The notes under the pieces were generated by a model. The model was not told the origin of the DNA, searched no databases, and saw only the letters and a program-made list of their open reading frames with translations. A DNA stretch of 64,000 bases from Saprospiraceae bacterium (GTDB taxonomy: Bacteria; Bacteroidota; Bacteroidia; Chitinophagales; Saprospiraceae). Positions 1-64,000 of the stretch are shown one piece after another; within the stretch, counting starts at the first letter, position 1, and every line of letters starts with the position of its first letter. The stretch lies in assembly GCA_026982695.1 (NCBI GenBank), contig JALSGS010000021.1:62001-126000 (forward strand). The letters run 5' to 3'. A program made the position numbers and the translations under genes.

Positions 1-163
1 CATGAATTTGCGCTTTGACCACTACGTACTCCGTGCCAGTTTGTTCCCGAATTTTATGCCATGCTTCTACCGCTTTTTCTACTGTAGTAGCCACGATGCC
101 TTCCTGTACAGCCACGCCGTACTGCTTGAGTACTTCTTTACCTTGATATTCGTGGAGATTCAT
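1..163 (-). CDS. sucC: Succinyl-CoA synthetase (ADP-forming) beta subunit, N-terminal part
   Basis: The reverse strand opens with [17 protein letters not shown], the hallmark N-terminus of the ATP-grasp beta subunit of succinyl-CoA ligase, and continues into [11 protein letters not shown]-type sequence until the window edge. About 54 codons are visible; the rest lies to the left. The enzyme makes ATP or GTP from succinyl-CoA in the TCA cycle, as an alpha/beta complex in the cytoplasm. The ATG is supported by the family-typical start and by a TAnnTTTG promoter element about 45 bp upstream. Confidence 0.95.
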
Positions 164-207
164 GGAGTTGAATTTTGTATGGTTTGAATCGTTTTGCGAA
201 AGCGGCC

Positions 208-215
208 CAAAAGTA
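208..215 (-). promoter_or_regulatory. Putative -7 promoter element of sucC
   Basis: Reverse-strand TACTTTTG matches the Bacteroidota -7 consensus TAnnTTTG. It would start a transcript about 38 nt ahead of the sucC ATG. No clear -33 TTG is present, so support is only moderate. Confidence 0.4.
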
Positions 216-268
216 CGGAACTGCGCACGAATAGGCGAAAGGGAATAAAGAAGATGGGTGTAGAGCTC

Positions 269-2563
269 TTAAAACTTCCAAGTTAGCCCCAAACTAGGCA
301 AGATCGGCAGCTGATCGACCCTTTCGTAACGCACTCTGTCGAAAAAGAAGATATTGTTTCGGTTATAGGCATTGGTCACACTGATCGCGACGTCCAAGCT
401 ATGCCTTTGGGCAAACTGAAAGGTACGCTTAAGCGATAGATCCAAGCGGTGGTAATCGGGCAAACGACCTGCGTTGCGACGCGTGTCGAACAGGACCCCC
501 AACTGCCCATTACCTGTGAGTACATCGGTGGTCACGCCATCTCCAAAGTCAAATTGTTCGTAAAAACCCTGAGTGAGTGTAAAGGGGAAGCCCGTGCCGA
601 AGTTCCAGCGCAAGGCAGCTTCCCAGGCACCTGCGGCACCAAAGGTATACGTAGCCAAGAGGTTGACATTGTGCCGCCGGTCAAAGATCGTAGGATACAC
701 TTGCGTGCCATCGTCGCGATCTACCTGCCCTAAGGAATAGGTAGCCCAAAGATACCAATGTACATCGCTATAGCGCAGCGAAAAATCGATGCCATACGCA
801 CGCCCTCTTTCTGTGCTGAAATCGGGGTCAGCTTCACTGCGCTTGTCGCGATTTACCTGAATGAGTTGAGAAAAGTTTTTGTAGTACCCTTCCACATTAA
901 ACGCCAGCTCGCCCAGCACATCAAGTTCAAAGCCAACAATGGCATGCTGTGATTTTTGGAGGCGATGAGGTGCGGGCTCGCGTGTGCCGGGTTTAAAGAT
1001 CGTCTGCTCAGGCCCTGAGAGGAAACCGACAAACAGATTGACCACATCGCGCTCGTTCACGCTACTCAAGATATTTTGCGAATATATCCCTGCGGCCATT
1101 TTAAACCGAAGCCGATCCGTAGCATTGAACTTAGCACCCAATCTCGGCTCTAACACCGTGGCAGGCTGCGAGACGTAAAACTGAGCGCGTAGCCCAGGTT
1201 GCAATACCCACCGGCCGATCAATTGCTTGAAGCTCACGTATCCAGCCAATTCGGTGGTAAAGTCATTTTGTTGAATGGTGACTCCTAGAAAGTTCTTGAA
1301 CACAAAATCCGTTTCCAAGCCCGAGAAGTCAAAGCCGTAGCGCACTTCGCTATTTCGGCCAAAGTAGTTGAAATTGAGCTGGACTGCGTAATGCGTCAAG
1401 CCACTTCGGCGCGGCGCCTCATCGGCTTCCTGCAAGGCAATTTGGTATTGGGAATAAGCCATTACGCCATCGATAAGGATATTGCTACCGGGCGGTACGA
1501 GCTTGAAGTTGGCCCCCATGCCCGTCGTCTGCCAATCCAGCACCGCTACTTGCTGAAAATTCACAGCATCGGAAAAGTTAAACCCAAAGAGATTGAGCTG
1601 CGTGCCATTGCCCGCCAACAGCGAGAGCTTTCCATAAAAATCGGTGTATCGATAGGGTAAACCTGCCGAATCAGCTGCTGGCGAACGTACCCATGGATAG
1701 AGCACTGGGGCAGTTTGGTCAATATATCCACGCTTAGCCGTGCAGAGAAAGGAGGCACTTCTGCCTCCTTTTTCCGCATCAAAGCGTTTAATGGGCCCTT
1801 CTAACAATACCTTTGACTGAAAAGGATTGGCAGCTAGCTGACCTGAAAATTTGGTCTTATTGCCTTCCCTGGTCTTGATGTCCACTATGGCAGAGATGCG
1901 CCCCCCATGCTCAGCACCAAAGCCCCCTGTCAGCACGTCAATCGTCCGAATCGTTTCGGTTTCGAATACAGAGAACAGCCCAATACTGTGAAAGGGATTG
2001 AATATGGTCATGCCATCAAGCATGATGCGGTTTTGGATGGGCGAACCACCGCGAATGTAAATTTGTCCGCCCTGGTCCCCTGTTGTGACAACACCAGGCA
2101 ATACGGGTAAGTACTGTGCCAGATCAGCTTGTCCGCCAATACTGGGCAATGCCTCAATTTCTCGGGGACTGACGGTAAGCGTAGAAATAGCTACTTCGCT
2201 TTTTGCCTTTTCCTTACGGGCCGATACGTCTACCACGCTCAAATTCACTGAACTTTCTTGCATGTAGAGCGATTGCTGCACAATCCAGCCAGCACGCACA
2301 TCAATATCGACAGCTACGCTGTCATAGCCCACATAAGTGGCTACTAGCCGATAATGCCCCGGCGGCACATTGCCCATGCTGAAAAACCCCTGTTCGTCGG
2401 TATTGGTGCCGTAGGGCGTACCTTCCAAAAACACTGTGCCGAAAATAATGGGCTCACCTGTAGCTTTATCGAACACATTGCCACGCACCGTTCCCCCTTG
2501 TTGGGCCCATAGTGCTAGGGAAGTCCAAGCAAGGAGCACCAAGCCAGTCAACAACTGTTTCAT
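269..2563 (-). CDS. TonB-dependent receptor with carboxypeptidase-like regulatory domain
   Basis: This 764-residue outer-membrane receptor imports an unknown ligand using the TonB/ExbBD proton motive force. The chosen ATG starts MKQLLTGLVLLAWTSLALWAQ, a clear signal peptide; the longer reading frame lacks one. Residues about 25-110 form a CarboxypepD_reg-like Ig domain (GTVRGNVFDKATGEPI, then the PPGHYRLVATYVGYDS turn). A plug domain follows (IYIRGGSPIQNRIMLDGM), then a beta barrel ending in an aromatic-terminal strand, LGLTWKF. There is no SusD-like partner, so polysaccharide uptake is not indicated. It is transcribed alone from a promoter at about 2630-2662. The leader also carries a copy of the 15-bp repeat word described separately. 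Confidence 0.92.
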   Translation of the reverse strand: MKQLLTGLVLLAWTSLALWAQQGGTVRGNVFDKATGEPIIFGTVFLEGTPYGTNTDEQGFFSMGNVPPGHYRLVATYVGYDSVAVDIDVRAGWIVQQSLYMQESSVNLSVVDVSARKEKAKSEVAISTLTVSPREIEALPSIGGQADLAQYLPVLPGVVTTGDQGGQIYIRGGSPIQNRIMLDGMTIFNPFHSIGLFSVFETETIRTIDVLTGGFGAEHGGRISAIVDIKTREGNKTKFSGQLAANPFQSKVLLEGPIKRFDAEKGGRSASFLCTAKRGYIDQTAPVLYPWVRSPAADSAGLPYRYTDFYGKLSLLAGNGTQLNLFGFNFSDAVNFQQVAVLDWQTTGMGANFKLVPPGSNILIDGVMAYSQYQIALQEADEAPRRSGLTHYAVQLNFNYFGRNSEVRYGFDFSGLETDFVFKNFLGVTIQQNDFTTELAGYVSFKQLIGRWVLQPGLRAQFYVSQPATVLEPRLGAKFNATDRLRFKMAAGIYSQNILSSVNERDVVNLFVGFLSGPEQTIFKPGTREPAPHRLQKSQHAIVGFELDVLGELAFNVEGYYKNFSQLIQVNRDKRSEADPDFSTERGRAYGIDFSLRYSDVHWYLWATYSLGQVDRDDGTQVYPTIFDRRHNVNLLATYTFGAAGAWEAALRWNFGTGFPFTLTQGFYEQFDFGDGVTTDVLTGNGQLGVLFDTRRNAGRLPDYHRLDLSLKRTFQFAQRHSLDVAISVTNAYNRNNIFFFDRVRYERVDQLPILPSLGLTWKF

Positions 2564-2581
2564 TTTGATTGTATTTCTATG

Positions 2582-2596
2582 GCCTTTCGGCAAAAA
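2582..2596 (-). repeat. Copy 1 of the 15-bp word TTTTTGCCGAAAGGC
   Basis: Exact copy on the reverse strand, in the 5' leader of the TonB receptor gene. The core GCC-GAAA-GGC could form a tiny GNRA-capped hairpin. Other exact copies start at 8876, 35896 and 56329. Confidence 0.75.
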
Positions 2597-2629
2597 GGAA
2601 ACTCGCAACTCGGCTGCCAAGTGCGGCTG

Positions 2630-2662
2630 CAAATATAGGTTTACGAATACCCTCTACTACAA
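2630..2662 (-). promoter_or_regulatory. Putative promoter of the TonB receptor gene
   Basis: The reverse strand shows TTG (2660-2662), a 22-nt spacer and TATATTTGC (-7 TAnnTTTG at 2630-2637). This agrees with the Bacteroidota sigma-A promoter form and gives a leader of about 60 nt. Confidence 0.55.
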
Positions 2663-2694
2663 CAGAGACGAATAATGTCGGCAGCACCCAAAAC

Positions 2695-3306
2695 TCACCA
2701 TACTTGCCCTGCTCCCTGGCGCAAGAGCACAGGCTCATGGCCCGTACAATCTACCACAGTGGTGGGCTCATGGCTTCCTATCCCCCCATCAATAATGGCA
2801 TCGATCTGCTTTTCCCACCGCATAGCAATTTCTTGCGGATCGGTGATATACTCCACAATCTCATCATCAGTCTTGAGTGAAGCCACTGCTATGGGATTTC
2901 CCAAAGCCCGTACGAGGGCCAATGCGATGGGATTGTCAGGGATGCGAATGCCAATAGTCTTCTTCCGATTTCGGAAAACCTTAGGCACTTCGTTGTTCGA
3001 CTTCAAAATAAAGGTATAAGGGCCAGGCAAAGACTGGCGCATCAGTCGAAAGGTCGCGTTGTCGATTTGCGTAGTCCATTGCGAAGCCTGACTCAAATGC
3101 GCACATATAATGGACAACATGGCTTTGCGCGGATCTAAGCGGCGCAAACGGCACAACTTATCTACTGCACTTGTATTCATCATGTCGGCAGCAAAGGCAT
3201 ATACCGAATCAGTAGGTACGATTAAAACGCCACCTTGACGAAGGATTTGTGCAGCTCTATCAACCTTGCGCTCAGACGGATGCGCTGGGTACATGTGCAA
3301 AATCAT
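2695..3306 (-). CDS. YciO-type member of the Sua5/YrdC/YciO family
   Basis: This 203-residue cytoplasmic protein has the YrdC fold. Sua5/YrdC enzymes make threonylcarbamoyl-AMP for tRNA t6A modification; the role of YciO proteins is less certain. Seen here: VLIVPTDSVYAFAADM near the N-terminus, a basic RLRRLDPRKAM stretch, FRLMRQSLPGPYTFILK, and RKKTIGIRIPDNPIA. These match the YciO branch closely (LPGPYTFILK and KKTIGIRIP-type motifs), and no C-terminal Sua5 domain is present. The start MILHMYPAHPSERKV is chosen because the longer frame needs a GTG; a start at the next Met (3294) is also possible. A true L-threonylcarbamoyladenylate synthase is the alternative annotation. Confidence 0.85.
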   Translation of the reverse strand: MILHMYPAHPSERKVDRAAQILRQGGVLIVPTDSVYAFAADMMNTSAVDKLCRLRRLDPRKAMLSIICAHLSQASQWTTQIDNATFRLMRQSLPGPYTFILKSNNEVPKVFRNRKKTIGIRIPDNPIALALVRALGNPIAVASLKTDDEIVEYITDPQEIAMRWEKQIDAIIDGGIGSHEPTTVVDCTGHEPVLLRQGAGQVW

Positions 3307-3469
3307 AGATTCATTTGTTTTGATAAGCAGCACAGAAATCAGAAACTCATCCTAATATTACAAAATGCTCATCAACAAATTACCTACTATCGAATACTGT
3401 GCAATCCCGATGCCATCCTTGCCTCAGTAAAATTGTAAAAAATCAAGCATCAGATGCGAGAGGTTTAGC

Positions 3470-3477
3470 TAAATTTG
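3470..3477 (+). promoter_or_regulatory. Putative -7 element for the TPR lipoprotein gene
   Basis: TAAATTTG matches TAnnTTTG about 43 bp ahead of the chosen ATG. No convincing -33 TTG is seen at the right distance. Confidence 0.35.
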
Positions 3478-3519
3478 GCCCCCAATTATACCACAGACCG
3501 CCATCAAAACTCATGTGCC

Positions 3520-4431
3520 ATGAGCATTCGCTTTATTCCCCTACTTGTCTTGTGGAGTACAATCGCCTTTTCGATTTGGAATTGCAGCCAATCTCAGCCC
3601 GATCGAGTAGCCCAACTACAAGCTGAAATCGAAATGCTCGAAGCTCAAATGGCTCAATCACCTTCACCTCAAAAAGCCGATAGCTTGGCAGCTAAATGCC
3701 AGGCCCTGGCTCCTCTACTTGCCAGCGATCGGAAGGCCATGCTGGAGACCTGGCACAAAGCGGCCGAAGCCCTCTACTATGCCAAGCGTTATCGGAGTGC
3801 TGCCGATTTGCTCAAGCAGCTGCTGCACGACTACCCCGACGCGCCCAATGCGCTACAAAATGCCCTATTACTAGCTACCATCTATCAGCAATTGAATGAC
3901 ACGCTCCAACAACTCGCCTTAGAACAGTGCATTGGCATTGCTTTTAAAGGTAATCCACCTGCTGATTCCCTGAAGGCACACACCCAAAAACATCTATCAG
4001 TACCCCAGCAGCTTGCACAGTTAGGGAAAGAATTATACGACATTGAGTCTCAGCAAATCGACTACAAAAAAGTAGCTGCATTTATCGAAATCAGTGAGCT
4101 GTATGCCGCGCTTCTGCCTCAAGACTCACTCTCACCGGTACTGCTGTTACGCGCTGCTGAGGCAGCTCGACTCGTCAAGCAATTTGACAAAGCACATGTA
4201 CTCTATGAATGGATTGTCAACCGATATCCAGATCACCCTAAGACAGCCGATGCCGTGTTCATGATTGCTTTTACTTGGGATAACGACATGGGGCAATACG
4301 ACTCAGCTCGCGTGTGGTACGAACGCTTCTTGCACACTTACCCTACTCACGGATTCGCCGATGACGCTCAAATCTTGCTGCAAAACTTAGGGAAAAGCCC
4401 CGAAGAGCTCATCAAAACACTGGAACAATAA
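3520..4431 (+). CDS. TPR-containing lipoprotein
   Basis: This 303-residue protein is predicted to be periplasm-facing. The ATG at 3520 gives MSIRFIPLLVLWSTIAFSIWNC, a hydrophobic signal ending at a Cys that fits a lipobox (FSIWNC), so lipidation is likely. A coiled-coil segment follows (AQLQAEIEMLEAQMAQ). The rest is alpha-helical with TPR-like units, clearest in the C-terminal half: AHVLYEWIVNRYPDHPKTADAVFMIAF and ARVWYERFLHTYPTHGFADDAQ, which resemble the BamD/YbgF type. The function is unknown; outer-membrane assembly or cell-envelope scaffolding is inference. It is followed by a convergent small reading frame and htrA. Confidence 0.8.
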   Translation: MSIRFIPLLVLWSTIAFSIWNCSQSQPDRVAQLQAEIEMLEAQMAQSPSPQKADSLAAKCQALAPLLASDRKAMLETWHKAAEALYYAKRYRSAADLLKQLLHDYPDAPNALQNALLLATIYQQLNDTLQQLALEQCIGIAFKGNPPADSLKAHTQKHLSVPQQLAQLGKELYDIESQQIDYKKVAAFIEISELYAALLPQDSLSPVLLLRAAEAARLVKQFDKAHVLYEWIVNRYPDHPKTADAVFMIAFTWDNDMGQYDSARVWYERFLHTYPTHGFADDAQILLQNLGKSPEELIKTLEQ

Positions 4432-4435
4432 ATAG

Positions 4436-4525
4436 CTACTTCACCACTTTTCCATCCAATTTGTTGTATAACTCGGGGAAGTCGCGCTCGATTTTCTGGA
4501 CCAAGCTAGCAAACTCCTCAACCAT
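4436..4525 (-). CDS. Possible 29-residue small protein
   Basis: An ATG-initiated frame encodes MVEEFASLVQKIERDFPELY followed by NKLDGKVVK and a stop. The amino-acid pattern is amphipathic-helical and protein-like, and the frame stays open 11 codons upstream of the ATG. It sits just downstream of htrA on the same strand, with its 5' end about 55 bp from the htrA stop, so it could be a distal operon gene or the remnant of a longer gene. No known family is recognised. Confidence 0.3.
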   Translation of the reverse strand: MVEEFASLVQKIERDFPELYNKLDGKVVK

Positions 4526-4579
4526 TACTGATAGCGCACTTTCATCTTTACAAACTTACATTTTTCATGCAAAAAAGTA

Positions 4580-5755
4580 CTAACGGGGTGGGTCGAGCAC
4601 TACCTCCACTTCGCGCACTTTGCCATTGCGCAAAAAGCGAATCCTGACGCGCTCACCAGGGCGATACTTTTCTAAAGCCAAAGGTATCTCTGCAGGTGAG
4701 TGAATGGGCTCATCACCTATTTGCGTAATGATGTCGCCAAGAACGATGTATCCATATCGATCTCTGCGCGTAGGGTGCAAACCAGCCCGGTCAGCAGCGC
4801 TACCCGGAATTATGTTGAGAATCAATGCGCCGCCCTCCAAGCCTAAACGAGCCATAGTACGTGCAGAAGCATATTCTGCTCCTAAAGAAGGCCTCATGAT
4901 ACGCCCATTGACGATTAGTTCGGGAACTACCCATTTGACCACATCTACTGGAATGCTAAAGCCAATGCCGGCACTGGCACCTGAAGGGCTATAGATAGCC
5001 GTATTCACACCTATGAGCTTGCCCGCCGAATTAAGCAGCGGTCCACCTGAATTGCCCGGATTGATCGCCGCATCCGTTTGGATCACATTGCGAATTGGCG
5101 TCCCCGACACGGATTTGATCTCCCTTCCCAAAGCACTCACTACTCCTGTGGTGAGTGTTTGATCCAGACCAAACGGATTGCCTATGGCAAAAACCGACTG
5201 CCCCACTCGCAAGTGCTCAGAAATGCCTAATGGAATGGGCCTCAACTTGGAGGCAGGTGCATCGATTTTCAAAACAGCCAAATCTTTCTCCGGCGCCACA
5301 CCTACCAAAGTAGCATCCCAACTGCTGTGATCAGCCAACGTCACCTGGGCTCGGTCAGCACCTTGAATGACGTGATAGTTCGTCACGATGTGCCCGCGCG
5401 TATCCCACACAAAGCCCGAGCCACTCCCACGTGGAATCTCCGTCACGTTCAGAGAAAAGAAGTCCATCTGCATCACGGACGTATTGATAAATACCACAGA
5501 GGGTGCTGCCGATTCAAAGATGCGAATCGTTGCACGTTCCACTTCGGTAAGCGCCTCTGCTAATGGATCAGGCCTAGTAGTATCCGTCTCATCATCAGCT
5601 CCCACTCGCTGATCATCATCCCACCTAACTTGCCGAGCCAACGGATCAGACTCAGTGGTACTTCGGCTCGGCAAGTGATTCTGCCAGCTCACCCCCAACA
5701 AAAAACCAGTCACTAATACTCCGAAAAAAAGAAAAACGCGCCACACAGATTTCAT
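4580..5755 (-). CDS. HtrA/DegP-family serine endoprotease with one PDZ domain
   Basis: This 391-residue envelope protease degrades or refolds damaged periplasmic proteins. The chosen start MKSVWRVFLFFGVLVTGFLLG gives a single N-terminal membrane anchor or uncleaved signal. The trypsin-like domain carries the full triad: His128 (IVTNYHVI), Asp158 (EKDLAVLKID) and Ser236 (INPGNSGGPL). One PDZ domain occupies roughly residues 285-385 (GLHPTRRDRYGYIVLGDIITQIGD region). One PDZ plus an N-terminal anchor resembles DegS/HhoA-type members rather than two-PDZ DegP. The divergent GIN-domain gene upstream shares the intergenic region. Confidence 0.93.
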   Translation of the reverse strand: MKSVWRVFLFFGVLVTGFLLGVSWQNHLPSRSTTESDPLARQVRWDDDQRVGADDETDTTRPDPLAEALTEVERATIRIFESAAPSVVFINTSVMQMDFFSLNVTEIPRGSGSGFVWDTRGHIVTNYHVIQGADRAQVTLADHSSWDATLVGVAPEKDLAVLKIDAPASKLRPIPLGISEHLRVGQSVFAIGNPFGLDQTLTTGVVSALGREIKSVSGTPIRNVIQTDAAINPGNSGGPLLNSAGKLIGVNTAIYSPSGASAGIGFSIPVDVVKWVVPELIVNGRIMRPSLGAEYASARTMARLGLEGGALILNIIPGSAADRAGLHPTRRDRYGYIVLGDIITQIGDEPIHSPAEIPLALEKYRPGERVRIRFLRNGKVREVEVVLDPPR

Positions 5756-5938
5756 AAGTTGCCTTTTAGTTGCCCTGCTTAAGGGTAAAACATATGGCAA
5801 AGCAACAAAATTGTCCAGAAAACGAGTGCGCTTACTGGCAATAGCCTTTTAACCTGCAACTTTCTTCTCATCAAACAGTCTTTATTACATCCCCCCTTTT
5901 TTCAAAGTCCTTTCTTTTCTCACCAAAAAAACAGACAA

Positions 5939-6625
5939 ATGAGACAATTGACCTACGCGGCATGGTTGTGGATATTGCTCAGCACCACAACACTCTTTGC
6001 ACAACAGGGGCAAGAAGTATCCATAGGCTCCTTTTCCGACATTGAACTGAGTATAGCAGCCACCGTGTACCTCACCCAAGGACCACTCAAAGTTCACATC
6101 GATGCTACTGATCCGCGCGACTTTGACGCACTCAACAAAAGCGCACACAATGATAGCTGGCACATCAAGTTTACCCCAAGTATATGGTCGCAAAAGGGCA
6201 TTATCACTATCTACATAAGTGTACCTCAATTGAAAGACATCGACATCACGGGGTCAGGCCAAGTGATCGGTCAACAAGCCTTTAAAGGCGAAAAGTTCGA
6301 GTTTAGTGTCACTGGTTCGGGTGCTATCGACTTTGAACTGGAAGATGCCCAAGAGGTAAAAGCCGAAGTAACTGGCTCAGGGCACGTCGTACTCAAAGGA
6401 CAAGCCGAGGAAATTGAAATAAAAATTGCTGGTTCTGGCAGCATCGATGCAACACACCTACAAGTAGCCGAAGCCGATGCCGAAATCACTGGATCAGGTT
6501 ATGCCAAAGTCTTTGCCATACGCGAATTGGAAGCCGAAATCATGGGCAGCGGCACCGTATATTACAAGGGCCAGCCCAAAATCGAAGCTAACACTTTTGG
6601 CAGTGGCCAAGTTAAGCCTCTATAG
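5939..6625 (+). CDS. GIN domain (DUF2807) secreted beta-helix protein
   Basis: This 228-residue protein has a signal peptide (MRQLTYAAWLWILLSTTTLFA). The mature part matches the putative auto-transporter adhesin, head GIN family: an N-terminal beta-rich segment, then a regular series of turns each carrying a G-S-G signature (TGSGQVIG, TGSGAIDF, TGSGHVVL, AGSGSIDA, TGSGYAKV, MGSGTVYY, FGSGQVKP). That is seven rungs about 20-22 residues apart, consistent with a right-handed beta solenoid. It is probably exported to the periplasm or surface. Function is not established for the family. A strong terminator follows, so it appears monocistronic. Confidence 0.85.
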   Translation: MRQLTYAAWLWILLSTTTLFAQQGQEVSIGSFSDIELSIAATVYLTQGPLKVHIDATDPRDFDALNKSAHNDSWHIKFTPSIWSQKGIITIYISVPQLKDIDITGSGQVIGQQAFKGEKFEFSVTGSGAIDFELEDAQEVKAEVTGSGHVVLKGQAEEIEIKIAGSGSIDATHLQVAEADAEITGSGYAKVFAIRELEAEIMGSGTVYYKGQPKIEANTFGSGQVKPL

Positions 6626-6646
6626 AGCACAGTGGAACTCAACTCC

Positions 6647-6680
6647 AAAATGGCTGCCTTATATGAGGTGGCCATTTTTT
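6647..6680 (+). terminator. Rho-independent terminator after the GIN-domain gene
   Basis: AAAATGGC pairs with GCCATTTT, extended inward by TGCC/GGTG with wobble pairs. The loop is about 8 nt and the stem runs into a T-run (TTTTTT). Confidence 0.75.
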
Positions 6681-6729
6681 ATCTTCCTACCTTTGTCCTC
6701 CAACTGAGTATGCTTATCATTCAACAAAC

Positions 6730-7059
6730 ATGCTGAACATGGAAACAATTTTCTTACAATCTGCTGGTAATCAAGGGATAATGACATTGGTCTTTTGGGG
6801 GCTGATCATTTTGGTATTCTGGCTGTTTATGATACGCCCTCAAGCCAAACGCCAACGCGAACAACGCCAGTTTATTGATTCTTTGGAAAAAGGGCAAGAA
6901 GTCGTGACGGGTAGTGGCCTGATTGGCCGCATCAACAAAATAGAGGGCGAGATCGTCACACTCGACCTGGGTAACAAACACTTCGTACGGGTGTTGCGCA
7001 GTGCCATTTCCAAGGAAATGACTGATGCACTACATAACGCTGAAGAAAAAAAGGACTGA
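6730..7059 (+). CDS. yajC: Preprotein translocase subunit YajC
   Basis: This 109-residue inner-membrane protein is an accessory subunit of the SecDF-YajC complex. One N-terminal transmembrane helix (GIMTLVFWGLIILVFWLFMI) is followed by the family motif RPQAKRQREQ and a small cytoplasmic domain (GQEVVTGSGLIGRINKIEGEIV). Length is normal. An internal ATG at 6739 (METIFLQSAG) is an equally plausible start. The YbbR-domain gene follows 29 bp downstream on the same strand, an arrangement common in Bacteroidota. Confidence 0.93.
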   Translation: MLNMETIFLQSAGNQGIMTLVFWGLIILVFWLFMIRPQAKRQREQRQFIDSLEKGQEVVTGSGLIGRINKIEGEIVTLDLGNKHFVRVLRSAISKEMTDALHNAEEKKD

Positions 7060-7088
7060 GTGCCTATACACATCGATTCAGATAGCCA

Positions 7089-8087
7089 ATGGACTTCAAG
7101 AAATTGTGGAAACAAGTCCAGAGTAAGAAGCACCACATCAAGCTACAACTTGGAGATGAGCAGATTGTGTGGCTAATCTGTTTGGGCATTTCGCTGGCCT
7201 TTTGGCTGGGAGTCAAGCTAGATCAAAGTTATACCACCCAAATCCAGGTACGCATTACCTGGCAAGTACCCGACAGCCTAGCCTGGACGCACCCCCCTCC
7301 CAAGACGATGTACGTAGAAGTAAAAGGAAGAGGATGGGATCTACTAGCGCAAAGCTTGTGGCGCAGCGATCCCGTTCTGTTCTTTCCCTTAAATGCACGC
7401 AATACTCCCACAGTCTCTCGGCCGGAAATCATCGCCCAGATAGAAGCGCAAATCCATCCAGGATTATCCATTCAGCGACTCGAGCACGACTATCTGCCCA
7501 TTAGCCTAGAGGCCAAACGCATTAAGAAAGTGCCCATCTACCTTCAACTCAAAGACATCAGCTTTGCCAAAGGCTACTATCTAACCGATAGCATCAAGGC
7601 AATACCCGATTCGGCACGTGTCGAAGGTCCTTTTTCCATTATAGATCCTATTCTACAATGGCCCACCGAGCCAATTTCACTACACAATATCGATGGGTTT
7701 CAACAAATCACAGTACAACTACAGTCTCCTTTTTTACCCGTACTACGCATCTCACCTCAGCAAGTACAAGTAGTCATTCCTGCCGAACGCTATACAGAAA
7801 AAGTGCTGCATCAGCCCGTTGTCGTCCTCAACGACAGCAATTCTATTCGCATCCATCCTGACCACGTCCGCCTCAGCTTTGAGCTGCCCATGAGCCACTT
7901 CGACCAAGTGGATACTAGCGACTTTCTAATCGTAGCAGACTTGCGCAAGCTCACTCCCGGCAGCAAGCTCACTACTACGCCACTTCACTTGATGAAAAGC
8001 CCCCCTTTGGTGCGGCACGTGCGATTCAGTCCTCCCGCAGTGTCCTTTTACTTCGTACAAGCCGAAAAAACAGAGAACCCCCAATAA
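7089..8087 (+). CDS. YbbR/CdaR-like domain membrane-anchored protein
   Basis: This 332-residue protein has one N-terminal transmembrane helix (VWLICLGISLAFWLGVKL) followed by beta-rich repeats resembling YbbR domains. Repeats end in VEVKGRGWDLL, PIYLQLKDISFAKGYYL-DSVRVEGP-type and VVLNDSNSIRIHPDHVRL segments. Placement directly after yajC matches the usual Bacteroidota yajC-ybbR order, but the usual coaE partner is absent; a convergent gene lies 17 bp away instead. In Firmicutes CdaR regulates the c-di-AMP cyclase CdaA; whether that holds here is unknown. Confidence 0.75.
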   Translation: MDFKKLWKQVQSKKHHIKLQLGDEQIVWLICLGISLAFWLGVKLDQSYTTQIQVRITWQVPDSLAWTHPPPKTMYVEVKGRGWDLLAQSLWRSDPVLFFPLNARNTPTVSRPEIIAQIEAQIHPGLSIQRLEHDYLPISLEAKRIKKVPIYLQLKDISFAKGYYLTDSIKAIPDSARVEGPFSIIDPILQWPTEPISLHNIDGFQQITVQLQSPFLPVLRISPQQVQVVIPAERYTEKVLHQPVVVLNDSNSIRIHPDHVRLSFELPMSHFDQVDTSDFLIVADLRKLTPGSKLTTTPLHLMKSPPLVRHVRFSPPAVSFYFVQAEKTENPQ

Positions 8088-8104
8088 AGGGTTGCGCACT
8101 TATT

Positions 8105-8698
8105 TCAAAGCTGGTCAATCCAATAACCTGATTGTTGTTGCCAAAAATCGGGTATTTCCACACTTTGCAAGGGAGCACATGCGTGGCGCAAAAGCCGCAC
8201 ATCGAAGCCGTGGCTACGAGCTGCTTCAAACGTATGGCCCAACAGGCCATCGAGTGGTAGACCAGCCAACACCAACAAGCCAATTCGCTGTTGAGCCAAC
8301 CACGCTATCAGCCCCGTCGATTGTCCATCTGCCTCTTCAAAGGCCGAGTAATGATCTACTTCCGGGCGCATCCCTACATCCACTACGCGATCCCAGCTAA
8401 CAGTCTCGAGTGGAGGCACCCATCGAGCTCCAAAGGAGTCGCGTACGCAATGCATAGGCCAAAGCATTTGCATGTGATCGGTCAATGCCATGTACTGACC
8501 AGGCTTGCGCCACATATGCCTTGCGGCAAAACTCACGTGGTCGGGCGGGTGCCACTCACGTACACCTATGCACAGTGTTGCCTTGGATACCTGCCGAGCA
8601 ATATACCCAGCCAAGCGGTCGGCTACACCTCCCAAACTACCCAAAGAAGAGTGATCGACTTGCATACCAGCAACCAACAACGCAATAGGCTTTTTCAT
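8105..8698 (-). CDS. Nicotinamidase/isochorismatase-fold protein lacking the catalytic triad
   Basis: The 197-residue sequence aligns along its whole length with bacterial PncA nicotinamidases: REWHPPDHVSFAARH, LWPMHCVRDSFGARWVPPL, MRPEVDHYSAFEEADGQSTGL. All three catalytic positions are changed: the Asp of the DVQ motif is Gly11 (VAGMQ), the Lys of the RKGT motif is Val108 (VDVGMRPE), and the Cys of the TDYCV motif is Leu152 (LPLDGLL). The metal site is mostly kept (Glu48 for Asp, His50, His83). Hydrolysis of nicotinamide is therefore not expected; a binding or structural role is inferred. It overlaps the upstream DUF4956 gene by 4 bp, so the two are translationally coupled in the polyphosphate-polymerase operon. 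Confidence 0.85.
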   Translation of the reverse strand: MKKPIALLVAGMQVDHSSLGSLGGVADRLAGYIARQVSKATLCIGVREWHPPDHVSFAARHMWRKPGQYMALTDHMQMLWPMHCVRDSFGARWVPPLETVSWDRVVDVGMRPEVDHYSAFEEADGQSTGLIAWLAQQRIGLLVLAGLPLDGLLGHTFEAARSHGFDVRLLRHACAPLQSVEIPDFWQQQSGYWIDQL

Positions 8699-9393
8699 AT
8701 AGGCAAGGGATTGTCCTGTTCAAAAGATTCTTCTACTAATTGCACCTGCTCGATCCCCTTCACCTGGCGCACAGCATGTACCACTTGTGTAGGATGTGCC
8801 TTTTTGTGTAAGTGCAACACCCATGTGGCATGTACCTGCTGGACGGCAACATCTGTACGTAGCTGCAACAATGTTGCCTTTCGGCAAAAACGAGTGAACA
8901 CCTGCTGAATTTGAGCTTCCATGTCCGAATGATGGGCACCCCAAGACAATACTAATAGATGTCGATGACGAACAATTCGCCCAAAATGCACCAAGCCGAG
9001 CAATAAACATATGATCGAAACAAAAGCTGTACCTATAAGTGCCACCCACCTAAGGCCCACACCGGCAGCTAACCCCATAGCTAGCGAAAAGAAAATAAAA
9101 ACGATGTCTTGTACTTGGCGCACAGCCGTGCGAAACCGGATAATAGACATGGCACCTACTAAGCCAAAAGCTCGGGCTAGGTTATTGCCAATGACTAAAA
9201 TGACTATAGCCGTAATCAGTGAGAGCAACACCAGCGATTGTGCAAAAGACGACGAATAACCCGGTTGATGCACACTTAGTCGATAGACCAAAGCGATCGC
9301 CAATCCACACAGCAATGCCACTAGCAAGTTGACCATAAAGTCATATAGCGTCGTAGCATGTGCAAAGTCTAATATAGGGTAAGTTTCTTCCAT
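8695..9393 (-). CDS. DUF4956 membrane protein
   Basis: This 232-residue protein has an N-terminal membrane region of about four helices (FMVNLLVALLCGLAIALVY, SLVLLSLITAIVILVIG, IVFIFFSLAMGLAAGVGL, VALIGTAFVSIICLLLGL). It contains the family-typical cytoplasmic motif GLVGAMSIIRFRTAVRQVQD and ends in a soluble ACT-like domain of about 85 residues. DUF4956 proteins are typically encoded next to VTC-domain polymerases, as here (33 bp after the VTC gene). They are presumed membrane partners, but the function is unproven. The gene carries an internal copy of the 15-bp repeat word at 8876-8890. Confidence 0.85.
   Translation of the reverse strand: MEETYPILDFAHATTLYDFMVNLLVALLCGLAIALVYRLSVHQPGYSSSFAQSLVLLSLITAIVILVIGNNLARAFGLVGAMSIIRFRTAVRQVQDIVFIFFSLAMGLAAGVGLRWVALIGTAFVSIICLLLGLVHFGRIVRHRHLLVLSWGAHHSDMEAQIQQVFTRFCRKATLLQLRTDVAVQQVHATWVLHLHKKAHPTQVVHAVRQVKGIEQVQLVEESFEQDNPLPI
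8876..8890 (-). repeat. Copy 2 of the 15-bp word TTTTTGCCGAAAGGC
   Basis: Exact reverse-strand copy inside the DUF4956 coding region, where it encodes F-C-R-K-A. The reading frame differs from the copy in the TRAP permease gene, which argues against a shared protein motif. Confidence 0.75.
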
Positions 9394-9426
9394 AAACCAT
9401 GGGTATCATCTGCTGCCGTACACAGC

Positions 9427-10161
9427 CTAATGTACGTGAGTCACTCGCCTTCCATTTGCAAAGCAGGTATCCATACAAAGGCAATATTTCGATACCGAAC
9501 GGGGCACTCCTTCTGCCAACATCAACAACTCGCGCAGCCACACCGGACAGTACTTGTTGTACTTCACCTCGAGCACGAACCATCCAGGCATCACCGGATA
9601 AGTAGTGCCATCCCATTCGGGTCGAAAGAGATCGGGATCCCACACTGCCCTCAAGTTCATGTCGAAAGTCACGCGCAAGCCATTACCCTTAGGATCCAAA
9701 GCTTTTGGCAGTAGCCAGGGGCGACGCTCGTATACGGTAGCTACTGTTGGCTTCATGTTGTAGTACCATAAGTCAAAACACATCTGCTTCAACGCATCAG
9801 ACGGCGTAGACGGCAATTGGCGATAATGCCACAGGGCATGTAGTTGTTCGTGGGTAAGCGGAACTCTTAATTTCTGCATCGGATTCAAGTATTTTTCCTT
9901 CTTTTCGAGAAAAAACATAGGTTGGCTCGATGAGCTTACGCCCGCATAAGTGCGCACTCTAATTTTAAACCGCCGCTTGATGCCCTCTACTTTATCGAAG
10001 TAACACTTTAGCTGAGGTGTATCAAAATACACACTGCGCACGGTGTAGTGTCCTCCTGCTGCTTGTGCCCACGAATCGCACTCCATGTACATCGCAATGT
10101 GGTTACGCAATGTAGGGAGCATCGACTCGGGAAAAAGGTATTTCAACTCATATCGGAGCAT
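9427..10161 (-). CDS. VTC-domain polyphosphate polymerase
   Basis: This 244-residue soluble protein belongs to the VTC/CYTH-like triphosphate tunnel fold that in yeast Vtc4 makes polyphosphate from ATP. The tunnel residues look intact: RYELKYLF at the N-terminus, VRSVYFDT, EGIKRRFKIRVRTY, MFFLEKKEKY, VATVYERRPW, LRVTFDMNL, FVLEVKYN and RSVSKYCLCMD. It contains no SPX domain, as is normal for bacterial members. It follows the HlyD-like gene by 13 bp and precedes DUF4956 by 33 bp, so a membrane-tethered polymerase complex is likely. Substrate and product are inferred from the family only. Confidence 0.88.
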   Translation of the reverse strand: MLRYELKYLFPESMLPTLRNHIAMYMECDSWAQAAGGHYTVRSVYFDTPQLKCYFDKVEGIKRRFKIRVRTYAGVSSSSQPMFFLEKKEKYLNPMQKLRVPLTHEQLHALWHYRQLPSTPSDALKQMCFDLWYYNMKPTVATVYERRPWLLPKALDPKGNGLRVTFDMNLRAVWDPDLFRPEWDGTTYPVMPGWFVLEVKYNKYCPVWLRELLMLAEGVPRSVSKYCLCMDTCFANGRRVTHVH

Positions 10162-10174
10162 ATCCGTGTTTCAT

Positions 10175-11239
10175 TCAATAAGATGCTACCCCAGCTCGAA
10201 AGATATAGTCTTTCAGCGTGAGCGTATCCACAGTCAAACGCACGGCTTGCCATCTGGGCCAAGTGGCTATTGCTGCAGATGACAATGGCTGTACAACAAT
10301 CCATGGCTGCACTTGTTCCTGACGCCATATCACATCAGGTGGCTGTGGCAACACACGTACAGCTATACGACCATCCGAGTATTGTAGCCAAAGCGTATCA
10401 CCTACATGGATGTCTTGAGCTAAGGAGAGCGGCAGGCCAACGCGTCCTACCCAGTTAGTAGTATCTTCTACCCAGTATTGCCATTCCTGTGTGCGCACTT
10501 CAATGCGCAAGATTCCACTTAGCGGCGCCTGCCATTGCAGTGCTGCCTTTTGCTCGAGTAATACTTGCTGTTGGGTAGCCCATTGGGCAATTTGTTGTCG
10601 GAGATAAGCCTGTTGTGGTACCTTGACACCTGTCTGCAAATCTGCTACCCGGCTTTGTGCGCGTTCGTACCGCTTTTTTGCCACTTCCACAGCCTGTGCA
10701 TACACTTCCAACTCAGCCATTGGCAAGAGGCTGTCGCCAAACAACGCTGCAGCTCGCCGCCATTGCTTTTGCGCCAACGCTAGTTGGCTGGCAGCTATTT
10801 CCTCCTCTTTTTGCGCTTGACGCACCTGTTCAGGTTTGGCACCTGTGCGCGCCACTTCCAATTGAGCCCAAGCCAAAGCCAGGCGCGAGGCTACGTCGTG
10901 GAGTTCGCGCTCCAACTGGACACTTTCCAAACTCAATATCCGTTGGCCAGCACAAATACTGACTCCCTGGTACAAGCTATCGGGCACACGCCATTGCCAC
11001 ACATCACCTCGCTGAGGAAACAACTGGCGTTCCATGTGCCAGACGCCCCGCTTCAAATCAAAGCTGTACGAAACCACACGCCCATCACGTTGCAGCGCAA
11101 CCATCCATCCACGCGAAGGTTGCCAATGTACCCAAGTGTCTATTTGTCGCGGCAGTGTTACTGGCCACCAAAACAAGCTGCTCAAAGCCATCAATAGGGC
11201 TCCTGCCAACACTTTGCGCCAAAGAATATAGTGCGACAA
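10175..11239 (-). CDS. HlyD-like membrane fusion protein of the VTC operon
   Basis: This 354-residue protein has one N-terminal transmembrane segment (VLAGALLMALSSLFWWPV). A beta-rich lipoyl-like segment is split by a long helical hairpin (about residues 115-235, rich in Q, A and R), and a C-terminal beta domain follows. This is the architecture of periplasmic adaptor proteins of efflux and type I export systems. No inner-membrane transporter or TolC partner is beside it; instead it heads the operon with VTC polymerase, DUF4956 and the degenerate nicotinamidase. The start is uncertain: the frame opens with TTG at 11239 and the first ATG is codon 17, inside the hydrophobic segment. Confidence 0.7.
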   Translation of the reverse strand: MSHYILWRKVLAGALLMALSSLFWWPVTLPRQIDTWVHWQPSRGWMVALQRDGRVVSYSFDLKRGVWHMERQLFPQRGDVWQWRVPDSLYQGVSICAGQRILSLESVQLERELHDVASRLALAWAQLEVARTGAKPEQVRQAQKEEEIAASQLALAQKQWRRAAALFGDSLLPMAELEVYAQAVEVAKKRYERAQSRVADLQTGVKVPQQAYLRQQIAQWATQQQVLLEQKAALQWQAPLSGILRIEVRTQEWQYWVEDTTNWVGRVGLPLSLAQDIHVGDTLWLQYSDGRIAVRVLPQPPDVIWRQEQVQPWIVVQPLSSAAIATWPRWQAVRLTVDTLTLKDYIFRAGVASY

Positions 11240-11387
11240 GGTATATGGATTTCAATTACAAATTGAGTTTTTATTCCTTAGAGATGAAAATAGAAATTTA
11301 ACAGACAATGTCCACATTTGCACTTTCACTATTTGACTGGTGCAAGTGCTTGTCGCATTTTGCAAAAAAAACTCAACAACAGGCATT

Positions 11388-12659
11388 ATGTCTGATCGTC
11401 CTCTTCCCTCCATATGCAGCCTAATTATTTGGGTTATGTACTGCCTGCTATGGTTTATACCATTGAGCAGCCAAGGTCAAATGGGATGCACCGACCCCTT
11501 AGCAAGCAATTACGACCCTACAGCTACCATAAATGACGGATCGTGTACCTATCCACCTACCAGCTATACACCTGCCTGGGTAGCCACGTTGCCCACTTCA
11601 TTGTCTGAACTATCCGGGCTTAGTTGGCACAATGGCTGGCTATGGGGCATCAATGACAGTGGCAACGAACCGCGCATTTGGGCCATCGACACGACCGATG
11701 GCCAGACACTTGGCTATGCGACGATTGCTGGAGTCTCACTAATCGATTGGGAGGCCTTGGCCAAAAGCGACACCCATCTGTTTATTGGCGATATTGGCAA
11801 TAACGATGGGTTGCGCAGCAGCCTACGCATTCTACGCATTGCTCTCGATCAACTCGATACAGGCGTAGTGCTTACCCCTGACATCATTCAATACCACTAC
11901 GAAGATTGGGATCCCAACTTGCCTGCTTCTCAAAAAAAGGACTTTGACTGTGAAGCTATGATCTTTTCCGGTGACAGTCTACACCTCTTCACCAAAGGCT
12001 GGAACTCCTTCCAAACAAAGCACTATGTAGTACCTGCAACCCCAGGTGATCATACGGCCAAATATCTGCAATCGTTCGACTGCCAAGGGCAGATCACTGG
12101 GGGCGCCCGCACCCCAGAAGGCGCCTGGGTGTTGTTGGGTTATAACGTACAAACAGCGCAATCATTTCTATATTTGTTGTACGACACACCCATGTTGCCT
12201 CCTCCCCCTACAGATCCTTTTTCCAAAAACAAGCGACGCATTGGGCTGGGCTCGGCACTGACCAATGGGCAAACAGAAAGCTTGACTTTTGTGAGCCCTG
12301 CATTAGGCTACATGGGCTCGGAAGCATTTGCCATTTTGCCAGCACAGCTACTACGCCTGGGCATTGGCCAATGGCTGTATCCACCTACAACGGCTACCTC
12401 CTCGGCAATGAACATCCCTGCCTTGCACCTTCGCTCAGAAGGCACTACGGATCGATATACTTTCGAATGGACAGGTAACGAGCCACTCCAACTCCTAATA
12501 ACCCATAGCTCAGGCGAGGTGGTGTGGAAAAAACAGCTACCCGCAAATAGCATATGGATGTGGGACGCCAGCTTTCTACCTACGGGCGTGTACTTTTACA
12601 GCGCACATACCGCCCAGACTCGAAAAAATTACACTGGAAAATTACTCGTAATTCACTGA
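11388..12659 (+). CDS. Secreted protein with GCTDP-type repeat and T9SS-like tail
   Basis: This 423-residue exported protein begins MSDRPLPSICSLIIWVMYCL, with cleavage likely near SSQGQ. Directly after the signal lies MGCTDPLASNYDPTA followed by NDGSC, a short cysteine motif seen in many marine Bacteroidota secreted proteins. The central region has beta-propeller-like blades (SGLSWHNGWLWGINDSG, ESLTFVSPALGYMGSEAF). The C-terminus (PTGVYFYSAHTAQTRKNYTGKLLVIH) resembles a T9SS type A sorting domain, so delivery to the surface is inferred. The enzymatic role, if any, is unknown. The next gene, sbcD, begins 12 bp later but is probably unrelated in function. Confidence 0.75.
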   Translation: MSDRPLPSICSLIIWVMYCLLWFIPLSSQGQMGCTDPLASNYDPTATINDGSCTYPPTSYTPAWVATLPTSLSELSGLSWHNGWLWGINDSGNEPRIWAIDTTDGQTLGYATIAGVSLIDWEALAKSDTHLFIGDIGNNDGLRSSLRILRIALDQLDTGVVLTPDIIQYHYEDWDPNLPASQKKDFDCEAMIFSGDSLHLFTKGWNSFQTKHYVVPATPGDHTAKYLQSFDCQGQITGGARTPEGAWVLLGYNVQTAQSFLYLLYDTPMLPPPPTDPFSKNKRRIGLGSALTNGQTESLTFVSPALGYMGSEAFAILPAQLLRLGIGQWLYPPTTATSSAMNIPALHLRSEGTTDRYTFEWTGNEPLQLLITHSSGEVVWKKQLPANSIWMWDASFLPTGVYFYSAHTAQTRKNYTGKLLVIH

Positions 12660-12671
12660 CTACCTCGCGAC

Positions 12672-13889
12672 ATGAAAGTACTGCACACTTCTGACTGGCA
12701 TTTGGGTCAGCAGCTACACCAGAGAAGCCGAGCAGAAGAGCACCATCGCGCACTACAGTGGCTCATACAGCTCATCGAAACAGAACGCGTAGATCTATTG
12801 CTCATTTCTGGCGATGTATTCGACCTGACCAATCCACCAAATTATGCCAGAAAGCTGTATCACGATTTCTTGAACAGCGTCACAGAGTCGGGATGCCGAG
12901 TAGTCATCACTGCTGGCAACCACGACTCACCTACTATGTTGGATGCCACCAGCAGTTTGCTGCAACGCATAGGCGTCACGGTAGTGAGTCACGGTACAGA
13001 GCACATATACGAACAAATCGTACCTGTCAAAGATCCACAAGGCAACCTATTGGCAGTAGTAGCGGCCGTTCCCTTTCTACGCGACACCTTATTGCTGCCG
13101 CCTATAGCAGGCGAAAGCCCCGAAGACAGAGTCACCCGCCGACGCGCTAACCTAAAAGCACACTACGAACAAATAGCCCAGGCCATACGTCAATATGCCG
13201 CCCATCAAGTACCTCTCATCGGGATGGGGCACCTCTATGTCCAGCATTGCGACGACCCCGAGGGGCAAGACAATATCTACTTGGGCGACAAAGCCAATAT
13301 ACGCGTAGAAGACTTTCCCGAGGTTTTCGACTATGTAGCACTGGGCCATATCCATCGCGCACAAACACTAGATACTCAAGGTCGCATCCGATATGCCGGT
13401 TCATTGATTCCCCTAAACTTTAGCGAACAACCCGATGACAAGTCGGTATGGCTACTCAAATTCGAAGGCCGCCAACTCAAAAACATTAGTGCCTATCCAG
13501 TACCTACTTATCGCCGCCTCAAGATCATCTATAGCCAGGCCAATGAATTGCACACCCAACTGAAAACATTTGCCGAAAGGCATACAAATGAACTGAAACC
13601 TTGGGTATGGGTTAAACTTACTGACAATCAGCCATTGCACCACCCCGTAAGATTAGTAATGGAAGCAGCCAAAGAGTTACGGCTTGAAATAGTGAGCACT
13701 ACAGTGGAACCTCATGCCAGCCTACACCCAACTTCTCAACCCTTTGCACAAGATTTGAAGATGCTTGCCCCCGAAGAGGTATTCAACTTCATCTTAGCAT
13801 ATCACAACTTTGATGAACCCACCAAGCAACAGCTGCGACAAACTTTTCGCGAGTTACTCGAACTGGTCCAACAAAGAGAGAAAGCATAG
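12672..13889 (+). CDS. sbcD: Exonuclease SbcCD, nuclease subunit SbcD
   Basis: This 405-residue Mre11-type metallophosphoesterase works with SbcC to open DNA hairpins and process double-strand ends. All phosphoesterase motifs are visible: TSDWHLG at the N-terminus, SGDVFD, AGNHDSP, GMGHLYV and ALGHIHRAQ. The length is normal. The stop lies 3 bp ahead of the sbcC ATG, a tight operon. A 13-nt copy of the repeat word lies at 13569-13581 inside the gene. Confidence 0.95.
   Translation: MKVLHTSDWHLGQQLHQRSRAEEHHRALQWLIQLIETERVDLLLISGDVFDLTNPPNYARKLYHDFLNSVTESGCRVVITAGNHDSPTMLDATSSLLQRIGVTVVSHGTEHIYEQIVPVKDPQGNLLAVVAAVPFLRDTLLLPPIAGESPEDRVTRRRANLKAHYEQIAQAIRQYAAHQVPLIGMGHLYVQHCDDPEGQDNIYLGDKANIRVEDFPEVFDYVALGHIHRAQTLDTQGRIRYAGSLIPLNFSEQPDDKSVWLLKFEGRQLKNISAYPVPTYRRLKIIYSQANELHTQLKTFAERHTNELKPWVWVKLTDNQPLHHPVRLVMEAAKELRLEIVSTTVEPHASLHPTSQPFAQDLKMLAPEEVFNFILAYHNFDEPTKQQLRQTFRELLELVQQREKA
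13569..13581 (+). repeat. 13-nt partial copy of the repeat word (TTTGCCGAAAGGC)
   Basis: Thirteen of fifteen positions match exactly from the third T. It lies inside sbcD, encoding F-A-E-R. A further near copy with one mismatch lies at 14352-14366 in sbcC, though there it encodes the conserved FLPQGAF motif and may be coincidental. Confidence 0.5.
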
Positions 13890-13892
13890 CTC

Positions 13893-16800
13893 ATGCGTAT
13901 TCGAAAAATCAGACTGAGCAATATCCACTCACTGCATGGCACACACCAAATCGACTTTACCGTGCCCCCACTGAGCACTACTGGGCTATTTGCCATCATA
14001 GGCCCTACAGGTGCGGGCAAATCCACACTGCTAGATGCTATGACATTGGCCCTATATGGAAAGATCGCCCGCCACGATGGCCTGTTTACTGAAGTAGTCA
14101 GTTATGGCGCACCTTCAGCCTTTGCTGAGGTGGAGTTTGAAGCCAACGGACAACTGATCTTGGCACGATGGGAAATTCAACGAAAAACGCGAGGCAAAAA
14201 TAAGGGCGCACTCAACCCTGCGACACGCAGCATTGCTTTTTGGGACGCACAAAAACAACAATGGTTGCTCAAAGCCAGCAAACACCGCACATGCGACCAA
14301 CTAATCCGCCAATATGCCCATTTGGATTTCGAGCAGTTTATCAAAACTGTCTTTTTGCCGCAAGGCGCATTCACCAATCTGCTAAAGGCACCACCCCACA
14401 AACGCAGCGATATCCTAGAGGCTATTACGGGCACGGAAATCTACACTCAGCTGTCCATAGCGGCACATGAGCAATTTCGCTATCACAGCCAGCAAGTAGC
14501 CCAACTCGAACAGCAACTCAGTGAGGTTGGCCTGTTGACAGATGAACAAGTAGCCACATTGCACCAACAAATTGCACAACTGGAACAACAGCTCCAACAG
14601 CTACAAATAAGAGCACAAGAGATACAAAAGGCACTCAATCTTTGGGATCAACATCACAAGTTACAAACCCAACAACAAGAACTAGCTCGGGAAAAAAAGG
14701 CGCTGGAAGCCCAACGAGCCGCAGAAGCTGACCTCCTTGCCAAACTGAGACGTTGGGAAGAAATAAAAGACCTAGAGCCCCTATGGCACAACTACCAACA
14801 CTACCGCAATAAACTAACAGAAGCCAGAGAAAAACTCGACACACTCACCCAAGCCATTGCCGCTCTCCAAAGTGAACAACAACCCTTACAAAAAGAAATC
14901 GAAAGGCTCAAAGCCCAAGTCGAAACGGAAAAACAGCAATTGCGTCGCCTTGAGACAGAATGGCAACATATGGAACAACTCGACCAGCAAATAGACAAGC
15001 AAATCCTCGTAGTGCAAGAAAGAGCCACTCAATTGGAAAAACTACGCACACAACACGACACATGGCTAAAAAAACAGCAAATTGCCCAAAAAGAGCTCTC
15101 TACGCTCAAAGAGAAAATCGAACATTTTCGCAGCTGGCAACAACAACACCCCCATATCAACGAGTCGCTAGCCAAATCGCTCAGTGGCCTGGAAAAGCAA
15201 TGGGAAATACAACGCCAACTAAAAGAAAAACTGGCAGCACTATCAAACGAAATCTTACACACAAAGCAACAAATCGACGCAAAAGCACAAGCACTGGAAG
15301 AAGCACAACAAGACTTCCATCAGTTACAAATCCGAAAAGACCACTTGACCACACAGGCCAAAACCCTCAGCACTTCTCTTGAACAACTACCTCAAACACT
15401 AAAGGCTATCGAACAGCAACGGACAAACCTAATGCACGATTGCCAACAGCTCGAACAAGGCATCCTCCTCGTGGAAACACTGAGAAAAAAGCAAAAATTG
15501 CGCGCCCAGCTACAAAAACGCCTTACATGCAACCATGCCCAAAAGCAAGCACTCGCGCAACAATGTGCCCAACTACAGGAAAGACTAAAGTATCTGCAAG
15601 ATCAAGTAAAAAGAGCGGAAAGACTATTTCTGCTTGAATCAAAGTTCCAAAGCTTACAAGCACATCGCCGCCAATTGAAAGAAGGCATGCCGTGTCCCCT
15701 TTGTGGTGCCACCCATCACCCATGGGCCGATAAAGACGCCTCTCAAGAAAGGGTAGCAGAAGCAAAAGAAAGCCTCGAACAAGCCAAACATCAACTCGAT
15801 CAACACAGAGCCCTACATGCGGAAAAAGAAAAAGAACGAGCACGTCTCTGTACTCAAATACAAGCCGACGAAGCCTACAACAAAGCCTTAGCCGATGAAC
15901 TCCAAACCCTCTCCAAACAAATTGAAGCATGCAGCCAACAACTCAAACAGCCCGCTCCCACCGAGCGTTGGCCACAAAGCTTGCCACAGCTGAAACAAAA
16001 GCTAAAAGAAACGCAACAGCGCTTCGAGCACCTTATTGCGCTGCAAAAAACACTCGACAAGTGGAAAGAAACGCAAACACAAAAGACCACCGAAATTCAA
16101 CTCCTCAAACAAGCGCGTACCCACTTAGAAACAATCCTAAAGGAAAAGCAAAAGGAAAAAGAAACTCTAATACGAGAAAATGAACAAATACAGCAAACGC
16201 TCCAATCAACCTTAAAAAGCCTATCGATCACCCAACCACTCACCCCTACACTGCTTCAACAACTCCACGCTGCACTGGAATTTTGGCAAAATGAAAAAGC
16301 TGCATACTACACGCATATGCAAAGAAAGGCGGTCCTGGACAATCAACTGACTCAGCTTCGGCAACAGCTGGATGCTTTGGACAGTGAAGTTTTACATTGT
16401 GAGAAAATTTTGGAAAATGAAAAGAAAATTTTAAAAAAACTCAAAACGCGACGCGAGGCACTTTTCGGAAACCGTATGCCCTCTATGGAGCGAAAAAACC
16501 AACAAGCACGTATAGAAGAAACTGAGCAAGAGTTACAAACCCAACAACAGCAACTGCAGCAACTACAACTGCAGTGCTCCAAAAAGTTGGGCCAAGCACA
16601 AGAGCTCAAACACGCATATGAAGCGCTTCTGGCTACTTTTGACAACTATAACCAAGAATTGCGCACAGCTGCACGTCAGTATGGCATCGATCAAATCGAT
16701 CAGCTGGCTCAATACCTACCTGACAAGGCTACTTTAGACCATTGGTTAGCCACTAAAAAGGGATTGGAAGAACAGGCACAAAGAATTGAAGGAGAAGCAC

Positions 16801-17546
16801 GAGCCATTACCAAAGCGTATTACCAGATTGAAGATCAGCTAAAAGACAGCCCTCCAGAAGATGTACTGCATCAGCAAGCCAATGCCTTAAAACAGCAAAT
16901 CAATGACATCAATCGCCAAATTGGTCAACACCGCGAAAAACTCAATCGGCATCAGCAGAACCTCAACAAAGCCAGCCAATACCAAGCGCAACTGCAAATG
17001 CGACGAGCCGAGCTAGAGCGATGGGCCCAACTGCGACATCTCATTGGCAGTAGCGATGGAAAAAAATTCAAACTAATAGCCCAATCGCTTACACTCCGAC
17101 GATTAGTCGCTCATGCGAACCGGCATCTTGCCCGTTTTTTATCTGGCCGATATACGCTGCATACCCATCCCCAACTGGATGAAGAACGATCATTGCTGGA
17201 GCTATACATTGTGGACCATTTTCAAGCCGATACAATGCGCCCCGTAAGCACGTTATCGGGCGGTGAATCCTTTTTGGCCAGCCTATCCCTTGCGCTAGGC
17301 TTGGCCGACTTGGCCAGCAATCAGATAAGTATCGGATCACTGTTCATCGACGAAGGCTTTGGCACGCTCGACGATAAAAACCTCGACACTGTTATGGAGG
17401 TACTGGAAAGCCTGCGCAACTCGGGCAAAACAGTTGGCATTATCTCGCACGTAAAAGAACTGCGCGAACGCATTGACGTACAAGTAGAAGTTCGGCCATT
17501 AGCCAATGGCATGAGCACCATTCGAATTCACCCCAATGTCACTTAA
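13893..17546 (+). CDS. sbcC: Exonuclease SbcCD, ATPase subunit SbcC
   Basis: This 1217-residue Rad50/SMC-type ATPase has a Walker A motif at residues 37-44 (GPTGAGKS) and FLPQGAFTNLL early in the protein. Two very long Q/E/K-rich coiled coils flank a zinc-hook CPLCG near residue 600. The C-terminal lobe carries the signature TLSGGESFLASLSLALGLAD, Walker B SLFIDEGFGTLD and the His switch IISHVKEL. It partners with SbcD, whose gene ends 3 bp upstream. It acts on the chromosome in the cytoplasm, tethering and processing DNA ends. The length is somewhat above E. coli SbcC, within family range. Confidence 0.96.
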   Translation: MRIRKIRLSNIHSLHGTHQIDFTVPPLSTTGLFAIIGPTGAGKSTLLDAMTLALYGKIARHDGLFTEVVSYGAPSAFAEVEFEANGQLILARWEIQRKTRGKNKGALNPATRSIAFWDAQKQQWLLKASKHRTCDQLIRQYAHLDFEQFIKTVFLPQGAFTNLLKAPPHKRSDILEAITGTEIYTQLSIAAHEQFRYHSQQVAQLEQQLSEVGLLTDEQVATLHQQIAQLEQQLQQLQIRAQEIQKALNLWDQHHKLQTQQQELAREKKALEAQRAAEADLLAKLRRWEEIKDLEPLWHNYQHYRNKLTEAREKLDTLTQAIAALQSEQQPLQKEIERLKAQVETEKQQLRRLETEWQHMEQLDQQIDKQILVVQERATQLEKLRTQHDTWLKKQQIAQKELSTLKEKIEHFRSWQQQHPHINESLAKSLSGLEKQWEIQRQLKEKLAALSNEILHTKQQIDAKAQALEEAQQDFHQLQIRKDHLTTQAKTLSTSLEQLPQTLKAIEQQRTNLMHDCQQLEQGILLVETLRKKQKLRAQLQKRLTCNHAQKQALAQQCAQLQERLKYLQDQVKRAERLFLLESKFQSLQAHRRQLKEGMPCPLCGATHHPWADKDASQERVAEAKESLEQAKHQLDQHRALHAEKEKERARLCTQIQADEAYNKALADELQTLSKQIEACSQQLKQPAPTERWPQSLPQLKQKLKETQQRFEHLIALQKTLDKWKETQTQKTTEIQLLKQARTHLETILKEKQKEKETLIRENEQIQQTLQSTLKSLSITQPLTPTLLQQLHAALEFWQNEKAAYYTHMQRKAVLDNQLTQLRQQLDALDSEVLHCEKILENEKKILKKLKTRREALFGNRMPSMERKNQQARIEETEQELQTQQQQLQQLQLQCSKKLGQAQELKHAYEALLATFDNYNQELRTAARQYGIDQIDQLAQYLPDKATLDHWLATKKGLEEQAQRIEGEARAITKAYYQIEDQLKDSPPEDVLHQQANALKQQINDINRQIGQHREKLNRHQQNLNKASQYQAQLQMRRAELERWAQLRHLIGSSDGKKFKLIAQSLTLRRLVAHANRHLARFLSGRYTLHTHPQLDEERSLLELYIVDHFQADTMRPVSTLSGGESFLASLSLALGLADLASNQISIGSLFIDEGFGTLDDKNLDTVMEVLESLRNSGKTVGIISHVKELRERIDVQVEVRPLANGMSTIRIHPNVT

Positions 17547-17606
17547 GCCAATAGAACATTTGAGCACTTTAGTCCAAATAGATAGTAGGTAATAGCCGGC
17601 AAAGCG

Positions 17607-17614
17607 TAAGTTTG
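17607..17614 (+). promoter_or_regulatory. Putative -7 element ahead of the coiled-coil gene pair
   Basis: TAAGTTTG matches TAnnTTTG about 42 bp before the ATG at 17656. This suggests the two coiled-coil genes are transcribed independently of sbcDC. Confidence 0.35.
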
Positions 17615-17655
17615 TTCGTTGAAGGCAGCAAATCATCAAAAATGAATACCTGGCT

Positions 17656-18216
17656 ATGGATAAAGATCTGTTCAAAATTTTTAGCAATGCTGGTAACCTG
17701 GACCAGCGATCGGCAAGTGTACTGGCTGCTGCTCTGGCAGCACAAAACCTTTCTGGCTTCGATTATCTAGAATTCAAACAAGCCGTACACCGCCTAATGG
17801 AAGAAATGGAAATGGATGAGTCCACCGCTATTCGATCTGCCTTTGCCACTGCTGCCACCTTAGGGCTTACTAAGGAAAAGTTGATCCACTCGGCAAAATA
17901 CTATCAAGATGTACTGCAAAAGGAAAGGGACAAATTCAACAAAGCTCTTAACAATCAGTTGGACAAGCGCATAGCCGCGAAAGAACGAGAAGTAGCCAAA
18001 CTCAAAGAACAAGTAGAAGATTGGAAAGCACAAATTGCCGAGCTACAGAAAAAGATTGCACAAGCTGAAGAGGTGTTAAGCAAAGCAGGTGAAGAACTCC
18101 AGCACGCACTCGACAAGCTGGAAAGCACTAAAACGCGGTTCGAGCAAACATGGGAAAGCATCAGTGCCCAAATTGATAAAGACATGGAACAATTTGAGGC
18201 ACTCTTACCTGACTGA
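17656..18216 (+). CDS. Soluble coiled-coil protein of unknown function
   Basis: The first 85 or so of 186 residues form a compact helical domain (GNLDQRSASVLAAALAAQ, FDYLEFKQAVHRLMEEMEMD, AIRSAFATAATLGLTKEKL). The rest is a strongly heptad-patterned coiled coil (EREVAKLKEQVEDWKAQIAE and on). There is no signal peptide or membrane helix. The arrangement recalls PspA/Vipp1-like or adaptor proteins, but no family is recognised with confidence. It lies 38 bp upstream of a membrane-anchored coiled-coil protein on the same strand, so the two probably work together. Confidence 0.7.
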   Translation: MDKDLFKIFSNAGNLDQRSASVLAAALAAQNLSGFDYLEFKQAVHRLMEEMEMDESTAIRSAFATAATLGLTKEKLIHSAKYYQDVLQKERDKFNKALNNQLDKRIAAKEREVAKLKEQVEDWKAQIAELQKKIAQAEEVLSKAGEELQHALDKLESTKTRFEQTWESISAQIDKDMEQFEALLPD

Positions 18217-18254
18217 ATCCATGCACTTGGGAAAACATTAGACAAAGTCGCTAT

Positions 18255-19163
18255 ATGAGTTTTTGCAAGCAGCACGACCACTGCATTACGCGCGCCGCCA
18301 AATGGGCTGGCGGTGTCGTGCTTGCCATAGCTATCCTTGGGGGGGGGCTACTCGTAGGAAATTGGCGACCCCTGATAGGGAAAATCCTCAGCGATGTGCT
18401 CACACTAAGCCTTGTACTCACGGGGATAGGCTTGTTGCTCTTTTCTGTCTTTGACCCCCGATTGCGCCATTTCATCTGGCAACAATGGTTGAAGCTCATT
18501 GCTCGGCTGTGGAGCATGGCACACCCTCATGCTGCGGAAAATACTGCCGAATACCACCTCGCGCAGTTACAGCAGGACATCAAGCACATGCAAATACATG
18601 CAAGTAAGCTGAAAAAAGAACGCGTTCAGCTTTCCCACATCATCTATCGCAATAAGGAAAAAATTCAATCTCTGCTTTACCAAGCAGCACATGCACCCAA
18701 CAGCTTGCACCGACAATTAGCTTTGCGCAAAGCTGGTCGACTTAGGTACAGCAATGACAAGCTGAAAGTTTTAGATCGCAAAATGGGAATACTTGCTCAC
18801 ATCTTGGACCAATTGGCCGTACATACATTATCCGTGTGTCAAGATCTGGAACAAATAGTAGCTCAACAGAATGAGCAACACCTGCTGAAGCAAATAGAGG
18901 CCACTACCCCCACTGCCAACTCTATCAGATCAGACCGGACATCCATAAAGAAAGCCCACGAAATTCACCAACTAATTCAACAGGCCATCACCTGGATTCG
19001 ATCTTTGCAACCCCAAGTGGGCATTTTCGACGAAAAAGGATTGGAGAAACTAGAGGAATGGGCACAACACCACTACCACTCTCCTAATAATGCTACCAAA
19101 CGCTTGACAGATAAGTCTGCAACTTCCTCGCCTTTCGATTCTCTTTTTGATGATCTCACCTAA
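18255..19163 (+). CDS. Membrane-anchored coiled-coil protein (paralogue A)
   Basis: This 302-residue protein has two N-terminal transmembrane helices (GGVVLAIAILGGGLLVG and LSLVLTGIGLLLFSVF) joined by a short loop and ended by DPRLR. Then come a basic helix and a long coiled coil with IIYRNKEKIQSLL and LRKAGRLRYSN, and a C-terminal segment GIFDEKGLEKLEEWA and FDSLFDDLT. The same order of elements occurs in the protein at 59513-60544, so the two are paralogues. The coiled coil recalls PspA/IM30-type membrane-remodelling proteins, but this is inference. A run of nine G residues in the first transmembrane helix is a possible slippage site. Confidence 0.75.
   Translation: MSFCKQHDHCITRAAKWAGGVVLAIAILGGGLLVGNWRPLIGKILSDVLTLSLVLTGIGLLLFSVFDPRLRHFIWQQWLKLIARLWSMAHPHAAENTAEYHLAQLQQDIKHMQIHASKLKKERVQLSHIIYRNKEKIQSLLYQAAHAPNSLHRQLALRKAGRLRYSNDKLKVLDRKMGILAHILDQLAVHTLSVCQDLEQIVAQQNEQHLLKQIEATTPTANSIRSDRTSIKKAHEIHQLIQQAITWIRSLQPQVGIFDEKGLEKLEEWAQHHYHSPNNATKRLTDKSATSSPFDSLFDDLT
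18339..18347 (+). repeat. Nine-base G homopolymer inside a coding sequence
   Basis: Nine consecutive G encode Gly-Gly-Gly in the first transmembrane helix of paralogue A. It is the longest G or C tract I found in the window. Insertion or loss of one base would truncate the protein after about 30 residues. Confidence 0.8.
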
Positions 19164-19481
19164 AGGAGGTAAAAACTTTTGGTCATACTACCCTATACCT
19201 ATTAAAATTGGTCGGCCTTTGACAAAAAGCCAAAGATTTATTTGCGAAAGCCCCAATACAGAGGCTCAGTTTTATCTTTGTTCGCGTTGTACCCGCCAAA
19301 AAACCGATTACGTGCCCGAGGACGTCAATAATCCGACACAAAACACCTAAAGCCTGTTCAAGCACATTCTAAAATTCACTAAAACAGATAAAAAGAGCAC
19401 AAGTCTACTTGTGCCTCAATCAGTGTTATTCGTACAGGCCTTTTCAAGGCAGCTATCGTCACTCAATTAAAGTGAACATCT
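19164..19481 (+). other. Leader region of the giant adhesin gene
   Basis: This 318-bp gap has no credible gene; one short frame overlapping the previous gene looks spurious. It holds a TAnnTTTG match (TATCTTTG, 19273-19280), a hairpin with a 7-bp stem GCACAAG/CTTGTGC and loop TCTA (19397-19414), and a second small hairpin GCCTT/AAGGC near 19458-19470. This suggests a leader of about 195 nt with structure close to the start codon. The roles are not known. Confidence 0.4.
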
Positions 19482-22400
19482 ATGGGCAAAAGGCTACACA
19501 TCTATCTGGCTACAATCGCCTGTCTGTTACTTCCTTGGACAACCACCGCACAATGCCCAAGTAGTTCTTGTGGGTCATTCCCCGCTTGTCCGCCATCCGA
19601 TATTCCCCAAAATGCTCCTTTAGTATGTAGTATCCTGGACCTGGACGGCTATCAGGGGTCTACCGCAGGCTATACAGCATATCCCAATGTAAATTTTGGA
19701 AGTAACTGCAATGGCGGCACCATTGAAAACAACCAATTCATCGCATTTATTGCCCCTTCTACACAAGTAGACATTCAGGTTTCTTCTTTCAACTGTACCA
19801 ATGGTAATGGTATACAAGCACAAGTATATTATTCGCCCGACTGCGCAAGCTTCCAGGCGGTGTCCAACTGCTGGGCTATTGGTGCCCCAGGTACAGGTGT
19901 ATTGAACGCTACAGGGCTCGTTCCTGGCGAAATATATCTGTTGATGATCGATGGTTGGGCAGGCGATATCTGCGATTTCACACTCACCATCCTCTCTGGT
20001 GGTGGCAATACTGGGCCATTGCCACCACCCGGCCCTATTAGTGGGCAAGACTCCGTGTGTGCGACCACCAACCCACCACTGCTCTATAGTGTAGACCCTG
20101 TACCTGGAGCCACAAATTACACCTGGACCATTACTCCACCTTTTGGTAGTATTATCGGCACCCCTACCAACACTGCTTCGATACAATGGAACACCCCTGC
20201 CGGCACGTCTGCTATCATTTGCGTGACTGCCGAAAACGCTTGTGAAACTAGCCCGCCCTCCTGCACCACCGTGTATGTGTCCGACCTCTTGGTAGGTCAA
20301 GAAGAACAGGATCTTTGTTTAGGAGACTGCACCGTATGTGCCGGCCAACAGATATGTTCACCTGGAGTTTATACTGTTACGGTTCAAAACTATCTTGGAT
20401 GTGACAGCCTCGTCACTTGTATCATCAACCCTATTGCCCCAGCAATCAACGATTTGGGCGACATTACCCAATGCGCTCCTTATACACTCATTATAGACAA
20501 TCAAAGCTTTTCCACCAGTCAGGCCAATGCTGTGACCATTCAAGGTGGAAGTTGGCAGGGATGTGATAGTACTGTGTTGTTTAACTTGTGTATCCTCGAG
20601 GCCACAGCACAGGTCGCACCACCACCATTACTCGGTTGCGCACCAGGTGCTACCGTAACACTCAACGGATCAGCATCTAGCCAAAACAGTGGCCCATGCG
20701 ACAGCATCACGTACAGCTGGAGTGGTCCTGCCGGAGGGTTAATAGGCCCTACTGATAGCTTGATCGCTACTGCTGCCTTACCTGGGCAATATTGCCTCAC
20801 AGTAACCAACTCGAGAAATGGTGTCACGTGTACTGATCAAATGTGCGTAGATGTAGTACAAGATGTCCAAATACCCAATCCGCCACTGCTCTCAGGACCA
20901 ACTGACGTGTGTGCAAATAATACTTATACATATGTAGCGACGTCTTCTGGTGGCCCGATAGTAGACACCTTCCTCCTAGACAGCGTGCCTGCCAATGCCA
21001 CCATCAACTTTATCAGTACCGATACTTTTACCATTACCTATTCATCTAACACTAGCGGACTACTGTGTGTAAGTGCACAGAACGACTGCGGCACTAGTAC
21101 ACCTACTTGCATCACACCTATCATTGGAAATTCACCCATCGATCCACTCATTATAGGGCAAGACACTGTCTGTGCAGGCGATGTGGTCACCTATCAACTG
21201 GATACCTGCGAAACAGGTGCCACCATTACCTGGACGGTGCCTTCCGGTGCATCTTTCGTCAATAATGGTTGCAGCATCGATGTCAATTATACTGGCGCCT
21301 CTTCAGGTGACATTTGCGTTACCGTAACCAATAACTGCGGATCATCTAACCAAATCTGCCTACCTGTCACTGTCAACGACCTGCCCGCTACACCTGTCTT
21401 TCTCAGTGGTGACACCCTACTATGCGATGGCTTTCCCGCTACTTATTGCGTAAGTACCGTAGCTAATGCAGATGATTACACTTGGACTACACCCATAGGC
21501 AATTTCACCAATACGGAATGCCTCACACTCGACTGGACAGGATCTTCTGGAGGGCAAGTATGTGTCACTGCCAACAATACCTGTGGCTCCAGCACGCCTA
21601 TTTGTTTTGACGTAGTAGTATACACTTCCCCTACTGCTACTCTAAGTGCTGTAGCTGATACAGCATTCTGTCCTGGCGATTCTGTAGCACTAAGCATCTC
21701 TTTCACAGGCCAACCGCCTTGGTCAATTGCCCGTTACTTAGATGGTACCCTACTCGACACCTTGACAAACATTACGACTAATCCATTTTTGTACTGGGTA
21801 CAAACTGGAGGCACCTACTCATTGGGGATCGTGACTGATGCAAGTGGGTGTGCCAACAATGGATTAGGGCAGGCTACAATAATAGCTAACTCAACTCCTA
21901 CCGCCTCCATTAGTGGTGGTGGTGGCATCTGTGTTAATACAACTCAAACAGCCATAATCAACTTTTCCTTAACAGGTACAGCGCCTTGGACAATCAGCTG
22001 GACGCGTGATGGCAGCACATTGCCGCCACTCACGATCGACAGTCTCCCGTTCAGCTTTTCCACTACACAAGCCGGCACCTACGAAGTGACATCGGTAACC
22101 GATGCCAATGGCTGTATTGGCTCTGGCAACGGCAGCCAAGCAACGGTATTTGCCATCACTAGTCCTACAGTAAGTAACATTCAAACAAACTGCGACAACA
22201 CAAGTACCAGCTACATTGTAAGTTTCGAAATTACTGGAGGTGACTCTACTACCTATACCATAGTACCTGCTACAGGTACTCTTGATACAACGGCAAATCC
22301 AGCTGTCTTCACGAGCGACCCCATCCCCAGTGGTTCGGGCTATTCCTTCCTCGTATTTGACGCCAACATGTGCGATACCATCGCAGTGGCTGATAATCAA

Positions 22401-25400
22401 GTCTTGTGCAACTGCTTAACCGCAGCAGGTACAATTGATCTCACCCCCATAGAAGTATGTGGTGATGGCCCCAATCCTGCTCCCACTTATGACAATAGCA
22501 ATGAAGTACTAGATGGCAACGACATCCTTCAGTTTATCTTGCACGAAGGTAGTGCCAACACAATCATCAATGAGGTTGCGCGCAGCAACACACCTGTGTT
22601 TACCTTAAACCCGGCCAATATGACCTATGGCCAAACCTATTACATCAGCCCCGTAGCAGGTAACAACCTAGGTGGCAACGTCGACCTTACAGATGGATGT
22701 ACCGATGTCAATCAAGGCACACCGATCACTTTTTACGAAATACCTACCGCTACCCTCTCGGGAAATACAGCCGTATGCCAAGGCGACAACGCTACCCTTT
22801 CAGTAATATTCACAGGATCCCCCCCCTGGAACATCTCTTTTCAAGATGACCAAGGCAATGCTCCACAAAGTATCAGTGGCATCACTACCGATACTTTTGA
22901 CCTAATTATTACCCAACCTTCAGTAAGTGCTACCTATACACTGACTTCTGTAAGTAACGACTTTTGTACTGGTACCACAACCGGTACAGGCATTGTTACC
23001 GTATATGATGCCCCTATCCTTGTCAGTGCTACAACCACATGCAACAGCACAAACACAGCGTATACCGTCACTATTGAGTTTACTGGCGGAGACACCACCA
23101 CCTATAGCGTCAATCCCATGACGGGCACATTAGACACTTCTACAGACACCGCCATCTTTGTCAGTGATCCAATCCCTGCAGGTACAGGCTACACCTTTAC
23201 TATATACGATGCTAATCTATGCGATTCTTTTACGGTAAGTGCCCCTATTGTAGACTGTCAATGCACTTCAACGGTTGGTGACTTAAATACAGACTTAATT
23301 GAAGTCTGTGGCTCACAAAACAATCCAGCACCCAATTATGACCCCACCAACCAAGTATTCGATGGCGATGATGTGCTCAATTTCGTCCTTTATGTGCCGC
23401 CTTTCCAAGCAAGCAACGTTGTACAAACCAACTCTTTCGCACCCACCTTTGCCTTCGACCCCAACACAATGGTCTATGGTACTGTCTATCAGATTGCTGC
23501 CATAGTGGGCAGTGACGATGGTAGTGGACTAGTCGATTTGAACGATCCTTGCCTTGATCGCTCAGCCGCAGCACCAGTAGTGTGGTACGAAACACCTACA
23601 GCTGACCTCTCAGGCGATCAGGCAGTATGCATGGGTGACAGTGCAACGCTACAAGTGATGCTCACAGGTAGCGCTCCATGGACGATCAGCTGGATGGACA
23701 GCGATGGAAATACACAAACCGTCTCGGGCATCAATAGTTCGCCATTTTCTTTCAATGTCTTTCCTAACAGTGGATCTGTTACTTACAGCTTAGTCAGCGC
23801 ATCTGATCAATATTGCGCCGCAGTAGCATCAGGTACTGCAGTAGTAAACACCAACTTGCCGCCCTCTGCAAGTATGCCACAGATCACTTTCAATGGCACG
23901 AACACGGGTTTCACTGTGTGCATTGATCTAAGCGGCGGCGATACTACTACGTATCAGGTAAATGGGCTGGCGGGCTCATTTGTCACTGCTACCCAGTGGT
24001 GCAGTACGGAGCAACCTTGTGGCAGCAGTTTCTCGCTTTCCATCGACGACGGGAATGGCTGTGGCCCTATTGTTGTAAGTGATGGACCCATCGCTTGCAA
24101 CTGTACCAGCACGGTAGGTGACATGGACACCACTACGATCGAAGTGTGTGGTAGCGACGTAGCCATGGGCAATTATGATGCAGCCAATCAAGTGCTCGAT
24201 GGCAATGACACGCTCTGCTTCATTTTGCACGATGGCTCTGGGCTCAATGGAATATTGGCATCAGCAGCTTCTCCTGCATTTTCCTACTTTCCAGGGGTCA
24301 ATTACGAGACGACTTATTACATCTCGGCTGTAGTTGGCGACTACGATGGCGTGGGCTGCGTGGACTTTAGCGACCCTTGCATCGATGTATCGGCTGGACA
24401 ACCCGTGATTTTCCACCAAGAACCCACAGCAACCTTAAGTCAAGATGCGAGTATCTGCATGGGCGATAGTACGCTACTGACCGTCACATTCAACAGTGCA
24501 CCAGCCCCTTGGTCGATCACCTACACCATCACTGGTGGAGACACCATAACCGTAACGGATATTACAGACAATCCCTACGAGTTCTTTGCAGCTCCTTTAG
24601 CTACATCTGTATATACACTCATCGATGTATCTAACAACTATTGCATCGGAACTCCTAACGGCCTAGCAGTTGTAACAGTCAATGAACCACCCTCTGTAGT
24701 GAACATTGCAGAAGACTGCGACAGCACACTGACCAACTACTCGGTGAGCTTTCAAATAGTGGGAGGTGATCCTTCTTCTTATCTAATCTTACCCCCTTCA
24801 GCAGGTTCTCTGACCACATCGGCCCCGTATATCTTCACCTCTAACCCCATACCGTCTGGCCAAGGATACTATTTCCTTGTGGACGATAGTAGTGGATGTG
24901 GCCCCGTAGTAGTTGAGAAAGTAGCTTATGATTGTGGTTGTCTCTCTTCAGCTGGCATTATGAGTACTAATTTGTTGCAGCTATGTACAGACGAGGTAGC
25001 ATATGCCAACTATAACACTGGCTCACAGGTTTTTGACGGTAATGATTCATTGATGTTCATATTGCACACGCAAAACACCCAAGACATCAACAATACAACC
25101 ATCATTTCCGTAAGTACCCAACCGGCATTTTCTTTTATTCCGGGATCGATGCAAGAGGGCATCACCTACTATATCTCTGCAGTAGTTGGCGACGGCCTTC
25201 CCAATGGCCAAGTCGACCTCAATGATGACTGCTTGTCCGTATCACAAGCACAGCCTGTGGTATTCTATCCCCTACCTACCGTTAATGTAAACGGCACTAC
25301 TACTATATGCAAAGGCGATCAGGCTTCAATCACGTTCAACACAAGTGGCAATGGAGCCACAGGTTACATGGTATACTTCACTCTCAATGGCGTAGCAGAT

Positions 25401-26822
25401 TCTCTACTTATCAATGGCGATACTTATGTATTGACTGATACTTTCCCCAGCACTACGACTGTCGCCCTTTTAGGAATTATGGATTTAGCTACAGGGTGTA
25501 GCAATGCGGCCAATGGCGAAGTGACTATTACTGTAAATGAGCCACTTTCCGCTGGCACGGCCATTGCTGCTCCTGCTTTCTGTGCCAACGACAATCAAGT
25601 CGTGAACTTAGATAATCTACTCAGTGGCGCTGATCTTGGCGGCACTTGGTACGATCTCAATGGAACAGCGGTTTCTAATCAATTTTACACAAATGGACAA
25701 GCGCCAGGGCAATACATCTTTGTCTATCAAGTTGATGCTCCTGCGCCTTGCCCTGATGATCAAGAAGCTGTGGCAATCACTATACATCCTTTGCCACAGG
25801 CCGATGCAGGTCCTGACCAAGAGCTCAACTGCAACGTCACAGAGGTGAGCTTAGGAGGTCCCAATACCTCGCCAGGGATGCAATATGAATGGATAGGCAA
25901 CGTACCTAACCCCAATGATCCTATGCCCCAAGGCATCACCGAGCCAGGCACTTATACACTTGTAGTCACAGATCCCTCTACGGGATGTACACAATCCGAT
26001 GTTGTAGAAATAACGCGCAGTGTTTCAGCACCAGAGCCCGACTTCCAAGTAGCTCAAATCTCGTGTTTTGGCAATCAGGATGGGTACATTGCTGTCACCA
26101 GTGTGACTGGTGGCGCCCCCCCTTATGTGTACTCCTTTAACGGAGGCCCCTTCACCACGCAAAGCCAATGGAGTGACCTAGGCCCTGGCCAAGTAAGCAT
26201 TGCTGTACAAGACTCAAAGGGGTGTGAGTTTGAAGCTACATTTACCATTGAAGAACCCGAAGAATTAAACGTAGATCTCATCGGCAACTTCGAAGGCGAT
26301 GAACAGGTTGTCACATTAGGAGACAGCGTCCGCCTACAAGTACAAGTAAGCCTCAATGTTCCCTTTGACTCGATCGACCAGGTGATCTGGTCGCCAAGAG
26401 ATTCAGTACCGTGCGATACCTGTCAATACAATTGGGTAACTCCTACAGGGCCCATTACTTACTCGGTTACTGTGATCGAAAATGGCTGTTCTGACTCAGA
26501 TCAACTCCATATAGAAGTAGCCCGCCCAAGACCTGTATTCATTCCTTCAGCGTTTAGCCCCAACGGCGACGGGGCCAACGACTACTTCCAAGTATTCGTA
26601 GGCCCCCAAGTTAGGCGCATCAAGCAACTAGCCATATACAACAGGTGGGGAGAACTGCTCTTCTCAAAAACCAATTTCGCGCCTAACGACCCTGAAGGAA
26701 GGTGGGACGGAACACTCCATGGAAAGCCACTCAATTCTCAAGTGCTGGTATATATGATTGAGGTAGAGTTTATCGACGGAGTAATCAAAACTTATAAAGG
26801 TGATGTGACGCTCTTGCGCTAA
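19482..26822 (+). CDS. Giant multi-repeat surface adhesin with gliding-motility C-terminal domain
   Basis: This 2446-residue secreted protein has a signal peptide MGKRLHIYLATIACLLLPWT before TAQ. An N-terminal domain (about 25-170) rich in Cys is followed by PKD-like and Ig-like modules (for example GATNYTWTITPPFG, ICVTAENACETSPPSC). Then come four units of about 280 residues starting at each CNC/CQC-T-VGD motif (residues about 976, 1259, 1539, 1818). A SprB-type repeat lies near 2190-2265 (PPYVYSFNGGPF, DSKGCEFEATF). The last 95 residues (FIPSAFSPNGDGANDYFQVF, IYNRWGELLF, RWDGTLHGKPLN, YKGDVTLLR) are the gliding-motility C-terminal/T9SS type B sorting domain. Surface display and adhesion are inferred. 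It is transcribed alone and ends at a strong terminator. Confidence 0.9.
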   Translation: MGKRLHIYLATIACLLLPWTTTAQCPSSSCGSFPACPPSDIPQNAPLVCSILDLDGYQGSTAGYTAYPNVNFGSNCNGGTIENNQFIAFIAPSTQVDIQVSSFNCTNGNGIQAQVYYSPDCASFQAVSNCWAIGAPGTGVLNATGLVPGEIYLLMIDGWAGDICDFTLTILSGGGNTGPLPPPGPISGQDSVCATTNPPLLYSVDPVPGATNYTWTITPPFGSIIGTPTNTASIQWNTPAGTSAIICVTAENACETSPPSCTTVYVSDLLVGQEEQDLCLGDCTVCAGQQICSPGVYTVTVQNYLGCDSLVTCIINPIAPAINDLGDITQCAPYTLIIDNQSFSTSQANAVTIQGGSWQGCDSTVLFNLCILEATAQVAPPPLLGCAPGATVTLNGSASSQNSGPCDSITYSWSGPAGGLIGPTDSLIATAALPGQYCLTVTNSRNGVTCTDQMCVDVVQDVQIPNPPLLSGPTDVCANNTYTYVATSSGGPIVDTFLLDSVPANATINFISTDTFTITYSSNTSGLLCVSAQNDCGTSTPTCITPIIGNSPIDPLIIGQDTVCAGDVVTYQLDTCETGATITWTVPSGASFVNNGCSIDVNYTGASSGDICVTVTNNCGSSNQICLPVTVNDLPATPVFLSGDTLLCDGFPATYCVSTVANADDYTWTTPIGNFTNTECLTLDWTGSSGGQVCVTANNTCGSSTPICFDVVVYTSPTATLSAVADTAFCPGDSVALSISFTGQPPWSIARYLDGTLLDTLTNITTNPFLYWVQTGGTYSLGIVTDASGCANNGLGQATIIANSTPTASISGGGGICVNTTQTAIINFSLTGTAPWTISWTRDGSTLPPLTIDSLPFSFSTTQAGTYEVTSVTDANGCIGSGNGSQATVFAITSPTVSNIQTNCDNTSTSYIVSFEITGGDSTTYTIVPATGTLDTTANPAVFTSDPIPSGSGYSFLVFDANMCDTIAVADNQVLCNCLTAAGTIDLTPIEVCGDGPNPAPTYDNSNEVLDGNDILQFILHEGSANTIINEVARSNTPVFTLNPANMTYGQTYYISPVAGNNLGGNVDLTDGCTDVNQGTPITFYEIPTATLSGNTAVCQGDNATLSVIFTGSPPWNISFQDDQGNAPQSISGITTDTFDLIITQPSVSATYTLTSVSNDFCTGTTTGTGIVTVYDAPILVSATTTCNSTNTAYTVTIEFTGGDTTTYSVNPMTGTLDTSTDTAIFVSDPIPAGTGYTFTIYDANLCDSFTVSAPIVDCQCTSTVGDLNTDLIEVCGSQNNPAPNYDPTNQVFDGDDVLNFVLYVPPFQASNVVQTNSFAPTFAFDPNTMVYGTVYQIAAIVGSDDGSGLVDLNDPCLDRSAAAPVVWYETPTADLSGDQAVCMGDSATLQVMLTGSAPWTISWMDSDGNTQTVSGINSSPFSFNVFPNSGSVTYSLVSASDQYCAAVASGTAVVNTNLPPSASMPQITFNGTNTGFTVCIDLSGGDTTTYQVNGLAGSFVTATQWCSTEQPCGSSFSLSIDDGNGCGPIVVSDGPIACNCTSTVGDMDTTTIEVCGSDVAMGNYDAANQVLDGNDTLCFILHDGSGLNGILASAASPAFSYFPGVNYETTYYISAVVGDYDGVGCVDFSDPCIDVSAGQPVIFHQEPTATLSQDASICMGDSTLLTVTFNSAPAPWSITYTITGGDTITVTDITDNPYEFFAAPLATSVYTLIDVSNNYCIGTPNGLAVVTVNEPPSVVNIAEDCDSTLTNYSVSFQIVGGDPSSYLILPPSAGSLTTSAPYIFTSNPIPSGQGYYFLVDDSSGCGPVVVEKVAYDCGCLSSAGIMSTNLLQLCTDEVAYANYNTGSQVFDGNDSLMFILHTQNTQDINNTTIISVSTQPAFSFIPGSMQEGITYYISAVVGDGLPNGQVDLNDDCLSVSQAQPVVFYPLPTVNVNGTTTICKGDQASITFNTSGNGATGYMVYFTLNGVADSLLINGDTYVLTDTFPSTTTVALLGIMDLATGCSNAANGEVTITVNEPLSAGTAIAAPAFCANDNQVVNLDNLLSGADLGGTWYDLNGTAVSNQFYTNGQAPGQYIFVYQVDAPAPCPDDQEAVAITIHPLPQADAGPDQELNCNVTEVSLGGPNTSPGMQYEWIGNVPNPNDPMPQGITEPGTYTLVVTDPSTGCTQSDVVEITRSVSAPEPDFQVAQISCFGNQDGYIAVTSVTGGAPPYVYSFNGGPFTTQSQWSDLGPGQVSIAVQDSKGCEFEATFTIEEPEELNVDLIGNFEGDEQVVTLGDSVRLQVQVSLNVPFDSIDQVIWSPRDSVPCDTCQYNWVTPTGPITYSVTVIENGCSDSDQLHIEVARPRPVFIPSAFSPNGDGANDYFQVFVGPQVRRIKQLAIYNRWGELLFSKTNFAPNDPEGRWDGTLHGKPLNSQVLVYMIEVEFIDGVIKTYKGDVTLLR
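22150..25545 (+). repeat. Four tandem units of about 840 bp in the adhesin gene
   Basis: The phase marker Cys-X-Cys then (T/L)-(S/T)-(T/A)-(V/A)-G recurs at 22407, 23256, 24096 and 24933, giving periods of 849, 840 and 837 bp. Each unit repeats the same order: a FTGGDTTTYxV-type beta segment, a DPIPxGxGY segment, the Cys motif, an LDGNDxLxFILH segment, a TYYISxVVGD segment and a PTATLSGxxxVCxGDxATL segment. Units are diverged at DNA level, so they are old duplications. Confidence 0.85.
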
Positions 26823-26841
26823 ACACAAAAGCATACAGTAA

Positions 26842-26886
26842 AAAGAGGGTAGCTTAGCTACAAGAACTAACTAAGCTACCCTCTTT
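26842..26886. terminator. Bidirectional terminator between adhesin and prmC
   Basis: A perfect 16-bp inverted repeat (AAAGAGGGTAGCTTAG and its complement) with a 13-nt loop sits between two convergent genes. T-runs form at the outer ends on both strands. Confidence 0.85.
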
Positions 26887-26902
26887 ACTATTGCGCCGCC
26901 TT

Positions 26903-27760
26903 TTAGTCCAATCCTTTTTGCACAGCTAAAATACGAGGCCGCCCTTGAAGGTCCTCTATTATCTCCACGTGCTGCCAAGGCGCTTGAGCAAAAAGTGCAG
27001 CAATCGGCTGGGCACGTAAAGCATTGAGTTCGACAAATAGCCATCCGTGGGGCACAAGTTTGGACTGCGCCAAAGCGGCCAAAAGCTTGTAAAAAAATAA
27101 GGGATCACCTGGTGGAGCAAACAAAGCCATGGGAGGCTCAAAATCCTTTACTGAGCTGGACAGCAGCTCGCACTCATCATGTGCTACATAGGGCGGATTG
27201 GAGACGATCAGATCAAAATTGCTCAATTCATCCCAAGCAGGCTGATCCCTCAGGTCCATTTGCCGAAAAGCCACCTGTACACCTAGTCGCCGTGCATTTC
27301 GGCGGGCCACACGAAGTGCATCATTTGATATATCTATAGCATGAACATCCCATTGAGGGCGTTGTTTGGCCAAGGAGACGGCAATACAGCCGCTACCCGT
27401 GCCTACATCGAGCACCATACGGGTAGTATTTTCTGCAAAAGCAGCATGGTGCAATATCTCATAGATCAATTCTTCTGTCTCTGGTCGGGGGATGAGCACC
27501 GAAGGGTTTACTTCGAACATGTATCCATAAAACGGCGCCCAGCCCGTTACATATTGTACAGGTTCGCCTGCCAAGAGGCGCTCCAAAATTGATTCGAGGA
27601 GCACGATCTCTTCGTCCGACGGTATGTCCTGGCCACTTTTCTCTTGAAACAGATCCTCCTTAATGGCACGCACTGTTTGGGCGGCTTCTCTCGGCGTTCG
27701 ATCTGTAAGTTGATGTTCAAGCCAAGCCCACGCTTGCTCAAATGTGGCAAAGTGTTTCAA
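26903..27760 (-). CDS. prmC: Release factor glutamine N5-methyltransferase PrmC
   Basis: This 285-residue enzyme methylates the Gln of the GGQ motif in peptide release factors, using SAM. Seen: an N-terminal helical domain (about 1-75), the GxPxQYVTG-like LAGEPVQYVTGWAPFYG, SAM motif VLDVGTGSGCIAVSLA and the catalytic NPPY motif in FDLIVSNPPYVA. The frame starts with TTG, which overlaps the nspC stop by 4 bp (TTGA); no ATG occurs before the conserved N-terminal domain is complete, so the TTG start is likely real. It is the last gene of the engB-acyltransferase-kdsA-nspC-prmC operon. Confidence 0.93.
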   Translation of the reverse strand: MKHFATFEQAWAWLEHQLTDRTPREAAQTVRAIKEDLFQEKSGQDIPSDEEIVLLESILERLLAGEPVQYVTGWAPFYGYMFEVNPSVLIPRPETEELIYEILHHAAFAENTTRMVLDVGTGSGCIAVSLAKQRPQWDVHAIDISNDALRVARRNARRLGVQVAFRQMDLRDQPAWDELSNFDLIVSNPPYVAHDECELLSSSVKDFEPPMALFAPPGDPLFFYKLLAALAQSKLVPHGWLFVELNALRAQPIAALFAQAPWQHVEIIEDLQGRPRILAVQKGLD

Positions 27761-28902
27761 GACAATCTACATTTATAATCTTCATAACCAAAACGACGCA
27801 CCACCTCCAATTGCCCATTGGCATGCAGCAAGGCAATATCAGGATGGCGTACACCATTGAAGGTCGTCGTCTTGACCATCGTATAGTGGATCATGTCTTC
27901 AAATACAATGCGATCGCCCACTTGTAAGGGGCGGTCAAAGCCATAAGCACTCATGTAGTCGCCTGCCAAACAGCTCACACCACCCAAGCGGTAAGCATAA
28001 TCGCCTGCTTGGGGCTCGAGTCGGGCGCCCACTACCCGTGGTTTGTAGGGCATTTCCAAAGTATCAGGCATATGTGCGGTAAAAGACACATCGAGAATAG
28101 CAGTGCGGATGCCGTGACTTTCGTGAATATCCAGCACAGTGCCCACCAGTGTGCCTGTTTCCCAAGCAATCGCACTTCCTGGCTCTAAGATCACTTCCAC
28201 CTGCCACTTTTTGCGAAAGCGCCGCAACAACTCGATGAGGTGTTCCACGTCATAATCCTTACGAGTCATCAGGTGCCCTCCCCCCATATTGACCCAACGC
28301 AGCTGCGGCAACAGGTGGCCAAATCGCTGCTCGAATGCTTCCAACACCCTTTCGAGCGATTGGCTACTCGACTCACACAATACGTGAAAATGAAGCCCTT
28401 CTACTCCTTCAGGCAGTTGATCCAGACAGCGGTAGGCTGGCTCGCCCAAACGCGAGCCCGGAGCAGCAGGATTATAGAGTGCAACTTCCACATCAGACCA
28501 TTCGGGATTGACGCGCAAGCCTACCGAGACAGCAGGTTGATGGGACTCCCATTGAGGGCGAAGGCGCTCCAGTTGTGCCGCAGAGTTGAACACAATGTGA
28601 CTCGAGTAGCGCAAGATATCTTTAAATTCATCCGGTCTATAGGCCACTGCATAGGTATGAGCTTTACAGCCCATTTCTTCCGCAATGAGCCTAGCCTCGT
28701 GCAACGAGCTAGCTGTAGCCCCAGTCAAATATTCGTATACCAAGGGAAATACACGCCACATGGCGAACCCCTTGAGTGCTAATATAATCTGGGCACCACT
28801 TTCTCGCGACACGCGACGTATCAGCTCAAGGTTGCGACGCAGCAGGCGTTCCTCGAGCACATAGGCAGGCGAAGGTACTTGCTGGGGATCAACCTCGTAC
28901 AT
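27757..28902 (-). CDS. nspC: Carboxynorspermidine decarboxylase
   Basis: This 381-residue PLP enzyme of the alanine-racemase fold (type III) decarboxylates carboxynorspermidine or carboxyspermidine, the last step of the alternative spermidine pathway. The PLP lysine lies in IILALKGFAMW, the phosphate-binding and substrate motifs in WVNMGGGHLMTRKDYD and LEPGSAIAWETG, and the partner-subunit Cys in GGVSCLAGDYMSAYGF. It starts at MYEVDPQQVPSPAYVLEE; the longer frame would overlap kdsA further. The gene overlaps kdsA by 14 bp and prmC by 4 bp. The partner dehydrogenase (carboxynorspermidine synthase) is not in the window. Confidence 0.93.
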   Translation of the reverse strand: MYEVDPQQVPSPAYVLEERLLRRNLELIRRVSRESGAQIILALKGFAMWRVFPLVYEYLTGATASSLHEARLIAEEMGCKAHTYAVAYRPDEFKDILRYSSHIVFNSAAQLERLRPQWESHQPAVSVGLRVNPEWSDVEVALYNPAAPGSRLGEPAYRCLDQLPEGVEGLHFHVLCESSSQSLERVLEAFEQRFGHLLPQLRWVNMGGGHLMTRKDYDVEHLIELLRRFRKKWQVEVILEPGSAIAWETGTLVGTVLDIHESHGIRTAILDVSFTAHMPDTLEMPYKPRVVGARLEPQAGDYAYRLGGVSCLAGDYMSAYGFDRPLQVGDRIVFEDMIHYTMVKTTTFNGVRHPDIALLHANGQLEVVRRFGYEDYKCRLS

Positions 28903-29740
28903 TCGGAATATCTTTCTTGGGAGTAAAGCCTGCAACTACTTCACGTAGTGAGGCTACCCGCTTCAACAAAGGTTCGAGCTCAGACAATGGCAACATATTC
29001 GCCCCATCAGACAGTGCTGTAGCTGGATCGGGATGCGTCTCCAAAAACAACCCATCGGCGCCTACTGCAATAGCTGCTCGCGCGATGGTCTCAATCAAAT
29101 GGGGTTGCCCGCCTGTGACGCCATCGGCTTGATTGGGACGCTGTAGCGAATGGGTACAATCCACAATTACAGGGCAACTATGTGCTTGCATGGCCGGCAC
29201 ATTGCGAAAATCAACCACTAAGTCGTGGTAGCCAAAAAAAGTACCCCGCTCAGTTAGCCATACCTGATCATTACCACTGCGGCGCACCTTCTCAGCAGCA
29301 AAGCCCATGGCTTCAGGCCCGGCAAATTGTCCCTTTTTAATATTGACTACTTTACCTGTACGAGCTGCAGCCACTAAGAGGTCTGTCTGGCGAAACAAGA
29401 AAGCAGGTATCTGCAGCACATCAACCACTTCAGCAGCCCAACTCGCCTCAGCTGCTGTATGAACGTCAGTGGTAACGGGAATGCCCAACTCCGTACGCAC
29501 TGCCTCCAAGATGCGCAAGGCTTTTTCTTCGCCAATAGTAGTAAAGGAGTCGAGGCGGGAGCGATTGGCTTTTTTATACGAAGCCTTAAATATGTAGGGG
29601 ATACCCAACTGGTCTGAAAGACGCAAGACATGCTCGGCTATTTGAAAACACAACGACCGAGATTCCACAGCGCATGGGCCTGCAATAAGGACAAACTGCC
29701 GTATATCTGAATGAAAATCAGTGCTTATAGATGGATGCAT
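28889..29740 (-). CDS. kdsA: 3-deoxy-8-phosphooctulonate synthase (KDO-8-P synthase)
   Basis: This 283-residue TIM-barrel enzyme condenses phosphoenolpyruvate with arabinose-5-phosphate to make KDO-8-P for LPS. Motifs: LIAGPCAVES, FKASYKKANRSRLDSF, ITTDVH-like IPVTTDVHTAAE, VVNIKKGQFAGPEAM, LTERGTFFGYHDLVVDFR, and the C-terminal GANMLPL. The residue equivalent to the metal-binding Cys of class II enzymes is Asn (KKANRS), which points to the metal-independent class. It sits in the engB-prmC operon, 40 bp after the acyltransferase gene. Confidence 0.95.
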   Translation of the reverse strand: MHPSISTDFHSDIRQFVLIAGPCAVESRSLCFQIAEHVLRLSDQLGIPYIFKASYKKANRSRLDSFTTIGEEKALRILEAVRTELGIPVTTDVHTAAEASWAAEVVDVLQIPAFLFRQTDLLVAAARTGKVVNIKKGQFAGPEAMGFAAEKVRRSGNDQVWLTERGTFFGYHDLVVDFRNVPAMQAHSCPVIVDCTHSLQRPNQADGVTGGQPHLIETIARAAIAVGADGLFLETHPDPATALSDGANMLPLSELEPLLKRVASLREVVAGFTPKKDIPNVRG

Positions 29741-29780
29741 GAAAGCAATTATTTTTTAACGATCTGCACAAAAGGCAACT

Positions 29781-31511
29781 TCAGGCGTGTTGTATCACGG
29801 GGCTTTGTTGCTGTGGCTCTACCAGCCATTGGATGTCTTCTTCCAACCCGTAATGCAGCAAGCGATTGTGATAGAAGTACAGTAATGAAAAGTCCTGACT
29901 TACCAGTGCGCCTTCTCGATTGAACACGAGCGGTTTGTGCACATGATACACACCTAATTTTTTAATGCCTCGTCGCAATACCTTTTCCGGATCGCCCACG
30001 CAGCTTTCAGCCACCTTCACCTTGCCTTGAGCTTCCAATTCGAGTAAACGTTGCTGCAACTGCGTAATCGCATGCACTACTTGATATACCGGCAGCTCGA
30101 CTTCATCTTCAGGCAGTCGCAATAGTTGATACAAGTCAAGACGCGGATGTAAGTGCAACAACAAGCGAAAGGCAGCAAAAGCCACTAAGTGGGAGTCGAG
30201 CACGACATTATCCTTATGAAAACGTTCCACAATGCGTTCGGCCAAAACCTTTGTGTATTCGTGTTCGCGCTGTAAATGCGCATCGATGCCCTTTGCTCCC
30301 ATAAAGTATTCGGCCACATCCACCAGCCGGCCCTGCCGGTCATAGCTTTGGCCTTGCTCATCTACAAAGTTGCCCAATACGTCAAGAGGCTTGCCAAACG
30401 ACAATACGACTTCAGAGCTTTCTGCAAAAAAGTTCCACAAGAAGCTCACCCAACGCCGAAAACTATAGGACTGATCTCCCGTTCGGAAATAGCGCTCGCG
30501 CCCTGTGCGCATCAGGTGTTGCTCGATGAGAAATTTGGCTTCTAGTACCACGTGATAACCCAAGATCAGTGGCACCACAAATATTTTCCTATCCTTTCCT
30601 TGCTGGTACAAATGCCGCTGTGCTTCCACGGCCGTGCCTAACAGGCCCAGTTTTAGTTTGCGCTCCAATTCACCTGAGCGCGAGCGCGTACCACCTGGGA
30701 AAAATATGCTGTGTACGTTGTGTTGCAATGCCAAATTTGACATTGACTTGAGCGTCTCCAGATAGACGGGATTCTTCTTGCGTCGATCCACGCGATAGGC
30801 GCCTAGGCGGTTCATGAAATAGGCTGCATAACCCGAGTTGTAGAGGTTTAATCCTGCACCATAACTAAAGGCAGGCAACCCCAATATTTGGTCTAAGGCA
30901 TAACCAATGAGAATAGAGTCCAGGTTGCTAAAATGAGTAGGTACAATAACCACAGTACCCCGCTGTACCAAAGACCGAAGCTTTTCCAGCTCGCCCACAC
31001 AGATTAATTTATCCGACAGTTTGTGCTTTCGGCTGTAGAGGCGTTTCAAGTTGCGTGCCGCAGCGGTGTTGAGCAAGCGATTGAAGAACACCGTTAGAAA
31101 TTTACGCGCAAATTCAAAGGTTCCTTTTTTGAAAGTAGCTACGATCTCCTCAGCATAGCGATGTACGATGAGTTCCATAATCTCCTCGTATATCGCCATG
31201 GCTTCGTCGAGGTGTTCCTCACCGACTGGTGCACTGGCTAAGCGTTTGTATAGCTTTCGCCAAAACTGGCGCTCATTGGGCGGATCCACCTTCCATGGCT
31301 CTTCCTTGACGCGTATGCGCTCCATGTAAATCGTACGTGCAAGAATATCGCCCAATCGATGGCCATGCTTGTCGAGCAAGCGCTGAGTAGTAAATGCCTC
31401 AATCTCGGATACAAATTCGGCACGTCGCTGATGGACTTGATGAATAGGCCACGCTTCAATGTCGGGCCATATTTGTGGATAAATCCTTTCATTAACGGTC
31501 TTGACGGGCAT
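29781..31511 (-). CDS. PlsB/PlsC-type acyltransferase (glycerol-3-phosphate acyltransferase-like)
   Basis: This 576-residue protein belongs to the LPLAT family. Motif I is THFSNLDSILIGYAL (HxxxxD), motif II is NRLGAYRVDRRKK and motif III is FFPGGTRSRSGELERKLKLG. The order and the SGELE-K-G tail resemble PlsB glycerol-3-phosphate acyltransferases, whose motif III is EGGRSRTG. Here Gly stands where the Glu of EGxRS is usual, so the catalytic assignment deserves care. A membrane-associated role in phospholipid synthesis is likely. The first 19 bp overlap the end of engB, and a 170-residue C-terminal region is unassigned. Confidence 0.8.
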   Translation of the reverse strand: MPVKTVNERIYPQIWPDIEAWPIHQVHQRRAEFVSEIEAFTTQRLLDKHGHRLGDILARTIYMERIRVKEEPWKVDPPNERQFWRKLYKRLASAPVGEEHLDEAMAIYEEIMELIVHRYAEEIVATFKKGTFEFARKFLTVFFNRLLNTAAARNLKRLYSRKHKLSDKLICVGELEKLRSLVQRGTVVIVPTHFSNLDSILIGYALDQILGLPAFSYGAGLNLYNSGYAAYFMNRLGAYRVDRRKKNPVYLETLKSMSNLALQHNVHSIFFPGGTRSRSGELERKLKLGLLGTAVEAQRHLYQQGKDRKIFVVPLILGYHVVLEAKFLIEQHLMRTGRERYFRTGDQSYSFRRWVSFLWNFFAESSEVVLSFGKPLDVLGNFVDEQGQSYDRQGRLVDVAEYFMGAKGIDAHLQREHEYTKVLAERIVERFHKDNVVLDSHLVAFAAFRLLLHLHPRLDLYQLLRLPEDEVELPVYQVVHAITQLQQRLLELEAQGKVKVAESCVGDPEKVLRRGIKKLGVYHVHKPLVFNREGALVSQDFSLLYFYHNRLLHYGLEEDIQWLVEPQQQSPVIQHA

Positions 31512-32118
31512 AGTACTGCGCTGTTAATTCATTGATGAAGGCCCACATCTGTTCCCGTCCCGTGCCATCCACAGCTGAAGTCTCGAATTGTGGGGGCAGC
31601 GATTCCCAATACTCGAGCAATCCCTTGCGTATAGCCGCCAAATTTTTCTGTTGTTTATTGTGCCTCATCCGATCCAACTTAGTATACACCAATGCGATAG
31701 GAATGTGTGCCTCTCCACACCAGTTCAAAAACTCAATGTCGTTTTGTTGTAATGGAATATTGGCATCGAGCAAGACAAATGCTACTTGCAGTGTAGCGCG
31801 TTTTTGCAGATAAGCATGTACCATTCGGCTCCATTCCTTTCGCTTGGTTTTCGAGATTTTGGCATATCCATAGCCTGGCAAATCTACGATATAAAGACGA
31901 CGGTCGACGTCAAAGAAGTTCAATGTCTGGGTTTTACCAGGTGTATTGCTCACCTTAGCCAATTTCTTGCGCCCTACTAACATGTTGATCAGAGAGGATT
32001 TGCCCACATTTGACCTGCCAATGAAGGCAAACTCGGGTTTTCCGTCCCGGGGACATTGACTTTCTTGTATATAGCTCCCGATGTAGGTAGCATGCTGAAT
32101 GTGAAGCGTATTGCCCAT
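31492..32118 (-). CDS. engB: Ribosome biogenesis GTPase EngB/YihA
   Basis: This 208-residue small GTPase is needed for 50S subunit assembly. G1 motif GRSNVGKSSLIN, G2/T switch NTPGKTQTLNFF, G3 DLPGYGYAK, G4 TKLDRM and G5 TSAVDGTG are all present. The start MGNTLHIQHATYIGSY is chosen because upstream sequence lacks family similarity and the promoter-like element lies just beyond it. It is the first gene of a five-gene minus-strand operon that runs to prmC. Confidence 0.95.
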   Translation of the reverse strand: MGNTLHIQHATYIGSYIQESQCPRDGKPEFAFIGRSNVGKSSLINMLVGRKKLAKVSNTPGKTQTLNFFDVDRRLYIVDLPGYGYAKISKTKRKEWSRMVHAYLQKRATLQVAFVLLDANIPLQQNDIEFLNWCGEAHIPIALVYTKLDRMRHNKQQKNLAAIRKGLLEYWESLPPQFETSAVDGTGREQMWAFINELTAQYYARQDR

Positions 32119-32151
32119 TGATGTGGATGATGTAGTATGTAGTGAAGTGCA

Positions 32152-32159
32152 CAAAGTTA
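32152..32159 (-). promoter_or_regulatory. Putative -7 element of the engB operon
   Basis: Reverse-strand TAACTTTG matches TAnnTTTG and lies 33 bp ahead of the engB ATG. No clear -33 partner is visible. Confidence 0.4.
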
Positions 32160-32368
32160 CTATTATTCCCATTCCTTTTACCCTTATGGGCTCGCACGTC
32201 AACTTGTCTTCAAAAGACAGCAAAAAATGTTAATCTATCTTAAAAACAACTCTTTCACCATAACAACTCCCCCCTTCCAAGCGATTGAATGGAGGACCTA
32301 CAAACAGGCATTTTCTTTGCAACTTCAAAAAACCATAACTCAACACACACTAAAAAACCAAGTTTATC

Positions 32369-33004
32369 ATGAAGAAACTCATTGCGTTGTTGCTCGTAGC
32401 GTACGTTAGTGTTCAGACGGCAGAAGCCCAAAGTAAATTCGGCCTTTTAGTAGGGCTCAACACCACCGAACTCGAACCAGGTGATTTCATCCAATTCTCT
32501 CCACAAGGAATGGAAGAACTCAAATTAGCCATTAAAGATGCCAAATACGGCGTGCATTTTGGAGCTTTCGGTCAGTTTCAACTTGCCACTCTCTTTATAC
32601 GCCCCGAGATAGTGTACAATTCCACAAGTGTGGATTTTACCTTGGACTCAATCGGGGGTAATCCCGTCGGAATTTTCACAGAAAAATACCAAAACCTCAA
32701 TATTCCAGTTATTGTAGGTACGAAGCTGGGGCCTGTACGCATAGGAGCAGGTCCCGTGGGCCACGTGTTTCTCGCCTCTACATCTAACCTGACAGATATT
32801 GAAGGCTATAAACAAGATTTCAAGAACCTCACGTTGGGTTTCCAAGCAGGAATTGGCATCGACTTATTTAGAAAGTATTCGTTCGATCTTCGTTATGAGG
32901 GCAACTTCAACAAATTCGGCGATCACATCATCATCAATGGGCAACAATATGCCTTTAGCCAAAACCCCGAAAGAATTATCGCTACGCTCGGCATTGCCTT
33001 TTGA
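32369..33004 (+). CDS. PorT-type outer-membrane beta-barrel protein
   Basis: This 211-residue protein has a signal peptide MKKLIALLLVAYVSVQTAEA followed by beta strands typical of the Bacteroidota outer-membrane beta-barrel family (KFGLLVGLNTTEL, YGVHFGAFGQFQL, LNIPVIVGTKLGPVRIGAGPV, LGFQAGIGIDL, FDLRYEGNFNKFG). It ends in the aromatic RIIATLGIAF expected for barrel insertion. Function is unknown; small barrels of this type may be structural or form pores. It is monocistronic with a terminator directly after. Confidence 0.85.
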   Translation: MKKLIALLLVAYVSVQTAEAQSKFGLLVGLNTTELEPGDFIQFSPQGMEELKLAIKDAKYGVHFGAFGQFQLATLFIRPEIVYNSTSVDFTLDSIGGNPVGIFTEKYQNLNIPVIVGTKLGPVRIGAGPVGHVFLASTSNLTDIEGYKQDFKNLTLGFQAGIGIDLFRKYSFDLRYEGNFNKFGDHIIINGQQYAFSQNPERIIATLGIAF

Positions 33005-33026
33005 CTTCATCTTTTCGATAGGGAAA

Positions 33027-33065
33027 GGGGCTGTACACACAAAGTGTGCAGCCCACTCTTTTTTT
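33027..33065 (+). terminator. Rho-independent terminator after the beta-barrel gene
   Basis: GGGCTG plus CACAC pairs with GTGTG plus CAGCCC around an AAA loop (one small bulge), followed by ACTCTTTTTTTG. Confidence 0.8.
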
Positions 33066-33131
33066 GTACAACCTTTAGTAGCTGACACTACACTTTATAC
33101 TATCCAGACAGGTTGATGATCCTCTTTGTCC

Positions 33132-33668
33132 ATGATTGCACACACGTACATGACGGAATCCGAACTGATACAGCGCTGTTTGGCTGCCGACCCCATTGCC
33201 CAACGCACATTATACGATCGATATAAAAAGGCCATGTACACATTGGCCTATCGCATCACGGGTAGTTTCGAAGATGCCAATGACGTGCTGCAAGATGCCT
33301 TTGTCAAGGTATTTCGCTCACTGCCCTCATTTAGAGGAGAAGCCACCTTGGGTGCATGGATCAAGACTATAGTGATACGTACAGCCTATGGCCAATTGCG
33401 CAAACGAAAAATGCACTTCGATGAGTTGGATCGAGCACAGGCCCACGTCTCAACTACTGAGCACAATTCACTGGATGCCGAATACATCGAACAAGCCATT
33501 TTAGCACTTCCAGAAGGATACCGTACGGTGTTTGTACTGATAGAAATAGAAGGTTATGGTCACAAGGAAGTAGCTCAAATACTGGGCATTTCTGAAGGTA
33601 CCAGTAAGTCACAACTCTTTCATGCCAAACGCAGATTGCGCGAAGTATTGGGCCAATTCGATATCTGA
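33132..33668 (+). CDS. ECF-type RNA polymerase sigma factor
   Basis: This sigma factor has up to 178 residues. Region 2 is LYDRYKKAMYTLAYRITGSFEDANDVLQDAFVKVF-like, with the DVLQDAF core. Region 4 is ALPEGYRTVFVLIEIEGYGH then EVAQILGISEGTSKSQLFHAKRRLRE, a clear helix-turn-helix. The ATG at 33132 and the one at 33150 (MTESELIQRC) are both possible starts. It is followed by an anti-sigma-like gene and a DUF4097-like envelope protein, so it likely drives an envelope-responsive regulon including its own operon. Confidence 0.92.
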   Translation: MIAHTYMTESELIQRCLAADPIAQRTLYDRYKKAMYTLAYRITGSFEDANDVLQDAFVKVFRSLPSFRGEATLGAWIKTIVIRTAYGQLRKRKMHFDELDRAQAHVSTTEHNSLDAEYIEQAILALPEGYRTVFVLIEIEGYGHKEVAQILGISEGTSKSQLFHAKRRLREVLGQFDI

Positions 33669-33703
33669 AATACTCATTGAATCACTCACAACAGGCATCA
33701 CCA

Positions 33704-34306
33704 ATGACGAACAAGTGGAAAGACAGGTTGCCCCAATACATGCCCCCCGAACACATTTGGGAGCGTATCCGCCAACAACTTGCTCAATCCGATAGCCTAT
33801 GGCGTACTCAGCTGGAGCAACTACCTGAATACGCCCCCCCAGAATCTGTGTGGCGGGGTATTGCTCAACGCATCAACTCCAGCACATCACCTGAAACCAA
33901 ACGCATAAGGCCCTTCTATCGAGGAATAGCTGCTGCTATAGCGCTGTGGTGCATAGCGTCTGTTGCACTCCTATGGCACAATTCCCATGACCGCCTTGAC
34001 TCCTATCCCGATATTAGCTGGAGTACGCAAACGATATCAGAAGATTTACTCGTGGATACCCAGGCACTGAGTGATTCAGAAGCGCTCAAGCTCATCTGGC
34101 AACTTTGTCAAGATTACCCCTTTCTCTGTAACACGGAAGAAGTGCAATCACTTAAGACCCAGCTGCAAGAAGTGGCTGCCGCCAAACGGCAACTCAGCGC
34201 TCAACTCACCCCCTGGGAAACTGATCCGGAGTTACTGCACTTGTTGACCAAGATCGAACGAGAGGAAGCGCATCTGATCCGGCAAATGGTGGCTGTACTT
34301 CAATAA
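33704..34306 (+). CDS. Putative membrane-anchored anti-sigma factor with duplicated N-terminal motif
   Basis: This 200-residue protein is encoded 35 bp after the ECF sigma gene. It has a cytosolic N-terminal part with a duplicated motif (LPQYMPPEHIWERIRQQL, then LPEYAPPESVWRGIAQRI), one transmembrane helix (GIAAAIALWCIASVALLW) and a periplasmic helical tail (about residues 110-200). Position and topology fit an anti-sigma factor that holds the ECF protein at the membrane, but no canonical zinc-binding HxxxCxxC motif is present. The start MTNKWKDRLPQYMPPE is preferred over an upstream TTG. Confidence 0.7.
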   Translation: MTNKWKDRLPQYMPPEHIWERIRQQLAQSDSLWRTQLEQLPEYAPPESVWRGIAQRINSSTSPETKRIRPFYRGIAAAIALWCIASVALLWHNSHDRLDSYPDISWSTQTISEDLLVDTQALSDSEALKLIWQLCQDYPFLCNTEEVQSLKTQLQEVAAAKRQLSAQLTPWETDPELLHLLTKIEREEAHLIRQMVAVLQ

Positions 34307-34314
34307 TTGTACCT

Positions 34315-35223
34315 ATGAAACAGAATGCAATGCGCACTTACCGCCTTTTTTGCATTATGGCCATAATGATGGCTATTGGCGCACACGTTTCAGGGCAAAC
34401 GGTTTTGCAGGTAGCCAGTCGAGTAATAGAAAAAACCTTTCCCTATCAGATGGGCTCAGAGCTCAATATCGAAGGTCAAAAAGCAGAAATACGCATATCC
34501 ACTTGGGAGCGCGACGAAGTGCGCATTAGCTTGCAAATCATCGCCCGACATCCCGAAAAGCATGAAGCCGCCCGAAGCCTTGAAGCCATGAAGTGGAAAG
34601 TAGATCAGCACAACCAGAAGATCTACTTTCGCAACTATATCGACGAGTCAATGCATCCGAAGGCTGCACTCAAAGCAGTATACACCATCTTGCTACCAGC
34701 CGACTGCCCCGTGTACCTGAAAAACTATTTTGGCCTCACAGATGTGCAACAACTGGCACATAGGCTCCACATCAATAGCGAATTCAGTAAGACCTGGCTT
34801 CGACAACTCAAAGGCGACATTCGCGTCATATCGAGCTATGGCGATGTGGAAGGAGATGGTCTATCGGGCAATGTATTCATTCAAGCCACCCGAGGCGACA
34901 TAACGCTCCATCACATCACAGGCCAACTGGATCTAGTTTCGCAATATGGCATTGTCAAGCTCTTCACTTCACCCCATGGCCCACCCCTGAGCCTTAACAT
35001 TACAGCTGAAAAGTCAGACGTCTACTTTTTTGATGCTCAGCCCAGTCTCTATGGCTATAGGCTTACGGCTCACTATGGCAACATCACCGCTCCCGCCGAT
35101 TTGCGTTTCAATTACATAGAGAACACACGCAGCCTCAAACGAGCCGTATTTAATCCCAACAAGGAAATGGGCACAATCTCCATAAAAATCACTTTGGGCG
35201 ACATTGTCATACGCAATCCATAA
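34315..35223 (+). CDS. DUF4097-like exported beta-solenoid protein
   Basis: This 302-residue protein has a signal peptide (MRTYRLFCIMAIMMAIGAHV then SGQT). The mature part shows repeating beta rungs with G-D-I/V turns (LKGDIRVISSYGDVEGDG, ATRGDITLHHITGQLDLVSQYG, AHYGNITAPADL, ITLGDIVIRNP), characteristic of the DUF4097 putative adhesin family. It is encoded 8 bp after the anti-sigma gene and probably belongs to the same operon, being either the sensor or the main target of the ECF system. It is predicted periplasmic or surface-facing. Confidence 0.75.
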   Translation: MKQNAMRTYRLFCIMAIMMAIGAHVSGQTVLQVASRVIEKTFPYQMGSELNIEGQKAEIRISTWERDEVRISLQIIARHPEKHEAARSLEAMKWKVDQHNQKIYFRNYIDESMHPKAALKAVYTILLPADCPVYLKNYFGLTDVQQLAHRLHINSEFSKTWLRQLKGDIRVISSYGDVEGDGLSGNVFIQATRGDITLHHITGQLDLVSQYGIVKLFTSPHGPPLSLNITAEKSDVYFFDAQPSLYGYRLTAHYGNITAPADLRFNYIENTRSLKRAVFNPNKEMGTISIKITLGDIVIRNP

Positions 35224-35229
35224 AAAGAT

Positions 35230-36546
35230 TCATCGAGCCAACCATCCAGGCAACCACAAGACCAGTTTTGGAAAAGACACAGCCACACCCAATAACAATG
35301 CTTGCAATAATACAAAGGGCACAATACCGCGGTACAAATGCAAAGTAGTCACTTGTGGCGGTGCCACGCCTTTCAGGTAAAAAAGAGAAAATCCAAAGGG
35401 CGGTGTGAGGAAAGAAGTTTGCAAATTGAGAGCAAAAAGTACCCCAATCCAGATGAGGTTCATGCCCAATTGCTCGAAAATGGGTGCTACTACCGGCACA
35501 ATGATAAAGACAATTTCGATAAAATCGATAAAGAACCCAGCAATAAAGACCACTACCATGACCAAGATCAAAAACACGTAAGGTGAAAGATTAGCATTTA
35601 GCACAGCATCGACCAAAAAGCGATCGCCACCCATTTCCCGAAATACCATACTAAAAGTAGTAGCTCCCACCAAAATCAGAAACACCATGCTAGTTAGAAA
35701 GGTGGTCTCTCGACATACTGCAGCAAGGGTGGCTTTGTCAAGGCGCCCCTGAATTAGAGTGAGTATTATGGCTCCCATAGCTCCTACAGCTGCTGCCTCT
35801 GTGGGTGAAGCTATTCCTGCAAAGATGCTACCCAATACGGCCGTGATAAGTAAAAAAGGCAGCAAAAAGGCAATAAATAAAGTCTTTCCAATACCTTTTT
35901 GCCGAAAGGCATCCAGCTCTTCCCGCGGCATAGGAGGGGCATGCTCGGGCCACCATAATGCCCGCATGATGATGAACAACACATAGCCCATCACCAAGAA
36001 AAGGCCCGGCAAGAGTGCGGCAGCAAACAAGTCACCAACCGAGACATTTAGGACGCTGCCCAATAGCACCAGCACAATAGAAGGTGGAATAATTTGGCCC
36101 AACGTACCCGAGCTAGCAATCACACCTGTAGCCAACTCAGGCGTATAGCCTCGCTTGAGCATGGTAGGTAGGCTGATAAGCCCCATAGTGATCACTGTCG
36201 CTCCTACAATACCCGTAGAGGCTGCCAACATAGCTCCTACAATCACTACACTAATGGCCAATCCTCCAGGGAAACGACCAAACATCATAGCCATAGTCTC
36301 TAGGAGGTTTTCAGCCAAACCCGATTTTTCCAACATAATGCCCATAAAGATGAATAAGGGCACGGCAATGAGCACGTAATTCGACATGACGCCCATCACG
36401 CGCGAAGGCAACGCATTAAAGCTAACAGGATCTAAAAAACACAGCGCATATAATACAGCCAACCCACCTAAGGTAAATGCCACGGGATACCCATAAAGAA
36501 TGAGTACGAAAATGCTGACAAACAAGATGATTGCTATCCAGGCCAT
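35230..36546 (-). CDS. TRAP transporter large permease (DctM type)
   Basis: This protein of about 438 residues has 12 or so hydrophobic segments and the DctM hallmarks: GYPVAFTLGGLAVLYAL, VPLFIFMGIMLEKSGLAENLL, GGLAISVVIVGAMLAASTGIVGATVITMG, GTLGQIIPPSIVLVLLG, SPTEAAAVGAMGA and FIDFIEIVFIIVPVV. It moves an organic acid or similar solute with Na+ using a small permease and normally a periplasmic binding protein. No binding-protein gene is adjacent. An ATG at 36546 is used; a TTG at 36555 would overlap dctQ by 4 bp. It contains one exact copy of the repeat word. Confidence 0.9.
   Translation of the reverse strand: MAWIAIILFVSIFVLILYGYPVAFTLGGLAVLYALCFLDPVSFNALPSRVMGVMSNYVLIAVPLFIFMGIMLEKSGLAENLLETMAMMFGRFPGGLAISVVIVGAMLAASTGIVGATVITMGLISLPTMLKRGYTPELATGVIASSGTLGQIIPPSIVLVLLGSVLNVSVGDLFAAALLPGLFLVMGYVLFIIMRALWWPEHAPPMPREELDAFRQKGIGKTLFIAFLLPFLLITAVLGSIFAGIASPTEAAAVGAMGAIILTLIQGRLDKATLAAVCRETTFLTSMVFLILVGATTFSMVFREMGGDRFLVDAVLNANLSPYVFLILVMVVVFIAGFFIDFIEIVFIIVPVVAPIFEQLGMNLIWIGVLFALNLQTSFLTPPFGFSLFYLKGVAPPQVTTLHLYRGIVPFVLLQALLLGVAVSFPKLVLWLPGWLAR
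35896..35910 (+). repeat. Copy 3 of the 15-bp word TTTTTGCCGAAAGGC
   Basis: Exact forward-strand copy inside the TRAP large permease gene (which runs on the other strand, reading A-F-R-Q-K). Its reading frame and orientation relative to the gene differ from the DUF4956 copy. Confidence 0.75.
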
Positions 36547-36551
36547 AGCTG

Positions 36552-37085
36552 TCAATTACTTTGAAGTGAATCATTTGGGCGCCGCAGCTCAAACCACGAT
36601 TTGATGCTCAAAGAAATGCCTTGCAACAAAAGCAAAATTCCACCTAGTGTAATGGCAAATTTGATCACAAAGCGGAAAGGCAATCCTCCAGGATCAGGCG
36701 AACCTTCCATCAGCTTAAAACTTTCCCACGCATAGAAAAAAGATGTGTAGATGAGCACCAAACACCAAGGAATGAACAAAACCACTGTGCCTATTAGGTT
36801 GACTAGGGCCTTGTCTTTGCGATCAAAACGACTATAGAATAAATCTACTCTTACGTGCCGGTCGTGCTTGAAGGTCCATCCAGCCCCTAGAAGAAACACC
36901 AAAGCGTACAGATGCCATTCCAGCTCCATGATGAAAGCCTTATCTTCATTGAGCCAATACCGAACGCCCACTGCGATACACACCACAACTACCAATACCA
37001 AGTTGAGCCACGACACTGCTTGCCCTACTCGCTCATTGAGTGCATCGATGTGCTGTGCCCACTTAAGCCATCTAATAGATTTCAT
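36552..37085 (-). CDS. TRAP transporter small permease (DctQ type)
   Basis: This protein of about 177 residues has four transmembrane helices (LVLVVVVCIAVGVRYWL, LYALVFLLGAGWTF, GTVVLFIPWCLVLIYTSFFYAW, FAITLGGILLLLQGISLSIK). The characteristic HDRHVRVDLFYSRF loop follows the second helix. The start MKSIRWLKWAQHIDALNERVG is chosen since the longer frame adds a Cys-rich, non-family extension. It is cotranscribed with the DctM gene downstream. The TPR gene upstream, 139 bp away on the same strand, could supply an accessory protein as in TPR-associated TRAP systems, but this is speculation. Confidence 0.88.
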   Translation of the reverse strand: MKSIRWLKWAQHIDALNERVGQAVSWLNLVLVVVVCIAVGVRYWLNEDKAFIMELEWHLYALVFLLGAGWTFKHDRHVRVDLFYSRFDRKDKALVNLIGTVVLFIPWCLVLIYTSFFYAWESFKLMEGSPDPGGLPFRFVIKFAITLGGILLLLQGISLSIKSWFELRRPNDSLQSN

Positions 37086-37224
37086 TTTGTAGCAGTTTTT
37101 CGGGCAAGAAGATAGCAAGCAGTAGCCATAATGCCACTCAAAACAAAAAAAGTGGCAAGTATTATTGGTACTTGCCACTCTCGTTGGGCATCTTGCTTTT
37201 CAAAAGCAACAAAAAGCAAGGAGT

Positions 37225-38547
37225 TTACTGAGCGAAGTAACTTTTCTCGATTTTTTTGCCCTGCTCGACGCGATCCAGGCGCTGCTTGAATTCATTGGAA
37301 AGCTCAAAGTTGTTTTGGCGTGCATAAATTTCCTTGAGAGCGATCAAGGTGTTGCGATCGCTGGGATTAATGACCTCTGCCCGTTGAAAATAGGGCAGTG
37401 CCTTAGAGAACAATTCATCTACCAGCTTCCCGTATTCGTCGTATTTCTTCTGATCTTCTTTGCTCAAGCCCAGGTTGTTCATTTTTTTGATGATCTCCAC
37501 AGCATTATTGTAGTACAAAGAGCCCAAAGAATAGATCGCATCGTATTGCTCTGGATTGATCTTGATAGCTTGCTCAAAATACTTGCGTGCCTCTTCAAAG
37601 TATTCCTTAGCCAGATCCGAGTCGCCATTTTTCGCGTACTCTTCATTGAACAAATTCATGTATACATTGCCCAGCGCGGTGTACACTGAAGGGTTATCGG
37701 GCTCACGCTCAATGGCTTCTCTGAGTTTTTCCTTCAACACGTCGTATTTCTCTTCCTGAATGTAATAATTGATTTCGGCAAAAAGGATCTCAGTATCATC
37801 TGGGAAGAGTTGCCGTCCTTTTTCCAAAATACTCAGTGCATTGGGATCGTTTTCGGCATTGAGCAAATTGAACAAATTGGCATATACCCCTGGTTCGCTA
37901 TAACCAGCTTCGTACAGCTCCATAAACAGTTGTTTGGCGCGCTCATTGTCGTTGCTCAACATGGCCGTATATGCCACGATAAACTTGGTGTTGTTTACAT
38001 CTTCAGGTGTAGCCAACACGGGCTCCCCTCCTTTTTCGCGCAACAACTGATCGTAGTACAAAACTTTGTCCAGGATTTTGTAGGCCGTTTGATAGTCTTG
38101 GTGGCTAATCATCAAGTTGCCAAAATAGTTGAGCCAGCCAGTTACGTCCTTTAGGCCTTTGAGTGCATCTTTAACTTCGAATTTTTTCTGCGCTAGCTCG
38201 AGTGCTTTTTCATAAGAAGCTGCGGCCACCAATGCATCTTCCCAGGTCGTAGGCTTCTGGGCACCTTGGCTTAGCGACAGTGCAGTGACTTCCTTAAACA
38301 CAGGTGCTGCGTAGATATCACCACGCGTTTTCCAAGTTTTAGCCATGCCCTTAGTCTCTTCAGCTTGCGCTGCAAAATCGATAAGTGTGCGAGCCTCCTC
38401 CAGCTTGTCTGCGTTGTTGTCAGGATCGAGATTATAAGCACTCAGATCACGCGCTGCCTTTTTCATAGCCTTTACTGGATCGTCTTGGGCCAATCCTGCT
38501 TGAGCTACCCATATCAAGACGAAAAGACTGAGCAGTACTTTTTTCAT
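37225..38547 (-). CDS. Exported tetratricopeptide repeat protein
   Basis: This 440-residue protein has a signal peptide MKKVLLSLFVLIWVAQAGLA. The mature protein is an array of TPR helices: EARTLIDFAAQAEETKGMAK, DALVAAASYEKALELAQKKF, QTAYKILDKVLYYDQLL, NDPNALSILEKGRQLFPDD, NPSVYTALGNVYMNLFN, LAKEYFEEARKYFEQAIKIN, ALPYFQRAEVINPSD. A TPR protein just downstream of gyrA in the same direction is a familiar Bacteroidota arrangement. Role unknown, probably a periplasmic scaffold. A partial copy of the repeat word (12 nt) lies at 37774-37785. Confidence 0.85.
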   Translation of the reverse strand: MKKVLLSLFVLIWVAQAGLAQDDPVKAMKKAARDLSAYNLDPDNNADKLEEARTLIDFAAQAEETKGMAKTWKTRGDIYAAPVFKEVTALSLSQGAQKPTTWEDALVAAASYEKALELAQKKFEVKDALKGLKDVTGWLNYFGNLMISHQDYQTAYKILDKVLYYDQLLREKGGEPVLATPEDVNNTKFIVAYTAMLSNDNERAKQLFMELYEAGYSEPGVYANLFNLLNAENDPNALSILEKGRQLFPDDTEILFAEINYYIQEEKYDVLKEKLREAIEREPDNPSVYTALGNVYMNLFNEEYAKNGDSDLAKEYFEEARKYFEQAIKINPEQYDAIYSLGSLYYNNAVEIIKKMNNLGLSKEDQKKYDEYGKLVDELFSKALPYFQRAEVINPSDRNTLIALKEIYARQNNFELSNEFKQRLDRVEQGKKIEKSYFAQ

Positions 38548-38708
38548 AAGGACAGATTTTGATTTACAAGTTCAAATTGGTTCATCGCCAAATCATTTCC
38601 TCTGCGTAAGGAAGTTCACTGGCCTCATCACGCAGACGCAACACAAGGCGAAAGTACTCTAATGAAAACGTTAAAGTATTGCACCTCGAGCTAGTTTCCA
38701 ACCATTTT

Positions 38709-41174
38709 TTACTCTTCTTCTTCGCCATTTTGACGCGCAACTATTGCTACATCAGCTATCTCATCACCTGCTTCTAATCGAATCACGCGCACCCCTTGCG
38801 TAGCTCGGCCTTGCACCCGAATAGAAGCTACAGGGATTCGGATCATGATACCACTTTTGGTCGTTACCATGAGGTGATCTTCATCGCGCACTACCTTGGC
38901 CGCTATTACTTGTCCTGTTTTATCAGTCACTCTGAGCGTGCGCACGCCTTTTGCCCCACGATTGGTCAGGCGATATTCGTCGAAATGCGTGCGCTTGCCC
39001 ATGCCCTTTTCGGAAATCACCAACAAGGATTGACCGTTTTCACGAGGATCCAAGCACACCATGCCTACTACTTCATCTTCGGCCGACTGCAGCGTGACGC
39101 CGCGCACTCCCGCAGCAGTACGCCCCATAGGCCGCACCCGCGATTCCTCAAATCGCACGGCATTACCCTGCCGCGTCACTAAAAACACATGGCTATGGCC
39201 ATCCGTGAGGCGCACTTCGAGCAATTGATCCCCTCCTCGGATGACGATAGCATTAATGCCGTTGCTGCGAGGGCGCGAATAGGCTCTCAGGGGCGTCTTC
39301 TTTACCATACCCTTCCGAGTAGCAAAGATCAAATAATGATTGTCAAGGAGTTCCTCGTCATTGAGGTCCTTGACTTTGATGTAGGCCTTCACCTTGTCTT
39401 CTTTGGGGATGGAGAGAATATTTTGGATGGCCCGCCCACTTGAAGTCTTAGGTGCTTCGGGAATTTCGTATACGCGCAACCAATGTACTCTGCCCGATTC
39501 GGTAAATAGCAGCAGATAGTCGTGGTTGGTAGCTACAAACATATGAACCACAAAGTCTTCATCGCGCGTTTTTGCACCCCTCGAGCCTCTACCGCCTCGC
39601 CCCTGTACACGGAATTCCTCCACAGGCGTGCGCTTGATGTATCCTCTGTGCGTAATGGTAATCACCACCTCTTCATTGGGCACCATATCCTCCATGGAGA
39701 TGTCGCCCTCTTCGTAGGTAATATCTGTTCGGCGCTCGTCGCCGTATTTTTCCTTCAGCTCGAGCAATTCTTCCTTCACAATGGTGCGTTGGCGCAATTC
39801 GCTGGCCAAGATCTCTTTGAATTCCCTAATCTGTCGCTGTAGTTCATCGTATTCTGTCTGCAACTTCTCTCGTTCCAGGCCAGTCAGTTTTTGCAAACGC
39901 ATGTCCAGAATGGCGCGCGCCTGAATCTCTGTAAGTTCAAAGCGGGCCATCAGCCCCTCGCGCGCTTCTTCCACTGTTTGAGAGGCACGTATTAAGGCGA
40001 TCACGGCATCGAGATGGTCCAAAGCGATGAGCAAGCCCTCGAGTACATGAGCGCGTTCTTCTGCCTTGTGCAATTCGTAGCGCGTTCGGCGCACTACAAC
40101 TTCAATGCGAAACTTGACAAACTCCTCGATCAGCTGCTTGAGATTGAGCAGTTGGGGCCGTCCATCTACCAAGGCCACGTTGTTTACTCCATAGCTCGTC
40201 TGCAATGGCGTGTACTTATACAAGTGGCTGAGTACGACATTGGCCATGGCATCGCGTTTTATCTCAATGACGATACGCACGCCGTTGCGGTCCGATTCAT
40301 CGCGAATATTGGCAATGCCTTCAATCTTTTTGAGATTGACTAAGTCTGCTATTTTTATAATAAGGTTGGCCTTATTGACCATGTAGGGAATTTCCGTAAT
40401 GAGAATGCGTTCCCGGCCCGAGGGAAGCTCCTCGATACGTGCACGGCCACGCACGACCACTCTTCCCCGCCCCGTTTCATAAGCTTCGCGCACTCCTTTA
40501 AGCCCATAGATCACCCCACCTGTGGGAAAATCAGGGGCTTTTATGTACTTGCACAATTGAGCAATGGTAATCTGAGGATCATCTATCGTAGCGACAATTC
40601 CATCGACGACCTCATTGAGATTGTGGGGCATCATATTGGTAGCCATCCCCACAGCAATGCCCGAAGCACCATTAACCAACAAATTGGGCAAGCGTGCCGG
40701 TAACACCGTAGGCTCTTTCAAGGAATCGTCGAAATTGGGTACAAAGTCTACGGTATCTTTGTTAATGTCGGCCAGCATTTCATCAGCTATGCGCGTCAAT
40801 CGCGCTTCGGTATAGCGCATAGCTGCCGGGCTGTCGCCGTCCATAGAACCAAAATTGCCCTGCCCATCCACCAAGGGATAACGCAACGACCAAGGCTGTG
40901 CCATGCGCACCATTGTATCATACACTGAACTATCGCCGTGTGGATGGTATTTACCCAGCACTTCACCTACAATACGAGCCGACTTTTTATGAGGTTTGTT
41001 ATAAGTCAGTCCCAATTCATGCATTCCATAAAGTACGCGCCTATGCACCGGTTTGAGGCCATCTCGCACATCGGGAAGCGCCCTTGATACGATGACCGAC
41101 ATCGAATAGTCGATATAGGCAGATTTCATCTGCTCTTCAATGCTCACGGGCACAATACGCTCTCCTGTCGCCAT
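38709..41174 (-). CDS. gyrA: DNA gyrase subunit A
   Basis: This 821-residue type IIA topoisomerase subunit breaks and reseals DNA to introduce negative supercoils with GyrB. The catalytic Tyr121 lies in [10 protein letters not shown]. The quinolone-determining region [19 protein letters not shown] has Ser82 and Asp86 at the positions equivalent to E. coli Ser83 and Asp87, a drug-sensitive-type pattern. The GyrA-box [10 protein letters not shown] begins the C-terminal beta-pinwheel of DNA-wrapping repeats, and the end is acidic (NGEEEE). The ATG is preceded by a promoter element. Length fits Bacteroidota GyrA. Confidence 0.97.
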
Positions 41175-41241
41175 TCAATCACTTTTGTTTGACAATCAGC
41201 AATTTAACATTAAACACTTGGCGCTTGTTCTCAAAAACATG

Positions 41242-41249
41242 CAAAGGTA
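41242..41249 (-). promoter_or_regulatory. Putative -7 element of gyrA
   Basis: Reverse-strand TACCTTTGC contains TAnnTTTG about 68 bp ahead of the gyrA ATG. A -33 TTG is not evident. Confidence 0.45.
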
Positions 41250-41403
41250 ACAAATTTGAGGGGCATGCCCATGGGTAAACCACTCCACCATATCTTCGCC
41301 ATATGTGCTCCTGTGGCCTTCCAATTGCCAAGGTATCTTTACCTTTCGGAAGATGCTACCCAATGCGCCGGCTTCCATTGTTTAACTCAATACGCTCCGA
41401 TCG

Positions 41404-43926
41404 ATGAAAAAGGACAAAAAAGCTTCTCGCATAATCCATATGGACAAAGTCGGTACAGCACACAGAGCCGACGATGCGTGGCGCCTCCATCAATGCGGTG
41501 CGCTTTCTACGCCCCAAGCTATCGACGAACGCACCTATTGGCTGCCCACTGCTTCACCAGTAGCGCTTCAAATTCGCGTGTGGTCAGCTCATATTGTACA
41601 ACTCACTTGGCAGCTGTGGCAAAAGCCCCACAACGCCCATTTTAGCTATGCGCTCGACCCCAACCACCCATTTGACAGCTGCCCTCCACATCAATGGATG
41701 GAAGATCCACTATTCTGGACATTACACACCGAGCAGCTGCGCTTGTTTTTGCGCAAGCAAGACGGCTACTTTCGTTTGGAAGACGCTTCTGGACATGTAG
41801 TATTTGAAGCAGCCGAGCCAGGTTTTGCTTGCCGCGAAACCATTCTGTCGGGCTTATCTGAGTGGCAGTTACATCTACATGCTCCTAAAGGCTGTCATTA
41901 TCACGGGCTAGGCGACAAAGCAGGCCGCTTAAATATGAAAGGACAACGATACACATTGTGGAACACAGATACCTTCATGTATGGTACCGATACCGATCCA
42001 CTGTACAAGTCGATACCCTTTTTTATACGGATTCACAAGGGCTTAAGTGCGGGTTTCTTCCTCGACAACAGCTATCAATCCTGGTTCGATTTCGAAAAAA
42101 GCCAAGCAGGTCGCATTTGCATTCGCACAGCAGGAGGGCCCTTGTCGTGTTTTCTCATCAATGGCCCCGCATATTTAGACGTATGTCGGCGCTATGCAGC
42201 CCTTACGGGCAAAACACCATTGCCACCTATTTGGGCACTTGGCTTTCATCAGTGCCGGTGGAGTTACTTTCCCGAATCGAGAGTCAAGGAAGTAGCAGCA
42301 ACATTCCGCGATTTGGATATTCCTTGCGACGCTATCTGGCTCGACATCGACTACATGGATGGATATCGTTGTTTTACTTGGAACCTCGATTACTTCCCCG
42401 ATCCTAAGGGAATGATCGAATGGCTACGAAAAAAGGGGTTCCACACAGTGGTAATGATTGACCCAGGCATTCGCATTGACGAGCAATACTTTGTTTTTCA
42501 GCACGGTACAGACTACGACGTATGGTGCAAACGGAGTAATGGCGAATGGATGATTGCTCCTGTATGGCCACCCGACTGCGTCTTTCCCGACTTTACTCAT
42601 CCTCACGTGCGCCAGTGGTGGGGCAAACTATATCGCAATCTCTACCTACACCAACAAGTAGATGGCTTTTGGAACGACATGAATGAGCCAGCTATCTTCA
42701 AAGTGCATCGCAAGACGTTTCCCGACAATGTCATTCACCACTACGAAGGCCACCTGACCGACCACCGACAAGCACACAACGTATATGGCCAGCAGATGAG
42801 TAGAGCTACTTTTGAGGGTTTGCGACAACTCAAACCCCACCAACGGCCGTTTGTACTCACGCGAGCTACCTTTGCAGGTGGGCAGCGCTATGCTGCTGTA
42901 TGGACAGGCGACAACATCGCTAACTGGGAGCATTTGGCCATCGCCTTGCGACAGACATTGCGCCTGAGCATCAGTGGCTTCTCCTTCGCCGGATCTGATA
43001 TTGGTGGATTTGCTGGCCAACCCGATGGCGAACTCATGATCCGCTGGCTGCAATTAGGTGTATTTCACCCGCTATTTAGAGTGCATTCCATAGGCAACCA
43101 TACAGATGGAGATGCTGCCCAGGACGACCAGGCGCTCCAAGCACCACCACCTGAAGACCGCATGGATCAAGAGCCCTGGGCATTTGGCGAGCCGTGGACC
43201 AATCTGGCCCGCAAGGCGATTCAGTGGCGATACCGATTACTCCCCTATTTGTACTCAGCTTTCTGGCGCCACCAACGCGACGGCACACCTGTGCTATTAC
43301 CTCTTTGTGCACTGTGGCCCGAAGACAAGCGGGCAATCAAAATCGAAGAAGCCTTTATGCTGGGCGAGCACTTGCTCATCTGGCCTATATTACGACCGGG
43401 GCAGAAGACCAAAAGCATCTATTTGCCCCAAGGTAAGTGGTATGATTGGACTAGTGGAAAAATATATCAAGCAGGTGCTCATCGGCTGCGTGTACACTTG
43501 GATCGCATCCCCGCATTCGCGAGGGCAGGCAGCGTTATCCCGCTTTACCCTGTCAGGCCGCATACGAGTGCACCTCTGCCCCACCCCCCTGCCTTGCGCA
43601 TCTTCCCCGGACAGTCATACTTACCTACTTATTGGTACGAAGATGCTGGTGATGGATATGACCACCTTCAGGGCACATATCGCTTAGCCAAATACCGGCT
43701 ACAGCAACACCCCCATCAACTGGTACTCACGCAAGAAATAGAGGGCCAATTCCAACCTACTTGGTCCGAGATCACATTAGAATGGGTACTGCCTGCACAT
43801 GCTCAAGTACGGTGTAAAATCGACGGGCAAGAAGTACATGCTACCTTTGTAGCCCCAAACAGTAGCTGGCACGTAAAGGCACCTTACAACTTTCGGCAAG
43901 CACTTTGTAGTTTTGTATCGACATAG
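41404..43926 (+). CDS. Glycoside hydrolase family 31 alpha-glucosidase
   Basis: This 840-residue enzyme has the N-terminal GH31 beta-sandwich (KGCHYHGLGDKAGRLNMKGQ), a catalytic TIM barrel and C-terminal beta domains. The catalytic nucleophile is Asp425 in GFWNDMNEPA and the likely acid/base is Asp503 in WTGDNIANW. AIWLDIDYMDGY, FSFAGSDIGGF and WMIAPVWPPDCVFPDFT support the family. No signal peptide is seen, so it is probably cytoplasmic and cleaves alpha-1,4 or related glucosides. There are no sugar-uptake genes alongside. An alternative start is the ATG at 41440. Confidence 0.93.
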   Translation: MKKDKKASRIIHMDKVGTAHRADDAWRLHQCGALSTPQAIDERTYWLPTASPVALQIRVWSAHIVQLTWQLWQKPHNAHFSYALDPNHPFDSCPPHQWMEDPLFWTLHTEQLRLFLRKQDGYFRLEDASGHVVFEAAEPGFACRETILSGLSEWQLHLHAPKGCHYHGLGDKAGRLNMKGQRYTLWNTDTFMYGTDTDPLYKSIPFFIRIHKGLSAGFFLDNSYQSWFDFEKSQAGRICIRTAGGPLSCFLINGPAYLDVCRRYAALTGKTPLPPIWALGFHQCRWSYFPESRVKEVAATFRDLDIPCDAIWLDIDYMDGYRCFTWNLDYFPDPKGMIEWLRKKGFHTVVMIDPGIRIDEQYFVFQHGTDYDVWCKRSNGEWMIAPVWPPDCVFPDFTHPHVRQWWGKLYRNLYLHQQVDGFWNDMNEPAIFKVHRKTFPDNVIHHYEGHLTDHRQAHNVYGQQMSRATFEGLRQLKPHQRPFVLTRATFAGGQRYAAVWTGDNIANWEHLAIALRQTLRLSISGFSFAGSDIGGFAGQPDGELMIRWLQLGVFHPLFRVHSIGNHTDGDAAQDDQALQAPPPEDRMDQEPWAFGEPWTNLARKAIQWRYRLLPYLYSAFWRHQRDGTPVLLPLCALWPEDKRAIKIEEAFMLGEHLLIWPILRPGQKTKSIYLPQGKWYDWTSGKIYQAGAHRLRVHLDRIPAFARAGSVIPLYPVRPHTSAPLPHPPALRIFPGQSYLPTYWYEDAGDGYDHLQGTYRLAKYRLQQHPHQLVLTQEIEGQFQPTWSEITLEWVLPAHAQVRCKIDGQEVHATFVAPNSSWHVKAPYNFRQALCSFVST

Positions 43927-43994
43927 AGATGGCACCTTACATCTAAGGTTAAGGTGATGTAAAATATATTATTGATGACCCCAAATTCCCGACC

Positions 43995-44210
43995 ATGCGC
44001 GATGTGACTTGGTGGTTGGAACAGTCTTTATTTGGTGTGTGCGAATGGCTAGGTGAAAAAATGGGCATTGCCAGTGCCCGCGTACGGCTGTACTTCATTT
44101 ATGCCTCATTTGCCACCTTGGGCTCACCTCTTATTTTGTACCTCGTCGTAGCCTTTTGGCTCAACTTGCGGCGCTATACGCGCAAATATCAAAACTGGCT
44201 ATGGGGCTAA
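43995..44210 (+). CDS. PspC-domain small membrane protein
   Basis: This 71-residue protein matches the PspC fold: FGVCEWLGEKMGIASARVRLYF, then a hydrophobic helix LGSPLILYLVVAFWLNL and a basic tail. In enterobacteria PspC senses envelope stress and signals to PspA; single-domain PspC proteins are common in Bacteroidota, with unclear roles. It lies 68 bp after the GH31 gene and ends at a strong terminator. The window also contains two PspA-reminiscent membrane coiled-coil proteins, though far away. Confidence 0.85.
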   Translation: MRDVTWWLEQSLFGVCEWLGEKMGIASARVRLYFIYASFATLGSPLILYLVVAFWLNLRRYTRKYQNWLWG

Positions 44211-44232
44211 AAGTTTAGGCTATTCGACACAC

Positions 44233-44274
44233 GACAAAGGCCCGTCATGCGCTGCGTGTGACGGGCCTTTTGTC
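44233..44274. terminator. Strong bidirectional terminator
   Basis: GACAAAGGCCCGTCA pairs with TGACGGGCCTTTTGTC (one bulged T) around an 11-nt loop. It lies between the convergent pspC-like gene and the secreted hydrolase gene, with T-runs on both strands. Confidence 0.85.
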
Positions 44275-44295
44275 TTATACAGGTCTCACACTTAA

Positions 44296-45837
44296 TTAGT
44301 TAAAGATCAGCTGCTTGGTCACTCGGCCTTCCTTGAAATAGAAGGAAGCCACATACATACCACTAGGTAACACATTGCGCTGGATGGTAAAGTCACTACT
44401 ATTGAGCGAAGTATAGGCCTTCACCAGACGCCCCGACATGTCATACACATAGATGTGTTCAATGGGGAAGTCGGCATTGGTGCGCACACGTACAAAATCC
44501 GTTGCAGGATTGGGTGAAAGTTGCAAGCCAACTTGCTGGGCATCTAATTCTTCTACATTAACCGCAGGACAATTCAACCCCAAAGCCATACATGCACGCG
44601 GAGCTACGTAAGCAATCATAGTATCGCAGTACGACATACCTTTTTGAGGCGACATATCCTGATGTACGGGGTTTGCAGGGTTGTGGTTCGGGTTTGTATT
44701 GGCATTCCACCATTGCCAAGGGCTGCTATCGGTAGGACCTGCCGAGCCGTAAAGCGGGAAGAGCCCGTCCCAACCATTGTTGCGCATGTCAGCTACTGCT
44801 GAAAAGTCCTCGTATCCGTTGATCGAGAAGTCAGCATCGGCAAACACGGCATTCAAGCCCAAGGTATTGGCTTTCATTTGCACCAGGTAGGCGCCTTGTA
44901 CTTCTACCACTGGCAGATTTACTACCGGCACAATTACGATGCCTTCCATGTAAGGTGCAAAAGGATCGGTAGGTACTTGGAAGGAAATCATGGGCGGGGT
45001 GTTCTCGTCGATCCAAGAAGTATCGCCCAAAGCGCCGCCCATATTGACACAAAGATTGAAGTCGGAAGGATAGCCTACATGGTTGGGGTAGCACAGCGTA
45101 TCGCCTGGGGGGAACCCCGGATAACCCTGCGGCACCACACCTACTGAAGTACCGTAAATATCGCCATTTACTTGTTCGATGACCATGGGCAAGGGATTGC
45201 CGTTGGGATCCTGTGTAACGAACTTGGGAATGAGTATCTCCTGATAATCGTCAAGCGTAGCAGCAGCTAGGGTGATATATCCACCTGTACCATCGCCCCA
45301 TACCATCACTTTGTTGGGATCGATGCCATAGGGGTTGCCTTCTTCAGCTACCGTCCGACGGAAATAGCGGATACACGTGCGCAAATCTTGCACACCTCGA
45401 TAAGCCGCATTAATCAGCGTAAAGACGCGCTCGTCTTGTGTAGGTGCCAGTGGGTTCCATCCTAAGCGATAGTCGATCAACGCCACTACATATCCACGCA
45501 TGGCCAACTGCTTGGCAATGTAGACAATCGCACTATCCTTGCGCGTACCTACTGTGCCACCATTCTGTGGCCAAGGGATGAAATTACCTGTATGGGCAAT
45601 TACGCAAAGGGGACGTTCCGTTTCAGTATCGCCTGCCGGCATATACACATCCATCATTAAGGGTTCAGGTACGGCCTCGCCCAATTGAGGCAAGAGCAGC
45701 ACTGTAGCATTGACACCATACACTACATCAGTCTGAACCATCACATCATCAAACACTGGCTCGAGATAGCGCTGAGCCTGTAAATAATTGAAAGCCATTA
45801 GACAAATGGCAATGAACATTGTAGCCAATCGCTTCAT
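44296..45837 (-). CDS. Secreted alpha/beta-hydrolase-like protein with T9SS sorting domain, nucleophile Ser replaced by Gly
   Basis: This 513-residue protein has a signal peptide MKRLATMFIAICLMAFNYLQ (AQ follows). The body resembles carboxylesterases: PLMMDVYMPAGD, CVIAHTGNF near the oxyanion region, YVVALIDYRLGWNP and GVQDLRTCIRYFRR. The nucleophile elbow, normally GxSxG, is GDGTG with Gly183 at the Ser position. The C-terminal 80 residues (LQLSPNPATDFVRVRTN, IYVYDMSGRLVKAY, LPSGMYVASFYFKEGRVTKQLIFN) are a T9SS type A sorting domain, so it is a surface or secreted protein. It follows the TonB receptor gene by 53 bp and probably shares its operon. Catalysis by the standard mechanism looks unlikely. 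Confidence 0.82.
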   Translation of the reverse strand: MKRLATMFIAICLMAFNYLQAQRYLEPVFDDVMVQTDVVYGVNATVLLLPQLGEAVPEPLMMDVYMPAGDTETERPLCVIAHTGNFIPWPQNGGTVGTRKDSAIVYIAKQLAMRGYVVALIDYRLGWNPLAPTQDERVFTLINAAYRGVQDLRTCIRYFRRTVAEEGNPYGIDPNKVMVWGDGTGGYITLAAATLDDYQEILIPKFVTQDPNGNPLPMVIEQVNGDIYGTSVGVVPQGYPGFPPGDTLCYPNHVGYPSDFNLCVNMGGALGDTSWIDENTPPMISFQVPTDPFAPYMEGIVIVPVVNLPVVEVQGAYLVQMKANTLGLNAVFADADFSINGYEDFSAVADMRNNGWDGLFPLYGSAGPTDSSPWQWWNANTNPNHNPANPVHQDMSPQKGMSYCDTMIAYVAPRACMALGLNCPAVNVEELDAQQVGLQLSPNPATDFVRVRTNADFPIEHIYVYDMSGRLVKAYTSLNSSDFTIQRNVLPSGMYVASFYFKEGRVTKQLIFN

Positions 45838-45890
45838 ACACATGCAATTTTTTAGTTGAGAAACTAACAGTTGAGCATAAAGAACAATAT

Positions 45891-48716
45891 TTATCTTTTC
45901 TTGAAGTCGTACAAAATCGTTATATAGGCCAATCTGCCTATTCTTGGCCCTCCATAAGTCTCGTAATGGAGGTTGTTCAGCAAGTTGGACGCACCTATTT
46001 TGACGGTTGTATGCCACTTTTCAATGGTGTAATTTACCTGAGCATCCAGCAGGTCGTATGAGGGTATGTAGCCTGTAAACTGAGGCGAACCTTCAAACAC
46101 GAACCCTTGTACCCATTTGTAGTTGATACTGAATCCAAAGTTACGAATATAGCGATCTCCTACGCGCATCTGCACATTGCGACCACTGATGCCAATGTTG
46201 TACTTGTGTTCTGGCGTATTAAAGGCAGGAATAATGGGGTCATTGGCTATATCATCATTGACATTAAGGCGGTTCCAGGAGTAGTTGCCCGAAAGCATGA
46301 AGTAATCGCCAAAGTAGTAGTTTAGGCCAATGGCAAACCCCTGTGTAGTCACTTTGTTCTTTGAATTGGCCGCTAAACGATAGGCCTGTACTTCTTCCGG
46401 AAAGCCATCAGGGCCAAAAGTAGCATCAATGCCGATGTTATACCCGAGAAAGTCGCTGTAAATGCTATAGTAATAGCCTGCATCTATATAAAGGCTATTG
46501 AACAAAGTAGCTCGATATCCCACCTCGAAAGTCTTCACTTTCTCAGGCTGTACAGGATCGACATTGAAGTACTGCAAGGTGTCCAGACACAGGCAAGAAG
46601 TGTAATCTTTAAACGACTCAACAGTGATCAAGCTATCAAACCCAGATATGTTACCCAGGAGGATAGCTCGACCTACATTCAAGTTGAGATACTGATCAGT
46701 AAGTGTCGGGTTACGAATAGCGGAGCTAAAAGATGCACGCAAAAAGTGCGCAGGTCGCGGTTTGTACACCAATGAAGCCGCTTGCGTACTGACCAAGTTG
46801 AAATTCACGTTTTTGTCGATACGACCAGCCAAATTGAGCGTGAGTTTTTCTTCAGCCAACTTCTTTTCCAAACCTGCGTACAAGCCAAACTCTTGATTTC
46901 GAATTGTGATTCCAGCAGTATCTGAAAAGATGGTGCCATCCGAGTTAGGCGTATAGAGGCGCCCACTCCCCCCAAAGGTGAGGCGTTCAGCCCAAGAAGG
47001 CGTAAAGTGATACTCGGCCTGCACGTGATACAAAGCCGACTTGTCGTAAAACAGCGTACCGCCTTCTTCTCGATTGGATTTGGTGCTGGTAATGCGGTTA
47101 AATTCTTCTTCAAAGCGCTGTGTACCTGGGTAAAAATATTCCAGGGTGGGCTCTGAATTAGGGTCCATATCGGGCAAATTGGCGAATTGCTCCGCTTGGC
47201 TATGCCACACAACTAGTGAATCGTAATAGGTGGTTAACCACTGCTCAGCAGCTTCGTAGTCAAAAGTGAATTGGGTGCCATCCCATACCAGCTCAGGATA
47301 GCCATATTCTTCTATTTTGGGTACGATAAACTGCTTCCAGAAACGGCGGTAGTTTTGCCCCCAACGTTGGTCGGATTTGGCACGCTGTTGAAGGAGTAAA
47401 GCTGTGAAATATGGGTCATAGCTCTTACCAGCATCTTCATGAGTAGCATATGCACGAATGAACCAGCGGTCGCGTTTGCGCAGCTCAATTCTATTTTGGA
47501 AAAACAAAATGCCCTTCAGACTAAAGCGATTGTCCCCCTGATATACCGTAGTGCCATTGCCAAAACTGGAAGCCACGATTAATTCGGGGCTTTGCTCTTG
47601 AAGTTCGGGCTGAAGACGCAGATGAAAAACAGCATTGGCCTTGATATTGCGCGTGTCGTAATCAACCAAATCTACTTCTCGATACCCCGTTCGGTAGAAG
47701 ATACCGAGGCCTGGATCGTTCCAAGGAGGCGTAGTAGACGCATCATTGACGGGGTTGTATTCATCGCCATAGCGGTTGACGGCATCATATCTGCCAGGAT
47801 TGTCTTTGGGCACGCGCGAACCATCTACTGGGTCGTAGTTGTCAGCTACCCAATCGTAGGCACTTAGGTAAAAGAAGTTGATCTTGTAGCCAAACACATC
47901 ATAACCTTCGTCGTTTTTCAAGGCATCGGCCCAACGGAAAGCTACCTGCTTGAGTTGCCGCTCGCCGGCTTTAAGCTGTACTGCAAGGCCTTTTTGATAA
48001 AAGGGGTCTTTAGTCTGCATATTGATCACGCCATTGAAAGCATTAGGCCCAAAAAAGCTAGAGCTAGCTCCCTGTACCAGATCCACGCGCAATACATCCA
48101 GCTCAGAAGCACCCAAAAAGTTGCCCAAGGAGAAGTTGAGCCCGGGCGCCTGGTTGTCTACCCCATCGATAAGCTGAAGCGTACGTACGGGACTGGTGCT
48201 GTTAAAACCACGTGTGTTGACGATCTTAAAACCCAAGCTGGCAGCAGTCAGGTCTACGCCTTTCATCGCTCCCAAGCCATCGTAAAAGTTTTCCGACGGC
48301 GTCTCTCGAATAGCCAATACATCCATACTTTCTACAGTAAGGGGGGCGGCTTTTTGCTTTTCTGAAATTCGCTGTCCGATCACTTCCACACCAGCATCAA
48401 TGGTTACGGCACTTTCCTGCATCTCGATGAATAAGGGCTGGTTTCCCTCGGTGACCTCTACAATCACGGGCTCGTATCCCACATAGCTTATTTCCAAGGT
48501 AATGGGTAATTGGGTTACCTTTAACTCAAAAGCTCCGTCAAAATCGGTCACTGTTCCTGCACCACTGCCCTGGATAAGTACTGCTGCGCCGATAAGGGGG
48601 TCTTTATTGATAAGGTCAAGTACCTTGCCCTTTATCGTCACTTGGGCAATTGCACCGTATTGCAGGGTGCCTACAAGCAAGCATACCATCCACAAGACGC
48701 GAGAGAAAGACTTCAT
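45891..48716 (-). CDS. TonB-dependent receptor with carboxypeptidase-like domain
   Basis: This 941-residue outer-membrane receptor has a signal peptide MKSFSRVLWMVCLLVGTLQY (GAIAQ follows). A CarboxypepD_reg-like domain (VTIKGKVLDLINKDPLIGAAV, DFDGAFELKV, YVGYEPVIVEV) is followed by the plug (NTRGFNSTSPVRTLQLIDGV, VDLVQGASSSFFGPNAFNGV) and a large barrel. No SusD gene is next to it; instead a secreted hydrolase-like protein follows. The start at 48716 is supported by the signal sequence. Its 343-bp leader contains an inverted repeat around a promoter-like motif. Confidence 0.93.
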   Translation of the reverse strand: MKSFSRVLWMVCLLVGTLQYGAIAQVTIKGKVLDLINKDPLIGAAVLIQGSGAGTVTDFDGAFELKVTQLPITLEISYVGYEPVIVEVTEGNQPLFIEMQESAVTIDAGVEVIGQRISEKQKAAPLTVESMDVLAIRETPSENFYDGLGAMKGVDLTAASLGFKIVNTRGFNSTSPVRTLQLIDGVDNQAPGLNFSLGNFLGASELDVLRVDLVQGASSSFFGPNAFNGVINMQTKDPFYQKGLAVQLKAGERQLKQVAFRWADALKNDEGYDVFGYKINFFYLSAYDWVADNYDPVDGSRVPKDNPGRYDAVNRYGDEYNPVNDASTTPPWNDPGLGIFYRTGYREVDLVDYDTRNIKANAVFHLRLQPELQEQSPELIVASSFGNGTTVYQGDNRFSLKGILFFQNRIELRKRDRWFIRAYATHEDAGKSYDPYFTALLLQQRAKSDQRWGQNYRRFWKQFIVPKIEEYGYPELVWDGTQFTFDYEAAEQWLTTYYDSLVVWHSQAEQFANLPDMDPNSEPTLEYFYPGTQRFEEEFNRITSTKSNREEGGTLFYDKSALYHVQAEYHFTPSWAERLTFGGSGRLYTPNSDGTIFSDTAGITIRNQEFGLYAGLEKKLAEEKLTLNLAGRIDKNVNFNLVSTQAASLVYKPRPAHFLRASFSSAIRNPTLTDQYLNLNVGRAILLGNISGFDSLITVESFKDYTSCLCLDTLQYFNVDPVQPEKVKTFEVGYRATLFNSLYIDAGYYYSIYSDFLGYNIGIDATFGPDGFPEEVQAYRLAANSKNKVTTQGFAIGLNYYFGDYFMLSGNYSWNRLNVNDDIANDPIIPAFNTPEHKYNIGISGRNVQMRVGDRYIRNFGFSINYKWVQGFVFEGSPQFTGYIPSYDLLDAQVNYTIEKWHTTVKIGASNLLNNLHYETYGGPRIGRLAYITILYDFKKR

Positions 48717-49059
48717 CACTACTATTAGGTTGCTGTTGTTGGTGAAATTTATTTTCGATGCAATAGGCCTTCCTAACCAACTCAAATAGATAGGGTTTAG
48801 GGGTAGCATCAGGGTTTAAAAAAAGAAATTTGCTCCAAAGGCCCAGAAAATTAGAAAAAGTTTGGCACTCGGTAGTTTGAAACTTGAAGAAATTCTGACC
48901 GCTTTGGTGCTTTTTGGGAAACTGAAAATGAGTTGAAGTTGAAGGTCAAGACATCCCTTTTTATGCGTAGCTTATCTTATGTTGCTTGGGCGTGTAAGCA
49001 AAAATACAAGTTTTTTTCATTTGCGTTTCTGCACCCAAAGCTACGCACATCGCGCTTGT
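48717..49059 (-). other. Long leader of the TonB receptor gene, with 10-bp inverted repeat
   Basis: No gene is visible in this 343-bp gap. Perfect inverted arms TGCGTAGCTT (48964-48973) and AAGCTACGCA (49038-49047) enclose 64 bp. Inside, the reverse strand has TATTTTTGC, a -7-like element (48999-49006) facing the receptor gene. The rest is AT-rich and featureless. Possible roles are operator, leader structure or an invertible promoter; none is proven. Confidence 0.45.
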
Positions 49060-50352
49060 CTAGCGCTTGAGCAAATGTGCCAGTAATGGCTGAATTCGTA
49101 TAATCACTTCTGCTTGCCCACTCAGTTGCGGCTGATAGGTGATGGAATAGCCCTTGTCGGTGCGCAATCCATTTGGAAACACCACTTCTACCAAGTAAGT
49201 GCCGTCGTTTTGCGGAAGCAATGAAGAAGAAGCGACCTGTCCTTGTAACCTTCCAAATTCGACAGCAGGATATTGATACAACGACACCAGCACCTGTTGA
49301 CCTTGTTCGAGTCTAGCTGCACCAAAAGGCGACACGTGCATGCGTCCTACTACACGAGTGGTGTCAAGTAGGGGAATAATGGCCAAAAGCTCTTGCCCTT
49401 CAGGCAATCGCCGTTTTAAATCACTATTTTGATAAAAAGAGATAAGCCCGGCAGTCGGTGCATAAATCAAATGGGCACGTTGCCAAGCTCGAATGGTCTG
49501 TTTGAGTTGGCTGGCAGCTTCTACGAGACTTTGGGCATGGTCCTGTTGGGTTTGTTGGACATTTTGAACAAAGCTTCGCTTTTTGACCTCTAAGCGGGCT
49601 ACTTCATCTTGCTGGGTGCTGATTTGCGCTTGCTTTTGGCTGATGCGTTTGTCGATGGCCCAGACCTCGTCTTTAGCTTGCCGTAAGGCTGTAAGAGTAG
49701 TAAGGCCTTGGCTATAAAGGCGTTGTATGCGTTCGAATTCGCGTTCTGAAGCTTTTTTTTCCAGCTGCAATTCGCGCAACTCTTTTTTTAGCCTATCCAA
49801 CTGCTTTTCAGCGGACTTGATTCGTTGAGCAATCTCTTGCAGAGAAGCTACATCTGAAAGGGGGGCAGTGCGATCCAGGCCTTTTGCACGCATCAGAAAT
49901 GCTTCCCACTCACTTTGTAGCTCTCCGAGTTGCATGAAGGTTACCGCCCATTCGGCTTCCTCTAGCAGTGCCACATCGGGTTGACGTTGTAGCGAGTCAG
50001 CCCATTGGGCCAAGGCTTGTATGTCGGCTAAAACAGCGGTATTTTCCATGACGGCCAGTAGGTCGCCACGCTTTACCGTATCGCCATCAGAGACCAAAAG
50101 GGTGCCCACATAACCTTCCGAAGGGGTAGTAATTACTACAGGTGGCACGTCAGAGGCCAATGTAATCTGTCCAGAGAGTTTGTCGGGCCATGGGACAAGG
50201 GCACTCACTATTATTAGCCCTAAAAGTACCAAGGCCAACCACAAGATTCCCCACCGCAACATGGCTGAGGGTGGGCGCGAAAGCAACATAGTCAACTCTT
50301 CACTATGAGAATACACAAAAGAAGAACGGTTATGAGCACGAGGCATAATCAC
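49060..50352 (-). CDS. HlyD-family membrane fusion protein of an ABC exporter
   Basis: This 430-residue periplasmic adaptor has one transmembrane helix (MLRWGILWLALVLLGLIIVS) and a lipoyl half-motif (VITTPSEGYVGTLLVSDGDTVKRGD). A long coiled-coil hairpin spans about residues 100-290 (SAEKQLDRLKKELRELQLEK, RLYSQGLTTLTALRQAKDEV), then the second lipoyl half (HLIYAPTAGLISFYQNSDL) and a beta-barrel region. It would bridge the C39-peptidase ABC exporter encoded upstream to a TolC-like channel that is not in the window. GTG at 50352 overlaps the exporter stop (GTGA); an ATG lies two codons later at 50346. Confidence 0.88.
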   Translation of the reverse strand: MIMPRAHNRSSFVYSHSEELTMLLSRPPSAMLRWGILWLALVLLGLIIVSALVPWPDKLSGQITLASDVPPVVITTPSEGYVGTLLVSDGDTVKRGDLLAVMENTAVLADIQALAQWADSLQRQPDVALLEEAEWAVTFMQLGELQSEWEAFLMRAKGLDRTAPLSDVASLQEIAQRIKSAEKQLDRLKKELRELQLEKKASEREFERIQRLYSQGLTTLTALRQAKDEVWAIDKRISQKQAQISTQQDEVARLEVKKRSFVQNVQQTQQDHAQSLVEAASQLKQTIRAWQRAHLIYAPTAGLISFYQNSDLKRRLPEGQELLAIIPLLDTTRVVGRMHVSPFGAARLEQGQQVLVSLYQYPAVEFGRLQGQVASSSLLPQNDGTYLVEVVFPNGLRTDKGYSITYQPQLSGQAEVIIRIQPLLAHLLKR

Positions 50353-52487
50353 TTAAACGATTTACTACTTTCCAACAATCTGAGGGTACCTTTGGTTAAT
50401 AGGTAGTAGCTCTGAAAATCAAGACTTGCAAGTTCGTGAGGTGCAGCTACTACTACTGTTTTTCCCTCGAGGAAGGCCTGCACCTCGCCAAGGATTTTGC
50501 GCGCCAAGGGGGTATCTAAACCAGCTGTAGGCTCATCCATTAGGTAAATTTCAGCATCCTTGTACAGTAAGCGCGCTAATAAGATTTGCTGGATCTGACC
50601 ACGCGACAAGCCCAGCCCGCCTTCTCCCACTACAGTTTGAAAGGCGAGGGGCAGCTGGTCAACCCATTCCAACAGATGGGTAGCACGTGCCACTTCACGC
50701 AGTCGATCCATATCAGGTACTTCACTGCCCAGTGCAATATTTTTGGCAATTGTATGATGAAAGATATGTGCACCTTGAAACAATACACTGCACTTTTTGC
50801 GCCACAATGCTGGGGCAACATGGCCTAAATCCACTGGCCCATATTTGATCGTTCCTTCATCGGGTCGTATGAGTCCAGCCAACAGTTGAATGAGCGTGCT
50901 TTTCCCCGAGCCACTTCCACCTATGATCAGGGTGGTTTCTCTAGGTACAATGGTCATATGGGCATCGTGCAGTACAGATTGTTCTATGGGCACCTTCCAG
51001 GCAAAGTGGACGTGGTCCAGTACAAGAGGTTGCCACTCGGGAAGGGGATCCATACGCAACGACTCATCCCGCTCAGAGGGCAATTCCCACACTTCTTGAA
51101 CTCGCTCAAACCACCGGACTATAGCTCCTCTTTCGGAAAAGAAACGACTTATTTGAGCCGACACCCAGCCCAATTGCGCGGTGATCCATATGACGGCCAA
51201 TATCCCTCCCACACTCAAGTGATGTGCCACTACGGCAGCGGTAGCTACACCTACTAAAAGTACATCGCGAAATGCCTGGATGAGTTTAAGCCACGTGGAT
51301 TGGCGAGCATACCGTTTTTCGAGTTCTTGTTTGAGCTGGAACAGTTGGTTACGTTGGCGTTCCCACTCCCAGCGGCTGAGTGTCGCACCTTCTGACAACT
51401 TCAACTCTCGAATCCCCTGCAGTAAGTCGGCCAGTAGCATGTGTGCCTTACTGGCCATGTCCGAAACTCTATATTCTATCTGCATGCGATATTCCGAATG
51501 CCAAGCCGCTACGAGCAACTCTAATCCCACACCTACTACTAAGGGTAACAACAACCACGGATACAACCAGGCCAACAACAACGAGAAGAAAACCAACAAA
51601 CTGGTAGCTAATAAAAATGGCAACCATCGTTGGCGTAGGAATTGCGCAATCTCCTCATGCCCATACACACGCCGCAGCAAATCTTCCGCCATTTGACCTT
51701 GCAACAAGTCGAAGGGCAAATCGAGTACCCGCCCAACAAACTGACTCATGCCCACAGCAGCAAGCCGTTGGCCTACAAAGCGAATGATCCAGTCGAGCAA
51801 CCCCTCTATGGCTACCCGCATACTCATCAGCAGGGCCCAAGCCAATAGGATGAGTACCGCCAGGTGGAGGTCTGACAAATGGATAGCCTCATCCGCAATA
51901 GCCTTTACCAACAAGGGAATCAAAGCACCCAGCAAGCCCGAAACAACAAGTCCAAGTACGAGCTGCACGCGCAAAGATTTCCACGCTGAGGTTTGATGAT
52001 TCAGCCAACGCCACAGGCCACTCTTTGGAGCATCATCAGGTACAGTGTTAAAATCAGGGCCAGGCTCGAGTGCGAGCACCACTCCATGTGCTGCTCGCCC
52101 TAACTCAGATTGATGATACCACAGTTTTTTAAACACATCGATAGGTAAGGTAAGCAAACCTTCAGCCGGATCTGCCACGATGGCCTTCTCGTTGGTCAGC
52201 TTGTAAAGCACGACAAAATGATCGCCTCGCCAAAAGAGAATGGCTGGCAAAGGGGCCTTATCGCGCAATTCCTCGAAGGTAAGCTCTGCTGCTATTGTCT
52301 GAAAGCCTATGGCTTCAGCGGCTTCGGCCAAATGCAAGATGGACACGCCACTGACGCTCTGGCGCGTGAGTTGACGCAAGCGTGCCGGACTAACTGTCTT
52401 ACCATAGGCTACTGCCACCATCCGCAAACACGCGGTGCCACAATCTGCAGCATCCAATTGTTGAAAAAAAGGAAACTTCCCTCTCAT
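50349..52487 (-). CDS. Peptidase-domain ABC exporter (C39 family, bacteriocin-type)
   Basis: This 712-residue exporter has an N-terminal C39 cysteine peptidase with Gln10, Cys16 (QLDAADCGTACL), His (GDHFVVLYK) and Asp (VADPAEG) all in place, so leader cleavage is plausible. Six transmembrane helices follow. The nucleotide-binding domain has Walker A GGSGSGKSTLIQLL, signature LSRGQIQQ (Arg for the second Gly of LSGGQ) and Walker B EIYLMDEPTAGLD. Such proteins cut double-glycine leaders while exporting peptides. I found no double-glycine precursor gene in the neighbouring gaps. The start MRGKFPFFQQLDAADCG matches family length. Confidence 0.9.
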   Translation of the reverse strand: MRGKFPFFQQLDAADCGTACLRMVAVAYGKTVSPARLRQLTRQSVSGVSILHLAEAAEAIGFQTIAAELTFEELRDKAPLPAILFWRGDHFVVLYKLTNEKAIVADPAEGLLTLPIDVFKKLWYHQSELGRAAHGVVLALEPGPDFNTVPDDAPKSGLWRWLNHQTSAWKSLRVQLVLGLVVSGLLGALIPLLVKAIADEAIHLSDLHLAVLILLAWALLMSMRVAIEGLLDWIIRFVGQRLAAVGMSQFVGRVLDLPFDLLQGQMAEDLLRRVYGHEEIAQFLRQRWLPFLLATSLLVFFSLLLAWLYPWLLLPLVVGVGLELLVAAWHSEYRMQIEYRVSDMASKAHMLLADLLQGIRELKLSEGATLSRWEWERQRNQLFQLKQELEKRYARQSTWLKLIQAFRDVLLVGVATAAVVAHHLSVGGILAVIWITAQLGWVSAQISRFFSERGAIVRWFERVQEVWELPSERDESLRMDPLPEWQPLVLDHVHFAWKVPIEQSVLHDAHMTIVPRETTLIIGGSGSGKSTLIQLLAGLIRPDEGTIKYGPVDLGHVAPALWRKKCSVLFQGAHIFHHTIAKNIALGSEVPDMDRLREVARATHLLEWVDQLPLAFQTVVGEGGLGLSRGQIQQILLARLLYKDAEIYLMDEPTAGLDTPLARKILGEVQAFLEGKTVVVAAPHELASLDFQSYYLLTKGTLRLLESSKSFK

Positions 52488-52548
52488 GCCTATTCCCCTA
52501 CTACACAATCATTTTTCATGTAAACTTACTCATCCTGTAAGTAATTCA

Positions 52549-52594
52549 GCTACCACTTGTAAGCAGCGGCAAAAAAATACAGCTAAGTGGTAGC
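52549..52594. repeat. Perfect 10-bp inverted repeat in the exporter leader
   Basis: GCTACCACTT (52549-52558) and AAGTGGTAGC (52585-52594) enclose 26 bp. The reverse strand of the enclosed segment contains TATTTTTTTGC, a possible -7 element facing the exporter gene. No T-run follows either arm, so it does not look like a terminator. It is a candidate operator. Confidence 0.5.
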
Positions 52595-52647
52595 ATCGCT
52601 TTCGTTTGTGGTCATGAGTCTGCACCACCTGAATGGCAAAGTAGAGG

Positions 52648-53601
52648 CTAATAGCGCTTGATCGACTCGATAAGATACAAAGGTCGGTGCTTGATCTCGT
52701 AGTAAATATTGGACAGATAGATCGACATAATAAATAAATTGAGGCAGGTGATGGCAAAGAACACGGAGATCAATACCACTAAGAAGGGCCAACCCGATAC
52801 AGTTTCGTGGTAGATGCCGAAGATATCCACGTTGGTCATCTTGACTTTAACGGCATTGAAAATGACCACGATAAGCAACAAAATTGAAAAAACAAAAATC
52901 CAAAATAGGAGCGTGCGCAAAAAGGTAGTGAATGAGGTGATAGCTACAAGAGAATTGTGGAGCTTTTCGCGAAAGCTAGAATGGGGATCGGGCTTGAGCG
53001 GTACATCAGTTTGAATAAAGGTCGTGCGATAGCCCACAATACTGTAGATGGCCTTCATGTAGCGGAGGTTTTCCCGCAAACGCAACAGCGAATTGAGTGC
53101 ACGCCTAGAAATCAGACGCGTATTGTGGGCCAACTCGTCAATCTGCAACGATGAGTAGTGCTTCATAATCCAGTAAAACAAGCGATAGCCCAAGCCTGTG
53201 CGCCATCCCGCTATGCGTCTGGGAGCCCGCAAGTACACGATATCGAATCCTTGGTGTGCACATTGCATCATCTCGAGGAGCAGCTGAGGCTGGTGGGCAA
53301 ATTCAAATTCGAAGATTGCGGTATAATCTCCATTGGCCCGGTCGAGCCCTGCCACTACGGCGTGATTCCAAGGCGTCGCACTTGACAAGTTAAGCACATA
53401 TATCTGATGTTTGAGCTCATTGGGCAATGGCATGATATAACTATCCAGCGATTGGCCCGGCAAGTTGTTGACCACAACAAACTCGTAATCTGAAAAATGC
53501 GTGCGCAATACGCCATAGAGCTGATGCAACAGCTTGGGCAATTGCGCTGCTTCTTCCCCATCGTGCACCACGATGACTAGTGATAAAAACGAATTGAACA
53601 T
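52648..53601 (-). CDS. DPM-like family 2 glycosyltransferase with EFE in place of DxD
   Basis: This 317-residue protein has an N-terminal GT-A domain resembling polyprenyl-phosphate mannosyl/glucosyl transferases (LSLVIVVHDGEE, SSATPWNHAVVAGLDRANGDY, RLFYWIMKHYSSLQIDELAHNTRLISRRAL). Two or more C-terminal transmembrane helices follow (TLLFWIFVFSILLLIVVIF, FLVVLISVFFAITCLNLFI). The metal-binding DAD/DxD region reads Glu98-Phe99-Glu100 (AIFEFEFAHQP), and LQDPPE is not conserved. It may be altered in metal use or inactive. It ends about 160 bp upstream of the C39 exporter start, same strand. The substrate is unknown. Confidence 0.8.
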   Translation of the reverse strand: MFNSFLSLVIVVHDGEEAAQLPKLLHQLYGVLRTHFSDYEFVVVNNLPGQSLDSYIMPLPNELKHQIYVLNLSSATPWNHAVVAGLDRANGDYTAIFEFEFAHQPQLLLEMMQCAHQGFDIVYLRAPRRIAGWRTGLGYRLFYWIMKHYSSLQIDELAHNTRLISRRALNSLLRLRENLRYMKAIYSIVGYRTTFIQTDVPLKPDPHSSFREKLHNSLVAITSFTTFLRTLLFWIFVFSILLLIVVIFNAVKVKMTNVDIFGIYHETVSGWPFLVVLISVFFAITCLNLFIMSIYLSNIYYEIKHRPLYLIESIKRY

Positions 53602-53620
53602 ATACAGGCCATGCTTTTGC

Positions 53621-53938
53621 TCACATCAGACCAAAAACCTTAGCGTATTTCAGCAACTCTCCCTGATTGCTAATTTTAATCTTGCCTGTGAGCACAGCCA
53701 TCATTGGGTTGGACTTACCTTGAAGCACAGCTAAAAAGTCTGCTGCTTTTGCCTCAACCACGCATTTGGGTTCGCCTACCAAACCTTGATGAATCTTCAA
53801 CTCACCATCGATCAATTCCACTGTGTACTGGCCCCCACCTTCACCTGAAAGATCAAATTGAAAGTTGGTCGTCATGCCTTCTACTACTTCCGGGCGAAAC
53901 TTTTCCGGCAGCTTATCAATAAAATCTTGCAAAGTCAT
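53621..53938 (-). CDS. SCP2 sterol-binding domain protein
   Basis: This 105-residue protein consists of a single SCP2 fold: TLQDFIDKLPEKFRPE, FQFDLSGEGGGQYTVELIDG, KCVVEAKAADFLAVLQGKSNPMMAVLTGKIKISNQGELLKYAKVF. Such proteins bind lipids or hydrophobic ligands in the cytoplasm. It lies 19 bp ahead of the glycosyltransferase gene on the same strand, so the two are probably cotranscribed; a lipid-linked role is inferred. A TATTTTTG promoter match lies about 54 bp upstream. Confidence 0.92.
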   Translation of the reverse strand: MTLQDFIDKLPEKFRPEVVEGMTTNFQFDLSGEGGGQYTVELIDGELKIHQGLVGEPKCVVEAKAADFLAVLQGKSNPMMAVLTGKIKISNQGELLKYAKVFGLM

Positions 53939-53991
53939 ATCCTCATATTATTTAATAACGAAAAGCCGGCGACAAGGTATAACGATCGATT

Positions 53992-53999
53992 CAAAAATA
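53992..53999 (-). promoter_or_regulatory. Putative -7 element ahead of the SCP2 gene
   Basis: Reverse-strand TATTTTTG matches TAnnTTTG, between the lipase stop and the SCP2 ATG. The -33 region is not clear. Confidence 0.35.
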
Positions 54000-54011
54000 G
54001 CTGCCGTTTTA

Positions 54012-54824
54012 TCACTTATCCGATAAAACTTTTCGTTCAAGCCATTTATACACTGAGTGGAGCACTTTGCCCTTTTCGGGTTCGTTGTGTAGTTCATGAT
54101 ATCCACCAGCCCATACCTGACAAGTTACAGGCCCTCGTACACGCTCAGCGAAGTCAAAAGATCCTTGATAAGCGGTTATCCTGTCTGCATCGCCATGGAT
54201 AAGGAGTACGGGCACATCAATTGAGCCTTGCCACTGATCTAGGAATTGAGCTGCTTCCAACATACTGGCACCCAATGCTGTTGAGATGCGGTCATGTACC
54301 AGGGGATCAGTCATATATCGAGCCACTACATCTTCATCTCTACTTAGCCCACTGACATCTAACCCGTTGGGCAAGGTCAAGGACGGCCATATATAGCGCA
54401 TCACTTTGGCTGCTAGTACCTTCACTATAGGAGGAGCTTGTGGCAGCCTGATCCAAGCACTCGAAGTAATCAGAGCAGCTATTGACGGCTTTTTTCGGAT
54501 CAAGTAATTGAGTGCAGCATTGCCTCCCATACTGTGCCCATACAATACTTTGATCACATCTGGATAATGTTCAGTTGCCTGCTGCATCAAATAGTCGATG
54601 TACTGAAAAAGATGTTCAAGCCCTCGAGCATGCCCTCGAGGACCTGGCGAATGGCCATGACCTGGGAAGTCGACGGCCATGGCGGCCAAATTTCTTTCGT
54701 TGAAGAACTGCGCCACATGCGCATATCGCCCTCCGTATTCGCCCAAACCATGCAAGATCAGGACGACGCCACTAGGTGAAGCAATAGGCCAGTGATATAG
54801 ATAGGGTTCTGTTTTCTTACTCAT
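54012..54824 (-). CDS. Monoacylglycerol-lipase-like alpha/beta hydrolase
   Basis: This 270-residue enzyme of the serine-hydrolase superfamily has VVLILHGLGEYGGRYAHVA (oxyanion HG motif), DFPGHGHSPGPRGH, nucleophile elbow GHSMGGNAAL, acid HGDADRI and His in GGYHELHNEPEK. This pattern matches the lysophospholipase/monoglyceride lipase group. No signal peptide is present, so it is cytoplasmic. The start MSKKTEPYLYHWPI is chosen over an upstream GTG that adds a Cys/Lys-rich extension. It is preceded by the trpB2 terminator and therefore likely has its own promoter. Confidence 0.9.
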   Translation of the reverse strand: MSKKTEPYLYHWPIASPSGVVLILHGLGEYGGRYAHVAQFFNERNLAAMAVDFPGHGHSPGPRGHARGLEHLFQYIDYLMQQATEHYPDVIKVLYGHSMGGNAALNYLIRKKPSIAALITSSAWIRLPQAPPIVKVLAAKVMRYIWPSLTLPNGLDVSGLSRDEDVVARYMTDPLVHDRISTALGASMLEAAQFLDQWQGSIDVPVLLIHGDADRITAYQGSFDFAERVRGPVTCQVWAGGYHELHNEPEKGKVLHSVYKWLERKVLSDK

Positions 54825-54885
54825 TTGTATAAATTCATCGCATTTTTTCTTAAAAGGATTGCGCACACAAACAAAACATAGAGAT

Positions 54886-54911
54886 GGCGGTTGTGGAGTT
54901 CCACAACCGCC
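54886..54911 (-). terminator. Terminator after trpB2
   Basis: A perfect 11-bp stem (GGCGGTTGTGG and its complement) with a 4-nt loop lies 10 bp downstream of the trpB2 stop. On the reverse strand a moderately T-rich tail (ATGTTTTGTTTG) follows. Confidence 0.75.
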
Positions 54912-54920
54912 TGTAGTGCA

Positions 54921-56291
54921 TTAGCTAGGAATTTCGGGTGTGTCCAACTTAGCCAGTGCGGCTTCTATGTCGGCATCGGTGAGGTGATGTTCCACAAGTT
55001 TGCCGGCAAAGTAGTCCTCATAAGCCTGCATGTCGAAGTTGCCATGGCCACACAAGTTGAACAAAATCGTGCGTGAAGTACCTTCTTCTTTGCAGCGATT
55101 GGCCTCGCGGATGGCTGCTGCGATTCCATGGCAAGCTTCAGGTGCTGGGACAATGCCCTCAGCTCGGGCAAAGCGCACGCCGGCCTCAAATACTTCCAAC
55201 TGGTGGTGTGCCGATGCTTCGATGAGCCCATCTTTGAGCAGCTGTGAGACGATTACCCCTGCGCCATGGTAACGCAATCCACCTGCGTGGATGGGCGCGG
55301 GTACGAACTGATGCCCCAGAGTGTACATGGGTAAAAGAGGTGTCATGCCGACGGTATCGCCAAAGTCATATCGGAATACGCCCCGAGTCAGTTTAGGGCA
55401 GCTAGCAGGCTCAGCAGCGATACAACGCACTTCGCGCTTGCCTTCTAGCTTATAACGCAAGAAGGGAAAAGCAATGCCTGCAAAGTTCGACCCTCCGCCA
55501 AAAGGCGCAATTACCACATCGGGAAACTCGCCGGCTTTTTCCATCTGTACCAGAGCTTCTTGGCCAATGATGGTTTGATGTAGTAACACGTGGTTGAGCA
55601 CAGAGCCCAAAGCGTATTTCGTGTCGGGATCTACGGCTGCGCGCTCTACAGCTTCGCTAATGGCAATGCCCAGAGATCCTGGTGAGTTGGGGTCTTGCGC
55701 CAACACCTTGCGCCCAGATTCTGTCTGATCGGTTGGCGAAGCAAACACATGTGCTCCCCATGTTTGCATCATTACCTTGCGGTAGGGCTTTTGCTCATAG
55801 CTGATTTTTACCATGTACACCTCACAGTCGATTCCAAAGAGGTTGCAGGCAAAAGAAAGCGCACTACCCCATTGGCCCGCACCCGTTTCGGTAGTGATGC
55901 GGCGCACCCCCTCTTGCTTATTGTACCACGCCTGTGCCACAGCCGTATTGGGCTTGTGCGAGCCCGAAGGGCTTACTCCTTCGTATTTATAGAAAATTTT
56001 GGCAGGCGTATCCAGCGCTTTTTCCAAATTGCGAGCTCGATAAAGCGGTGTAGGGCGCCACATGGTGTACACATCGCGCACCTCCTCTGGTATGGCAATC
56101 CACTTTTCTGCACTCACTTCTTGTTGTATCAAGGCCATGGGAAAAAGTGGAGCGAGTGCATCGGGGCCTATGGGCTCACCTGTGGCCGGATGAAGGGGGG
56201 GCAGTGGTTTGTTAGGCATGTCAGCCACAATATTGTACCACTGCTCGGGAATTTCCTTTTCAGAAAGGGTAATCTTGCGCGTTTGTTCCAT
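54921..56291 (-). CDS. Tryptophan synthase beta-like protein TrpB2
   Basis: This 456-residue PLP enzyme belongs to the TrpB2 class (longer N-terminus than TrpB1). The PLP lysine is Lys113 in [11 protein letters not shown]; other motifs are [17 protein letters not shown], the phosphate-binding loop [10 protein letters not shown], and LSGSGTFD-like [14 protein letters not shown]. It joins indole to serine or salvages indole. No trpA is nearby, as is usual for TrpB2. Its leader on the reverse strand contains an 8-bp stem hairpin made from the repeat word (56330-56350). A C7/G7 tract near 56195 lies in the coding region. Confidence 0.93.
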
Positions 56292-56328
56292 AGAGCAACC
56301 AGTTTAAAGAGTTTAGACACAAAAGAGC

Positions 56329-56343
56329 TTTTTGCCGAAAGGC
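56329..56343 (+). repeat. Copy 4 of the 15-bp word TTTTTGCCGAAAGGC, within a hairpin
   Basis: Exact copy in the trpB2 leader. Here the word extends into a perfect inverted repeat, TTTTGCCG/CGGCAAAA with loop AAAGG (56330-56350), so a hairpin could form in the leader RNA on either strand. Confidence 0.75.
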
Positions 56344-56454
56344 GGCAAAATTTCCAAATATTTTTTTGCTTACGCAAAAAGAAGCCAAACAAAACAAAAC
56401 ACACCCATCGCCCAATTCATCTAACTGATTGATACATAGCGCACAACATCTTAC

Positions 56455-57591
56455 TTATACAATACGTTCCACTTCGTAAATGGAGTTGATCTTTCCTGCA
56501 AACACACACCAAAAGGCTGGCTGCTCACGCAGACACAACACCTCGGTAGGGCGACCATCATCGATGAAGTTGGCCTGGAGCTTAGATTTGATTGTAAAAA
56601 GCGAATGATAATAGCGAAAGCGCACCTGAGGTCGGAAGTATTGTCGAATTTGAGCCAACATCTTGCGGTAGTGCGAACGTGGCTGCTGGGAGCATGCATT
56701 GCATTGACCCTGAAGCCAAGGGCTACAATGAGCCACTCGATCCATGCAGTCGAAGTGCGGCACGGGCTCGTACGACACTTTGTGATGTGTATAGGCTACA
56801 CTCGACAAAGAGAGCAGGCCTGTTTTGCCGTAAGGCATGATACTGGCAAAAGGCCCATCCATGACGGTAAGGCCTAGTTCGGAAAAGTCGGGAGAAGTGA
56901 GTAGTGCAATTTCTGAAATCTCGTGCATCAGCTCGACAGGTGGCAAGTCAAACAGCCTATTAACTGCATTAGTGGCCGAATAGGTGGCATTGACGACTAA
57001 GGGAGCGCGTATGTAAAAGGGAGAAGCTTGTCGGGTAGTGTGTACTTCGACGCGCCACTCTTGAGCTACTGCTTCAGCAGCTCGTATATGGCTACTGGTG
57101 TACACTTCTATCGCTTTTTGCTCCTGTACAGCCTGACGATAGTAGCGCGCCATGAGGATAGGATCGAAGCTGTGCTCTACGGTGGCGTACAGTGCTTCTA
57201 TGCGATCGAAGTGAAACAATTCGTGTCGGTGTACACGCCGATAGGGAATGTTCAAATAGGCGCAGAAGCGCTCGAATTGAGCCGCATCAGTCAGAGAGCC
57301 ATACCGATCTATGGCGTAGTACTTCTCAAAGCTGAAGTTGATAAAATCCTTGTGTGTGGCAGTAAATCGGGCCTTGTGCTCATCGCTCATGCGCGCCGTG
57401 GCAATACTGCGCGGGTAGTGATAACCACCATGTAGGCGCGCCTGGTTAACCATAGAAGCCTTAGTAAACAACTGGGGTTCCTTTTCGATAAGAGCTGTAT
57501 GTAAGCCCTTGCGAGCAAAATGCAGTGCCGCATAAATGCCGAAAATGCCTCCTCCAATTACAATAGCGTCGAACGTGCTATCCGCGCTCAT
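56455..57591 (-). CDS. FAD-dependent oxidoreductase (DAO family)
   Basis: This 378-residue protein has the FAD Rossmann motif at the N-terminus (DAIVIGGGIFGIYAALHFARKG, then ALIEKE), the DAO-type QARLHGGYHYPRS segment and a C-terminal region (FWCVFAGKINSIYEVERIV). It resembles amine or hydroxyacid oxidases, but the substrate cannot be deduced. It is the last of three tightly packed genes: glycosyltransferase, aldo/keto reductase, then this gene after 5 bp. That suggests a shared pathway, perhaps sugar or glycolipid modification. Confidence 0.85.
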   Translation of the reverse strand: MSADSTFDAIVIGGGIFGIYAALHFARKGLHTALIEKEPQLFTKASMVNQARLHGGYHYPRSIATARMSDEHKARFTATHKDFINFSFEKYYAIDRYGSLTDAAQFERFCAYLNIPYRRVHRHELFHFDRIEALYATVEHSFDPILMARYYRQAVQEQKAIEVYTSSHIRAAEAVAQEWRVEVHTTRQASPFYIRAPLVVNATYSATNAVNRLFDLPPVELMHEISEIALLTSPDFSELGLTVMDGPFASIMPYGKTGLLSLSSVAYTHHKVSYEPVPHFDCMDRVAHCSPWLQGQCNACSQQPRSHYRKMLAQIRQYFRPQVRFRYYHSLFTIKSKLQANFIDDGRPTEVLCLREQPAFWCVFAGKINSIYEVERIV

Positions 57592-57596
57592 ATGCT

Positions 57597-58523
57597 TTAC
57601 CTCCCGTTGTTTGCAAGTTGTGCCAGCGCGACAAATAGCGCTGCAAAGTGATCATGTGTCATAATTGTACGGACTTGTTGGATAGTCGCCCGTAGCTGCT
57701 GTACATTAGATGGGCCTATAATGGCACCACTCAGCCGAGGATGATGCAATGCAAAACACAGTCCCAATTGGCTAAATGCAGTGATGTGCGCACGAGGATG
57801 ATCGGCATTCCATTGAGTGACGAATTTTCGAATCTCGCGCATAAGGTGTGGCTCATCGAGTTGACCTGTGCGCACCCGCCACGAGCTGTGCGCACCATAA
57901 GCCTTGGGATCGAGTTTCAATCCTCCCGCATTGAGTCCATAGGCCACAAAGGTAGCCTCATTAGCAAGTGGGGCATATCGCGCTAAATCGGATCCGATTA
58001 AATTGTGCTTCAGCTGTATGAGCCAAGAAAGCCCATAAGTGCTGTTGACCTGAGCCCATATCTCAGGATATCGGATACCTGACAAGCCCACCTGTAGCCC
58101 GGATGCTCGTACTGTTTGTAGCGCACGAATAGTGGCTTCAATTTCCTTTGGATTGGATCGATTGTCCCAGTGTACTCCTAATACGTACAAGTTGTCAGCA
58201 AAATGTTGCCGGTAATATTCTAATGCCAACAAAATAAAGCCTTCGCTGAGATTGTGATCGGGGCTGCGCTCATTGGTCAGACTTCCTACTTTAACCCACA
58301 CACGCAAATCGTCCACTTGATGTGCCCGTATCCATTGGATGAGTATGGATTCTGCCTTGCGGAAGTCGGCGGCAATGCCGTTGATGGGATAATTAGTAGC
58401 TGTATCAATTTGGCGAAAGCCAGCTTCATACCACGCATCGAGCATGGAAAATGCCTCGGCAGCATCGACAGTCCAGCCCCACATGGCTGTACCCAACCAA
58501 AGTTGGCGTTCAATGGGCAACAT
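57597..58523 (-). CDS. Aldo/keto reductase
   Basis: This 308-residue TIM-barrel oxidoreductase uses NADPH. The tetrad is visible as Asp (RQIDTATNY), Tyr (same motif), Lys (VWVKVGS) and His (LGVHWDN). QLKHNLIG, AYGLNAGG and the cofactor-region GAIIGPSNVQQL also fit the family. It lies 12 bp after the glycosyltransferase gene and 5 bp before the FAD oxidoreductase gene, so it is almost certainly cotranscribed. In such clusters AKRs often act on nucleotide-sugar or carbonyl intermediates; the substrate here is unknown. Confidence 0.88.
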   Translation of the reverse strand: MLPIERQLWLGTAMWGWTVDAAEAFSMLDAWYEAGFRQIDTATNYPINGIAADFRKAESILIQWIRAHQVDDLRVWVKVGSLTNERSPDHNLSEGFILLALEYYRQHFADNLYVLGVHWDNRSNPKEIEATIRALQTVRASGLQVGLSGIRYPEIWAQVNSTYGLSWLIQLKHNLIGSDLARYAPLANEATFVAYGLNAGGLKLDPKAYGAHSSWRVRTGQLDEPHLMREIRKFVTQWNADHPRAHITAFSQLGLCFALHHPRLSGAIIGPSNVQQLRATIQQVRTIMTHDHFAALFVALAQLANNGR

Positions 58524-58535
58524 CTTGATACGTAC

Positions 58536-59285
58536 TTATGCGGGCAACACCCCTTGTTGGCGCAGCAACCGCTTGCGCTTCTTGAGGGCATGCATCCCTT
58601 TGATGTATTTTATGGCTAGAGGTACAATTTTCACGCGACTGCTCGATACATCGTCAGTCCATTTCACGGGTAGCTCATAGATCCGTGCATCCAACCACTC
58701 GGCTACCGTAAGCAGTTCTGTGCTGAAAAACCAACCGTCGTTTTGGGCACCAGCTTCATACAGCCGCGGATACCAGTTGCGGCGCAACCACTTGAATCCA
58801 CACATGCCATCGCTGAAGCCTACCCCCAAATACCACTTGAGCAACAAGTTAAAAGCCCTACTGGAAATTTCGCGCTTGAGCGGTCGGTTAATCACCTGTG
58901 CTCGAGGGTGTAGCCTCGTGGCATAGACCAAATCATAACCTTTATACGCAATAGCTTCATAAGCTTCCAGAAAGTGCACCAAATCGGTGGCCAGATCTAA
59001 GTCCATGTATCCGACAATATCGGCTTGGGACTGGCTCCAGCTATGCTTAAGCGCCAGCCCTACCCCTTTTCGCGGCACCCGCAAAAACTGCACGCCATCC
59101 AGTTGATGATGCAAGTGTTGAGCAATTTGGGGGGTTTGGTCGGTCGAACCATTGTCGGCAATTACAATACGCCATTGGCCTGCTTTGGGAAAATGCTGCT
59201 TGAGAAAGTCGTACAGTGTGTTAATTTGCCTTTCAAGTGTGGCTTGTTCGTTGAGTACAGGAATGGTTACGTCAAAAGTACACAT
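58536..59285 (-). CDS. Dolichol-phosphate-mannose-synthase-like glycosyltransferase
   Basis: This 249-residue GT-A family 2 enzyme has VTIPVLNEQATLERQI, VIADNGSTDQTPQIA, the KGVGLALKHSW motif, an intact metal site DLDLATD (MDLDLATDLVHF) and the GFSDGMCGFKWLRR segment typical of DPM/GtrB relatives. It lacks a C-terminal membrane domain. The start MCTFDVTIPVLNEQ is chosen; the longer frame adds 14 unrelated residues. It heads the cluster with the AKR and FAD oxidoreductase. Its intact DxD contrasts with the EFE version at 52648-53601. Confidence 0.9.
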   Translation of the reverse strand: MCTFDVTIPVLNEQATLERQINTLYDFLKQHFPKAGQWRIVIADNGSTDQTPQIAQHLHHQLDGVQFLRVPRKGVGLALKHSWSQSQADIVGYMDLDLATDLVHFLEAYEAIAYKGYDLVYATRLHPRAQVINRPLKREISSRAFNLLLKWYLGVGFSDGMCGFKWLRRNWYPRLYEAGAQNDGWFFSTELLTVAEWLDARIYELPVKWTDDVSSSRVKIVPLAIKYIKGMHALKKRKRLLRQQGVLPA

Positions 59286-59512
59286 GTCTATTATCTGCTC
59301 ATTTGGGGAATTAGTCGAATGGCACACAATTCATTTGTCGCCTCAAGCGAATTTGGGGCCAAAGCTATGGGCCGAAATATCGAATTTCTTGAAAGAAGTG
59401 GATGCCTCTATTCTTTCTACTACTTTTTCATACTACTTCAAGATTGCCCAAAGTACTTCCTATTGCGTTAATTTGTAGCCTACAATAAGAATTAACCCAA
59501 AAAGTTTTGCAT

Positions 59513-60544
59513 ATGGACCAGCCCACAAAACACATTAAACCTAAATCCTTTTGGCAGCGCCCAGAGGGGGTCACTGGCCTGATCTTCCTGGCAGCGTTGA
59601 TACTCGGCGGTGGATATTTGTTTGTCACTTACCTGCCTGTGCTCGTATCGTTGGCCCAGAATACATTGTATTTGGCATTGATGCTCTTAGCTTTAGGTGC
59701 AATCTTGTACATGGTACTCGATCCCAAAATGCGGACACTCATTGCTTATAGCTACAAGAGCATCATGCGATGGATCACGGGCCTGTTTGTACAGATCGAT
59801 CCCATAGGCATCCTCAAGTCCTATATCGAAGATCTGGAAAGCAATCTGCGCAAAATGAACAAACAAATTACCAAACTACGGGCGCAGATGCATCAGCTAC
59901 GCGAGCTCATCCATAAAAACAAAAAAGCCATACAGACCAACTTACAGCTAGCCAGCAAGGCCAAAGAACAGGATAAGCGATCGGTGGTCATCCTCAAAAG
60001 CCGCAAGGCAGGTCGATTGAAGGAATCGAACATGCGCTTAGAAGACCTATATAAAAAAATGGAAGTGTTGTATCGGGTGCTGACACGCATGTACGAAAAT
60101 TCCCAGATCCTATTAGAAGACTTGAAAGATCAGGTGTCGGTGAAGGAACAGGAACGCAAAGCCATCCGCGCCAGTCACAGTGCTATGCGCTCGGCTATGA
60201 GTGTCATTTCAGGTGATCCGGATAAGCGTGCTATGTTCGACGCCGCTATGGAAGCAATCGCCGAAGACGTCAGCGAAAAAGTGAGCGAGATGGAACGCTT
60301 CATGGAGCTGTCGGCCACCTTTATGGATAGCATCGATCTGCAAAATGGCGTATTTGAAGAAGAAGGCCTGCGCATGCTTGAAAAGTGGGAAAAGGAAGGC
60401 ATTTCCAAGCTTTTAGGAGAAGAAAAAGACGCGCTCTTACTCCAGGCTAAAAGTGAGGAAGACATCCTCGACCTGGATGCGCCTATAGCTAAACCCCAAC
60501 GAAAAGACAATCACAGCAACCAGTATGATGCCTTCTTCGAATAA
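59513..60544 (+). CDS. Membrane-anchored coiled-coil protein (paralogue B)
   Basis: This 343-residue protein starts MDQPTKHIKPKSFWQRPEG. Two transmembrane helices (VTGLIFLAALILGGGYLFV, TLYLALMLLALGAILYMVL) end in DPKMR. Then come a coiled coil (IEDLESNLRKMNKQITKLRA), LIHKNKKAIQTNL, LKSRKAGRLKESN, LYKKMEVLYRVL, a further helix with AMRSAMSVISGDPDKRAMFD, and a tail GVFEEEGLRMLEKWEKEG and YDAFFE. These match paralogue A at 18255-19163 in order and spacing. The coiled-coil plus acidic amphipathic tail recalls PspA-like membrane proteins, but no family is assigned with certainty. It is transcribed alone or with the small frame that follows. Confidence 0.8.
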   Translation: MDQPTKHIKPKSFWQRPEGVTGLIFLAALILGGGYLFVTYLPVLVSLAQNTLYLALMLLALGAILYMVLDPKMRTLIAYSYKSIMRWITGLFVQIDPIGILKSYIEDLESNLRKMNKQITKLRAQMHQLRELIHKNKKAIQTNLQLASKAKEQDKRSVVILKSRKAGRLKESNMRLEDLYKKMEVLYRVLTRMYENSQILLEDLKDQVSVKEQERKAIRASHSAMRSAMSVISGDPDKRAMFDAAMEAIAEDVSEKVSEMERFMELSATFMDSIDLQNGVFEEEGLRMLEKWEKEGISKLLGEEKDALLLQAKSEEDILDLDAPIAKPQRKDNHSNQYDAFFE

Positions 60545-60546
60545 GT

Positions 60547-60780
60547 ATGGATCGCGGCACACGCATCCATGTTAGTACAATGCTTCAATCAGTGGTGGAT
60601 CTGCTTACGCTTAGTCGGCTTGCCCCTCTTCTCGAACTATCAATGTTGAGCCAACTAGACACACAACCATCACTGGTCATTTGTCTGCTGGATTATTGGC
60701 TACAGCAACGGTGTAGCACGTGCTTTTGTTCGTCCTCTTGCAATCTGGCGGAGGAATTATACATGATCAGCCATGTGTGA
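60547..60780 (+). CDS. Possible 77-residue protein filling the gap after paralogue B
   Basis: An ATG frame opens 2 bp after the paralogue B stop and closes exactly where the convergent HsdR-N gene ends. It is Leu-rich (VVDLLTLSRLAPLLELSMLS) with a Cys-rich segment (RCSTCFCSSSC). The tight fit suggests a real gene, but the composition is unusual and no family is recognised, so it may be chance. Confidence 0.25.
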   Translation: MDRGTRIHVSTMLQSVVDLLTLSRLAPLLELSMLSQLDTQPSLVICLLDYWLQQRCSTCFCSSSCNLAEELYMISHV

Positions 60781-61236
60781 CTATAACAAAGGCGGAACAC
60801 TTTCCGTGAAATACCAGCTTTGGTTCTGGTGATCAATATGTGCACACCAGCTTTGCATGCCATTACTTACCAAAAGCCATGGAGCGCGCAAAGCCACGTT
60901 GTACCATGCAGCCTGCTGAAACACTTTTTGGCTGATCTGTATGGTGGGCGCTTTACATTCAATCAGCAGCCATGGCTGCATATGCGCATCGTACACCAAT
61001 AGGTCAAACCGCTTGCGGCGCTTAGCCACGCAAAATTGTCGCTCTACAGCCATACGCCCTATCGGATAATGATGGGCAATGAGTGCTTGAATCACCAGTT
61101 GGCGCACGATCTCTTCCGGTGTACGGGCCACCCATTTGCGGCGGATGGCACACCACAGTTGCGATTTACCACCATAAGTTCTTGGGCGCAACCTGTCGGC
61201 GTACTGTCGCAGATCGAGTTGGGTCATCTCCTTCAT
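60781..61236 (-). CDS. Type I restriction enzyme HsdR N-terminal-like nuclease domain protein
   Basis: This 151-residue stand-alone PD-(D/E)xK domain has RRKRFDLLVYDAHMQPWLLIECKAPTI, with Asp and the ExK catalytic pair visible, preceded by VRQLVIQALIAHHYPIGRMAVE. Such short HsdR_N proteins are widespread in Bacteroidota, without the motor or specificity subunits of type I systems; the function is unknown. No hsdM or hsdS is present. It overlaps the upstream beta-barrel gene by 4 bp. Confidence 0.85.
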   Translation of the reverse strand: MKEMTQLDLRQYADRLRPRTYGGKSQLWCAIRRKWVARTPEEIVRQLVIQALIAHHYPIGRMAVERQFCVAKRRKRFDLLVYDAHMQPWLLIECKAPTIQISQKVFQQAAWYNVALRAPWLLVSNGMQSWCAHIDHQNQSWYFTESVPPLL

Positions 61237-61901
61237 TGATAAAGAGCCGAGCAGCGTCCTCTGGCCTTTTTTCCCGCAAAATTAAGGCTCAGACCGGTAC
61301 TCAAGCGATGCCCACCTGCAGTATATGCACCTACCACAGGGAGGTTCGTAGGCTGTCGCCTCACTTGTGCGTATTCGTATCGCAGCTCCATATGTAGCCA
61401 TTTGTATAGCGGCACACTTAGCCCAAAACCTGCCTGCCACATTAGTCCTTGATCCAACTGGGTATGAGCTAACAACTGGCCCTCGGGCTCTCGCCAAATG
61501 GTCCATAGCGTCTGTTGGCGCCCCAGCCCCATATGCAGCACAAAGCCAAATCGACGTGCAGGCAATGAACTGAAGTTAAGTCTTGTAAAAACAACCCACC
61601 ATTGACTATCAAACGATTCGCGCGTGCCGCTTGTGCCCGTACTATTCACAATTACAAACTCGGGATGCGTGAGATCGGTACCCCACGCCACTCCTATCTG
61701 TAAATGCTCTGTACCAGCTGCTAGGCGTAGCCCCCCAGAAAAGTATCTCCCCGCACGATTATATCGATCGATGCGCCATGCTGTACGATCAGTAGACAGC
61801 CACCCTTCTAAATAATAGCTTTGTGCTCGGGCATTATTATGCCAGGTACACCCACCTAAGCAAACCATCCAGAAAAGTGCAGCAAAGAATCGAAGCCCCA
61901 T
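61233..61901 (-). CDS. Outer-membrane beta-barrel protein
   Basis: This 222-residue protein starts MGLRFFAALFWMVCLGGCTW. The signal contains LGGC, so a lipobox or ordinary cleavage near NARAQ are both possible. The mature part has alternating hydrophobic strands (SYYLEGWLSTDRTAWRIDRY, HLQIGVAWGTDL, WWVVFTRLNFSSLPARRFGF, HMELRYEYAQVRR, HRLSTGLSLNFAG), consistent with a small outer-membrane barrel. No named family is recognised. Its last 4 bp overlap the HsdR-N gene. Confidence 0.7.
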   Translation of the reverse strand: MGLRFFAALFWMVCLGGCTWHNNARAQSYYLEGWLSTDRTAWRIDRYNRAGRYFSGGLRLAAGTEHLQIGVAWGTDLTHPEFVIVNSTGTSGTRESFDSQWWVVFTRLNFSSLPARRFGFVLHMGLGRQQTLWTIWREPEGQLLAHTQLDQGLMWQAGFGLSVPLYKWLHMELRYEYAQVRRQPTNLPVVGAYTAGGHRLSTGLSLNFAGKKARGRCSALYQ

Positions 61902-61967
61902 GACTGATCGCGTTAGCAAAAGCAAGGCAAAGGAAAGCGCATTTTCTCTTTCTTTCAAAAAAAAGAC

Positions 61968-62001
61968 GAGGTGGAACTGATTTGCAGGTCTGTTCCACCT
62001 C
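61968..62001 (-). terminator. Rho-independent terminator for the 79-residue gene
   Basis: A perfect 10-bp stem (GAGGTGGAAC and its complement) with a 14-nt loop is followed on the reverse strand by GTC and a run of eight T. It lies 37 bp downstream of the small gene's stop. Confidence 0.85.
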
Positions 62002-62038
62002 ATCAAACTCGATCACATCTCAGTAGCATGCTTTCTTC

Positions 62039-62278
62039 TTACCGTAAGGTATACACCGGACTAGTGGATAATGGAGAAAACGTCACAGAGCTTTTCTCTA
62101 ATTTGCTACAGGCCAAAAGGAGAAAAAGTGTCAAAATACATACTAACGAAACCCCTGCAACGTACTTTTCTGATTGTTGCTTTCGCTTTCGCTTTTCCAG
62201 CTCGAGTGCCAAATACGAATCAGAAATATCAGAAATAGAGGCATGAACTTGGGTCTGGGATAGGTCAAAGTGTCTCAT
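62039..62278 (-). CDS. Small single-pass membrane protein, unknown
   Basis: This 79-residue frame has a polar N-terminus (MRHFDLSQTQVHASISDISD), a basic stretch (LEKRKRKQQSEKYV), one hydrophobic helix (AGVSLVCILTLFLLLACS) and a short Ser-rich tail. Basic residues before the helix suggest the N-terminus stays in the cytoplasm. Its own promoter-like element (62366-62395) and terminator (61968-62001) frame it neatly, which supports expression. No family is recognised. The same transcript could instead act as a non-coding RNA of about 400 nt. Confidence 0.5.
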   Translation of the reverse strand: MRHFDLSQTQVHASISDISDSYLALELEKRKRKQQSEKYVAGVSLVCILTLFLLLACSKLEKSSVTFSPLSTSPVYTLR

Positions 62279-62365
62279 AGCTCATGGGATTTATGAAAAA
62301 TTTGGATAGTTCATGGGCTGCGTACAACAGTATGTACTATTGCACGCCGGCTGTTGGGATGCTTC

Positions 62366-62395
62366 GCAAAATTTACCTTGCTAGGGGGCTTTCAA
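62366..62395 (-). promoter_or_regulatory. Putative promoter of the small transcription unit
   Basis: The reverse strand has TTG (62393-62395), a 17-nt spacer and TAAATTTTGC (62366-62375), close to TAnnTTTG with one extra base. It would give a leader of about 80 nt. Confidence 0.45.
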
Positions 62396-62497
62396 TGAAC
62401 TGATACGACAAATATATATAAAGGTTTTATTCATATCAAATAAATCATCAAAAACACTAAGCATGGCAATTGTTACCAATCTGAAATTCAATTTGTT

Positions 62498-64000
62498 ATG
62501 ACAGAAAAAAAAATAGACAACAAGACAATCGCCCAGGCTTTTCGCCTACTTGCCGAATTGATGGAACTGCATGGGGAAGACCCCTACAAGATCAGGGCCT
62601 ATCAAAATGCCTACACGCAATTGCGCAGGTTGAGCCAGCCCATTGCGCAGATGAGTGATGAGGAATTGACCAAGCAAAGAGGTGTGGGCAAAGCCATTTT
62701 TGCCAAAATCAAAGAGCTTTTGGCTACTGGCACTATGCACAAGTTAGAAGAATACTTATCAATGACTCCTGCGGGCGTAGTGTCTTTGCTACAGATAAAA
62801 GGGCTGGGGCCCAAAAAGGTACGCGTGCTTTGGAGCGAACTGGGAATTGAATCGCCAGGTGAGCTGCTATATGCCATTAACGAAAACCGCTTGCTCGAGC
62901 TAAAAGGCTTTGGTCCCAAGACCCAAGAAGCCATTCGACAACAATTGGTGTTTTGGTTTCACGCACAAGGCAAATTTCACTATGCCACAGTGGCATTGGC
63001 GTGGGAAGCAATCCAACAAGCCCTTCTCAGAGCTTTCCCCGAAAAGCAAATAGCACCTACAGGCCCCTTTCGACGCAAATGCGATGTATTGGATGGTCTG
63101 GACTTGTTGATAGAAGGCGTGCCACCTACCGATGCAGCCTCATGGGCAGCTGTAGCACAAACTTCTAGCTGGAAGCGGCAAGGCAATAGTTGGCATGGCT
63201 TGTGGAACGAGAGTTTGCCGATACGCGCACACTTCTGCCCCTCTGACTGCTGGGGCACTTGTCAAGTGGAGACTACAGGTGATGACCTCTTCGTACAGGC
63301 ACTGACTCAACGCCTGGGTGGCACCTTACCTCCGATGCCCCAAGAAGATGCACTGTTCGCTCGGGCAAATATAAAACCAGTACCGCCAGAGCTGCGTCAT
63401 GGCAAACAATTTTGGCCCCAAGCCATTACTGGATCTTTACCCCACCTTATCGAAGTAGCAGACATCAAAGGTGTAATTCATGCCCACAGTACTTGGAGCG
63501 ATGGGATACACAGCTTGCAGCAAATGGCTGAAGCTGCCCGAGACAAAGGTTTTGAGTATCTGGTAATTAGTGATCACAGCCGTTCTGCTTTTTACGCCAA
63601 CGGGCTAGATTTAGAGCGGGTGCACCAGCAATGGGAAGAGATCGAGCAGTTAAATGAAGTCTTAGCACCATTCAAGATTTACAAATCGATCGAATCGGAC
63701 ATTCTGCCTGATGGCAGCCTGGACTATCCAGATGAGATATTGGCCCAATTCGACCTTGTCATTGCTAGCGTGCATAGTTACCTGCATATGGATGAAGCAA
63801 AAGCCACACAGCGGCTGTTGCGCGCCATTGCCCATCCTGCTACACGCATTCTAGGACATCCTTCCGGGCGTTTATTGCTGTCGCGCCCCGGTTATCCACT
63901 AGATTACGAGCGCATTATAGCGGCATGTGCCGCACATGGTGTGGCTATAGAGATCAATGCCAACCCGCACCGCTTAGATTTGGAGTGGCGATGGATACAA
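62498..64000 (+). CDS. polX: PolX-family protein: degenerate polymerase X domain plus intact PHP exonuclease domain (partial)
   Basis: This frame of 501 codons runs off the right edge. The N-terminal helix-hairpin-helix region (EDPYKIRAYQNAYTQLRRLS, RGVGKAIFAKIKELL, IKGLGPKKVRVLW, LKGFGPKTQEAI) matches bacterial PolX. In the palm domain the expected GSxRR and GDxD read TGPFRR and DGLD, with Gly200 at the first catalytic Asp (Asp202 kept) and His245 at the third (IRAHF for RVDLR). The PHP domain keeps its metal residues: His328 and His330 (HAHSTWSDG), ISDHS, ESDILPDG, ASVHSYL, LGHPSGR and INANPHRLDL. A repair-related 3'-5' exonuclease without polymerase activity is inferred. A 12-codon frame overlaps its start. 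Confidence 0.9.
   Translation, partial: MTEKKIDNKTIAQAFRLLAELMELHGEDPYKIRAYQNAYTQLRRLSQPIAQMSDEELTKQRGVGKAIFAKIKELLATGTMHKLEEYLSMTPAGVVSLLQIKGLGPKKVRVLWSELGIESPGELLYAINENRLLELKGFGPKTQEAIRQQLVFWFHAQGKFHYATVALAWEAIQQALLRAFPEKQIAPTGPFRRKCDVLDGLDLLIEGVPPTDAASWAAVAQTSSWKRQGNSWHGLWNESLPIRAHFCPSDCWGTCQVETTGDDLFVQALTQRLGGTLPPMPQEDALFARANIKPVPPELRHGKQFWPQAITGSLPHLIEVADIKGVIHAHSTWSDGIHSLQQMAEAARDKGFEYLVISDHSRSAFYANGLDLERVHQQWEEIEQLNEVLAPFKIYKSIESDILPDGSLDYPDEILAQFDLVIASVHSYLHMDEAKATQRLLRAIAHPATRILGHPSGRLLLSRPGYPLDYERIIAACAAHGVAIEINANPHRLDLEWRWIQ

Follow-up and report, generated by a model that had tools for sequence, protein, structure and literature searches.

We found that an HlyD-like periplasmic adaptor, a VTC-domain protein with the polyphosphate polymerase fold, and a DUF4956 membrane protein form a conserved three-gene unit, represented in a 64,000-nucleotide stretch of a Saprospiraceae genome (hereafter the window; the source genome comprises 61 contigs and 3.84 Mb). 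The adaptor-VTC-DUF4956 arrangement is not due to chance, and the conserved unit consists of three genes, not of the four that are packed together in the window. We lean slightly toward reading this trio as a synthesis-coupled trans-envelope polyphosphate exporter, in which the product would run from VTC through a DUF4956 channel and the adaptor to a TolC-type protein.

In the window, four ORFs on the minus strand are ordered, in the direction of transcription, as adaptor (10175..11239), VTC (9427..10161), DUF4956 (8695..9393), and nicotinamidase-like gene (8105..8698). The first two are separated by 13 bp, VTC and DUF4956 by 33 bp, and the last two genes overlap by 4 bp; the ORF coordinates agree exactly with the single-strand packing and gaps given in an initial annotation of this DNA, whose family calls were also borne out by profile searches, the adaptor being clear by its predicted fold. 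Between the operon and a divergent gene on the plus strand (11340..12659) lies an intergenic stretch (11240..11339) that, by its position, is the probable promoter region; a promoter-like match within it (11314-11287, minus strand) was no better than chance when the scan was compared with shuffles. Directly 3' of the nicotinamidase-like gene, the scan also picked up a weak terminator-like hairpin with a T run (8076..8093, minus strand), and the region holds about as many terminator-like sites as expected from shuffles.

The adaptor-VTC-DUF4956 set on one strand was first seen in five further genomes of the window's taxonomic order. We then scanned a DUF4956 alignment against genome contigs, which gave 342 relatives, and examined the neighborhoods of the best 80 of these. 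The trio was present at 73 of the 80 loci, including 45 in Bacteroidota, 10 in Fidelibacterota, and 10 in Ignavibacteriota, and it was also found among these best 80 in Chlorobiota, Calditrichota, Latescibacterota, Zixiibacteriota, and Kryptonia; its median internal gaps are 3 and 9 bp. Of the seven other loci, three (L106, L117, and L123) are cut by a contig end near DUF4956 or VTC, and at L087 (on the same contig as G019), L115, L118, and L130 the complete trio is absent from the available stretch. The proposed place of the adaptor as a partner of VTC and DUF4956 thus withstands scrutiny, because it recurs across phyla.

To avoid best-hit bias, a census was taken of every VTC gene in 395 genomes sampled evenly from the window's GTDB phylum. 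DUF4956 adjoins VTC in all 63 cases, and an HlyD-like adaptor stands beside the pair in 42 of them, leaving 21 without it. Three arrangements were distinguished in this census: type I, the window's adaptor-VTC-DUF4956 order (28 loci); type II, VTC-DUF4956-adaptor (13 loci); and type III, CotH-DUF4956-adaptor-OEP-VTC-LTD (one locus, G377). A single-sequence search of 294 genomes of its class, with the sensitivity that such a search allows, found a complete operon resembling that of G377 in G377 alone. In a quick tree of VTC plus DUF4956, with long branches for the window and G377, the loci with an adaptor group in a single clade (SH-aLRT 89) and the 21 adaptor-less loci fall outside it, and adaptor presence requires three label changes on this tree, compared with 28.7 in shuffles. 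In Bacteroidales, NTP-transferase and PDDEXK genes lie downstream; they were considered as functional partners and rejected, as they read as lineage synteny.

The adaptor itself is matched weakly by sequence (NF002939 HlyD, 1.7e-7). In its AlphaFold model (pLDDT 91.8), residues 2-24 form a membrane helix at the N terminus, residues 107-168 and 174-232 form a long hairpin, and the C-terminal part folds into barrels; a lipoyl half-motif is also present. The best solved structures returned by Foldseek are MacA, EmrA, and AcrA, down to an E value of 7e-11. The membrane helix, lipoyl and barrel domains, and alpha-hairpin of an HlyD/MacA adaptor are therefore all present. At the hairpin tip, the adaptor family carries an R-x3-L-x6-S (RLS) motif, with R in 46/49, L in 42/49, and S in 34/49 sequences; the R and L stand out because the median top-residue frequency of the hairpin is 0.39. 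The RLS motif binds TolC in MacA, AcrA, and HlyD, and its third position is the most permissive (PMC3391258). The window's adaptor has R162 and L166 in this motif, but P173 at the third position. Type I adaptors form a distinct family, with trio members scoring at least 289 bits and the remaining HlyD proteins in the window's taxonomic order no more than 103 bits, and judged by sequence the trio adaptor is a dedicated family. It is hardly credible that the adaptor serves another transporter in ordinary efflux and lies here by chance: HlyD-like genes are common in these genomes, but the operon holds DUF4956 and no ABC, RND, or MFS transporter gene, and a dedicated adaptor family found in three gene orders and many phyla, as seen in the census, contradicts this explanation.

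A TolC-type (OEP) gene lies inside the unit at three variant loci. The order is adaptor-VTC-DUF4956-OEP-propeller in G049 and CotH-DUF4956-HlyD-OEP-VTC-LTD in G377, while G471 has overlapping adaptor, DUF4956, and OEP genes in this order, with no VTC detected. The window's own genome has 15 OEP matches, all of them away from the operon; at loci whose operon has no OEP, a channel encoded elsewhere would have to serve. The OEP genes near L046, L104, L269, and L270 have the orientation opposite to that of the unit and may be part of other pumps. The OEP was rejected as a regular operon member, as it was found at few loci only; a broader OEP profile had been dropped because it drifted onto coiled-coil adaptors. 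The OEP genes in variant operons, together with the RLS motif, support a link of the trio to outer-membrane export.

The VTC protein is predicted to be cytosolic, with no membrane helix. It matches PF09359 over the whole domain (4e-33; positions 2-233 of 235) and yeast Vtc4 at 6.8e-10, and alignment to Vtc4 confirmed that the tunnel residues are intact, as the initial annotation had stated. Residues K7, K57, R68, R70, K88, and K97 correspond to Vtc4 K200, R253, R264, R266, K281, and K294, respectively, and R146, R163, E198, K200, S224, and K225 to R361, R373, E426, K428, S457, and K458, with a conservative Lys at the R253 position. The equivalents of Vtc4 K200, R264, R266, K281, K294, R361, R373, E426, K428, and K458 are invariant in types I and III, and also in type II except for one incomplete sequence at K200. 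In tunnel hydrolases, an acidic patch takes the place of basic Vtc4 residues (PMC4641920). Among the adaptor-bearing VTCs, basic residues stand at the equivalents of Vtc4 K294 and K428 and, apart from two type I sequences in the alignment, of R196; all of these VTCs have E5, at the Vtc4 T198 position, an acidic residue typical of tunnel hydrolases; in this comparison the pairing with AtTTM3 residues is partly inferred. From these residues, the trio VTC reads as polymerase-like, short of proof.

The position of E5 also bears on another explanation, namely, that the VTC-like enzyme hydrolyzes or transfers triphosphate and makes no polyphosphate, so that what the trio transports or modifies is a different anionic product. 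G471 fits this as well, because an adaptor-DUF4956-OEP set kept without VTC means that the pump may have other substrates. However, the R196, K294, and K428 equivalents are basic as in the polymerase, the K458 equivalent is invariant, and the PF09359 match is at 4e-33, and we regard this explanation as improbable. We found PPK1 in every one of the 13 genomes tested, of which twelve carry the trio; ordinary internal polyphosphate therefore does not require VTC, and a second polymerase coupled to the membrane is consistent with a function other than storage. Our literature search found no published assay of bacterial VTC activity, and we are not aware of any function assigned to VTC proteins in bacteria. 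In the literature searched, DUF4956 is mentioned in three papers only.

The DUF4956 protein, the proposed inner-membrane conduit, matches PF16316 at 1.8e-13 (51 bits, against a Pfam curated cutoff of 30.6), and the family search gave an additional weak MgtC match. Its model (pLDDT 87) shows five membrane helices followed by a C-terminal ferredoxin/ACT-like domain, and the Foldseek matches of this domain include MgtC C-domains, with weak scores. R86 and R88, which are invariant in 63/63 sequences, and R74, invariant in types I and III, all lie in or at membrane helices.

The fourth gene of the window encodes a nicotinamidase-fold protein (NF008623 nicotinamidase, 1.9e-24; PF00857, 1.3e-6). Compared with the PncA family, the fold and the metal-binding residues are alike (E48, H50, H54, and H83, with Glu replacing the Asp of Asp-His-His-His), but the catalytic Asp, Lys, and Cys are all replaced, by Gly11, Val108, and Leu152, so that the loss of the triad claimed earlier is seen in the alignment. 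The ortholog in the congener G001 is 56% identical, has lost the same triad residues, and sits between the same two neighbors as in the window; G001 lacks the trio, and it also lacks VTC. In G219 and G029, from the window's family, the trio is present and divergent from a homolog of the gene at 11340, which makes trio loss in G001 the simpler reading. Whichever way G001 arose, the dead nicotinamidase-like gene is maintained without the trio, and it was not seen at any other trio locus inspected. On these grounds it was rejected as a part of the system, and we regard it as a lineage-specific local neighbor outside the conserved unit.

The initial annotation had instead placed this protein in a four-part system as a small-molecule sensor. 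The 4-bp overlap, from which the gene is probably cotranscribed with DUF4956 in the window, speaks for such a system, as do the fold and metal ligands kept in both congeners, which indicate that the gene is under constraint. These points are set against a triad-less ortholog in a genome with neither VTC nor trio and against the other inspected trio loci, beside which the gene was not seen; the four-part reading is largely refuted and very improbable, and a sensor role is not supported.

Another neighbor of the trio recurs more often. The divergent gene at 11340..12659 encodes a secreted beta-propeller-like protein with a C-terminal sorting tail, a distant relative of the SdiA-regulated/YjiK family (hhalign E value of 8e-7, probability 91). 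Its homologs adjoin the trio divergently in Saprospiraceae, downstream in G014 and G049, and upstream in L098 and L125, and a related SdiA-regulated/YjiK-like family stands beside the trio in 5 of the 28 type I loci of the census. In six trio genomes the best homolog is located elsewhere, and the protein is therefore accessory at most. It is a more frequent fourth neighbor than the nicotinamidase-like gene. CotH occurs within 5 kb at 19 of the best 80 loci.

In the export mechanism that we propose, VTC would polymerize phosphate from ATP on the cytosolic side, and the growing polyanion would be threaded through the basic, MgtC-like membrane core of DUF4956, pass on via the adaptor and then the TolC-type protein, and leave the cell, with VTC polymerization supplying the energy for passage. 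By analogy with the yeast VTC complex, we propose that polymerization would drive the chain into DUF4956 and from there through the adaptor; we likewise infer that the product would be polyphosphate, that DUF4956 would serve as its conduit, and that the product would leave the cell. The model works without the nicotinamidase-like protein. The earlier idea is partly supported: a membrane machine of the adaptor, VTC, and DUF4956 has strong support from cross-phylum conservation, and the nicotinamidase fails as a subunit. That VTC pushes polyphosphate directly out of the cell by way of DUF4956, the dedicated adaptor, and a TolC-type channel, as a polymerase-driven tripartite secretion, is a tentative proposal whose chances we put a little below even. 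Several observations count against the export model: the operon OEP at few loci, the Pro at the third motif residue of the window's adaptor, E5 in the adaptor-bearing VTCs, G471, where VTC was not detected, and the long branches of the window and G377 in the quick tree.

It is possible, though rather unlikely, that the product of VTC and DUF4956, polyphosphate or another phosphoryl compound, reaches the periplasm only; the adaptor would then scaffold or regulate periplasmic or surface partners, CotH-type kinases for example, and nothing would cross the outer membrane. A third of the phylum's VTC-DUF4956 pairs lack the adaptor, CotH lies nearby at the 19 loci mentioned above, the TolC-type gene is rare in the operon, and the Gram-positive Pel clusters of CotH, polyphosphate polymerase, and DUF4956 were reported with no mention of an adaptor (PMC7112168). 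However, the TolC motif at the hairpin tip is conserved, and three variant operons include a TolC-type gene, both of which argue against this reading.

The adaptor-bearing module is a variant assembled from known parts, of which the literature searched gave no earlier description. A literature search, made mostly outside subscription journals, found nothing relevant on a bacterial VTC with an HlyD-like adaptor or on bacterial polyphosphate export. If trans-envelope export is true, the trio is a new kind of bacterial secretion system and, to our knowledge, would be the first dedicated bacterial polyphosphate export route; the module gives the VTC and DUF4956 families a concrete, testable role.

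Among known systems, the trio resembles the tripartite assemblies of MacA, EmrA, AcrA, and HlyD with TolC (PMC3391258) in its adaptor fold, its RLS tip motif, and the OEP gene in some operons. Unlike tripartite efflux or type I secretion, its inner-membrane part is DUF4956, and its energy would come from VTC polymerization. CotH-polyphosphate polymerase-DUF4956 clusters flank Gram-positive pel operons (PMC7112168), and NELoc-2 of Clostridium perfringens contains a VTC/CotH cluster (PMC2879425); no adaptor was reported in either case. These clusters share the VTC and DUF4956-type pairing with the trio, near which CotH is often found, whereas the adaptor-bearing loci form a separate clade in our analysis. 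In yeast, the VTC complex synthesizes and translocates its product in one coupled process, along a basic path that leads into a membrane channel (PMC9911596). Like this Vtc1/Vtc3/Vtc4 complex, the trio has a VTC tunnel domain with matching catalytic residues and a paired membrane domain, and a coupling of synthesis to translocation is proposed for it; however, its membrane partner is the MgtC-like DUF4956 instead of Vtc1-type helices, no SPX domain was seen in it, and an HlyD-like adaptor is added. The yeast complex works across one membrane, while the trio would cross the bacterial envelope, extending the path across a second membrane, and would in this way be an evolutionary counterpart of the eukaryotic complex with its coupling of synthesis to membrane passage.

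Directly after the divergent beta-propeller gene beside the trio operon, the window carries SbcD-like and SbcC-like genes (12672-17546), and the congener, which lacks the trio, has an SbcC-like homolog in the same synteny. Roughly 105 kb from the trio, its contig also carries the gene for the separate polyphosphate kinase PPK1 (G000:C21:177051).

The arrangement of the trio varies among genomes. In G019, the trio is broken (locus L213, 3578-14884), with the adaptor about 9 kb upstream of VTC-DUF4956 and other genes intervening. The adaptor of G496 is present as two ORFs (L262, 4702-5750), which is a frameshift or sequencing error. Genome G295 holds two near-identical trio copies on separate contigs (L208 on G295:C3 and L209 on G295:C6), the flanks of which differ on one side; either the trio was duplicated recently or the pair stems from the assembly.

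The fullest operon variant seen, L273 (G377:C24, 958-7847), unites CotH, DUF4956, the HlyD-like adaptor, the TolC-type channel (OEP), VTC and a lamin-tail protein in one operon, and its spacing stays below 30 bp (gaps or overlaps) from DUF4956 onward. Two VTC-DUF4956-adaptor loci (L269 in G687, L270 in G531) are accompanied by a divergently oriented TetR-OEP-HlyD efflux operon. In G471, the adaptor, DUF4956 and OEP genes each overlap the next end to end (L259, 3932-7200), although a VTC gene was not detected in the genome; its pump core may be served by a supplier other than VTC.
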